Source of the DNA: Betaproteobacteria bacterium
GTDB taxonomy: Bacteria > Pseudomonadota > Gammaproteobacteria > Burkholderiales > Rhodocyclaceae
Direction: 5' to 3'
Assembly: GCA_012026675.1 (NCBI GenBank)
Contig: VEPA01000265.1
Location: forward strand, 1-37,055
Length of the DNA: 37,055 nt
Shown here one piece after another: positions 1 through 37,055 of the stretch (positions within the stretch are counted from its first letter, which is position 1; every line of letters begins with the position of its first letter). Under the pieces are notes generated by a model. That model had not been told where the DNA came from and made no database searches. It saw nothing but the letters and a program-made list of their open reading frames with translations. Both the position numbers and the translations under genes were made by a program.

Positions 1-7
1 AAGCCCC

Positions 8-75
8 GGCCATTTGCGCGCGGCGGCGAAACAGCTCGGCCGGCATGTGGCGATCTTCGCCGACCTTGGCGGGCG
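8..75 (+). pseudogene. Pyruvate kinase fragment (decayed partial copy)
   Basis: Read from position 8 in frame, the sequence encodes GHLRAAAKQLGRHVAIFADL, which matches residues 61-80 of the intact pyruvate kinase at 7946-9400 (GHVRAAAKKLGRHVAIFADL). By eye the DNA is about 86% identical over roughly 66 bp. The match stops near position 72; the frame stays open to a stop at 206-208 but the continuation (after ADLGG) has no pyruvate kinase motifs. The conserved substrate/metal region that should follow (CGPKIR) is missing. It is either the broken end of a second pyk lying to the left of the window or a small duplicated scrap. What precedes position 1 is unseen. Confidence 0.6.
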
Positions 76-327
76 CGACTCCGCAGCCGCCGAACCGAAT
101 GAACCGGAGTACACCCCAGACAAGCCGGTGACTCGCATGTTGGCCGTTTCATTTTTCGTTCCGCTGGTCTCGGTGACTGAAGGACAGCCGGGCTGCGAGA
201 TGGTTTAGTACGCGAGAGGCGGCTCTTGCGAATGCCTTCGGCCCCGCGGGTGACTCAGGTGTCACGAAAATTGGTTTGAAAGTCGGCGCTGGCGGGACGG
301 CGGTATAGACACTTTGCTCGCATAGAC
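76..327. other. Intergenic stretch without recognisable gene
   Basis: Between the pyruvate kinase fragment and the end of the LysR gene I see no convincing coding region. The short open frames on both strands have no family resemblance. The stretch contains one copy of a dispersed 17-bp repeat at 278-294. It may be gene debris left by the same event that truncated the pyruvate kinase copy. Confidence 0.4.
278..294 (-). repeat. Dispersed 17-bp repeat, copy 1
   Basis: GAAAGTCGGCGCTGGCG on the plus strand, also present exactly at 20957-20973 and 28866-28882. Here it lies 33 nt beyond the stop of the minus-strand LysR gene. Similarity continues as a weaker ACGGCGG-like tail to about position 303. 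Given on the minus strand because all three copies trail minus-strand genes. Confidence 0.7.
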
Positions 328-1251
328 CTACCACTGCTTTGCCGTTGCCTCGCTTTTACGGGCGGGTCCATGAAAGTGCTGAATCAGGAAATCAATGAAG
401 ACCCTGACTTTCGCCGCCAGATTGTGCTTCTGCGGGTAGATGGCATAGATGTCCGCGGTTGGCAGTTCGAACTCCTCAAGAACAGCTTCGAGGCGTCCAT
501 TCCTGAGAAACCGAGCGGCATCCCATTCCGACCGCATCAGGATGCCGTGACCATCCAGTGCCCAGTTCAACACGACCTCGCCGTCATTGCTGCTCATCGT
601 CCCGCGAACCTTGACGGTCTGTGACTGGCGCCCCCTGGAGAATCGCCACAGCCCATAGGCGGTATCGTCCTGGCGCAGGATCAGGCAATTGTGCCGGGCG
701 AGATCATTGGGTAGCTGCGGCCGGCCATGCGCCTTCAGGTAGGTGGGCGCGGCGAATAGGCGACGCCGGTTGTTGGCGATCTTGCGCGCCACGCCCCGGG
801 AGTCGGGCGGTTCGCCAAAGCGGATACCGACGTCGATGGCCTCCTCCGCAAGGTTCATCGGGCGATCCGTCAGCAGCAATTGCACCTCCAGATCGGGGTA
901 TTCGCGCGCGAACCTGGAAATTGCCGGCGCGATATAGCTGCGGCCGAAACCCAGCGTCGCGTTGACCTTCAGCAAACCCTTGGGCGCCGCTCGCGTGCTG
1001 GCGATGGTTTGTTCAAGTTCATCGATCTCGGCCAGGATGCGCCGGCCTTCGGCAAGATAAACCTCGCCTTCGCTGGTTAGCGCGATGCGGCGTGTCGTCC
1101 TGTTTATCAGTCGAACCCCGAGACGCTGTTCCAGCTGGCTCAGCCATTTGCTGACGGCCGACGGCGTGACATCGAAGTCGCGCGCTGTCGCCGACAGGCT
1201 TCCATTTTTCACCAGCGTGGAAAAGAAGGCGAGATCCGAGGGCATGCTCAT
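328..1251 (-). CDS. LysR family transcriptional regulator, probable tartrate/D-malate regulator
   Basis: A 307-residue LysR-type regulator with the winged helix-turn-helix in the first 60 residues (SLSATARDFDVTPSAVSKWL is the recognition region) and the effector-binding domain from about residue 90 to 290. Length is normal for the family. The sequence style (DLAFFSTLVKNGS at the start) resembles the DmlR group, whose E. coli member controls D-malate dehydrogenase. The ATG at 1251 has GGAG eight bases upstream; a second ATG two codons later is possible. It is divergent from the TRAP binding protein across 123 bp, the standard arrangement for a LysR regulator and its target operon, so I infer it activates the tartrate/D-malate genes in response to one of their substrates. 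Confidence 0.9.
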   Translation of the reverse strand: MSMPSDLAFFSTLVKNGSLSATARDFDVTPSAVSKWLSQLEQRLGVRLINRTTRRIALTSEGEVYLAEGRRILAEIDELEQTIASTRAAPKGLLKVNATLGFGRSYIAPAISRFAREYPDLEVQLLLTDRPMNLAEEAIDVGIRFGEPPDSRGVARKIANNRRRLFAAPTYLKAHGRPQLPNDLARHNCLILRQDDTAYGLWRFSRGRQSQTVKVRGTMSSNDGEVVLNWALDGHGILMRSEWDAARFLRNGRLEAVLEEFELPTADIYAIYPQKHNLAAKVRVFIDFLIQHFHGPARKSEATAKQW

Positions 1252-1280
1252 TAGTGATCTCCAGGAATGAATGGTTTTTC

Positions 1281-1301
1281 TGTGCGTTGATTATAGCCAC
1301 A
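1281..1301. promoter_or_regulatory. Candidate LysR-type operator dyad
   Basis: TGTG (1281-1284) and CACA (1298-1301) form an imperfect dyad separated by 13 bases in the 123-bp gap between the divergent LysR and TRAP binding protein genes. LysR regulators usually bind such interrupted dyads in divergent promoters. A weak sigma-70-like pair for the rightward operon overlaps it (TTGATT at 1287-1292, GATAAA at 1311-1316). The position is good, the sequence support modest. Confidence 0.35.
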
Positions 1302-1374
1302 CGGGAACACGATAAAGTCCTTCTCAGCAAAACGCCTTACACGTTTCCCGGATAACCACACACGAGGAGTCACC

Positions 1375-2388
1375 ATGAAAAAATTCATCATCCTGGCGAT
1401 TGCCGCCACCGCAATTGGCTTCCAGAGCCTGGCGCATGCCCAGGCACCAAGTCCGATCGTCATCAAGTTCAGCCATGTCGTCGCCGCCGATACGGCGAAG
1501 GGCAAGGCCATCGAACATTTCAAGAAACTGGCCGAGGAAAAGACCAAGGGCGCGGTGCGGGTGGATGTGTTCCACAACTCGACGCTCTACAAGGACAAGG
1601 AGGAGCTCGAGGCATTGCAGATGGGCGCCGTCCAGATGCTCGCCCCTACGCCCGGGAAATTCGGCCCGCTGGGCGTAAAGGAATTCGAGGCGCTGGACCT
1701 ACCCTTCCTGTTCGACAACTTCGACGAAGAGCTCAAGATCACCAAGGGGCCGATCGGCCAGCAACTGCTGAAGAAACTCGAAACCCGCGGCGTCCACGGA
1801 CTGGCCTTCTGGAACAACGGCTTCAAGCAACTCACCAGCAACAAGCCGATCCGCAAGGTCGAGGACTTCAAGGGCCAGAAGATCCGCATCGTCTCGTCGA
1901 AGGTCATCGAGTCGCAAATGCGGTCGGTCGGCGCTCTGTCGCAAGTGATGGCATTCGGCGATCTGTACACCGCGCTGCAGACCGGGGTGGTGGATGGCCA
2001 GGAAAACCCCACCAACGTGATCTATCCGACCAAGCTGTACGAAGTGCAGAAGTACATGACCCTGTCGGACCACAGCTATCACGGCTATGCCGTAGTGACG
2101 AATCCGAAGTTCTGGGCCGGATTGCCGCCCGATATCCGCGCCGCCCTTGAAGCTGCCATGGCGGAAACCACGGAATATTTCCACGCCGCCACGCTGAAGG
2201 AAAACCAGGACGGGCTCGATGCGATCCGCAAGTCAGGAAAGACCCAGATCCTCGCCCTGACTCCGGAAGAGCGGAAGGGTTGGAAGAAGGCCATGGCCAG
2301 GACACATGAGGAAATGGCCGACCGGATCGGGCGCCCCTTCCTGCAATCGATCTACAAGGAAACCAACTTCGATCCGGCCAGGCTCTGA
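1375..2388 (+). CDS. TRAP-type dicarboxylate transporter substrate-binding protein (DctP family)
   Basis: A 337-residue periplasmic solute-binding protein of the DctP/TAXI-independent TRAP family. Residues 1-22 are a clear Sec signal peptide (MKK, hydrophobic core, cleavage at AHAQA). The family signature around TGVVDGQENPTNVIY is present, as is the conserved basic strand (KIRIVSS) that normally binds the substrate carboxylate. An SD-like GAGGAG lies just before the ATG. It opens the rightward operon with tartrate dehydrogenase and dehydratase, so tartrate, malate or a related hydroxy-diacid is the inferred ligand. The odd point is that no DctQ or DctM membrane subunit follows; the only transporter nearby is a DctA-type symporter. 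Either the partners lie elsewhere or this protein works differently. Confidence 0.9.
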   Translation: MKKFIILAIAATAIGFQSLAHAQAPSPIVIKFSHVVAADTAKGKAIEHFKKLAEEKTKGAVRVDVFHNSTLYKDKEELEALQMGAVQMLAPTPGKFGPLGVKEFEALDLPFLFDNFDEELKITKGPIGQQLLKKLETRGVHGLAFWNNGFKQLTSNKPIRKVEDFKGQKIRIVSSKVIESQMRSVGALSQVMAFGDLYTALQTGVVDGQENPTNVIYPTKLYEVQKYMTLSDHSYHGYAVVTNPKFWAGLPPDIRAALEAAMAETTEYFHAATLKENQDGLDAIRKSGKTQILALTPEERKGWKKAMARTHEEMADRIGRPFLQSIYKETNFDPARL

Positions 2389-2425
2389 GCCGGCAGCCCA
2401 TTCAACGGATTGAAAGGAACCGAAC

Positions 2426-3493
2426 ATGAATACCCAACGCATTGCGGTAATCCCCGGTGATGGCATCGGCATGGAAGTTGTTGCCGAGGGCTTGCGCGTG
2501 CTCGATGCGGTCGCTACCCGCTTCGACCTGTCTATGGCATGGGATGAGTTCGACTGGAACTGCGACTACTACCTCAAGCACGGCAGGATGATGCCGGACG
2601 ACTGGAAGCAGCGGATCGGCAGCCATGACGCGATCTTCTTCGGCGCGGTCGGCTGGCCGGCGAAGGTTCCCGACCACATCTCGCTCTGGGGTTCGCTGCT
2701 GAAGTTTCGCCGCGAGTTCGACCAGTATGTGAATCTGCGCCCCGTCCGCCTGATGCCCGGCGTTCCCACGCCGCTGGCCGGACGCAAGGTCGGCGACATC
2801 GATTTTTACGTGGTGCGGGAAAACACCGAGGGCGAGTATTCCAGCGTCGGCGGCATGATGTTCGCAGGCACGGAGCAGGAGACCGTTCTCCAGGAAAGCA
2901 TCTTTACCCGGCGCGGTGTCGACCGCGTCATGAAGTTCGCCTTCGAACTCGCCATGAAACGGCCGAAGAAGCATGTCACCTCCGCCACCAAGTCGAACGG
3001 CATCGCGATTTCCATGCCCTACTGGGACGAGCGCTTCATCGAAATGGCCGCCACCTATCCGGAAGTTCGCACCGACAAGTATCACATCGACATCCTGACC
3101 GCGCACTTCGTGCGCAACCCGGACTGGTTCGATGTCGTGGTCGCCTCGAACCTGTTCGGCGACATCCTGTCGGACCTCGGCCCGGCCTGCACCGGCACCA
3201 TCGGCATCGCGCCATCGGCAAACCTCAATCCCGAGCGCAAGTTTCCTTCGCTGTTCGAGCCGGTACATGGCTCGGCGCCGGACATCCACGGCAAAGGCAT
3301 TGCCAACCCGATCGGGCAGATCTGGTGCGGCGCCATGATGCTCGAACACCTAGGCCATGCGGATGCGGCCAGTGCCGTGATGCGCGCCATCGAACTCGTA
3401 TTGGCCGAAGGGCCGCGAACGCCCGACATGGGTGGCAAGGCAACGACCACTGATGTCGGCAAGTCAGTCGCTTCGGTAGTGGCGACAGTCTGA
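2426..3493 (+). CDS. ttuC: Tartrate dehydrogenase/decarboxylase, D-malate dehydrogenase family
   Basis: A 355-residue enzyme of the beta-decarboxylating dehydrogenase superfamily (isopropylmalate and isocitrate dehydrogenase relatives). The start IAVIPGDGIGMEVV is the family's N-terminal signature, YVVRENTEGEYSS carries the substrate loop, and DVVVASNLFGDILSDLGPA with GSAPDIHGKGIANPIG holds the metal- and NAD-binding residues. The variant FGAVGWP and the large-loop sequences are those of the TtuC/DmlA branch rather than LeuB. These enzymes use Mn2+ and NAD+ to oxidise and/or decarboxylate tartrate, meso-tartrate or D-malate. It lies 37 bp after the binding protein and 33 bp before ttdA. I cannot tell tartrate from D-malate preference by sequence. 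Confidence 0.88.
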   Translation: MNTQRIAVIPGDGIGMEVVAEGLRVLDAVATRFDLSMAWDEFDWNCDYYLKHGRMMPDDWKQRIGSHDAIFFGAVGWPAKVPDHISLWGSLLKFRREFDQYVNLRPVRLMPGVPTPLAGRKVGDIDFYVVRENTEGEYSSVGGMMFAGTEQETVLQESIFTRRGVDRVMKFAFELAMKRPKKHVTSATKSNGIAISMPYWDERFIEMAATYPEVRTDKYHIDILTAHFVRNPDWFDVVVASNLFGDILSDLGPACTGTIGIAPSANLNPERKFPSLFEPVHGSAPDIHGKGIANPIGQIWCGAMMLEHLGHADAASAVMRAIELVLAEGPRTPDMGGKATTTDVGKSVASVVATV

Positions 3494-3526
3494 CCCCAAC
3501 CATTGAACTTACCCAAGGAGAACTCT

Positions 3527-4426
3527 GTGAACAAGGATCAATCCGTACAGGACATGACCGACACGATGGCCAAATTCACGTCCTACATCGGCAAGCGTTT
3601 GCCGACCGACGTGAAGGACAAACTGGCGGAACTGCGGACATTTGAAACCAACCCGCTGGCCAAGGCCGTCTATACCTCGATGGCGGACAACCAGGAGGCG
3701 GCGGACAAGCTCGATCGCCCGAGTTGCCAGGATACGGGAGTCATTCAGTATTTCATCAAGGCCGGAGCGAAGTTTCCCCTGCTCGGCGAACTGGAGGAAA
3801 TCCTGCGCAATGCAACCCAGGGTGCGACCCGCATGGGCCCCCTGCGCCACAACGCGGTCGAAACCTTCGACGAGAACAACACCGGTACCAATACCGGCAC
3901 CAATATTCCCTGGCTGGACTGGGAAATCGTCCCCGACGATGACGGTGCCACCATCGATGTCTATATGGCGGGTGGTGGCTGCACCCTGCCGGGCAAGGCC
4001 ACCGTGCTGATGCCCGGCGAGGGTTACGAAGGCGTCACCGACTTCGTGTTCGACGTCATCACGTCACGCGGCGTCAATGCCTGTCCTCCTCTGCTGGTCG
4101 GCATCGGCGTATCGACATCCGCCGAGACGGCGGCACGTCTTTCCAAGCGTGCAATCCTGCGTGAAGTGGGTTCCCGCAATGCCAACGAAAACGCGGCCTT
4201 GATGGAAAAGCTGCTCGAAGAGGGGCTCAACGAAGTCGGCATCGGCCCGCAGGGTCTGACCGGTGCCAACAGCGTCATGGGCGTCAACATCGAATCCTCG
4301 GCCCGGCATCCCTCAACAATTGGCGTCGCCGTATCGACCGGCTGCTGGGCGCATCGGCGCGGCAAGATTCGTTTCAACGCCGACCTTTCCTACGAAATCA
4401 TCTCGCACAAGGGAGCCGTACTGTGA
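3527..4426 (+). CDS. ttdA: L(+)-tartrate dehydratase subunit alpha
   Basis: A 299-residue class-I fumarase-type iron-sulfur hydro-lyase subunit that converts L-tartrate to oxaloacetate together with TtdB. It closely follows E. coli TtdA throughout: [17 protein letters not shown]-like [34 protein letters not shown] and GCWAHRRG. Cys67, Cys186 and Cys273 are in the positions expected to hold the 4Fe-4S cluster. I chose the GTG at 3527 because AAGGAG sits eight bases upstream; an in-frame TTG 24 bases earlier overlaps the SD and is rejected. The stop overlaps the ttdB start as GTGA, so the two subunits are translationally coupled. A fumarase role cannot be excluded by sequence, but the separate subunits and context favour tartrate. 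Confidence 0.92.
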
Positions 4427-5034
4427 CCAAGAAAATTCTTTCCACTCCGATCAAGGACGAGGATCTTGAAGGTCTTAACGTCGGTGACGTCGTCTACCTG
4501 ACCGGGCATCTGGTCACCTGTCGCGACGTTGCGCACCGTCGCCTGATCGAGTTGAAGCGCGAGTTGCCGGTCGATATTCGTGGCGGCGCGATTTTCCATG
4601 CCGGCCCGATCGTGCGCAAGAAGGACGACGGCAAGTTCGAGATGGTCTCGATCGGACCGACCACCAGCATGCGCATGGAAAAGTTCGAACGCCAGTTCAT
4701 CAAGGAAACCGGCGTCAAGCTGATCGTCGGCAAGGGCGGCATGGGGCCGGAGACCATGGCGGGCTGCAAGGAACACAAGGCGGTTCACGCCATCTTCCCC
4801 GGCGGTTGCGCCGTTCTGGCGGCGACCCAGGTCGAGGAAATCGAGCGCGCCGAATGGCAGGACCTCGGCATGCCCGAAACCCTGTGGGTCAACCGCGTCA
4901 GGGAATTCGGACCGCTGATCATTTCCATCGACACCAAGGGCAACAACCTGATCGAGCAGAACAAGGCGGTCTTCAACGAAAAGAAGAAACCCGCCATCGA
5001 CAGGATCAAGAGCCAGGTTCGCTTCATCAAGTAG
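4423..5034 (+). CDS. ttdB: L(+)-tartrate dehydratase subunit beta
   Basis: A 203-residue beta subunit of tartrate dehydratase, matching E. coli TtdB in length and along its whole course: [77 protein letters not shown] and [15 protein letters not shown]. This is the C-terminal swivelling half found fused in ordinary class-I fumarases. The GTG start overlaps the ttdA stop by four bases. It is cytoplasmic and works as a heterotetramer with TtdA; both are oxygen-sensitive enzymes in characterised relatives. Confidence 0.93.
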
Positions 5035-5042
5035 TCACGCGG

Positions 5043-5056
5043 GTCCGGCGCCGGAC
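5043..5056. repeat. Perfect 14-bp palindrome between ttdB and the symporter gene
   Basis: GTCCGGCGCCGGAC is a perfect palindrome lying just after the ttdB stop in the 96-bp gap before the DctA-type gene. It could form a short mRNA hairpin that tunes or protects the upstream message. No U-run follows, so it is not an intrinsic terminator. Confidence 0.4.
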
Positions 5057-5130
5057 AGCCAATGATCGACATGCCCGAAGCAGCCAGGCAAGAGCTGCGG
5101 GGCCAATGTACTTCAAATCAAGGAGACAAC

Positions 5131-6474
5131 ATGATTCGCCGCTTCTTCGGAAAGCTCTACGTGCAGGTTCTTCTCGGCGTAACGGCCGGCATCGTACTGG
5201 GCATGGTTTCGCCGGGCCTGGGTGCCGACCTCAAGCCGCTCGGGGACATTTTCATCAAGCTGATCAAGATGGTGTTCGCGCCGATCATCTTTGCCACCGT
5301 CGTGCTCGGCATCGCGCGCATGGAAAACATAAAGGAGCTTGGGCGTGTCGGCACCCGCGCATTGATCTACTTCGAAGTGCTATCGACCTTCGCCTTGATC
5401 CTCGGTCTCGTAGTGGTCAATCTGATCCAGCCCGGGCAGGGAATGAATATCGATCCGGCGACCCTGGATGCGAAGGCCATTGCCAGCTATACCGCATCGG
5501 CGGCAAAGCCGGCCACCTTCGTCGATTTCATGGTCAACCTGGTGCCCGGCAGCATCGTCGACGCGCTGGCCAGGAATGATATCCTGCAGATCCTGGTGTT
5601 TTCCACCTTCTTCGGCGTCGCCCTCTCTCATGTCGGCCCTCGCGCGAAGCCGGTTGTCGACCTACTCGATTCCTTCGTGCATGGCATTTTCGCCGTAGTC
5701 GGCATGGTCATGCGCCTGGCACCGATCGCCGCCTTCGGCGCCATGGCTTTCACGGTCGGGAAGTATGGCCTCGGCTCCATCGTGTCGCTCGGCAAGCTGA
5801 TGGGAACGATGTACATCACCTGCTTTTTGTTCGTCGTGATCGTACTTGGCGCCATTGCACGGATTTCCGGATTCAGTCTCTGGAAATTCCTCAAGTACAT
5901 CAAGGATGAAATCTTTACCGTTCTGGCGACCAGTTCCTCCGAGTCGGTCGTGCCGCAGCTGATGCGCAAGCTGGAGAACGCCGGCGTATCGAAGCCGGTC
6001 GTCGGTCTGGTCGTTCCCTCCGGGCTGACCTTCAACCCCGACGGGCAATGCATCTACTACACCATGGCGGCGATCTTCATCGCGCAGGCGACCAACACGC
6101 CGCTCACGCTGACGGACCAACTGGTGGTTCTTGGGGTGCTGTTGCTGACATCCAAAGGATCCGCCGGCGTGACCGGCTCGGGCTTCATAACCCTGGCGGC
6201 GACCCTGGCGTCGCTGGGCACCATTCCGGTTGCCGGAATGGTTCTCCTGCTGGGTGTAGATCGTTTCATGTCCGAGGCCCGCGCCATCACCAACACCATC
6301 GGCAATGCCGTCGGCACCCTGGCGATCGGTCGCTGGGTGGGCGCGGTCGATCGCAATCGCTTGGAGGATGTTCTGAACGGTGCCCTCGATCCCGACGACA
6401 TTGATTCTGTGTACGATGGCGCCTCACGCGTCGTTCCCATCGCGCCCGGACTTTCCCTGAAAGCCGCCGCCTGA
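5131..6474 (+). CDS. dctA: DctA-family C4-dicarboxylate:cation symporter
   Basis: A 447-residue inner-membrane dicarboxylate/amino-acid:cation symporter. It has eight hydrophobic segments and two re-entrant loops, with the family's signatures in order: [11 protein letters not shown] (first hairpin), [30 protein letters not shown] (second hairpin) and [19 protein letters not shown] (substrate and cation site). DctA proteins import malate, fumarate, succinate and sometimes tartrate. The ATG at 5131 has AAGGAG eight bases upstream; the open frame extends 23 codons further upstream to 5062 but without an SD. Placement directly after ttdAB makes it the likely uptake route for the locus. Orthology to the housekeeping DctA is not certain; it may be a dedicated paralogue. 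Confidence 0.88.
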
Positions 6475-6515
6475 AGGACGGCTTGATCGAATGGATAACC
6501 TGTAAGGGAAACAGC

Positions 6516-6806
6516 ATGGCTAAGGCGTATTGGGTCAGCACCTATCGCTCGGTAAGCGATCCCGACAAACTTGCCGCCTACGCGACGCTTGCCGGGCCGG
6601 CCATCACTTCGGGCGGAGGGCGTTTTTTGGCGCGCGGCGAGCCGGCCAAGGTATACGAACAGGGTTTGCAGCAGCGTACCGTGCTGATCGAGTTCGATAG
6701 CGTCGAGCAGGCCATTGCCACCCATGACAGCCCGGGCTATCAGGCAGCGCTGGCGGCCCTGGGCGACGGTGCTGAAAGGGAAATCCGCATCATCGGGGGG
6801 ATTTGA
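6516..6806 (+). CDS. DUF1330 domain protein
   Basis: A 96-residue protein of the DUF1330 ferredoxin-like alpha/beta-barrel family: AYWVSTYRSVSDPDKLAAY at the start, a central RFLARGE strand, and VLIEFDSVEQAIATHDSPGYQAA, the hallmark of the family. No member of the family that I know has a firm biochemical role. The ATG at 6516 is preceded by AAGGGA; the frame runs 11 codons further upstream but without a better site. It is 41 bp after the symporter and before a strong hairpin, so it is probably the last gene of the tartrate operon. Confidence 0.8.
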   Translation: MAKAYWVSTYRSVSDPDKLAAYATLAGPAITSGGGRFLARGEPAKVYEQGLQQRTVLIEFDSVEQAIATHDSPGYQAALAALGDGAEREIRIIGGI

Positions 6807-6830
6807 GCATCTGCGCGCGATGGATTGCCG

Positions 6831-6868
6831 GATGTTGCGGACTTGAATTCCGCAACATCGGCCGGCTT
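6831..6868 (+). terminator. Hairpin at the end of the tartrate operon
   Basis: GATGTTGCGGA (6831-6841) pairs perfectly with TCCGCAACATC (6849-6859) around a seven-base loop, giving an 11-bp stem. GGCCGGC and then TTTT follow. It lies 24 bp after the DUF1330 stop. The stem is convincing; the T-run is short and set off by seven bases, so it may act as an imperfect intrinsic terminator or a 3'-end stabiliser. Confidence 0.6.
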
Positions 6869-6879
6869 TTCCCTGGTTC

Positions 6880-7824
6880 ATGATTACCTTTCTCGGCAAC
6901 CTCACCCTCGCCCTCCCGCTCTTTGCGCTTGTGTTCGTCGGATTTGCGCTCATGCGCTTCACCCGGCTGCCCAACGCGTGGTCGGAACGCTTGTCCTGGT
7001 TCGTGTTTTCAATCGCGCTTCCGGCGATGCTGTTCCGCCTGATGAGCAAATTTTCAAAATTGCCGCCCGGCGATCTGCGCTTGCTGCTGGCCTTTTTTGG
7101 CAGTTGCCTTGTCGTTTTCGCGATCGGGCGCATCATTGCATGGAAGGTTTTTGCAATGGACGGCGTCGAGCAATCCGTTTTTGCGCTTGGGGGCATTTTT
7201 TCAAACACCGTCATGCTCGGCCTGCCGCTGGCGACCCTGGTCCTGGGCGACGCCGCAACGCCTTCCGTCGCGCTGATCCTGGTCTTCAATGCGCTGATCC
7301 TGAGGACCCTCGTTACCGCATCCGTCGAATGGGCGAGGCACGGCAGCCTGTCCCTCCATGGTGGAGCCCGGACCCTGCTTGCGGTCTTGACCAATCCGAT
7401 CGTGGCCGCAATCGTTTCCGGCACCCTGTTCGGCTTTGTCGGCCTGGCCATTCCGGACTGGCTCGATGTCCCGCTATCGATCCTTGGACAACTTGCCGCT
7501 CCGCTGGCCTTGATCGCGCTTGGAATGGGACTGTCCATGTACGGCATCCGCGTCGGGCTGCATGTGAGCCTGGCGATTACAGCGATAAAAACACTCTTGC
7601 AGCCCCTGGTGGTATGGATGCTTGCCCGCTTCCTGGATTTGCCCGCCATGGAGACCCAGGTCGTCGTCTTGCTCGCGTCGATTGGAGTCGGCGCAAACGT
7701 CTACCTGATGTCGCGTCAGTTCAAGGTCCTCGAAGGGCCGGTGGCCGGCAGCCTGGTTCTATCGACCGCTTTCGCCGCCCTCACCACGCCGCTGATTCTG
7801 ACATTGACCCAGGCGGGCCCATGA
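6880..7824 (+). CDS. AEC (auxin efflux carrier) family transporter
   Basis: A 314-residue inner-membrane protein of about ten hydrophobic helices arranged as two five-helix halves, the AEC/PIN-like fold. Recognisable segments are the N-terminal helix FLGNLTLALPLFALVFVGF, GGIFSNTVMLGLPLATLVLG with the mid-membrane break, and ALIALGMGLSMYGI. Bacterial members transport malonate, malate or other small acids, often as permeases or exporters. Its position after the tartrate operon suggests an organic-acid substrate. It is separated from that operon by a hairpin, and no SD precedes the ATG at 6880, so it may be translated weakly. Confidence 0.82.
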   Translation: MITFLGNLTLALPLFALVFVGFALMRFTRLPNAWSERLSWFVFSIALPAMLFRLMSKFSKLPPGDLRLLLAFFGSCLVVFAIGRIIAWKVFAMDGVEQSVFALGGIFSNTVMLGLPLATLVLGDAATPSVALILVFNALILRTLVTASVEWARHGSLSLHGGARTLLAVLTNPIVAAIVSGTLFGFVGLAIPDWLDVPLSILGQLAAPLALIALGMGLSMYGIRVGLHVSLAITAIKTLLQPLVVWMLARFLDLPAMETQVVVLLASIGVGANVYLMSRQFKVLEGPVAGSLVLSTAFAALTTPLILTLTQAGP

Positions 7825-7885
7825 CATAAATATCTTTCCGTCGAATCGGGAAAAGGTGTTTGACTGCCAAAGCATGCCCCGGCCA

Positions 7886-7913
7886 TTGCGACGCCATGCC
7901 AAATGGGGATAAT
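7886..7913 (+). promoter_or_regulatory. Candidate sigma-70 promoter for pyruvate kinase
   Basis: TTGCGA (7886-7891) and GATAAT (7908-7913) are separated by 16 bp, and the -10 lies 32 bp before the pyruvate kinase ATG. Both boxes match consensus at four or five of six positions. Confidence 0.4.
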
Positions 7914-7945
7914 GGCCGCGTGATCGCCTCCTCACGGGAAAGGGC

Positions 7946-9400
7946 ATGGCCATGAACCTCGACGGAAAACGTGTTTCACTGCACTGGCGCCGCACCAAGA
8001 TCGTGGCTACGCTGGGTCCGGCCAGTTCCGATCCGGCCATGATCACCAGGCTGCTGCGGGCCGGGGTCGATGTGGTGCGCCTCAACATGTCCCACGGCAC
8101 ACATGAGGCCCACCGCGAGGTCTACGGCCATGTGCGTGCGGCGGCGAAGAAGCTTGGCCGGCATGTCGCGATCTTCGCCGACCTGTGCGGACCCAAGATT
8201 CGCTGCGGCAAATTTCCGGACGGGCCGCTGAAGCTCACTCCCGGCGACGAGGTGATGATCGATCCGCGCGTGGACAATGGCGGGCCGGGGCTGATCGCGT
8301 CCCAGTACCGGGCCATCGCGCGCGACGTCAAGCCCGGCCACCGCATCCTGCTCGACGACGGCAACCTGGAGCTGCAGGCGCTGGCCATCGAGGGCGACCG
8401 CGTACGCTGCAAGGTGGTCTTCGGCGGCCTGCTCAAGGACCACAAGGGCATCAACCTGCCGGACTCGAAGGTCTCCGCGTCTTCGCTGCCGCCGAAGGAC
8501 GTCGCCGATGCGAAGTTCGCCATCGATCTTGGCGTCGATTACCTGGCGTTGTCTTTCGTGCGCACCGCCAAAGACGTCGCCGGCCTGCGTCGCCTGATCG
8601 CGCGTGCCGGGGCCGCGACGCCGATCATCGCCAAGATCGAGACGCCGGAAGCCATGGAAAACATCGAAGCCATCGTCGAGGCCTCGGACGCCATCATGGT
8701 GGCGCGCGGCGACCTCGGCATCGAAATGCCGGCGGAGCAGGTGCCGCTGATCCAGCGCGAACTGATCAATCTGGCGCGGCGGCGCAACAGGGCGGTGATC
8801 GTGGCCACGCAGATGCTGGAATCGATGATCGACCATTCGCGGCCGACGCGGGCGGAAGTGGGCGACGTCGCCAACGCGGCATTGACCGGTGCCGACGCGG
8901 TGATGCTGTCGGCCGAAACGGCGAGCGGCAAGTTTCCGATACGCGCGGTCGAGATGATGGACCGGGTCCTGCGCGAGGCAGAGGGCTACCAGTGGCGGCA
9001 GGGCAGTTTTTCAGCCGCGGCCGAGCCGGGTGAAGCCGGCATGAGCCTGCGCGATGGCGTCGCCAGTGCCGCCGCCGCGTTGGCGCACGACCTCAAGCTG
9101 CAGGGCATCATCATCCCGACCTTGAGCGGCACGACGGCAAGGGTGATTTCCTCCTATCGCCCGACGGCGCCGCTGGTGGCGGTGTCCACCGATCCGGCGG
9201 TGTGCCGCCGTCTGTCGCTGAACTGGGGCATCGTGCCGATGACGGCAACGCAGTCGGAGTACGGCAACTGGGAACAACTCTGCCATCGGGTGGCCCGCAG
9301 CTGCCAGCTGACCCGTACCGGTCACAATGTGCTGCTGGTCTCGGGATTCAGCGACGATGCGGCGCGAAACTCGCCGATGCTGAAGGTTCTGCGCGTCTGA
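7946..9400 (+). CDS. pyk: Pyruvate kinase
   Basis: A 484-residue pyruvate kinase, the glycolytic enzyme making ATP and pyruvate from phosphoenolpyruvate and ADP. In order: RRTKIVATLGPASSD (start of the barrel), VVRLNMSHG, ADLCGPKIRCG, KDHKGINLP, IIAKIETPEAMENI (catalytic lysine), VARGDLGIEMP (Mg2+ and substrate loop) and VATQMLESMI, then the C-terminal allosteric domain from about residue 370. Length is typical. GGGAAAGGG lies just before the ATG at 7946, with a second possible ATG two codons on. It is a single-gene unit after the organic-acid transporter. A 66-bp decayed copy of codons 61-82 occurs at the left end of the window. Confidence 0.95.
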   Translation: MAMNLDGKRVSLHWRRTKIVATLGPASSDPAMITRLLRAGVDVVRLNMSHGTHEAHREVYGHVRAAAKKLGRHVAIFADLCGPKIRCGKFPDGPLKLTPGDEVMIDPRVDNGGPGLIASQYRAIARDVKPGHRILLDDGNLELQALAIEGDRVRCKVVFGGLLKDHKGINLPDSKVSASSLPPKDVADAKFAIDLGVDYLALSFVRTAKDVAGLRRLIARAGAATPIIAKIETPEAMENIEAIVEASDAIMVARGDLGIEMPAEQVPLIQRELINLARRRNRAVIVATQMLESMIDHSRPTRAEVGDVANAALTGADAVMLSAETASGKFPIRAVEMMDRVLREAEGYQWRQGSFSAAAEPGEAGMSLRDGVASAAAALAHDLKLQGIIIPTLSGTTARVISSYRPTAPLVAVSTDPAVCRRLSLNWGIVPMTATQSEYGNWEQLCHRVARSCQLTRTGHNVLLVSGFSDDAARNSPMLKVLRV

Positions 9401-9443
9401 GGCATCCGTCCCTGGCCGGCGGCGGCAGTGCTTTAGATTTCAA

Positions 9444-9472
9444 TTGACAAGCCATAAGTGATACACTATACT
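9444..9472 (+). promoter_or_regulatory. paa operon sigma-70 promoter
   Basis: TTGACA (9444-9449) is a perfect -35 and TATACT (9467-9472) a five-of-six -10, with the ideal 17-bp spacer. It is the best promoter in the window. It ends about 110 bp before the paaA start, leaving a leader of roughly 100 nt. Confidence 0.75.
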
Positions 9473-9499
9473 TTTTTTAAAGTACAAGAAATGTATCAC
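9458..9499. promoter_or_regulatory. paa operator: 42-bp inverted repeat over the promoter
   Basis: GTGATACA (9458-9465) and TGTATCAC (9492-9499) are perfect 8-bp inverted arms. Nested between them is TACTTT (9469-9474) facing AAAGTA (9479-9484). The dyad covers the -10 and the expected transcription start, the place for a repressor that is released by phenylacetyl-CoA in known paa systems. No paaX- or paaR-like gene lies next to the operon, so the regulator is elsewhere or is one of the regulators in this window; that is open. Confidence 0.65.
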
Positions 9500-9582
9500 G
9501 TTTGACGGGGTCTTCCCGGGCAGCCGGAAGACCAAAAACGGCAAACGACCCCGCAACGGCAGCAGAGAGAAGGAAGCAGACC

Positions 9583-10587
9583 ATGTATACCCAGGCCATG
9601 GACACCATGCGCGACGAAGGCGGCGACAAGCCTGCCTTGCGCACGGCCGAGGAAGCGCAACTGCAGCAGCGCTTCGACAATCGCATCGACGCCGGCGACT
9701 TCATCGAGGCCAAGGACTGGATGCCGGAGCACTACCGCAAGACCTTGTTGCGCCAGATCAGCCAGCATGCGCATTCCGAAATCGTCGGCATGCTGCCCGA
9801 GGGCAACTGGATCACCCGCGCGCCGACGCTCAAGCGCAAGAGCATCCTGCTGGCCAAGGTGCAGGATGAAGGCGGCCACGGCCTCTACCTTTATGCTGCG
9901 GCGGAGACCCTGGGCACCAGCCGCGACCAGATGCTCGACGCGCTGCACACGGGCAAGGCCAAGTACAGCTCGATCTTCAATTACCCGACACTGCCCTGGG
10001 CCGACGTCGGCGCCATCGGCTGGCTGGTCGACGGCGCGGCGATCATGAACCAGGTGCCGATCTGCCGCTGCTCGTTTGCGCCCTATGCGCGGGCCATGGT
10101 GCGCATCTGCCGCGAGGAAAGCTTCCATCAACGCCAGGGCTACGATGCGCTGATGGTGATGATGAAGCAGGGTACCGACGCGCAGCGGGCCATGGTGCAG
10201 GAAGCGGTGAACCGCTGGTGGTGGCCCTGCCTGATGATGTTTGGCCCGCCCGACGACCAGAGCCCGAATTCGGCGCAGGGCATGCGCTGGGGCATCAAGC
10301 GCGTCAGTAACGACACGCTGCGCCAGAAGTTCGTCGACGCCGCCGTGCAGCAGGCCGAGGTGCTGGGCGTCAGCTTCCCCGACCCCGACCTGCGCTGGAA
10401 CGAGGAAACCCAGCACTGGGACTACGGCGCCATCGACTGGTCGGAATTTTGGGCCGTGGTGGGCGGCGAGGGACCCTGCAACCGCGAGCGGCTTGCCGAC
10501 CGCGTCAAGGCCTGGGAAGACGGCGAATGGGTGCGCGAAGCGGCGCTGGCCCATGCGAGAAAGCTTGATATGAAGGAGGCAGCATGA
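9583..10587 (+). CDS. paaA: 1,2-phenylacetyl-CoA epoxidase, subunit PaaA
   Basis: A 334-residue catalytic subunit of the multicomponent phenylacetyl-CoA epoxidase, a bacterial di-iron monooxygenase that epoxidises the aromatic ring of phenylacetyl-CoA. The ferritin-like four-helix core is plain: [37 protein letters not shown] (carboxylate/histidine iron ligands), [15 protein letters not shown] (second ligand helix) and the [14 protein letters not shown] segment. Length is slightly above the E. coli protein. The ATG at 9583 follows GAAGGAAG; a longer frame beginning at 9502 overlaps the promoter dyad and is rejected. The stop overlaps paaB as ATGA. Confidence 0.95.
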
Positions 10588-10874
10588 CTACCAATACCGA
10601 ATGGCCGCTGTGGGAAGTCTTCGTCCGCACCAAGGCCGGACTCGACCACAAGCACTGCGGCAGCCTGCATGCCGCCGACTCCAAGATGGCGGTGCAGATG
10701 GCGCGCGACGTGTATACCCGGCGCCAGGAAGGCAGCAGCGTCTGGGTGGTGCGCTCCGACCAGATCGTCGCCAGCGATCCGGGCGACAAGGACATGTACT
10801 TCGATCCCGCCGAGGACAAGGTCTATCGCCATCCCACCTTCTACAAGCTGCCGGATTCGGTAGACCACATGTAA
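10584..10874 (+). CDS. paaB: 1,2-phenylacetyl-CoA epoxidase, subunit PaaB
   Basis: A 96-residue PaaB, the small structural subunit of the epoxidase. [45 protein letters not shown] and VWVVRSDQI are family hallmarks, and length matches the family. It starts within the paaA stop (ATGA) after AAGGAGG. The role is structural and bridging in the known PaaABCE complex. Confidence 0.95.
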
Positions 10875-10885
10875 TGGAGATCTGA

Positions 10886-11659
10886 ATGGTCGCTTCAATC
10901 CGCATTCCTGCAGCTCCCGAACTCCAGTACCTGCTGCGCATCAGCGACACCTGCCTGGTCCTCGGCCAGCGCTTGGGCGAGTGGTGCGGTCACGCGCCGA
11001 TCCTCGAAGAGGACATCGCGCTGTCGAACATGGCACTCGACATGATCGGGCAGTCGCGCGCCCTGCTGACCCTGGCCGGGCAGCGCAGCGGCGAGGGCTA
11101 CGACGAAGACCAACTCGCCTTCCTGCGCGACGAGATCGACTACCGCAACCCGACGTTGGCCGAACTGCCGCGCGGCGACTTCGCCTTCACCGTGCTGCGC
11201 AACCTGATCCTTTCGACCTGGCTTAAGCTGATGTGGGAAAAGCTGCGCGATTCGAGCGATAGCGAACTCGCCGCGATCGCCGGCAAGGCCCTCAAGGAAG
11301 CGCGCTACCACCAGCAGCACGCCGCCGACTGGGCGGTGCGTCTGGGCGACGGCACCGACGAGTCGCGCCGCCGCAGCGAGGCGGCGCTGGCGACCCTATG
11401 GCTCTACACGCCCGAGTTGTTCGAGGACGACGCGGTGGACGCCGCGGCCGTAGCTGCGGGCCTTGGCCCGGCCTGGTCGCAGCTGCGCGAACCCTGGCTG
11501 GCCGAGATGAGTGAAATCCTCGGCGAGGCTACGCTTGCCGTGCCGCCAGCGGCAACTTTCCGCAGCACGGGCAAGCGCGGCCTGCACAGCGAGCACATGG
11601 GCTATCTGCTGGCAGAGATGCAATACCTGCAGCGCAGCTATCCCGGAGGCGCGTGGTGA
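10886..11659 (+). CDS. paaC: 1,2-phenylacetyl-CoA epoxidase, subunit PaaC
   Basis: A 257-residue PaaC, the ferritin-like non-catalytic partner that pairs with PaaA. It shows YLLRISDTCLVLGQRLGEWCG, EDIALSNMALDMIGQ, EARYHQQHAADWAVRLGDGT and LHSEHMGYLLAEMQYLQR, typical of the family, with normal length. It follows paaB by 11 bp after GGAGA and its stop overlaps the paaD start. PaaC lacks a functional di-iron site in characterised complexes and helps shape the PaaA site. Confidence 0.93.
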   Translation: MVASIRIPAAPELQYLLRISDTCLVLGQRLGEWCGHAPILEEDIALSNMALDMIGQSRALLTLAGQRSGEGYDEDQLAFLRDEIDYRNPTLAELPRGDFAFTVLRNLILSTWLKLMWEKLRDSSDSELAAIAGKALKEARYHQQHAADWAVRLGDGTDESRRRSEAALATLWLYTPELFEDDAVDAAAVAAGLGPAWSQLREPWLAEMSEILGEATLAVPPAATFRSTGKRGLHSEHMGYLLAEMQYLQRSYPGGAW

Positions 11660-12171
11660 CAGTCGCTGTTGCAGCTGGCCGGGTCGAGCAGGCCTGGACG
11701 GCGCTCAACGAGGTGCTGGACCCCGAGGTGCCGGCGCTGTCCGTGGTCGACCTGGGACTGGTGCGCGAAGTCATCGAACATGACGATGGACTGGAGATTG
11801 TGCTGACGCCGACTTACAGCGGCTGCCCGGCCACCGAGGTCATCACAAGCAGCGTGCTCGATGCCATCGAGGCCGCCGGCCTCGGCCCGGCACGCGTGAC
11901 CATGCGCCGGGCGCCGGCCTGGAGCAGCGACTGGATCAGCGCCGAGGGCAAACGCAAGCTGCTCGAATACGGCATCGCGCCGCCCGGCCCGGTTCTCGCC
12001 GACGGCGCGGTACCGATTCCCATTGTCGGTCGTCGCCAGGCCGCCGTGCCCTGTCCGCGCTGCGGCAGCGCCCATACCGAGCGCCTGTCGGCCTTCGGTT
12101 CCACCGCCTGCAAATCGCTGCACCGCTGCCTCGATTGCCGCGAGCCCTTCGAACATTTCAAACCGATTTAA
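11656..12171 (+). CDS. paaD: Phenylacetate degradation protein PaaD (iron-sulfur assembly factor)
   Basis: A 171-residue PaaD (PaaJ in some naming). The N-terminal DUF59/MIP18 domain carries LDPEVPALSVVDLGLVREV and the conserved TYSGCPATEVI cysteine. The C-terminal zinc-ribbon-like region has paired cysteines at 133/136 and 158/161 plus Cys152. Related proteins help insert or protect metal centres; in paa operons it is needed for epoxidase activity. Two adjacent GTG codons (11653 and 11656) could start it; I prefer 11656 because GGAGG then sits six bases upstream and the start/stop overlap is the usual GTGA. Confidence 0.9.
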   Translation: MTVAVAAGRVEQAWTALNEVLDPEVPALSVVDLGLVREVIEHDDGLEIVLTPTYSGCPATEVITSSVLDAIEAAGLGPARVTMRRAPAWSSDWISAEGKRKLLEYGIAPPGPVLADGAVPIPIVGRRQAAVPCPRCGSAHTERLSAFGSTACKSLHRCLDCREPFEHFKPI

Positions 12172-12182
12172 GACCAACGACC

Positions 12183-13268
12183 ATGTCGACCCTTTTCCAC
12201 GAACTGCGCGTGCGCAGCATCGAGCCCGATACCACGGAAGCCACCGTCGTCAGCTTCGAGGTGCCGCCCGAACTGCGCTCGGTGTTCGGCTTCACCCAGG
12301 GCCAGTACCTGACCCTGCGCGCCAACATCGACGGCCAGGACCTGCGCCGCTCGTATTCGATCTGCGCCGGGGTCGATGACGGCGAATTGCGCGTTGGCGT
12401 GCGCCGCGTCAAGGGCGGCGTGTTTTCCAACTGGATCAACGAACACCTGCGTCCCGGCGACCGCATCAGCGCCATGGCGCCGCAGGGCCGCTTCTTCGTC
12501 CCCATCGAGCCGGGGGCGCGCCGCCACCATGTCGGCATCGCCGGCGGCAGCGGCATCACGCCCATCCTCTCGATCATGAAGACGGTGCTGGCGCGCGAAC
12601 CGCTCTCCTGCTTCACGCTGATCTACGGCAACCGCATGCTGCGCTCGACCATGTTCAAGGAAGAACTTGAAGACCTGAAGAACCGCTACATGACGCGGCT
12701 CTCGCTGCTGCACGTTTTTTCCGACGAGCCGACCGATTCGCCGCTCAACATGGGCGTCATGAACCGCGACAAGATCGGCGAGTTCCTTGCCACCGTCGTA
12801 CCGGCGCCGACTATTGATCACGTGTACGTCTGCGGCCCCTTCCAGATGAACGACGAGGCCGAAGCCGCGTTGCTGGCCGCCGGTGTGCCCGAGGCCGCGA
12901 TCCACATCGAACGCTTCGGCGTGGCGCTGCCTACCGGCGCGCCGGTGGGTGCCGTGGTGCACGAGGCGCAGCCGGGCGACGCCGAGCAGGCCAAAGTGGT
13001 CATCATCCGCGACGGCATGAAGCGCGAAATCGACTTCCGCAAGGATCAGCCCAGCATCCTCGACGCCGCCTCGGCGGCGGGGCTGGAAGTGCCCTTCTCC
13101 TGCACCTCGGGCGTCTGCGGTACTTGCCGCTGCAAGGTGGTCGAAGGCCAGGTGCGCATGGAGCGCAATTTCGCGCTGGACAAGGCCGAGGTCGCCAATG
13201 GTTTCGTCCTCGCCTGCCAGGCCCATCCGCTGACCGAGCGCGTGGTGCTGTCCTTCGACGAACGCTGA
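12183..13268 (+). CDS. paaE: 1,2-phenylacetyl-CoA epoxidase reductase subunit PaaE
   Basis: A 361-residue flavin/iron-sulfur reductase that passes electrons from NADPH to PaaA. The FAD-binding beta-barrel holds GQYLTLRANI and LRRSYSIC; the pyridine-nucleotide domain begins with GIAGGSGITPILSI and ends with VYVCGPFQM; the C-terminal plant-type 2Fe-2S ferredoxin has Cys307, Cys312, Cys315 and Cys345 (CTSGVCGTCRC, then LACQ). All cofactor motifs are intact. The ATG at 12183 is 11 bp after paaD; the frame runs upstream into paaD but has no ribosome site. It closes the operon: no paaF-K genes follow, so the later pathway steps are encoded elsewhere. Confidence 0.94.
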   Translation: MSTLFHELRVRSIEPDTTEATVVSFEVPPELRSVFGFTQGQYLTLRANIDGQDLRRSYSICAGVDDGELRVGVRRVKGGVFSNWINEHLRPGDRISAMAPQGRFFVPIEPGARRHHVGIAGGSGITPILSIMKTVLAREPLSCFTLIYGNRMLRSTMFKEELEDLKNRYMTRLSLLHVFSDEPTDSPLNMGVMNRDKIGEFLATVVPAPTIDHVYVCGPFQMNDEAEAALLAAGVPEAAIHIERFGVALPTGAPVGAVVHEAQPGDAEQAKVVIIRDGMKREIDFRKDQPSILDAASAAGLEVPFSCTSGVCGTCRCKVVEGQVRMERNFALDKAEVANGFVLACQAHPLTERVVLSFDER

Positions 13269-13308
13269 AACGTGGGTCCTGGTGTCGGGGCGGGCTGCCG
13301 CAGCCGGT

Positions 13309-13314
13309 TATAAT
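13309..13314 (+). promoter_or_regulatory. Candidate -10 box for the OB-fold protein gene
   Basis: A perfect TATAAT lies 57 bp before the ATG at 13371. No good -35 is visible 16-18 bp upstream in this very GC-rich stretch, so activity is uncertain. Confidence 0.35.
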
Positions 13315-13370
13315 GGCGCCCGTCCAGGCGGGAATGCCTGGCTACCGCCAACCCTATCCAGGAGTTCTTG

Positions 13371-13754
13371 ATGAGGATTCATTCCTTCGTTTTTACCGCC
13401 ATGCTTGCCACGCTCGGCCTGGCTTCATTCAATGCAGCCGCCGCTGATGCGAAAGTGCAGACCGTCGCCGCCATCAACCAGGACAAGGCCGGGCTCGGAG
13501 GCAAGACCATCACGGCCCAGGGCAAGGTGGTCAAGGTCAATAACGGCATCATGGGCCGCAATTTCGTGCACGTGCAGGACGGCACGGGCGACGCCGCCAA
13601 GGGCACCAACAACCTGATCGTCACCAGCAAGCAGACGGCCGCCGTCGGCGACCAGGTCACGGTTTCCGGCGTCGTGGTGCTGAACCGCGACTTCGGTGCC
13701 GGTTACTCCTACCCGCTGCTGATCGAAGAAGCCAGCATCACGCCGAAGAAGTAG
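13371..13754 (+). CDS. Exported OB-fold (nucleotide-binding-like) protein
   Basis: A 127-residue protein with a Sec signal peptide (MRIHSFVFTAMLATLGLASF, cleavage near NAAAA) followed by a single compact beta-rich domain. The pattern GGKTITAQGKVVKVNNGIMGRNFVHVQDGTG, then VTSKQTAAVGDQVTVSGVV, is that of the small exported OB-fold proteins often labelled DNA-binding or nucleotide-binding protein. Real ligand and function are unknown. AGGAG lies before the ATG at 13371; a TTG just upstream is rejected. It is convergent with ycaO and separated from paaE by 102 bp with its own likely promoter, so it need not belong to the paa operon. Confidence 0.75.
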   Translation: MRIHSFVFTAMLATLGLASFNAAAADAKVQTVAAINQDKAGLGGKTITAQGKVVKVNNGIMGRNFVHVQDGTGDAAKGTNNLIVTSKQTAAVGDQVTVSGVVVLNRDFGAGYSYPLLIEEASITPKK

Positions 13755-13782
13755 GACCCTTCCCCGGCGCCGGGCAGGCGCC

Positions 13783-15495
13783 TCAATGGGGCAGCTTGGC
13801 GTAGGCGGCGAGCAGGGCCTGGTGCAGATTGCAGCCCTTGAGTCCGAGACCCGGCGCCTCGATGCCGAAGCAGCGTTCTTCCTGGCGCAGCATGGCTTCC
13901 GCGCTCGCCAGCGTTGAACTGCCGTAGAGATGCTCCAGCGCCTGGCGATGCCCGTCGGCACCGCCGAGTTCGAGCAGGGTTTCGATGCAGCGATAGACCA
14001 GGCGTCGCGCCGGGTTTATCTGCTCGAAGTGGCGCAGCCATTCACAGCCTTCGCGAATCGCCTCTTCGTCGCCGCAGGCCAGCGCCAGCAGGGTTTTCAG
14101 TTCACCGACGCGCAGGTCGGCCCAGAATGAATCCGCTTCGGCGGCGAGGCCGATCAGGGGCGTGATCGGCCTTTGGTCGGGCAGGTCGAGTTCATTGAGG
14201 GTGTCGAGAAGGTCGCCGCATTCGTCCTCGTCCAGTTCCGGCAGGTGCAGGATGGCCTCGCGGATCGCGTTGCCGACGCTGTTGTTCTCCCATTCCAGTT
14301 CGTCCAGCGGGTAGATCTCCGACATGCCCGGCACCAGAATGCGACATGCATAGACGCCGAGGTGCGTGAAGTCGGCTACATAAACGTCGTGGCCGCAACG
14401 GTGGATGCGCTCGATCAGCCAGTGATAGTCCTCGGACGTGGTGTTGCTGAAATTCCAGTCGACAAATTCGTAATCCGGCGTGTCGCCGAGAAAGTTCCAG
14501 CTGATGATGCCGCTGGAATCGACGAAGTGGATCTCGATGTTGGGCGCGGCGGCGATTTCGTCGAGATCGAAGCCGGGCGGCGGAAAACCGGCCAGCGCAT
14601 CGAGGCCGCGTCCCTGCAGCAGTTCGGTCAGCGCGCGCTCCAGCGCGATCTCGAAGCGCGGGTGGGCGCCGAAGCTGGAGAAGCAACCCTGGTCCTCGGG
14701 ATGCAGCATGGTGACGTTCATCACCGGGTACTCGCCGCAAAGCGAGGCATCCTTGACCAGGATGCCAAAGCCCGCCTCGCGCAGGCCGCGGATGCCCGCC
14801 GCGATGCGCGGATAGCGGGCGATAACCTGCTCCGGCACATCGGGCAGGCAGAGGCCTTCACTGATGATGCGGAACTTGATGTGGCGCTCGAGGATTTCCG
14901 ACAGGGCCTGGCTGCGCGCCTCCATCTCGGTGTTGCCGGCCGACATGCCGTTGCTGACATAGAGGTTGCCGATCAGGTTGACCGGGAACCAGACGCTGGC
15001 GCCGTCGCGCTGCCGCACATAGGGAAGGGCGCAGATGCCGCGTTCGCTGTCGCCGGAATTCAGGTCAATCAGCGTGTTGGCGTCGATGCTGTCGTCGGGG
15101 TCGTAAAGCTTGCGCAATTCGGGCGTCAGCAACTGCTCCGGCCACTCGCCGTTGGCGCCCGGCTGAAACCACTGTTCGCGCGGGTAGTGGGCAAAGTCGC
15201 GGCGGGCGAACTGGTCGCCCAGGTAGTAATGCGTCCAGAAGTAATTGCAGGACAGGCGCTCGAAGAATTCGCCGAGTGCGCTGGCCAGTGCGGCCAGCCG
15301 CGAACCGCCCTTGCCGTTGGTGAATAGCAGCGGGCAGTCGCGGTCGCGAACATGCACCGACCAGACGCCATCCACCGGATTCAGCCAGGAGCGTTCCTCG
15401 ACGTGGAAGCCGAGCTTGTCGAGCTTGCCCTGCATCGAGGCGATCGAGGATTCGAGCGATGCGTCCTTGCCGGGGATGAAGCTTTCTGTCTGCAT
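13783..15495 (-). CDS. ycaO: YcaO: ribosomal protein S12 methylthiotransferase accessory factor
   Basis: A 570-residue YcaO, matching E. coli YcaO from end to end. The ATP-binding YcaO domain covers most of it: FTNGKGGSRLAALASALGEFFERLS, GNLYVSNGMSAGNTEMEA, ALSEILERHIKFRII and GAHPRFEIALERALTELLQGRG, with SSGIISW and GVYACRILVPGMSEIYP further on; a C-terminal tetratricopeptide-like tail follows. E. coli YcaO assists RimO in beta-methylthiolation of ribosomal protein S12; other YcaO proteins cyclodehydrate peptides with ATP. I start it at 15495 (MQTESFIPG), where GAGGG lies upstream, rather than at 15573, which adds 26 residues absent from the family. No rimO or precursor-peptide gene is nearby. 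Confidence 0.92.
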   Translation of the reverse strand: MQTESFIPGKDASLESSIASMQGKLDKLGFHVEERSWLNPVDGVWSVHVRDRDCPLLFTNGKGGSRLAALASALGEFFERLSCNYFWTHYYLGDQFARRDFAHYPREQWFQPGANGEWPEQLLTPELRKLYDPDDSIDANTLIDLNSGDSERGICALPYVRQRDGASVWFPVNLIGNLYVSNGMSAGNTEMEARSQALSEILERHIKFRIISEGLCLPDVPEQVIARYPRIAAGIRGLREAGFGILVKDASLCGEYPVMNVTMLHPEDQGCFSSFGAHPRFEIALERALTELLQGRGLDALAGFPPPGFDLDEIAAAPNIEIHFVDSSGIISWNFLGDTPDYEFVDWNFSNTTSEDYHWLIERIHRCGHDVYVADFTHLGVYACRILVPGMSEIYPLDELEWENNSVGNAIREAILHLPELDEDECGDLLDTLNELDLPDQRPITPLIGLAAEADSFWADLRVGELKTLLALACGDEEAIREGCEWLRHFEQINPARRLVYRCIETLLELGGADGHRQALEHLYGSSTLASAEAMLRQEERCFGIEAPGLGLKGCNLHQALLAAYAKLPH

Positions 15496-15626
15496 GTGAA
15501 GGTCCCTCTGGATTGTACGAATGGGGGAATGCAAGACAGCGGACTGTGCTGCACGGCGCAAGGCGCGCAGCATAGCGAGGCGGCGGCCGGCTGTCCATCG
15601 CGGAATGCCGGGCGACGTCGGCGAGA

Positions 15627-16496
15627 CTATTCGGCCTTCGACAACTCGGTGAAATCGTGTATCAGGTCATCGAGCTTTTGCCGGGCATGGTCGCGCTGCG
15701 CCGCCGTCATCATGGCGTGGATGGCCACGGCGAGTTCCGCCGAGGCGCGGCGCAGGGCCAGCGCCCGTGCCAGCCGCGCCGGATCGGTGGGCAGATCGAA
15801 GCGGGCCGCGTAGTCGCGCAGCAGCGCGATGATGCGTTCGCGCGGCGGGCGTTCGCGTTGCACCTGGCGCATCAGTTCCAGCAGTTCGCGCTGGCGGCGC
15901 AGCCTTTCCTCGTACCAGAACTGGTGGCCCGGATCCTGGGCTTCGACCATGCGCCGCAAGGCGCTTTCCTGCTCGTTGCTGAAGCTGCCGAACCAATATT
16001 CGGCGCGTTCCAGCAGACGCTTGTAGCGCGCCTTGTGCTGCGCAGCCTCGCCCTCCGCGAGGCGCATTTCCTTGACGAGATCGGCATTCTTCTCGGCGAA
16101 GCGCGCGGCCATGCGGTCGATCTGGGCAGGTGTCAGGGTGGCCACGAGATCGGCGACATCCGGTGTGGCCTGCTCGGCGACTACCCGCACGCGGCGGATC
16201 AGGTCATCGCCGAGCCTCAGCGCATCGCTTGCCGCTGGCTCGCCGGCAACAAAAGCCTTGCCTTGCTGCAGCAGGGCAACATAGTCAGGCAATTGGGTCT
16301 TGCGGTGCCAGGCAAACAAACGGGCCAGACGCTCGCGGCTCAGCGCATCCTGCTCCGGCGACAGATCGAGGTACTGGTCGATCCACCAGCGCGCAAGGCT
16401 GTCCGCATTGCCATAGCCGAGGCGCACGGCGCTGCAGCCCTGCAGGATCAGGCCGACGATGAGGGCCAGGATCAGGTGGCGGACGAAACGGTGCAT
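15627..16496 (-). CDS. DUF6279 family lipoprotein
   Basis: A 289-residue predicted lipoprotein. The start MHRFVRHLILALIVGLIL runs into the lipobox LQGC with Cys21 as the lipidated residue. The mature part is almost entirely helical and charged, with the family's opening RLGYGNADSLARWWIDQYLDL and LARLFAWHRKTQLPDYV, and ends in a basic coiled-coil-like stretch. The family is common in beta- and gammaproteobacteria and has no established function. I use the ATG at 16496 because it gives a normal lipoprotein signal; an ATG 20 codons earlier would place charged and proline-rich residues before it. It is 131 bp upstream of ycaO on the same strand and divergent from the WD40-caspase gene. Confidence 0.8.
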   Translation of the reverse strand: MHRFVRHLILALIVGLILQGCSAVRLGYGNADSLARWWIDQYLDLSPEQDALSRERLARLFAWHRKTQLPDYVALLQQGKAFVAGEPAASDALRLGDDLIRRVRVVAEQATPDVADLVATLTPAQIDRMAARFAEKNADLVKEMRLAEGEAAQHKARYKRLLERAEYWFGSFSNEQESALRRMVEAQDPGHQFWYEERLRRQRELLELMRQVQRERPPRERIIALLRDYAARFDLPTDPARLARALALRRASAELAVAIHAMMTAAQRDHARQKLDDLIHDFTELSKAE

Positions 16497-16958
16497 GAAA
16501 GGCGGGGTGCGAAGAGGAGGGACTGGAGTATCCACGGGCATCGTGGCGGCAGTCAATCTCCTACTGCCGGAATGGCGGAGGCGGCGCCGTCAGAAAAGGC
16601 GCCGGGACGTGCTTTTTGTCGAACGACAGTGCGGTGCCCGAAGGCGACTGATGCCATTGACAAGTCTGAAGCCAGCTCTCTCACGACATTGCCGCCCTTG
16701 GCAATCAACATTGCTTTGCAGGTACCTCATGCAGCCATCGGAATACATTCAAATCCCATTCGTGCCTTTGTGGCAACTTCGACCCGTCACAAAATTGGGA
16801 CAATCAATTCCGACACGTCGGATGATCAAATTATCCGTTTTGTCCATATGGGATTAGTGGCGCAGAATTATCCTGTATCGGTGTTTATGAATAAGTATTG
16901 CTCTTGGTTCGAAGTGTTGCGTATTCACGGAGAGAGGCAAAGAGTAAGGGAGCATTCA
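16497..16958. other. Relatively AT-rich divergent intergenic region
   Basis: A 462-bp gap between the divergent lipoprotein and WD40-caspase genes. I see no convincing gene; the frame on the plus strand is an upstream extension with no signal or family. Base composition drops clearly from about 16640 on. It contains a hairpin (CGGCGCC 16582-16588 facing GGCGCCG 16598-16604), a TTTGTG/CACAAA dyad (16767-16772 and 16788-16793) and AATTG/CAATT (16793-16797 and 16805-16809). A weak promoter pair is TTGTCC (16840-16845) with CAGAAT (16863-16868). Regulation of the caspase gene presumably sits here. Confidence 0.45.
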
Positions 16959-19900
16959 ATGACCCGCATGTCGCTGATGATACTCACCAAACTGACGTGC
17001 TTGTGTCTCGGCGTGCTGCTGGTCGTGCCCACCATGGCATTGGCAGCAGAAGGAGGCGCGGCGGGCAATCCGCCCCCTGCTGCCACACAGCCGAACCTCA
17101 TTCTCCAACTCGGACACCTTGAAGAGATCAATGGCATGCCTGCCCTCAGCCCTGACGGCAAGCTTGCCGCCACGATGGACAAAGGCCACACCGTCATCGT
17201 CTGGGATGTCAGCACCGGCCGGCAATTGCGGCGACTGATCCCAAATGAAGAACGGGAAGTGTCCTGGAGCAAGGAGAAAGAGAAAGGCTCGACCACTTCA
17301 TTTTTTCCCGTCCAGCTTGCCTTCAGTCCGGATGGAACGATCCTGGCCGCCCCGGCAGAGCAGGGCGTGACCTTGTGGCGTGTGCAGGATGGCCGCATCC
17401 TGCAGGATATCAAACTGAGCAAAGATTTTATGGTCGGTGAAACACGGGCCTTGACATTCAGCCCCGACGGCAAGCGGCTGGCAGTTTCCAAGACTTCGTA
17501 CAACGGTATCGCGGTTCTGGAGGTCGCCACCGGGCGGGTGATATACGAGCCGGGCTCGCGTTCCTCAAACGTTTTTTATACCTTCGATGTGATGGTGTGG
17601 AGCCCGGATGGGCGCTTCATCTTCGCCACACACAATTTCGACTGCCCGCCGGAATTGGCAAAGAACGTGGATGGCTGGCCTGTCCGAACCTGCGTAATAA
17701 ATGTCTTGGATGCTTCGACTGGGAAGAAAATCCAGGCGATTGAAGGCGATGGCAGCAACAACCAGCATTTCGCCCTAAGTCCGGACGGCAAGCTGCTCGC
17801 GGTATATCAGGCGTCCCTCCGGGCTTACGATAGCCTCGATGAAGCGCAGAAAAGGGCGCTCGGTTCGAACCCGAATCTCTTCAAGGACATTGCTCTTGGC
17901 CCCGATGGCAAGCCTGTTTCTGGGCCACGTGGCAATATTTCATTTGTCAGAGAAATACGAATTGCCTTGTATGAGGCCGGCAGCTGGCGCCAATTGGCAA
18001 CTTTCCCGTCAGGGTTTGGAGGGCGATTCACTAAACCTTCCATCCTCGCCTTCAATTTCCCTACCCCCCTCGCCTTCAGTCCGGACGGCAGATGGCTCGC
18101 GGCGGGCGGGGAGACGCTGAAATTCTGGAACATCCAGAACACTGCGCTGCCTGCCCAGGAACTGGCTCTACCATTTCCAACGAACAGCTATGCCTGGCTG
18201 CCTGACGGCCAGAGCGTCCTCGTCTTCGGCAGGAGTGGCATACCGCAAATCCTTTCTCTCGCGCCCTCAAGCAATTTGGCAAATTGGGAAAGCATTTCGC
18301 CACTTAGGTACTCAGGCGCTGGAGATTCAGTCGCCATCGATCAGGACGGCCTGCGACTGGCTGTTTCTTCCGGGTTGATTGGTAATAAGGGGCTTATCGA
18401 CATCTGGGACATCAAAGCCGGAGTTCGTTCCCGCCGGCTCGAATCCGCTGGAATTGGAGGTATCGTGCGTTTTAGTCCCGACGGGACGTGGCTGGCCCAT
18501 CGGAGGGATGGTATAGAGGTGTGGAACACGCAGACTGCCAGTCGAGTAGTGCATATCCCTAATTGGGGTTTCGCTAATTTCGAACTAACAGCGGATGGAC
18601 GGCTACTTGCGAACACAGGTAATGCCATCCAACTCTACGACATCCCATCGGGCAATAAGATTGCTGAATATCCTGGTACGAAATCAGGGGAGAAACCTCC
18701 AAGTTTCCCCCGGTATGCTGTGAGCCCGGATGGCCGATGGATTGCTGCTTACCAGCGGGGGGAGAAAGGGATCTGGAATGACTTCTTGCGCATCTGGAAC
18801 ACGCAATCAGGACAAGAGGTAGCCTCGTTTCAGGTTCATGGTGGAACCAATTTGCTGCAATTCATTAACAACAGACAGTTGGTTTACTTAGGAGGTGACA
18901 AACCTCTGGACGTAATACGGCAACCGTTATGGGTGTGGAACGTCGAGCGCGGCAAGAATGACAGTCCCGTGGGAGAGTTGCCGCATACGGTAATCTGGAA
19001 TGTATCTTCGCTTGTCGGCACCCGTCTGGCTCTTTGTTGCTCAACCCAGACCGGCGAGATGTCAGGACTCTCCAAAATATTCGACTTCAAGACCGGCCAG
19101 CAGTGGCCCTTGCGCGATTCGCGTTTTGTCGGCGGCTACTTGGCTAGCATGGCCTTGTTCCCCGCCGGGCGGTTCATCGCCCTCGCGGGTACGGACGGAA
19201 CCGTCCGCGTCCTGACGCAGGACAAGGGGGAACTGGTGATCACGCTCTTGGCCATGCCGGGAACCGACGACTGGCTGGCCTTCACTCCCGAGGGCTTGTT
19301 CGACGGCACCCCCGGTGGGTGGGATGCCCTGCTGTGGCGCTTCTCCGACGAACTGTACGATGTTGCCCCGGCCGAGGCCTTCTTCAACGAGTTCTACCGT
19401 CCCGGTCTGCTGGCCGACATGATGGCCGGGGGACGGCCAAGCGCCCCCAGAAGCCTGGCCTCGGTCGACCGGCGCCAGCCCAGGGTGAGCCTGTCGGTGG
19501 CGGGTGGCAGCGAGCGTCAGGCAAAGGTCAGGATAGATGTCCAGGAGGCTCCGCCAGGGGGTGGTCGTGCCGGGGGCAGCGGCGTCCGGGATGTGCGGCT
19601 GTTCCGCAACGGTTCATTGGTCAAGCTCTGGAAAGGGGAAGTGAACGGCGGCAAGGGCGTCCTTGAGGCGACTGTGCCCATCGTGACCGGCGAGAACCGC
19701 TTTACCGCCTACGCCTTCAACCGCGACAACATCAAGAGCGGCGACGCGCGGGCCAGCGTCACCGGCGCGGACAGTCTCAAGCGCCCGGCCACGGCCTGGG
19801 TACTTGCCTTCGGCATCAACCGCTACGCCAACCCCGCCTTCAACTTGGGCTTCTCCGTGGCCGACGCTCAGGCCTTCACCGAACGCATCAAGCTTGACCA

Positions 19901-20723
19901 GACCACCCTCGGGCGTTACCAGCAGATCAAGCTTTTCACGCTCAAGGACAACGAGGCCACCAAGACGAACCTGCTCACTGCGCTCAAGCGGCTGGCCGGC
20001 AGCGAGCGAGGTCCCTTGCCCAAAGGGCTGCCCAAGGAATTGGCCGAACTGTCTCCCGCCCAGCCGGAAGATGCCGTTTTCATCTTCTTCGCCGGCCACG
20101 GCATGGCCAACGGGCCTCGCTTCTACCTCGTGCCGCACGACCTGGGCTACCAGGGCAAGATGGAGCAAATGGACGCCAAGGCCATGGCCACCATCTTCCA
20201 GCATGCCGTTTCCGACCTCGAACTGGAAGCCGCTCTCGAAACCCTCGATGCCGAACGGCTGGTCTTGACCATCGACGCGTGCAATTCGGGGCAGGCGCTG
20301 GAGGCCGAGGAGAAGCGGCGCGGGCCGATGAATTCGAAAGGACTGGCGCAACTCGCCTACGAGAAAGGCATGTACGTCATCACCGCCGCGCAAAGCCACC
20401 AGGCGGCGCTGGAGTTCGACCAGCTCGGTCATGGACTCCTGACCTACGCGCTCGTGATGGAAGGACTGGGCAAGGGTGAAGCCGACCGCCAGCCCAAGGA
20501 TGGCCGTATCGACGTGCGGGAGTGGCTGGACTACGCATCCGGCCGGGTGCCGCAGTTGCAACTGGCGGCGATGCAGGATCTGGAGAAACGCGGACGCAAG
20601 GTGGCAGTGGTGCGTGGCGAGGAAACCGAGGTCGATGTCCTCAAGCGCTCCCTCCAGCAGCCCCGGGTCTTCTATCGCCGGGAAACTGAACGCACGCCGT
20701 TTGTCGTTGGCACGGGAAAGTAG
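16959..20723 (+). CDS. Exported WD40-repeat beta-propeller caspase (peptidase C14) protein
   Basis: A 1254-residue fusion. Residues 1-30 are a Sec signal peptide ending at ALAA. From about 62 to 770 come some 13-14 WD40-like blades, each with a SPDG(K/R) turn and a WD/WN strand (enough for two propellers). Then comes a WLAFTPEGLFDGT module (from Trp772), an Ig-like beta domain (about 846-940) and a caspase fold (about 945-1235). The catalytic dyad is intact: His1047 in FFAGHG and Cys1108 in DACNSG. Prokaryotic caspases of this build are predicted cysteine proteases, often with repeat sensors. Here the signal peptide puts the whole protein in the periplasm or outside. The ATG at 16959 follows TAAGGGAG; the same frame extends back to 15657 without start signals and antisense to other genes. 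It appears monocistronic, and base composition differs from its neighbours. Substrate and trigger are unknown. Confidence 0.88.
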   Translation: MTRMSLMILTKLTCLCLGVLLVVPTMALAAEGGAAGNPPPAATQPNLILQLGHLEEINGMPALSPDGKLAATMDKGHTVIVWDVSTGRQLRRLIPNEEREVSWSKEKEKGSTTSFFPVQLAFSPDGTILAAPAEQGVTLWRVQDGRILQDIKLSKDFMVGETRALTFSPDGKRLAVSKTSYNGIAVLEVATGRVIYEPGSRSSNVFYTFDVMVWSPDGRFIFATHNFDCPPELAKNVDGWPVRTCVINVLDASTGKKIQAIEGDGSNNQHFALSPDGKLLAVYQASLRAYDSLDEAQKRALGSNPNLFKDIALGPDGKPVSGPRGNISFVREIRIALYEAGSWRQLATFPSGFGGRFTKPSILAFNFPTPLAFSPDGRWLAAGGETLKFWNIQNTALPAQELALPFPTNSYAWLPDGQSVLVFGRSGIPQILSLAPSSNLANWESISPLRYSGAGDSVAIDQDGLRLAVSSGLIGNKGLIDIWDIKAGVRSRRLESAGIGGIVRFSPDGTWLAHRRDGIEVWNTQTASRVVHIPNWGFANFELTADGRLLANTGNAIQLYDIPSGNKIAEYPGTKSGEKPPSFPRYAVSPDGRWIAAYQRGEKGIWNDFLRIWNTQSGQEVASFQVHGGTNLLQFINNRQLVYLGGDKPLDVIRQPLWVWNVERGKNDSPVGELPHTVIWNVSSLVGTRLALCCSTQTGEMSGLSKIFDFKTGQQWPLRDSRFVGGYLASMALFPAGRFIALAGTDGTVRVLTQDKGELVITLLAMPGTDDWLAFTPEGLFDGTPGGWDALLWRFSDELYDVAPAEAFFNEFYRPGLLADMMAGGRPSAPRSLASVDRRQPRVSLSVAGGSERQAKVRIDVQEAPPGGGRAGGSGVRDVRLFRNGSLVKLWKGEVNGGKGVLEATVPIVTGENRFTAYAFNRDNIKSGDARASVTGADSLKRPATAWVLAFGINRYANPAFNLGFSVADAQAFTERIKLDQTTLGRYQQIKLFTLKDNEATKTNLLTALKRLAGSERGPLPKGLPKELAELSPAQPEDAVFIFFAGHGMANGPRFYLVPHDLGYQGKMEQMDAKAMATIFQHAVSDLELEAALETLDAERLVLTIDACNSGQALEAEEKRRGPMNSKGLAQLAYEKGMYVITAAQSHQAALEFDQLGHGLLTYALVMEGLGKGEADRQPKDGRIDVREWLDYASGRVPQLQLAAMQDLEKRGRKVAVVRGEETEVDVLKRSLQQPRVFYRRETERTPFVVGTGK

Positions 20724-20892
20724 TGCGACATTTTTCCGGTGGGAAGAATTCAATTAAACCGCGAGTTCAAATTCGAAGTACAACTTTGATCAACGGGTTG
20801 GCTTTTGACGAAATCAGAGACCGTGCAGGTGTCGAGCAGATACTTCATGCCAGCGGATCTGCCGCCGGCGGCTTGAGGCGGTTTGTACGAAG

Positions 20893-20929
20893 GAGGTGCG
20901 CCTTGGAAGGCGTAGCCAAGTCGCACCTC
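20893..20929. repeat. Long imperfect hairpin downstream of the caspase gene
   Basis: GAGGTGCG (20893-20900) pairs with CGCACCTC (20922-20929). After one mismatch, CTTGG (20902-20906) pairs with CCAAG (20916-20920) around a nine-base loop, giving 13 base pairs in all. It lies 170 bp after the caspase stop and 70 bp beyond the IclR stop. There is no U-run on either strand, so it is not a classic terminator. The rest of the 275-bp gap (20724-20998) holds no recognisable gene. Confidence 0.5.
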
Positions 20930-20956
20930 ATCTTCCGCATCGTCCCCAATAAAGGC

Positions 20957-20973
20957 GAAAGTCGGCGCTGGCG
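20957..20973 (-). repeat. Dispersed 17-bp repeat, copy 2
   Basis: Exact copy of GAAAGTCGGCGCTGGCG, here 25 nt beyond the stop codon of the minus-strand IclR gene. The flank (ATACGCTGC) keeps part of the ACG tail seen in the other copies. Confidence 0.7.
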
Positions 20974-20998
20974 ATACGCTGCAGAAAGCTCGCGGGGA

Positions 20999-21802
20999 CT
21001 ACGCCGCTCCGCGCCAGCCCCTCCGGCGCGAGATGTCGAGCGCGGCGGCGCGAATTGCTTTCGGGATCGGGCCGTTCCAGTTCGATGGCATGAGACCGGC
21101 AGGTCCGAGGCCGGTGATGGCCAGGGCCATCTTGCCGTCGTGATCGAAGACCGGCGCCGAGAATGCGTTGATGCCGGGAATCACCGATCCCACCGCGCGC
21201 GACATGCCGTGTTGCCGGGCTTCGGTCGTCAGCGCGTCGAGTTGCGCGCGCGTAACCGCTCCGCGTGGGTCGTCGCCGCGCGCGTCGATCAGGAGTTCTT
21301 CGTCGACCCGGCGCTGCAGCAGGGGTGAATCGAAAAAGGCGACGAAGCACAAGCCGATCGCGGAGTGCAGCAAGGGCATGACCGCGCCCGTGCGCAGATT
21401 GACCGTGACCGGGCGCCGCGACTCGACCCAGCGCACGATGGTGGGGCCCATGTTGCCCCATACCGCCAGGGCCACGGTTTCCCCAATTTCCTCGGCGAGT
21501 GCATCGAGGACCGGGGTTGCCACGCGCACCGCGTCGAGCCGGGCGAGGCTGGCCAGGCCGAGGTCGAGGGCAAAATGGCCGAGATCGTAGCGGCCCGAGA
21601 GGCCGTCCTGCGTGACCAGTCCGGTACGGATGAAACTGACCAGGTAGCGGTGGGCCTTCGCGGCCGGCATGCCGGCTGCCTTGGCCAGATCGCGCAGCAT
21701 CATTGGCGCGCCGTGATCGGCCAGGACCCGCAGCAGGGGTATGCCAACCTCGATGGACTGTATGCCCTGACGGCTGTCTTCGTCTTTTTCTTCGGCTAAC
21801 AT
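20999..21802 (-). CDS. IclR family transcriptional regulator
   Basis: A 267-residue IclR-type regulator. The N-terminal winged helix is IQSIEVGIPLLRVLADHGAP through MLRDLAKAAGMPAAKAHRYLVSF; the effector-binding GAF-like domain follows from about residue 85, with the usual GPTIVRWVESRRPV, MPLLHSAIGLCFVAF and AVGSVIPGINAFSAPVFD. IclR proteins bind small acids or aromatics and often control catabolic operons. It is divergent from the exonuclease gene across 68 bp, but an exonuclease is an unlikely target, so its regulon is probably elsewhere. A perfect TATAAT on its strand ends about 10 bp before the ATG, implying a very short leader if it is used. Confidence 0.9.
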   Translation of the reverse strand: MLAEEKDEDSRQGIQSIEVGIPLLRVLADHGAPMMLRDLAKAAGMPAAKAHRYLVSFIRTGLVTQDGLSGRYDLGHFALDLGLASLARLDAVRVATPVLDALAEEIGETVALAVWGNMGPTIVRWVESRRPVTVNLRTGAVMPLLHSAIGLCFVAFFDSPLLQRRVDEELLIDARGDDPRGAVTRAQLDALTTEARQHGMSRAVGSVIPGINAFSAPVFDHDGKMALAITGLGPAGLMPSNWNGPIPKAIRAAALDISRRRGWRGAA

Positions 21803-21833
21803 GGTGACGGATTATAGAATTGCCGTGCGACAC

Positions 21834-21845
21834 GCGCCGACTTTC
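21834..21845 (+). repeat. Partial match to the dispersed repeat, opposite orientation
   Basis: GCGCCGACTTTC is a 12-base match to the reverse complement of the 17-bp repeat; the remaining bases (CAC instead of GCCA) differ. It lies 25 bp before the exonuclease start in a divergent gap, unlike the three full copies. It could be a degenerate copy or chance. Confidence 0.35.
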
Positions 21846-21870
21846 AAGTTTTCCCAACGGAACCCAGTCC

Positions 21871-22674
21871 ATGACCCCCGTTCTCGTCTTTGACATCGAG
21901 ACCATCCCTGACATCGCCGGCCTGCGCACGCTGCACGATCTGCCGGCGAGTTTGCCGGATGCCGAGGTCGCCGAGTTCGCCTTCCAGCGCCAGCGGGCGA
22001 AGAACGGCAGCGATTTTCTGCCGCTGCACCTGCAGCGGGTGGTGGTGATTTCCTGCGCGCTGCGCAGCCACGGGAACGATGGTGGCTTTCGCGTCTGGTC
22101 GCTGGCCGAGCCCAAGTCGGGCGAGGGCGAAATCATCCAGCGCTTCTTCGACGGCGTGGAGAAGTTCACGCCGCAGATCGTGTCCTGGAACGGCGGTGGC
22201 TTCGATCTGCCGGTGCTGCATTACCGCGGCCTGATCCACGGCGTCACCGCGCCGCGCTACTGGGACATGGGCGAGGGCGACTACCGCGACTCGAAGGACT
22301 TCAAGTGGAACAATTACATCAGCCGCTATCACTCGCGCCATCTCGACCTCATGGATCTGCTGGCGATGTACCAGCCGCGCGGCAGTGCGCCGCTCGACCA
22401 ACTGGCGCGCCTGATGGGGCTGCCCGGCAAGCTCGGCATGGACGGTTCGGCGGTCTGGGGCGCCTGGCAGGAGGGGCGCGCCGATGAAATACGCGACTAT
22501 TGCGAAACCGACGTGGTGAATACCTTTCTGGTCTTCCTGCGCTTCCAGATGATGCGCGGCTTGCTGACTGCCGCCGAACACGACGCCGAACTGGCTCTGG
22601 TGAAATCATCGCTGGCAGCCACCGGCCAACCGCACTGGAAGGAATTTCTTGCTGCCTGGGAGGGATCATGCTGA
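21871..22674 (+). CDS. DEDDy 3'-5' exonuclease, PolB-exonuclease-like
   Basis: A 267-residue stand-alone exonuclease related to the proofreading domain of family-B DNA polymerases. Exo I is VFDIET (Asp8, Glu10), Exo II is SWNGGGFDLPVL (Asp112) and Exo III is YCETDVVNT (Tyr210, Asp214), so the two-metal active site is complete and of the DEDDy type. Length matches the family of predicted PolB-like 3'-5' exonucleases found without a polymerase. The likely substrate is single-stranded DNA or RNA ends; the cellular role is unknown. The ATG at 21871 is used because the family starts right before the first motif; an upstream in-frame start at 21820 overlaps the IclR promoter. Its stop overlaps the next gene by seven bases. 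Confidence 0.87.
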   Translation: MTPVLVFDIETIPDIAGLRTLHDLPASLPDAEVAEFAFQRQRAKNGSDFLPLHLQRVVVISCALRSHGNDGGFRVWSLAEPKSGEGEIIQRFFDGVEKFTPQIVSWNGGGFDLPVLHYRGLIHGVTAPRYWDMGEGDYRDSKDFKWNNYISRYHSRHLDLMDLLAMYQPRGSAPLDQLARLMGLPGKLGMDGSAVWGAWQEGRADEIRDYCETDVVNTFLVFLRFQMMRGLLTAAEHDAELALVKSSLAATGQPHWKEFLAAWEGSC

Positions 22675-23210
22675 TCGATGCAAAACAGTCTGCATTGCTG
22701 GTAGTGGATGTACAGGGCAAACTGGTGCCGGCGATTTCCGGCTGGCAGGCGCTGCTCGACCAGGTGGTCTGGCTGATCAGGCTGGCGCGCCGCATGGAGA
22801 TTCCGGTTCTCGCCTGCGAGCAGTATCCGCAGGGTCTGGGCCCGACCCATCCGGTGGTGGCGGCCGAACTGCCGGACGGCTGCATTGCCGGCAAGCTGCA
22901 TTTTTCCGCCGTGGCCGGCGCCGGCCACGGGCTGGACAAGAGTGCGGGAACTGGGCAACTCGTGGTCTGCGGCATGGAGGCCCATGTCTGCGTGCTGCAG
23001 ACGGTCATGGAACTGCTCGAAGGCGGCAAGCAGGTCTTCGTCGTCGAGGAGGGGGTCGGCTCGCGCCGCGATTCCGACAAGGCGCTGGCCCTGGCACGCA
23101 TGCGCGACGCGGGTGCGTCCATCGTCAGCCGCGAGATGGTGGCCTTCGAGTGGCTGCGCAAGGCAGATTCCGACCTGTTCCGCGAGATCAGCCGCAACTT
23201 TCTTCGCTAG
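22668..23210 (+). CDS. Isochorismatase-family cysteine hydrolase
   Basis: A 180-residue hydrolase of the isochorismatase superfamily. The catalytic triad is in place: Asp14 (LLVVDVQGKL), Lys76 (IAGKLHF) and Cys108 (GMEAHVCVLQT). The small size and the sequence MLIDAKQSALLVVDVQGKL place it with the YcaC-like/nicotinamidase-like hydrolases of unassigned substrate rather than with true isochorismatases. AGGGA precedes the ATG, which overlaps the exonuclease stop, so the two are co-translated. No siderophore genes are near. Substrate is unknown, probably an amide or imide. Confidence 0.85.
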   Translation: MLIDAKQSALLVVDVQGKLVPAISGWQALLDQVVWLIRLARRMEIPVLACEQYPQGLGPTHPVVAAELPDGCIAGKLHFSAVAGAGHGLDKSAGTGQLVVCGMEAHVCVLQTVMELLEGGKQVFVVEEGVGSRRDSDKALALARMRDAGASIVSREMVAFEWLRKADSDLFREISRNFLR

Positions 23211-23291
23211 GCCGCCCGTCCGGCGGAGGCAATCCTCCAGAAAATTAGAGGCGTGCGACTAGACGCTGCCGTCAAACTGGGTTAAGATTAA

Positions 23292-23314
23292 AACAGTTGT
23301 TTGAAACGGCTGTT
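23292..23314. promoter_or_regulatory. Candidate operator for the beta-oxidation operon
   Basis: A 23-bp dyad: left arm AACAGTTGTTT, central G, right arm AAACGGCTGTT, with 9 of 11 positions complementary. It sits 54 bp before the acyl-CoA dehydrogenase start and just after an AT-rich TTAAGATTAAAA stretch that could hold the -10. Size and symmetry suit a TetR- or GntR-type fatty-acid repressor. The regulator is not identified. Confidence 0.45.
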
Positions 23315-23368
23315 CGTCACGTGTTCGTTACGGGCGGTCGATGGCAGCCAATACAAGAGGAGGATTCC

Positions 23369-25159
23369 ATGGGCCAGTACAACGCCCCCTTGCGCGACAT
23401 GCACTTCGTCCTGCACGAACTGCTCGACGTCGGCAGCGAACTCAAAGCCTTGCCGGCTTTTGCCGACGTCGACGCCGACACCATCAACCAGATCCTCGAG
23501 GAAGGCGGCAAATTCACCTCCAAGGTGCTCTTCCCGCTCAATCAGGTCGGCGACCGCGAGGGCTGCCGGCTGAATGCCGCGACCCACGAGGTGACCACGC
23601 CGACCGGCTTCAAGGAGGCCTACCGCCAGTTTGTCGACGCCGGCTGGCCGGCGCTGACCTGCGATCCGGAGCATGGCGGCCAGGGGCTGCCGGTCGTCGT
23701 CTACAACTCCCTGTCGGAAATGTTCAATTCTTCGAACCAGGCCTGGTACATGTACCCGGGCCTGTCGCATGGGGCCTACGAGTGCCTGCACGAGCACGGC
23801 ACGCCGGAACTGAAGGCGCTCTACCTGCCGAAGCTGGTGTCGGGCCAATGGACGGGCACCATGTGCCTGACCGAGGCGCATTGCGGCACCGACCTCGGCC
23901 TGCTGCGTTCGAAGGCAACGCCGCAATCCGACGGCAGCTACAAGCTCACCGGCGGCAAGATCTTCATCTCCGCCGGCGAGCACGACATGGCGGAGAACAT
24001 CATCCATCTCGTACTGGCCCGCCTGCCCGACGCGCCGGCAGGTACCAAGGGGATTTCCCTGTTCATCGTGCCGAAGTTCATACCCAATGCCGATGGCAGT
24101 CTCGGTGCGCGCAATGCGATCACCTGCGGCGCGCTCGAAGAAAAGATGGGCATCCATGGCAATTCCACCTGCCAGATGAACCTCGACGATGCGACCGGTT
24201 GGCTGATCGGCCAGCCGCACAAGGGCCTCAATGCCATGTTCGTCATGATGAACGCGGCGCGCCTCGGCGTCGGCATGCAGGGTTTGGGGTTGACGGAAGT
24301 GGCCTATCAGAATGCGCTGGCCTATGCCAAGGAACGGCTGCAGATGCGCAGCCTGTCCGGTCCCAAGGCACCGGACCAGGCGGCCGATCCGCTCATCGTG
24401 CACCCGGACGTGCGGCGCATGTTGCTCCCGGCCAAGGCCTACGCGGAAGGCGGGCGCGCGTTTTCGTCCTTCGTCGCCTTGCTGATCGACCGCGAACTCA
24501 AGCATCCCGACGAGGCGGTGCGCAAGGATGCGGCGGACATGGTCACGCTGCTGACGCCGATCGTGAAGGCCTTCATGACCGACAACGGCTGGATCGCGGC
24601 TTCGGAAGCGATGCAGGTACACGGGGGGTCCGGCTTCATCAGCGGTACCGGCGTCGAGCAGTACGTGCGCGATGCCCGCATCAACATGATCTACGAGGGC
24701 ACCAACACGATACAGTCGCTCGACCTGCTGGGGCGCAAAGTGCTGATGGACAACGGCACCAAGCTGAAGAAGTTCGGCGCGCTGGTACAGGCCTTTGTCG
24801 AGGAAAACGGCACCGACGAAGCCATGAACGAATTCGTTACGCCGCTGGCCGACCTGGGCGACAAGGTAAGCAAGCTGACCATGGAAATCGGCATGAAGGC
24901 CATGCAGAATCAGGATGAAGTGGGCGCCGCCGCCGTGCCCTATCTGCGCGTGGTCGGGCACCTGGTCTATAGTTACTTTTTCGCCCGCATGGCGAAGATC
25001 GCGCTGGAGAAGCTGGATTCCGGCGACAATTTCTACAAGGCCAAGCTTGCTACCGCACGTTTCTATTTTGCCCGCCTGCTGCCCGAAACGGCGATGCTGA
25101 TACGCCAGGCGCGTTCCGGCGCCAGGCCGCTGCTCGATCTCGAAGCCGAACTGTTCTAA
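23369..25159 (+). CDS. Acyl-CoA dehydrogenase (long, C-terminally extended type)
   Basis: A 596-residue FAD-dependent acyl-CoA dehydrogenase of the enlarged class (ordinary members have about 380 residues). The N-terminal helical domain is followed by the beta domain with GTMCLTEAHCGTDLG and KITGGKIFISAGEHDM-like TGGKIFISAGEH. The C-terminal helical domain has the catalytic base Glu443 in IYEGTN, and the extra helical tail spans about 465-596. It oxidises acyl-CoA to trans-2-enoyl-CoA and passes electrons to ETF. It starts the beta-oxidation operon with a strong AGAGGAGGA before the ATG. Chain-length range cannot be read from sequence; related enzymes include FadE paralogues and DmdC. Confidence 0.92.
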   Translation: MGQYNAPLRDMHFVLHELLDVGSELKALPAFADVDADTINQILEEGGKFTSKVLFPLNQVGDREGCRLNAATHEVTTPTGFKEAYRQFVDAGWPALTCDPEHGGQGLPVVVYNSLSEMFNSSNQAWYMYPGLSHGAYECLHEHGTPELKALYLPKLVSGQWTGTMCLTEAHCGTDLGLLRSKATPQSDGSYKLTGGKIFISAGEHDMAENIIHLVLARLPDAPAGTKGISLFIVPKFIPNADGSLGARNAITCGALEEKMGIHGNSTCQMNLDDATGWLIGQPHKGLNAMFVMMNAARLGVGMQGLGLTEVAYQNALAYAKERLQMRSLSGPKAPDQAADPLIVHPDVRRMLLPAKAYAEGGRAFSSFVALLIDRELKHPDEAVRKDAADMVTLLTPIVKAFMTDNGWIAASEAMQVHGGSGFISGTGVEQYVRDARINMIYEGTNTIQSLDLLGRKVLMDNGTKLKKFGALVQAFVEENGTDEAMNEFVTPLADLGDKVSKLTMEIGMKAMQNQDEVGAAAVPYLRVVGHLVYSYFFARMAKIALEKLDSGDNFYKAKLATARFYFARLLPETAMLIRQARSGARPLLDLEAELF

Positions 25160-25171
25160 GAGGAACCATTT

Positions 25172-25255
25172 ATGTACCCCCACGCTCGTATTCACTCGCT
25201 GCCCCCCGAGGGGGCGAATGCCTCCTTTGGGGCGGCCCTTCAGGAGGCATCATGA
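25172..25255 (+). CDS. 27-codon leader ORF upstream of the hydratase/dehydrogenase gene
   Basis: An ATG at 25172 follows GAGGAA at proper spacing, 12 bp after the dehydrogenase stop. It runs 27 codons, opening MYPHARIHSLPPEG, and its TGA overlaps the next ATG as ATGA. The frame reads straight through a GC-rich repeat element and through the next gene's SD, so ribosomes translating it would open the hairpin that hides that SD. No similarity to a known peptide. The start signals and exact overlap support translation; the repeat-like sequence argues it may be incidental. Confidence 0.45.
   Translation: MYPHARIHSLPPEGANASFGAALQEAS
25180..25236. repeat. GC-rich palindromic intergenic element
   Basis: Contains the palindrome GCCCCCcgaGGGGGC (25201-25215) followed by a CTTTGGGGCGGCCC tail. 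Elements with a CCCCCCGAGGGGG core and a GGGGCGGCCC tail are, as I recall, frequent between genes in Burkholderiales and related betaproteobacteria. Only one copy is in this window, so repeat status here rests on that recollection. Confidence 0.45.
25218..25250 (+). promoter_or_regulatory. SD-sequestering hairpin before the hydratase/dehydrogenase gene
   Basis: ATGCCTCCT (25218-25226) is perfectly complementary to AGGAGGCAT (25242-25250), and the latter contains the AGGAGG ribosome-binding site for the ATG at 25252. Folded, the site is hidden; translation of the 27-codon leader would unfold it. Confidence 0.5.
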
Positions 25256-27639
25256 GCAATTTCATCGTCAAAAAAGTCGCTGTTTTGGGTGCCGGCGTCA
25301 TGGGTGCGCAGATTGCGGCCCATTGCGTCAATGCCAAGGTACCGGTGGTGCTGTTCGACCTGCCGGCCAAGGAGGGCGCCAAAAATGCCATCGTCTTGCG
25401 CGCCATCGAAGGCCTCAAGAAACTCAGCCCGGCGCCGCTGGGCAACAAGGACGACGCCGCCTGCATCGAGGTAGCGAACTACGAAGACAACCTCGAATTG
25501 CTGAAGGGCTGCGACCTGATCATCGAGGCGATCGCCGAGCGCATGGACTGGAAGCACGACCTGTACAAGAAGGTCGCTCCGTTTATCGCGCCGAACGCGA
25601 TCTTCGCCTCGAACACCTCGGGCCTGTCGATCACTGCCCTGTCCGAGGGTTTCGATGCCCAACTCAAGGCACGCTTCTGCGGCGTGCATTTCTTCAATCC
25701 GCCACGCTACATGCATCTGGTCGAACTGATCCCGCCCGCGGCAACGCGACCCGAGATCCTTGACCAGCTCGAAGGCTTCCTCGTCACTACGCTCGGCAAG
25801 GGCGTGGTGCGGGCCAAAGACACGCCCAACTTCATCGCCAACCGCGTCGGCGTCTTCAACATGCTGGCGACGATGCACGAAGCGGAGAAGTTCGGCCTGT
25901 CCTGCGACGTGGTGGACGACCTGACCGGCTCAAAGCTCGGCCGCGCCAAGTCCGGCACCTTCCGCACCGCCGATGTGGTCGGCCTCGACACCCTGGGCCA
26001 CGTTATCAAGACCATGCAGGACACGCTGCCCGACGATCCTTTCGCCGCCGCGTACAAGACACCCGACGTGCTGACCAAGTTGGTGACGGCCGGCGCCCTC
26101 GGCCAGAAGACCGGTGCCGGTTTCTACAAGAAGGTCGGCCGCGACGTGCAGCGCCTCGACTTCGTCAGCGGCCAGTATGTCGCCAGCGGCGGCAAGGCCG
26201 ACGAGCTGGTCGGCCGCATTCTCAAGGAAAAGGACCCGGCCAAACGCATGAAGGCGCTGCGCGACTCGACCCACCCGCAGGCGCAATTCCTCTGGGCGAT
26301 TTTCCGCGATGCTTTTCACTACATCGCCGTGCATCTGGAGGCCATCGCCGACAATGCGCGCGACATCGATTTCGCCATGCGCTGGGGTTTCGGCCAGAAG
26401 CTGGGTCCTTTCGAGACCTGGCAGGCGGCCGGCTGGCATCAGGTCGCCGACTGGGTCAAGGAAGACATCGACGCCGGCAAGGCGCTGTGCTCGGCGCCGC
26501 TGCCGGGTTGGGTATTCGACGGGCGCCACGGTGTCCATGCCGCCGACGGCTCCTGGTCGCCGGCGCGCCGGGCCAACGTGCCGCGTTCGACGCTGCCCGT
26601 GTATCTGCGCCAACGCTTCCGCGCGCCAGTGCTGGGCGAAGAGGCCGCCAACGGCATGACCGCCGGCATCACGGTGTTCGAGGATGACTCGGTGCGCATC
26701 TGGCACGAGGACGACGGCGTGCTGATCCTGTCGCTCAAGACCAAGATGCACGTCATCGGCGCCGGCGTCGTCGCCGGCCTGTCGCGGGCCGTCGCCGAGG
26801 CGGAACAACATTACAAGGGTCTGGTGATCTGGGCTGCGGACGCGGCCGAAGGCGGCGCCTTCTCTGCCGGCGCCGACCTGCAGGCCATGCTGCCGCTGTT
26901 CATGTCGGGCGGCGTCAAGGCCATCGAGCCCGAAGTCGTCAATCTGCAGCAGGCCTTCCAGGCCATGAAGTACGCCAACGTGCCGGTGGTGGCGGCCGTC
27001 GCCGGCCTCGCCCTTGGCGGCGGCTGCGAACTGGCGCTGCACGCGGCGAAGCGTGTGGCCTCGATCGAGTCCTATATTGGCCTCGTAGAAGTCGGCGTCG
27101 GCCTGATCCCGGCCGGCGGTGGCCTCAAGGAAGCGGCGTTGCGTGCCGCAGCCGATGCCAAGGGCAACGACCTGCTGCAGTTCCTCAAGACAGGCTTCAT
27201 GAATGCGGCTACCGCCGCCGTGTCAAAGTCGGCGCTGGAGGCACGGCAAATGGGCTACCTGAAGCCCGATGACGTAATCGTGTTTAACCCCTACGAGTTG
27301 CTCCACGTGGCCAAGGTCGAAGCGCGCGCCATGCACGACGCCGGCTACCGTCCGCCGCTGCAGAAACCGGTACCGGTCGCCGGCCGTTATGCCATCGGCA
27401 CGATCATGATGCAGCTGGTCATCTTGCGCGACGGCGGCTTCATCTCGGCCCACGACTTCAAGCTGGGGCAGATGATCGCCACGGTGGTGGCCGGCGGCGA
27501 CGTCGACCAGGGCAGCCTGGTCAGCGAACAGTGGCTGCTCGACCTGGAACGCAAGGCCTTCATGGAACTGCTGAACCATCCCAAGACCCAGGAGCGCATC
27601 ATGGGCATGATGCAGACCGGCAAGCCGGTACGCAACTGA
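25252..27639 (+). CDS. Bifunctional 3-hydroxyacyl-CoA dehydrogenase / enoyl-CoA hydratase
   Basis: A 795-residue beta-oxidation enzyme with dehydrogenase first and hydratase last, the order seen in Bacillus FadN and opposite to FadB/FadJ. The Rossmann fold opens VAVLGAGVMGAQIAAHCVNAK (GxGxxG at 13-18); the catalytic His146 is in CGVHFFNPPRYMHLVE. The C-terminal dehydrogenase helical part follows (GFYKKVGRD), and the crotonase domain runs from about 470, with SAGADLQAML and AGLALGGGCELALHA forming the oxyanion hole. It hydrates trans-2-enoyl-CoA and oxidises the 3-hydroxyacyl-CoA with NAD+. It is the second enzyme of the operon. The ATG at 25252 has AGGAGG five bases upstream. Confidence 0.92.
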   Translation: MSNFIVKKVAVLGAGVMGAQIAAHCVNAKVPVVLFDLPAKEGAKNAIVLRAIEGLKKLSPAPLGNKDDAACIEVANYEDNLELLKGCDLIIEAIAERMDWKHDLYKKVAPFIAPNAIFASNTSGLSITALSEGFDAQLKARFCGVHFFNPPRYMHLVELIPPAATRPEILDQLEGFLVTTLGKGVVRAKDTPNFIANRVGVFNMLATMHEAEKFGLSCDVVDDLTGSKLGRAKSGTFRTADVVGLDTLGHVIKTMQDTLPDDPFAAAYKTPDVLTKLVTAGALGQKTGAGFYKKVGRDVQRLDFVSGQYVASGGKADELVGRILKEKDPAKRMKALRDSTHPQAQFLWAIFRDAFHYIAVHLEAIADNARDIDFAMRWGFGQKLGPFETWQAAGWHQVADWVKEDIDAGKALCSAPLPGWVFDGRHGVHAADGSWSPARRANVPRSTLPVYLRQRFRAPVLGEEAANGMTAGITVFEDDSVRIWHEDDGVLILSLKTKMHVIGAGVVAGLSRAVAEAEQHYKGLVIWAADAAEGGAFSAGADLQAMLPLFMSGGVKAIEPEVVNLQQAFQAMKYANVPVVAAVAGLALGGGCELALHAAKRVASIESYIGLVEVGVGLIPAGGGLKEAALRAAADAKGNDLLQFLKTGFMNAATAAVSKSALEARQMGYLKPDDVIVFNPYELLHVAKVEARAMHDAGYRPPLQKPVPVAGRYAIGTIMMQLVILRDGGFISAHDFKLGQMIATVVAGGDVDQGSLVSEQWLLDLERKAFMELLNHPKTQERIMGMMQTGKPVRN

Positions 27640-27669
27640 GGCGCAACTGAGCGAAAAAGGAAAATCGAA

Positions 27670-28866
27670 ATGAACAAACAACTGCAAGACGCCTACATCG
27701 TTGCCGCCACCCGCACCCCGATCGGCAAGGCACCGCGCGGCATGTTCCGCAACGTTCGCCCCGACGATTTGCTGGTGCGCGCGATCCAGTCCGCCATGAG
27801 CCAGGTGCCGGGCCTCGACCCGAAGCTGATCGAGGACGCCATCGTCGGCTGCTCCTTCCCCGAAGGTGAATCCGGCCTCAACATGGCCCGCAACGCCGTG
27901 TTGCTGGCGGGCCTGCCGAATACCGTGGGCGGCGTCACCGTGAACCGCTTCTGCGCATCGGGCATCACCGCGATCGCCATGGCCGCCGACCGCATCCGCG
28001 TCGGCCAGGCCGATGTCATGATCGCCGGCGGCGCCGAGTCGATGTCGATGGTACCGATGGGCGGTTTCCATCCCTCAATCAACATGGATGTGTTCAAGGA
28101 CGAGAATGTCGGCATGGCCTACGGCATGGGCCTCACCGCCGAGAAGGTGGCCAACCAGTGGAAGATCACGCGCGAGATGCAGGACCAGTTCGCGCTCGCG
28201 TCGCATCAGCGGGCCATCGCCGGCCAGCAGGCGGGCGAGTTTGACAACGAGACGACGCCGGGCGACATCGTCGATCGCGTGCCGAATCTAGCCACGGGCG
28301 AGGTCGAGCTGAAGAAGCGCACCGTCAATCGCGACGAAGGCGCGCGCGCCGACTCGACGCTGGCGGCGCTGGCCAAACTGAAGCCGGTGTTTGCCGCCAG
28401 GGGTTCGGTCACCGCCGGCAACAGTTCGCAGACTTCCGACGGCGCCGGTGCGCTGATCCTGGTCAGCGAGAAAATATTGAAGCAGTTCAACCTGACGCCG
28501 CTGGCGCGCTTCGTCTCCTTCGCGGTACGCGGCGTGCCGCCCGAGATCATGGGCATCGGTCCCAAGGAAGCGATCCCGGTCGCGTGCAAGGCCGCCGGCA
28601 TCACCCAGGACCAACTCGACTGGATCGAACTCAACGAAGCCTTCGCCGCGCAGGCATTGGCGGTCATCAATGACCTCGGCCTCGATCCGGCCAAGGTGAA
28701 TCCGCTGGGCGGCGCCATCGCGCTGGGGCATCCGCTTGGCGCCACCGGTGCGATCCGTGCCGCGACTACGGTGCATGCCCTGCGCCGGCGCAAGCTGAAG
28801 TACGGCATGGTGACCATGTGCGTCGGCACCGGCATGGGTGCGGCGGGGATTTTCGAGCGCATGTAG
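27670..28866 (+). CDS. Acetyl-CoA C-acyltransferase (3-ketoacyl-CoA thiolase)
   Basis: A 398-residue thiolase. The acyl-accepting Cys95 is in NRFCASGITAI, His354 in GGAIALGHPLGATGA and the second cysteine Cys384 in CVGTGMGAAG; NEAFAAQAL is also present. All catalytic residues are intact and length is typical. It cleaves 3-ketoacyl-CoA to acetyl-CoA and a shortened acyl-CoA, ending the cycle begun by the two preceding genes. An AAAGGAAA lies before the ATG, 30 bp after the upstream stop. The TAG stop overlaps the first base of a dispersed 17-bp repeat. FadA/FadI-type degradative use is inferred from the operon; biosynthetic acetoacetyl-CoA thiolases look similar. Confidence 0.92.
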   Translation: MNKQLQDAYIVAATRTPIGKAPRGMFRNVRPDDLLVRAIQSAMSQVPGLDPKLIEDAIVGCSFPEGESGLNMARNAVLLAGLPNTVGGVTVNRFCASGITAIAMAADRIRVGQADVMIAGGAESMSMVPMGGFHPSINMDVFKDENVGMAYGMGLTAEKVANQWKITREMQDQFALASHQRAIAGQQAGEFDNETTPGDIVDRVPNLATGEVELKKRTVNRDEGARADSTLAALAKLKPVFAARGSVTAGNSSQTSDGAGALILVSEKILKQFNLTPLARFVSFAVRGVPPEIMGIGPKEAIPVACKAAGITQDQLDWIELNEAFAAQALAVINDLGLDPAKVNPLGGAIALGHPLGATGAIRAATTVHALRRRKLKYGMVTMCVGTGMGAAGIFERM

Positions 28867-28882
28867 AAAGTCGGCGCTGGCG
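28866..28882 (-). repeat. Dispersed 17-bp repeat, copy 3
   Basis: Exact GAAAGTCGGCGCTGGCG, filling the 16-bp gap between the convergent thiolase and iminopeptidase stops. It begins on the last base of the thiolase stop and abuts the iminopeptidase stop. The tail TTACGGCGG runs into the iminopeptidase 3' end, so the repeat even supplies its stop codon. Confidence 0.7.
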
Positions 28883-29881
28883 TTACGGCGGCAAAAAACT
28901 GCTGCGAGCGGAAAATTCGGTGAGTCCTCGACGCATCGCGTCGACCATTGTCGGATTGAATGGATCGTGGCCGGCCCCGGCGACGATTCGGAGCACACTG
29001 TCAGGGCAGGCTCGATGCGCCTGGCGGGCACCCGCGGGAGGACAGACTGCATCGTGGAGGCCATGCAGGAACAGGACCGGTAGTCTGCCGAGTCTGGCGC
29101 AGGACGTCACTACTTCGTTGCGACCCAGCCAGCACGCATTGGCCAGGTAGTGGCGCTGGATGCGGTAGCGCCTGCAGAGCGCATGCAGGGCACCACCTTC
29201 CGGTGCCGCTTCGGCGGCAAGCCCGCCCAGTGCCCGTTCCCAGGCGAACCAGGCGCGCGCTGCGGCGCATTGTTGTGCGCTGTCGCCATGCCTGAAAATG
29301 CCTTTCAGGCTTGCCAGCAGCTTACCCGGTGTGGCGTCCGCCACGGCGGCGGACAGGTCCGCCCATGGCCGGGGATAAAAGGCCGCGGCACGATGAAAAA
29401 ACCAGTCGAGATCGTGCTCGCGGCAAAGGAACAGGGCGCGTAGCAGCAGGCCGGAAACGGCGGCGGGATGCCTTGCCGCATAGAGTACCGCTAGGGTCGC
29501 TCCCCATGAACCTCCAACCACCAGCCAGCGGCGAATCCCGAGATGCCCGCGCAATGCCTCTGCATCAGCCAGCAGGTCTTGCGTACGGTTATGCGCCAGT
29601 TCGCCGGCGGGCTCGCTGAGGCCGCAACCGCGCTGGTCGACCTGGATGATGCGGTAAACGGCTGGGTCAAAAAAGCATGCCTGCTTTGGCGAGCTGCCCG
29701 ATCCGGGACCGCCGTGAAATACTACCGCAGCGATTCCGGCCGGATTACCGCGTTGGGTGTAGGCGATGCGATGTCCGCCCGACACGGGCAGCCACCCGCT
29801 GTCGAAAACGGCTGGAGGCGCCAATTGATCGTCGGGCTGCGGCGACGGGATGGGTTGTTGGATCAATGTGGGTAACAGCAA
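28883..29881 (-). CDS. pip: Proline iminopeptidase (alpha/beta hydrolase, family S33)
   Basis: A 332-residue alpha/beta-hydrolase. HGGPG (56-60) forms the oxyanion hole, DQRGCGLSEP is the family signature, Ser125 in VGGSWGATLA is the nucleophile, Asp277 in HGLHDAVCPP and His305 in GAGHDPF complete the triad. It removes N-terminal proline from peptides in the cytoplasm. The best available start is TTG at 29881; there is no ATG in frame near the N-terminus and no clear SD, so the true start may lie a little downstream (another TTG about 20 codons on). It is a single gene convergent with the beta-oxidation operon and divergent from pqqA. Confidence 0.87.
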   Translation of the reverse strand: MLLPTLIQQPIPSPQPDDQLAPPAVFDSGWLPVSGGHRIAYTQRGNPAGIAAVVFHGGPGSGSSPKQACFFDPAVYRIIQVDQRGCGLSEPAGELAHNRTQDLLADAEALRGHLGIRRWLVVGGSWGATLAVLYAARHPAAVSGLLLRALFLCREHDLDWFFHRAAAFYPRPWADLSAAVADATPGKLLASLKGIFRHGDSAQQCAAARAWFAWERALGGLAAEAAPEGGALHALCRRYRIQRHYLANACWLGRNEVVTSCARLGRLPVLFLHGLHDAVCPPAGARQAHRACPDSVLRIVAGAGHDPFNPTMVDAMRRGLTEFSARSSFLPP

Positions 29882-30013
29882 AGCTGTCGGCTCATGAAAA
29901 TCACTAGGACAATCTGAAAGAATAGCTGACGTTTAAAAAATTCAAGGATGACACAATTCGCTCAGGGCTTGGCTGATGGAAGCCAGCCGTAACGCGCTGA
30001 GGCGGCCTCTCTT

Positions 30014-30028
30014 AGGCTGTTGCAGCCT
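30014..30028. promoter_or_regulatory. Short dyad in the pqqA upstream region
   Basis: AGGCTG, TTG, CAGCCT is a perfect 6-bp dyad 34 bp before the pqqA start, within the 180-bp gap to the iminopeptidase gene. It could be an operator or a leader hairpin. I find no clear -35/-10 pair beside it. Confidence 0.3.
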
Positions 30029-30061
30029 GTACATTAACTGAACCCCATCAAGGAGACTTAC

Positions 30062-30136
30062 ATGCAATGGCAAACACCTAAGGCTTGCGATTTCCGCTTC
30101 GGCTTCGAAATCACGATGTACGTGGCGGCGCGCTGA
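30062..30136 (+). CDS. pqqA: PQQ precursor peptide PqqA
   Basis: A 24-residue peptide, the ribosomal precursor from which pyrroloquinoline quinone is made. The conserved core FGFEITMY carries the invariant Glu16 and Tyr20, spaced by three residues, whose side chains are cross-linked by PqqE and become PQQ. Length matches known PqqA (22-29 residues) and a basic C-terminus (Arg24) is usual. AAGGAGA lies before the ATG. It is followed by a strong terminator and then pqqBCDE. Too short for ordinary gene finding but unambiguous by motif and position. Confidence 0.95.
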   Translation: MQWQTPKACDFRFGFEITMYVAAR

Positions 30137-30157
30137 ACCGGAGCACAGAAACGAAAG

Positions 30158-30181
30158 GCCCGCCGCCAGGCGGGCTTTTTT
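30158..30181 (+). terminator. Rho-independent terminator after pqqA
   Basis: GCCCGCC (30158-30164), loop GCCA, GGCGGGC (30169-30175), then six T. A textbook intrinsic terminator 22 bp after the pqqA stop and 32 bp before pqqB. Partial read-through would give much more pqqA message than pqqBCDE message, as fits a substrate peptide versus enzymes. Confidence 0.85.
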
Positions 30182-30212
30182 CTTACAACTACGATATTGA
30201 TCGGCATTACTC

Positions 30213-31133
30213 ATGCAAGTTATTGTTCTTGGGGCATCGGCCGGCGGCGGTTTCCCGCAATGGAACTGCAACTGCACGAATTGCGCCGGCCTGCGTGACG
30301 GCACGGTGAAAGCCCTCGCGCGGACGCAGTCGTCGATTTGCGTGAGCGGCGATCACTCCAAGGATTGGGTTTTGGTCAATGCCTCGCCAGACATCTTGCA
30401 GCAGATCAAGGCAACACCGGAACTGCAGCCCGGCCGCGCCCTGCGCGACACCGGAATTGCCGGCGTTCTCCTGGTCGATGGCCAAATCGATCACGCCACC
30501 GGGCTGTTCATGCTGCGCGAGCAGAAACAGCGGCTTGCGCTCTGGTGTACCGATCCGGTTCACGAGGATCTCAGACAAGGCAATCCCATCCTCCGGGTAC
30601 TCGAACATTATTGCGGCGTCGACCGCAAGAGCATCGCTCTTGACGGTGCCCAGTTTGAAATCCCGAAAGTCGAGGGAATCCATTTTTCGGCGCTGCCTTT
30701 GGCCAGCAAGGCCGCCCCCTATTCGCCGCACCGCGAGCAATCGGTTGCTGGCGACAATATCGGCCTGACGATCACGGACAAGGTTTCCGGCCGGCGTCTG
30801 TTTTACGCTCCCGGTCTCGGCGCACGCGACGACACGGTGTTCCGGCGCATGTGGGAGGCGGATTGCGTCATGGTCGACGGCACTTTCTGGACCGACGACG
30901 AAATGATCGCGTGGGGGCTAAGCACCAAGACCGCGCGCGATATCGGCCACCTGCCGCAATCCGGCGCCGGCGGAATGCTGGAATGGCTTGCTGAACTTCC
31001 GGCGCATGTGCGCAAGATATTGATTCACATAAACAATACTAACCCGATCCTCGATGAGGCATCACCCCAGCGGGCCGAACTGACGCGACGCGGCATCGAA
31101 GTCGCACATGACGGAATGCGTATCTCCCTTTGA
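30213..31133 (+). CDS. pqqB: PQQ biosynthesis protein PqqB
   Basis: A 306-residue metallo-beta-lactamase-fold protein of PQQ synthesis. [19 protein letters not shown] with the paired cysteines is the family's opening; [59 protein letters not shown] and [12 protein letters not shown] are all typical. PqqB is an iron-dependent hydroxylase acting on the tyrosine-derived part of the intermediate, in current models. The start is ATG 30213 with only a weak SD; the coding end overlaps the pqqC start by 26 bases if pqqC begins at 31108. Confidence 0.95.
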
Positions 31134-31914
31134 AGAAAGTGACATCGTGATCCGAGCTGACATTCTTGCCGAAGCCGCGCCGGTCGCCGACGACCGGTCC
31201 CCGTGGAGCCGTGAGGAGTTCGAGGCCCAGTTGCGCGACAAGGGCAAGGTTTATCACATCTTTCATCCCTTTAACGTGATGCTGAATACCGGCAAGGCGA
31301 CGCCCGAACAAATCCGCTTCTGGGTTGCCAACCGTTTCTACTATCAGATCGCGATTCCGGTGAAAGACGCTGCGATCATGGCGAATTGCCCGGATATCAA
31401 GGTTCGCCGTGGCTGGGTGCAGCGCATCCTCGACCATGACGGTTTCGAATACGGACTGCGCGATGGCGAGAAAATGATGGACGAAGGCGGCATCGAAGCC
31501 TGGATCCGTCTCGGCGTTGCCACCGGCCTCAGTCGCGAGGAAATTGTCGATCTGCGCCATGTTCTGCCAGCGGTCAGGTATTCCGTCGACGCCTATGTTA
31601 ACTTTGCCCGCCGCGCACCCTGGCAGGAGGCCGTGTGCTCGTCGCTGACCGAACTGTTCGCGCCGGACATTCACAAGCAGCGTCTGGCGACCTGGCCCGA
31701 GCACTATCCGTGGATCGAGCCGGCCGGCCTGCAGTATTTCCGCAACCGCACGAGCCAAGCGCCGCGCGACGTGATCCAGGGCCTGAATATCACGCTGGAT
31801 TACTTCAATACGCGTGCGCTTCAGGAACGGGCGCTCGAAATCCTCAAGTTCAAACTCGATATCCTCTGGGCCATGAACGATGCCATGGGCCAACATTACG
31901 GTATTACCAAATGA
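31108..31914 (+). CDS. pqqC: Pyrroloquinoline-quinone synthase PqqC
   Basis: The cofactor-less oxidase that performs the final ring closure and eight-electron oxidation to PQQ. The helical bundle shows [81 protein letters not shown] and [16 protein letters not shown], all hallmarks. ATG 31108 gives 268 residues and overlaps pqqB; GTG 31147 gives 255, closer to known lengths, with a weak SD. Either is possible since residues before [12 protein letters not shown] are not conserved. The stop overlaps pqqD as ATGA. Confidence 0.94.
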
Positions 31915-32192
31915 GTGACACTGTGCCGGATCCTGCCAGTCGCCCCGCCGTGGGCAGTGGTTTCCGCTTGCAGTGGGAGCCGGCGCAGGACTGCTATGTG
32001 CTGCTGTATCCGGAAGGCATGGTCAAGCTGAATCAGAGCGCGGGAGAAATACTCAAGCGCTGCGATGCGCAGCGCTCGGTGGCGGACATCGTGGCCGATC
32101 TGGAACAGGCATTTCAGACCACCGGCCTGCGGGATGAGGTCCAGGCGTTCTTGCGCATGGCATACCAGCAGAAATGGGTGAGGTGGTTATGA
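31911..32192 (+). CDS. pqqD: PQQ biosynthesis peptide chaperone PqqD
   Basis: A 93-residue RiPP-recognition-element protein that binds PqqA and presents it to PqqE. The motifs [30 protein letters not shown] and a C-terminal [10 protein letters not shown] are typical of the family, and length is normal. It overlaps pqqC and pqqE by four bases each (ATGA), which supports tight co-translation of the complex. Confidence 0.94.
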
Positions 32193-33394
32193 ACGCGCCG
32201 CAGATCGGTGCAGTTCCGGCCTTGGCGGCCAACGCCGCCGCGGAACTCAATCCCCCCTTGTGGTTGCTGGCGGAGGTGACCTATCGCTGCCCCCTGCATT
32301 GCGTTTTTTGCTACAACCCGGTGGATTTCGAGCAACACAAACAGGAGTTGAGTACCGACGACTGGCTGCGTGTGCTGCGCGAGGGGCGTGCCATGGGGGC
32401 GGTGCAGTGCGGTTTTTCGGGTGGCGAACCGCTGCTGCGCGACGATCTCGAAGTTCTGGTGGCTGAAGCGCGACAGCTCGGTTACTACACCAACCTGATT
32501 ACTTCCGGAGTCGGTCTTACCGAGGCGCGGGCCGAGCGATTCAAGGCGGCCGGGCTCGATCACATCCAGCTGTCGTTCCAGGATTCGACGCGCGAGGTCA
32601 ACGATCTCGTCACCCGCACCCGGACATTTGGCCTGAAGCAAGAGGTGGCGCACATCATCAAGGCCAACGGCTGGCCGATGGTGATCAATGTGGTGATTCA
32701 CCGGCTGAATATCGAACACATCGGCCGCATCATCGAGATGGCGGCCGAACTGGGGGCGGAATATCTGGAGTTGGCCAACACCCAGTATTACTCTTGGGCT
32801 TTTGTGAACCGTGATCAGCTGCTGCCGACGCGCGACCAGTTGATTCGCGCCGAACAGGAAACTGATCGCTGGCGTGAAAAACTTGGTGACAAGATGCGGA
32901 TCTTTTTCGTCAGTCCCGATTATCACGAAGCCAAGCCCAAGAAGTGCATGAACGGCTGGGGCAATGTCTTTCTGACCATCACCCCCGACGGCACGGCTTT
33001 GCCGTGCCATACCGCACGCATGTTGCCCGGGCTGAGTTTCCCGAATGTGCGTGACATGGGACTGAAGGGAATCTGGTTCGACTCGGAAGGTTTCAATCAT
33101 TACCGGGGAACGGGCTGGATGAAAGAGCCTTGCGCCAGCTGTGAAGACAAGGAGAAGGATCTCGGCGGTTGCCGTTGTCAGGCTTATCTGCTGTCTCAGG
33201 ATCCTGATGTGGCCGATCCGGTGTGCCCGAAGAGCCCCCATCACCATCTGGTGGAAAAGATACTCTCCGAGGCGGAAACGCACGCAGCGAGCGGAGTTGA
33301 TGCCGCTGCTCCCTGGGGCGCCGGGCAGAACGTACATCCATTGATTTTTCGGGGTCCGCAGGAGTCGCGCAGCTTGAGTTCCGGATCCAAGTAG
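32189..33394 (+). CDS. pqqE: PqqA peptide cyclase PqqE (radical SAM/SPASM)
   Basis: A 401-residue radical SAM enzyme that links Glu16 and Tyr20 of PqqA. The SAM cluster cysteines are Cys34, Cys38 and Cys41 (CPLHCVFC), with FSGGEPLLRDDL as the GGE motif. The SPASM domain has Cys253, Cys273, Cys315, Cys318, Cys328, Cys330 and Cys346 for its auxiliary clusters. ATG 32189 overlaps pqqD; an in-frame GTG 15 bases earlier is less likely. The last 40 residues or so after the SPASM domain (from EAETHAASG) are an unusual low-complexity tail that I do not know from other PqqE proteins. Confidence 0.95.
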   Translation: MNAPQIGAVPALAANAAAELNPPLWLLAEVTYRCPLHCVFCYNPVDFEQHKQELSTDDWLRVLREGRAMGAVQCGFSGGEPLLRDDLEVLVAEARQLGYYTNLITSGVGLTEARAERFKAAGLDHIQLSFQDSTREVNDLVTRTRTFGLKQEVAHIIKANGWPMVINVVIHRLNIEHIGRIIEMAAELGAEYLELANTQYYSWAFVNRDQLLPTRDQLIRAEQETDRWREKLGDKMRIFFVSPDYHEAKPKKCMNGWGNVFLTITPDGTALPCHTARMLPGLSFPNVRDMGLKGIWFDSEGFNHYRGTGWMKEPCASCEDKEKDLGGCRCQAYLLSQDPDVADPVCPKSPHHHLVEKILSEAETHAASGVDAAAPWGAGQNVHPLIFRGPQESRSLSSGSK

Positions 33395-33434
33395 CTTCCA
33401 CGGCGGAACCCCGCAGCGACGCGGGAATACATTC

Positions 33435-34640
33435 GTGCCACAGTTTTTTCGCGCTCTGCGCTCCCGCAACTACCGGCTGTACTTTCTGGGGCAGGTGGTT
33501 TCACTGGTCGGTACGTGGATGCAGCAGGTCGCCATGCTGTGGCTTGCCTACCGGCTCTCCGGCTCTGCCCTCACGCTGGGTACGGTGGGCTTTGCCAGCC
33601 AGATTCCGATTCTGGTTTTCGCGTCCCTCGGCGGTGTCTGGATCGACCGTTTTGACCGTCGCCGCTTGTTGTTGTGGACGCAGTCCCTGTCGCTGTTGCA
33701 GTCACTGTTACTGGCGGTCCTGGTCTGGCAGGAGATGGTCTCGCCCGGATTGCTGGTCCTGCTCGCATTTATCCTCGGTTGCCTGAATGCGGTGGATGTT
33801 CCGGCACGTCAGTCGATCGCGGCGCAACTGGTGGAAAGTCCGGCCGATCTCCAAAATGCCATCGCCTTGAATTCGATCGTGATTCAATCCGCCCGTTTCA
33901 TCGGGCCGGCGATTGCCGGCGTGGTTGTCGCCGCAGCGGGCGAAGCCGTGTGTTTTCTGCTCAACGCCGCTTCGTATCTCGCCGTGCTGCTGGCGTTGAG
34001 CCTGATCCGGATCACGTCGGTGCCCGCCAGGCCTACGCCGGCATTGCAGGCCTTGCGCGAGGGTTTTCAATACGCAAGAGGCCATCGCCAGATCAGAAGC
34101 TCGCTGCTGCTGGTCGCCAGCATCAGTTTCTTTGCCACACCCTACACCGTGATGATGCCGCTGTTAGCACGCGAGATATTTGGCGGCGACGCGAGTACCT
34201 ATGGCGGCTTGATCGCCAGCGCCGGTGCAGGGTCATTGCTGGCTGCCGTGGCGCTTGCCAGCCTTGCCGATACACGAAAATTGCGGCACTGGATCGTATG
34301 GGCGGCAGCCCTGGTCGGCATCAGTCTCGCTGTTTTTGCCGTGACACCGGTGCTCGGATTGGCGTATCCGGCCCTTGCTGTTCTGGGTTTTGCCGTGATC
34401 ATCACGTTTTCCGGAAGCAATACACTGATCCAGACTCAGCTGGCGGAAAACTACCGGGGCCGTGTCATGGCCATTTATACGATGGCGTTTCTGGGTGTGG
34501 CGCCACTGGGCAGTCTCGCCGTGGGAGCCGTCGCCGAAGTGATCGACATTCGTCTCACCCTGGTGGTTTGCGCTGCGGTGTCCCTGCTTGCAGCGCTGCG
34601 CTATCGTCAGTCGGCGGCGAGCATCGAACAGAACTCCTGA
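33435..34640 (+). CDS. MFS transporter (EntS-like exporter family)
   Basis: A 401-residue major facilitator protein with about twelve hydrophobic helices. FRALRSRNYRLYFLGQVVSLVGTWMQ is the standard opening of the EntS/DUF894 exporter group; GGVWIDRFDRRRLLL is the MFS loop-2 motif, and AVDVPARQSIAAQLV and YRGRVMAIYTMAFLGVAPLGS are further landmarks. It starts with GTG at 33435, 40 bp after pqqE, and may be co-transcribed. A PQQ export role would fit the position but is only inference; members of this group also export siderophores and drugs. Confidence 0.82.
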   Translation: MPQFFRALRSRNYRLYFLGQVVSLVGTWMQQVAMLWLAYRLSGSALTLGTVGFASQIPILVFASLGGVWIDRFDRRRLLLWTQSLSLLQSLLLAVLVWQEMVSPGLLVLLAFILGCLNAVDVPARQSIAAQLVESPADLQNAIALNSIVIQSARFIGPAIAGVVVAAAGEAVCFLLNAASYLAVLLALSLIRITSVPARPTPALQALREGFQYARGHRQIRSSLLLVASISFFATPYTVMMPLLAREIFGGDASTYGGLIASAGAGSLLAAVALASLADTRKLRHWIVWAAALVGISLAVFAVTPVLGLAYPALAVLGFAVIITFSGSNTLIQTQLAENYRGRVMAIYTMAFLGVAPLGSLAVGAVAEVIDIRLTLVVCAAVSLLAALRYRQSAASIEQNS

Positions 34641-34660
34641 ACGCCTTGCTTCATTCCGGA

Positions 34661-35236
34661 TCAGCGTGCAATGCGCTCGGCGATCCATGATTTCAGCGAC
34701 GCCAGGTCGTCGGTAAAACTGCCGCAGTGCATGAGGCTGACGCCGAAAACGTAGGCGTAGAGCATTACGCTTCTTGCCTGCGCCTCTCTGCTTTCGAGAC
34801 CGCAGGCCAGGAACAGCCGGCAGGCGCAGGCGAGGCGTTCCGCGTCGACTTCTTCGACGACGGCAACGGCTTGTGCGTCGCGTCGCGCCCAGTCGCGCAC
34901 GGCAGCCTCGATGGATATGCCCTTGCGGTTGCGTGCCGAGGCGTAAACCTCGATGGTGTGGAGCAGGGCGGCGACTTCGCCGCCGGGTTCGGCCTGGGTC
35001 TGCTTGCGGATGTCGCGGATGCGGCCATCCTTCCAGAACGTCAGCACCGCATCCAGCAGATCGCGCCTGTCCTTGAAGTGCCAGTAAAAGCTGCCCTTGG
35101 TCACTCCCAGGCGCTTGGCCAGGATTTCCACGCGCAGCCGCTCGGCGCCGTGTTCGGCCAGGATGGCGATCGCGCCTTTGATCCATGCCTCCCGGTCCAG
35201 TGCGACGCGGGGTGTTTTTGACGGTCTGTTTTCCAT
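34661..35236 (-). CDS. TetR family transcriptional regulator, probable etfBA/fatty-acid regulator
   Basis: A 191-residue TetR-type repressor. The DNA-binding head is WIKGAIAILAEHGAERLRVE with ILAKRLGVTKGSFYWHFKDR as the helix-turn-helix, and the ligand-binding helices fill the rest, including YAYVFGVSLMHCG. Length is typical. It is divergent from etfBA across 131 bp containing two 18-bp dyads of the same form; one overlaps its own ATG, so autoregulation is likely. By position its ligand may be an acyl-CoA, and it could also control the beta-oxidation operon, though the dyad there differs in sequence. Confidence 0.9.
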   Translation of the reverse strand: MENRPSKTPRVALDREAWIKGAIAILAEHGAERLRVEILAKRLGVTKGSFYWHFKDRRDLLDAVLTFWKDGRIRDIRKQTQAEPGGEVAALLHTIEVYASARNRKGISIEAAVRDWARRDAQAVAVVEEVDAERLACACRLFLACGLESREAQARSVMLYAYVFGVSLMHCGSFTDDLASLKSWIAERIAR

Positions 35237-35250
35237 ACGGTTAGGTATTG
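35233..35250. promoter_or_regulatory. TetR operator site 1
   Basis: CCATACggttagGTATTG, five of six arm positions symmetric, overlaps the TetR start codon (35234-35236) and the -35 (TTGACT 35248-35253) of the etfBA promoter. Same arms and spacer length as site 2. Confidence 0.6.
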
Positions 35251-35277
35251 ACTTTTTTGTTTGGGGTGGAGTAGTAT
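35248..35277 (+). promoter_or_regulatory. etfBA promoter
   Basis: TTGACT (35248-35253) and TAGTAT (35272-35277) with an 18-bp spacer, lying between the two operator-like dyads and about 90 bp before etfB. Binding to either dyad would block it. Confidence 0.5.
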
Positions 35278-35285
35278 CTCACATT

Positions 35286-35303
35286 CCATACCAAAGCGTA
35301 TGG
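35286..35303. promoter_or_regulatory. TetR operator site 2
   Basis: CCATACcaaagcGTATGG is a perfect 6-6-6 dyad just downstream of the putative -10, at the expected transcription start of etfBA. Confidence 0.65.
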
Positions 35304-35367
35304 AGTAGGCGCTCTTGTTTATCGCTACAATGACCAATTCAGATCAACCAAAATCAAGGAGACTCGC

Positions 35368-36117
35368 TTGAAAATTCTCGTTCCGGTCAAGCGCGTGATT
35401 GACTACAACGTCAAGGTTCGCGTCAAGGCAGACGGCACTGGTGTCGATCTGGCGAATGTGAAGATGTCGATGAATCCCTTCGACGAAATTGCTGTCGAAG
35501 AAGCCATGCGCCTCAAGGAGGCCGGTCTGGCCACGGAAGTGATTGCCGTTTCCTGCGGCCTCACCGCCTGCCAGGAAACCCTGCGCACGGCGATGGCGAT
35601 TGGTGCCGACCGCTCGATCCTGGTCGAGACCGATGCCGAACTGCAGCCCCTGGCCGTGGCCAAGCTGCTGGCCGCCGTGGCGAAGAAAGAGGATCCGCAA
35701 CTGATCATCCTCGGCAAGCAGGCCATCGACGACGACGCCAACCAGACCGGCCAGATGCTGGCCGCCCTTCTGGGCTGGTCGCAGGCCACCTTCGCTTCGA
35801 AAGTAGTGATTGCCGATGGCAAGGCCACCGTCACCCGCGAAGTCGATGGCGGTCTGGAAACCATAGAAATCAGCCTGCCGGCCATCGTCACCACCGACCT
35901 GCGACTCAACGAACCGCGCTACGCCACGCTGCCCAACATCATGAAGGCGAAGAAGAAGCCGATGGAAACGGTGAAACCGGTTGACCTCGGCGTCGATGTG
36001 GCGCCGCGATTGACCACGGTGACCACCACCGAACCGCCCAAGCGCAGCGCCGGCATCAAGGTCGCCGATGTCGCCCAGTTGATCGACAAACTCAAGAACG
36101 AAGCGAAGGTGATCTAA
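35368..36117 (+). CDS. etfB: Electron transfer flavoprotein subunit beta
   Basis: A 249-residue ETF beta subunit. [61 protein letters not shown]-like AMP-binding segment, [22 protein letters not shown] and [23 protein letters not shown] are the family's core motifs. It binds AMP and, with EtfA, carries electrons from acyl-CoA dehydrogenases to the ETF-quinone oxidoreductase. The start is TTG at 35368: AAGGAG lies seven bases upstream and the sequence aligns from that codon. The rare start may limit its translation. It directly abuts etfA. Confidence 0.95.
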
Positions 36118-37055
36118 ATGGCCATTCTTGTCATCGCAGAACACGACAACGCCAGTCTGAAGACGGCGACCCTCAATGCCGTCACCGCGGCGGTGAAGAT
36201 CGGCGGCGAGATACACATCCTCGTCGCCGGTACCGGTTGTGGCGCCGTCGCCGAACAGGCATCGAAAGTCGCCGGCGTCGCCAAGGTGCGCGTTGCCGAC
36301 GCCGCCCATTACGGCGACCAGACCGCGGAGAACCTCGCCGCCCTGATCGTCGCCAATGCCACAGGCTACAGCCACATCATCGCCCCGGCCACCAGCAACG
36401 GCAAGAACACGCTGCCGCGCGTCGCCGCCCTGCTCGACGTGGCGCAGATATCGGAAGTCATCTCCGTGGTCGCTGCCGCCACGTTTGTGCGCCCGATCTA
36501 TGCCGGCAATGCCCTGGCCACGGTCAAGTCCGCCGATACGACCAAGGTCATCACCGTGCGCACCACGGGTTTCGATGCCGCGGCCAACTCGGGCGGCAGC
36601 GCCGCTGTCGAGGCACTGGCAGCCGGCCCGGATCTTGGCCAGTCCAGACTGATCGGTCGCGAATTGACCAAATCGGCGCGGCCGGAACTCGGTGCGGCGA
36701 AGATCATCGTCTCCGGCGGTCGCGGACTGGGCAGCGGCGAGAACTATCACAAGCTGCTGGAGCCGCTGGCCGACAAGCTGGGTGCCGCCATGGGCGCTTC
36801 CCGCGCCGCGGTGGACGCCGGCTTCGTGCCGAACGACTACCAGGTCGGTCAGACCGGCAAGATCGTCGCGCCGCAGCTGTATATCGCCATCGGTATCTCG
36901 GGTGCGATCCAGCATCTGGCGGGCATGAAGGATTCCAAGGTGATCGTGGCGATCAACAAGGATGAGGAAGCGCCGATCTTTCAGGTTGCCGATTACGGCC
37001 TCGTCGCCGATCTGTTCCAGGCGTTGCCGGAACTGGTCGAGGAATTGGGCAAGAT
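36118..37055 (+). CDS. etfA: Electron transfer flavoprotein subunit alpha (3' end beyond window)
   Basis: The ATG follows the etfB stop without a gap and the frame is open to the window edge, giving 312 codons of a protein normally 310-320 long, so only a few residues are missing. [22 protein letters not shown] is the usual start; the FAD-binding C-terminal half has [37 protein letters not shown] and [20 protein letters not shown]. It holds the FAD of the heterodimer and accepts electrons from acyl-CoA dehydrogenases such as the one at 23369. No stop codon is seen because the window ends. Confidence 0.95.

Follow-up and report, generated by a model that had tools for sequence, protein, structure and literature searches.

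The DNA analysed here (the window) is a 37,055-nucleotide stretch, contig VEPA01000265.1, from a Betaproteobacteria bacterium of the Rhodocyclaceae. An open frame on its forward strand encodes a protein in which a signal peptide, WD40-like blades, a TPEG-like module and an Ig-like sandwich precede a caspase domain (Table 1), an arrangement proposed in a preliminary description of the sequence and confirmed by the reading frame, Pfam matches and structure models. Peptidase C14 (Pfam PF00656) matched at 29.2 bits, above the gathering cut-off of 21.4, and the NCBIfam model of EACC1-associated caspases (caspase_w_EACC1, NF047832) gave a weak match over the caspase core, at 44.2 bits far below its cut-off of 140. 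The gene had been missing from a first genome-wide scan with the same Pfam family. No NACHT or other ATPase family was matched by the protein in Pfam. Nine other open reading frames of the window were scanned with Pfam and NCBIfam and matched YcaO, DUF6279, IclR, PolB-exo2, a fatty-acid oxidation enzyme, or nothing.

Table 1. Features of the caspase gene and its surroundings, in window coordinates.
Feature	Coordinates	Strand	Basis
WD40-Ig-caspase gene, 1254 aa, product predicted to be exported	16959..20723	+	Open reading frame; Pfam C14, 29.2 bits; structure models
Shine-Dalgarno-like AAGGGAG, 6 bases 5' of the ATG (16959)	16946..16952	+	Sequence
Predicted Sec-type signal peptide, residues 1-30, cut likely ALA/A	16959..17048	+	Sequence; home-made rule; kept in relatives
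About 14 WD40-like blades, propellers in model, residues 46-765	17094..19253	+	Pfam WD40/PD40; solved WD40 proteins; model; Foldseek; count by eye
TPEG-like module, residues 766-830	19254..19448	+	Kept in alignments; model
Ig-like beta-sandwich, residues 842-936	19482..19766	+	Model; Foldseek to SoxYZ and FnIII-like modules
C14 caspase domain, residues 940-1245	19776..20693	+	Pfam; metacaspase-4 profile match; model
Catalytic His1047	20097..20099	+	54/54 aligned rows, window included
Catalytic Cys1108	20280..20282	+	53/54 aligned rows, window included
Asp969, candidate S1-pocket acid	19863..19865	+	54/54 rows; role inferred
Asp1106, candidate S1-pocket acid	20274..20276	+	54/54 rows; role inferred
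K1119-R1120-R1121, loop after Cys1108, candidate self-cleavage site	20313..20321	+	Role inferred
Segment with the caspase gene, no counterpart in relatives	16508..21008		DNA similarity comparison
DUF6279 lipoprotein, genus core gene, flank	15627..16556	-	Pfam; 16/18 other same-genus genomes
IclR-type regulator, flank	20999..21802	-	Pfam; synteny in 6/13 relative loci

The catalytic residues lie in contexts of the GHG and D-x-C-x-S type (H1047 in AGHG, C1108 in DACNSG), and the intact dyad described earlier was found to be conserved across an alignment of 54 rows, the window protein counted in, with H1047, D969 and D1106 each present in all rows and C1108 in 53. A first profile, which still contained the last blade, had returned WD40 chains; a profile of the caspase domain alone was used instead and identified plant metacaspase-4 (PDB 6w8s, E 9.6e-8) as the best solved-structure match, the alignment spanning both His and Cys. 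This match covers the p20-like part only, and metacaspase-4 differs from the window protein in having no propeller. In a model of residues 711-1254 (TPEG, Ig-like and caspase regions; mean pLDDT 89.1, pTM 0.88), the caspase domain has H1047 where its third main strand ends and C1108 shortly after its fourth, as in caspases; to this extent the predicted fold did not contradict a dyad formed by these two residues. The order of strands and helices also fitted a caspase; no caspase appeared among the best 50 Foldseek matches to this model, and the assignment is thus based on profile matches, motifs and the order of strands. D969 and D1106 resemble known S1 acids and are candidates for that role; Arg/Lys specificity, which characterises the non-metazoan members of Peptidase C14, is predicted for the window protein as well. 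R1120 was present in 41 of 43 rows on the Acidobacteriota side of the alignment; on the proteobacterial side, the KRR loop was not kept in the aligned rows. Both models had pLDDT below 50 at about residues 1117-1121.

The WD40 character of the N-terminal region was evident from several comparisons. The best Pfam WD40/PD40-type stretches fell within residues 55-644, solved WD40 proteins aligned inside residues 51-765, and the Foldseek matches listed for an AlphaFold2 model of residues 45-1244 (mean pLDDT 79.1, pTM 0.83; 114 of 1200 residues below 50) were WD40 proteins, including 1nr0, a double propeller with seven blades in each half (E 2.3e-20, TM by target 0.60). Residues 395-454 were modelled poorly (block means 24-46), and the earlier figure of about 14 blades, counted by eye in the sequence, is for this reason approximate. 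Judged by eye, the blades have diverged from one another and do not resemble a fresh amplification.

Residues 1-30 have K/R, a core of hydrophobic residues and ALA as the cleavage site, and they passed a home-made signal-peptide rule. A signal peptide was kept in 68 of 72 homologues by the first such rule and in 72 of the 80 family ORFs that reach 900 aa by a stricter one, both rules being home-made and having high backgrounds (108 of 246 for the first; for the second, 114 of 332 mechanically selected other ORFs with a length of 250 aa or more, and none of eight kinases). Export, as predicted from these sequences, is a family trait and the rule among relatives, in agreement with the export first proposed for the window protein, and the homologues, most of which keep the signal peptide, did not refute it. 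The mean cysteine content of the family was 0.28% versus 1.11% in those controls that lack a signal peptide; the mature window protein, at 0.41%, lies above the family mean (control median 0.75%), and 43 of the 332 controls contain 0.28% or less. It is highly improbable that the start was mis-called and that the product is an ordinary intracellular WD40 caspase. The many background ORFs that also satisfied the stricter rule would allow such an error, but the signal peptide is kept in relatives from several phyla, family cysteine content is low, a Shine-Dalgarno-like site lies right before the ATG, and three wider relatives (L050, L051 and L052) have a lipobox-like N-terminus in place of the signal peptide (by eye). 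That an exported caspase with an intact dyad is exceptional, as the preliminary description may be read to imply, was not supported: export is the family rule, the genome encodes four further C14 proteins that begin with a signal peptide (by eye), and the dyad was intact in 84% of bacterial metacaspases according to the available text of a 2012 survey (PMC3501461).

The closest relatives of the protein (50-57% identity) were from Acidobacteriota and one Aminicenantes bin, and matches in the host's own order reached 30-37% identity. No orthologue was found in 30 other same-genus genomes (completeness 70-100%, many incomplete) and six relatives keep both flanks without the caspase gene, from which horizontal acquisition is likely. 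DNA similarity to the loci of relatives stopped at 16445-16507 and resumed at position 21009 or beyond, save for a dispersed 22-bp motif. The GC content of the caspase gene was 59.7% versus 63.7-67.4% in the YcaO, DUF6279, IclR and PolB-exo2 genes, and its GC3 was 0.709 versus 0.80-0.82; GC values of about 59-61% were seen in other window ORFs as well, and three of these had a GC3 of about 0.71. Repeats of at least 12 bases were absent within either segment end, the two ends shared 8-base matches only, and no Rfam family reached gathering score in 15000-22000. Among plasmid records, 172 matched, all below 60% identity, the best placed being from Rhizobium leguminosarum at 26.6%. A quick tree placed the protein inside the Acidobacteriota side; AU testing, in which two tests shared the same split and count as one, left placement inside or beside the Acidobacteriota clade undecided, and the constrained trees were better than the free quick search. 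Judged from these sequence comparisons, the gene was probably acquired horizontally from an Acidobacteriota-like lineage, apparently not long ago, and is an orphan copy in this species.

The divergent lipoprotein, mentioned earlier as a possible partner, was rejected because DUF6279 is a core gene, present in 16 of 18 other same-genus genomes, in contrast to the caspase orthologue, found in 0 of 30. Among 80 family loci, a cluster with one DUF4384-matching member occurred at 11, a Ser/Thr kinase cluster at 8 and a second-caspase cluster at 8, and CHASE2 or CHAT neighbours occurred at single loci; any one cluster was missing at most of the 80, where many contigs were cut. The window copy has no kinase, DUF4384, CHASE2 or second-caspase neighbour. 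Elsewhere in the genome (86% complete) no DUF4384 was found and three CHAT proteins on other contigs matched above cut-off.

An envelope effector of death or defence, switched on by a surface signal and destroying envelope proteins, either in the cell that makes it or in neighbouring cells (suicide, kin discrimination or anti-phage action), is an unlikely alternative. It would suit an accessory gene at a site of variable content among relatives, a weak PADLOC caspase match obtained with the caspase alone (E 2.4e-8) and the surface or fratricidal roles proposed for extracellular caspase homologues in the accessible part of Asplund-Samuelsson 2012 (PMC3501461). Against this, Pfam recognised no gene for a gasdermin, a toxin or immunity among the nine other window ORFs that were scanned, no match at 1e-5 was obtained in 50,697 phage records, the blades have the diverged look noted above, and the four family members in each of the acidobacterial bins MAG52 and palsa_120 fit regulation equally well. 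We also think it improbable that the protein is a nutritional or processing protease, that is, a secreted scavenger or maturation enzyme with propellers serving as a substrate-docking platform and not as a switch. Secreted clan CD peptidases are established and include clostripain and gingipain, and export together with a conserved dyad would be expected of such an enzyme. Some relatives have a kinase, DUF4384, CHASE2 or a second caspase as neighbours, which points to signalling, an argument that weighs less for the window copy, which has none of them.

With the WD40 orthocaspases and prokaryotic metacaspases (Peptidase C14), the window protein shares the His-Cys dyad and WD40 repeats; unlike them, it has its caspase at the C-terminus, with the signal peptide, both propellers and the Ig-like domain preceding it. 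WD40 repeats were noted in 10.9% (73) of 671 prokaryotic metacaspases (PMC3501461), and the same survey, in its available text, likewise suggests an extracellular site for exported or single-TM members whose N-terminal helix may be a signal peptide, and describes no family with the architecture of the window protein or the neighbours of its relatives (Asplund-Samuelsson 2012). MaOC1 of Microcystis is an active prokaryotic caspase homologue whose probable target is a segment containing basic residues; it differs in cleaving an antitoxin, and the abstract mentions neither export nor a propeller (PMC7935541). Among the literature matches listed, no title concerned exported bacterial caspases of this architecture. 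The window protein is thus placed in a family of apparently exported caspases that has received little description.

The interpretation that we favour, with moderate confidence, is of a protease that resides in the envelope, is specific for Arg/Lys and is under the control of its propellers, for which we infer signal, substrate and activation as follows. The product would belong to the clan CD cysteine proteases, be of metacaspase/orthocaspase type and be exported, its predicted Sec signal peptide directing it to the periplasm or cell surface. The two modelled propellers may form a large binding platform, joined to the caspase through the TPEG module and the Ig-like sandwich. When a ligand or partner binds to this platform, the caspase would be freed or brought into alignment, and it may also cleave itself in the basic KRR loop right after Cys1108. 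Once active, it would cleave proteins of the envelope or outside the cell on the C-terminal side of Arg/Lys. Propeller control of the protease is put forward in this sense, and the "very large sensor" of the preliminary description is retained as a candidate role only. Some relatives have the protein in signalling-like neighbourhoods, with a Ser/Thr kinase and a DUF4384-type protein or with a second caspase. A broader proposal, which we offer tentatively and regard as rather doubtful, is that exported double-propeller caspases in Acidobacteriota and Proteobacteria, together with kinases, exported DUF4384-type proteins or a second exported caspase, form a system of extracytoplasmic proteolytic signalling that parallels intracellular caspase systems and is spreading between phyla.

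Bacterial caspases are mostly viewed as intracellular stress or phage effectors. If this is a conserved exported family with intact dyads and very large extracytoplasmic sensors, caspase-type proteolysis would take place in the envelope as well; proteins of this size are large enough to be receptors, and the neighbour genes in relatives provide concrete candidate partners.

The caspase gene encodes a protein of 1254 residues (P0001) in an open frame with a Shine-Dalgarno-like AAGGGAG 6 bases ahead of its ATG. A home-made rule reads the N-terminus as a Sec-type signal peptide, the best WD40/PD40-type stretches in Pfam lie in residues 55 to 644, and alignments to solved WD40 proteins fall inside residues 51-765. 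Peptidase_C14 was matched in Pfam at 29.2 bits (cut-off 21.4); a genome-wide first look with PF00656 gave five other places and not the window caspase. An AlphaFold2 model of residues 45-1244 (51 rows) had a pTM of 0.83 and a mean pLDDT of 79.1, and the Foldseek matches listed for it were WD40 proteins, including 1nr0 (TM by target 0.60), which consists of two seven-bladed propellers. For the roughly 14 WD40 blades in the preliminary description, the WD40 likeness is borne out by Pfam and Foldseek; the number is an estimate by eye, because residues 395-454 are of low quality in this model.

A second model, of the C-terminal part (residues 711-1254, 54 rows; pTM 0.88, mean pLDDT 89.1), showed, besides the TPEG module and the Ig-like sandwich, a domain of alternating strands and helices. 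In this domain His1047 (context AGHG) ends the third main strand and Cys1108 (context DACNSG) comes right after the fourth, as in the caspase order. Counting against that order, the best 50 Foldseek matches to this model were deacetylases, glycoside hydrolases, beta-sandwich proteins, propellers and others, with no caspases among them. A caspase-only profile matched plant metacaspase-4 with an E-value of 9.6e-8 and other metacaspases more weakly. The dyad, described earlier as intact, is conserved in an alignment of 54 rows picked from fetched loci, window included, with H1047, D969 and D1106 present in 54 rows and C1108 in 53. The sole exception, relative L130, has a natural Cys-to-Pro change in a largely retained motif region and is a natural pseudo-caspase. 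By analogy with metacaspases, D969 and D1106 would be a candidate acidic S1 pocket. According to PMC5756287, non-caspase C14 members prefer Arg/Lys. The loop after Cys1108 carries K1119-R1120-R1121, simply a candidate for self-cleavage; R1120 is present in 41 of 43 Acidobacteriota-side rows, and the 11 proteobacterial-type rows have F, K and P at positions 1119, 1120 and 1121 (in 11, 10 and 10 rows, respectively).

Coordinates of features in the window and in two relative loci
Feature	Sequence	Position	Strand
Dispersed motif copy	window	278-299	
DUF6279 lipoprotein gene	window	15627-16556	-
Caspase gene	window	16959-20723	+
Dispersed motif copy	window	20957-20978	
IclR-type regulator gene	window	20999-21802	-
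Dispersed motif copy	window	28866-28887	
Caspase ORF with C-terminal tail	L098	5856-10631	+
Pseudo-caspase ORF	L130	6270-9587	+

The export proposed from the window sequence proved to be conserved in homologues under two home-made rules, with mechanically picked ORFs rather than verified genes as controls. By the first, signal peptides were present in 68/72 full-length relatives and, with a minimum length of 400 aa, in 108/246 other ORFs; by eye, three of the four relatives that failed this rule have a hydrophobic stretch. The stricter rule, with minimum lengths of 900 aa for the family and 250 aa for the others, gave 72/80 family ORFs versus 114/332 others and 0/8 kinases. Mean cysteine content was 0.28% in the family versus 1.11% in controls without signal peptide, and 43 of the 332 controls lay at or below 0.28%; the mature part of P0001 has 0.41% (control median 0.75%). 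The suggested contrast with cytoplasmic caspases is not peculiar to this gene, since four other proteins of the same genome have a C14 match and, by eye, a signal-peptide start, two of them with WD40 repeats.

Two peptide patterns applied to genome contigs yielded 124 relatives; the best 80 were retained. Among these the nearest are from Acidobacteriota (mostly Blastocatellia, Pyrinomonadaceae) and one Aminicenantes bin, with 50-57% identity over the C-terminal half and weaker ones on the same side down to 42%; proteobacterial relatives have 32-35%. Eight of 349 genomes of the host's order matched at 1e-20, host included, the others at 30-36% identity, and the best-scoring other match in 150 genomes of its family had 37%. 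A quick tree (79 rows) placed the window caspase on the Acidobacteriota side (59 rows; dividing branch SH-aLRT 100), the opposite side including one Acidobacteriota and one Aminicenantes row. Placements inside and beside the Acidobacteriota clade were not separated by the AU test (p 0.75).

A caspase orthologue was absent from 30 other genomes of the genus, many of them incomplete, six of which gave weaker matches at 1e-5 (best 31% identity); the divergent DUF6279 lipoprotein was present in 16 of 18 searched. Thirteen relative loci were fetched, and none of the 13 held the caspase at 1e-10; both flanking genes (IclR and DUF6279) occurred in six, where the gap between them (about 1.4-3.5 kb) was occupied by other ORFs. 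DNA similarity to relatives stops near 16508 and 21008, a dispersed 22-bp motif excepted. The caspase gene (GC 59.7%, GC3 0.709) is lower than four of its neighbours (63.7-67.4%, 0.80-0.82), though other window ORFs are equally low; neither boundary repeats nor phage relatives were found. Horizontal acquisition is the simplest reading. In loci L070 and L072 the gap holds other small ORFs, some Fic-like by eye, so the site is apparently variable. The dispersed motif, GAAAGTCGGCGCTGGCGAtACGGCG, of about 25 bp, is also carried by relatives; its first 22 bases have 122 genome copies at up to 2 mismatches, 61 per strand (reversed control 0), and 20 copies inspected together with their flanks showed no strong conservation outside it.

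Neighbourhoods of the 80 loci, up to 8 kb per side and many ended by contig ends, contained a cluster of 244-361 aa proteins in 11; several of these proteins begin, by eye, much like signal peptides. Scans of two members gave a DUF4384 match for one (30.2 bits, cut-off 27) and no match for the other. A Ser/Thr kinase cluster (8/80; the scanned member also carries DUF4384) and a second-caspase cluster (8/80, seven proteobacterial-side; scanned member C14, 64.6 bits) were noted, with CHASE2, CHAT and a sub-threshold sigma-70 region 4 at single loci. None of these types was among nine other window ORFs scanned, and DUF4384 had no match in the host genome. L125 and L133 each hold more than one family member, L125 also a kinase bearing a cyclase domain. 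Past its caspase, the L098 ORF runs on for >300 aa that have no Pfam match and finish with F. This tail may be an outer-membrane barrel fusion, and that would agree with export.

The kind is already known, since prokaryotic caspases with WD40, and possibly exported ones, were noted in 2012 (PMC3501461); in the literature searched, an exported double-propeller family with such neighbours is little described. Comparison with relatives supports export and catalytic competence of the window caspase, and its regulation, specificity and target are what we infer. The best-supported mechanism is that the protein would act as an envelope protease of metacaspase type under control of a propeller receptor.
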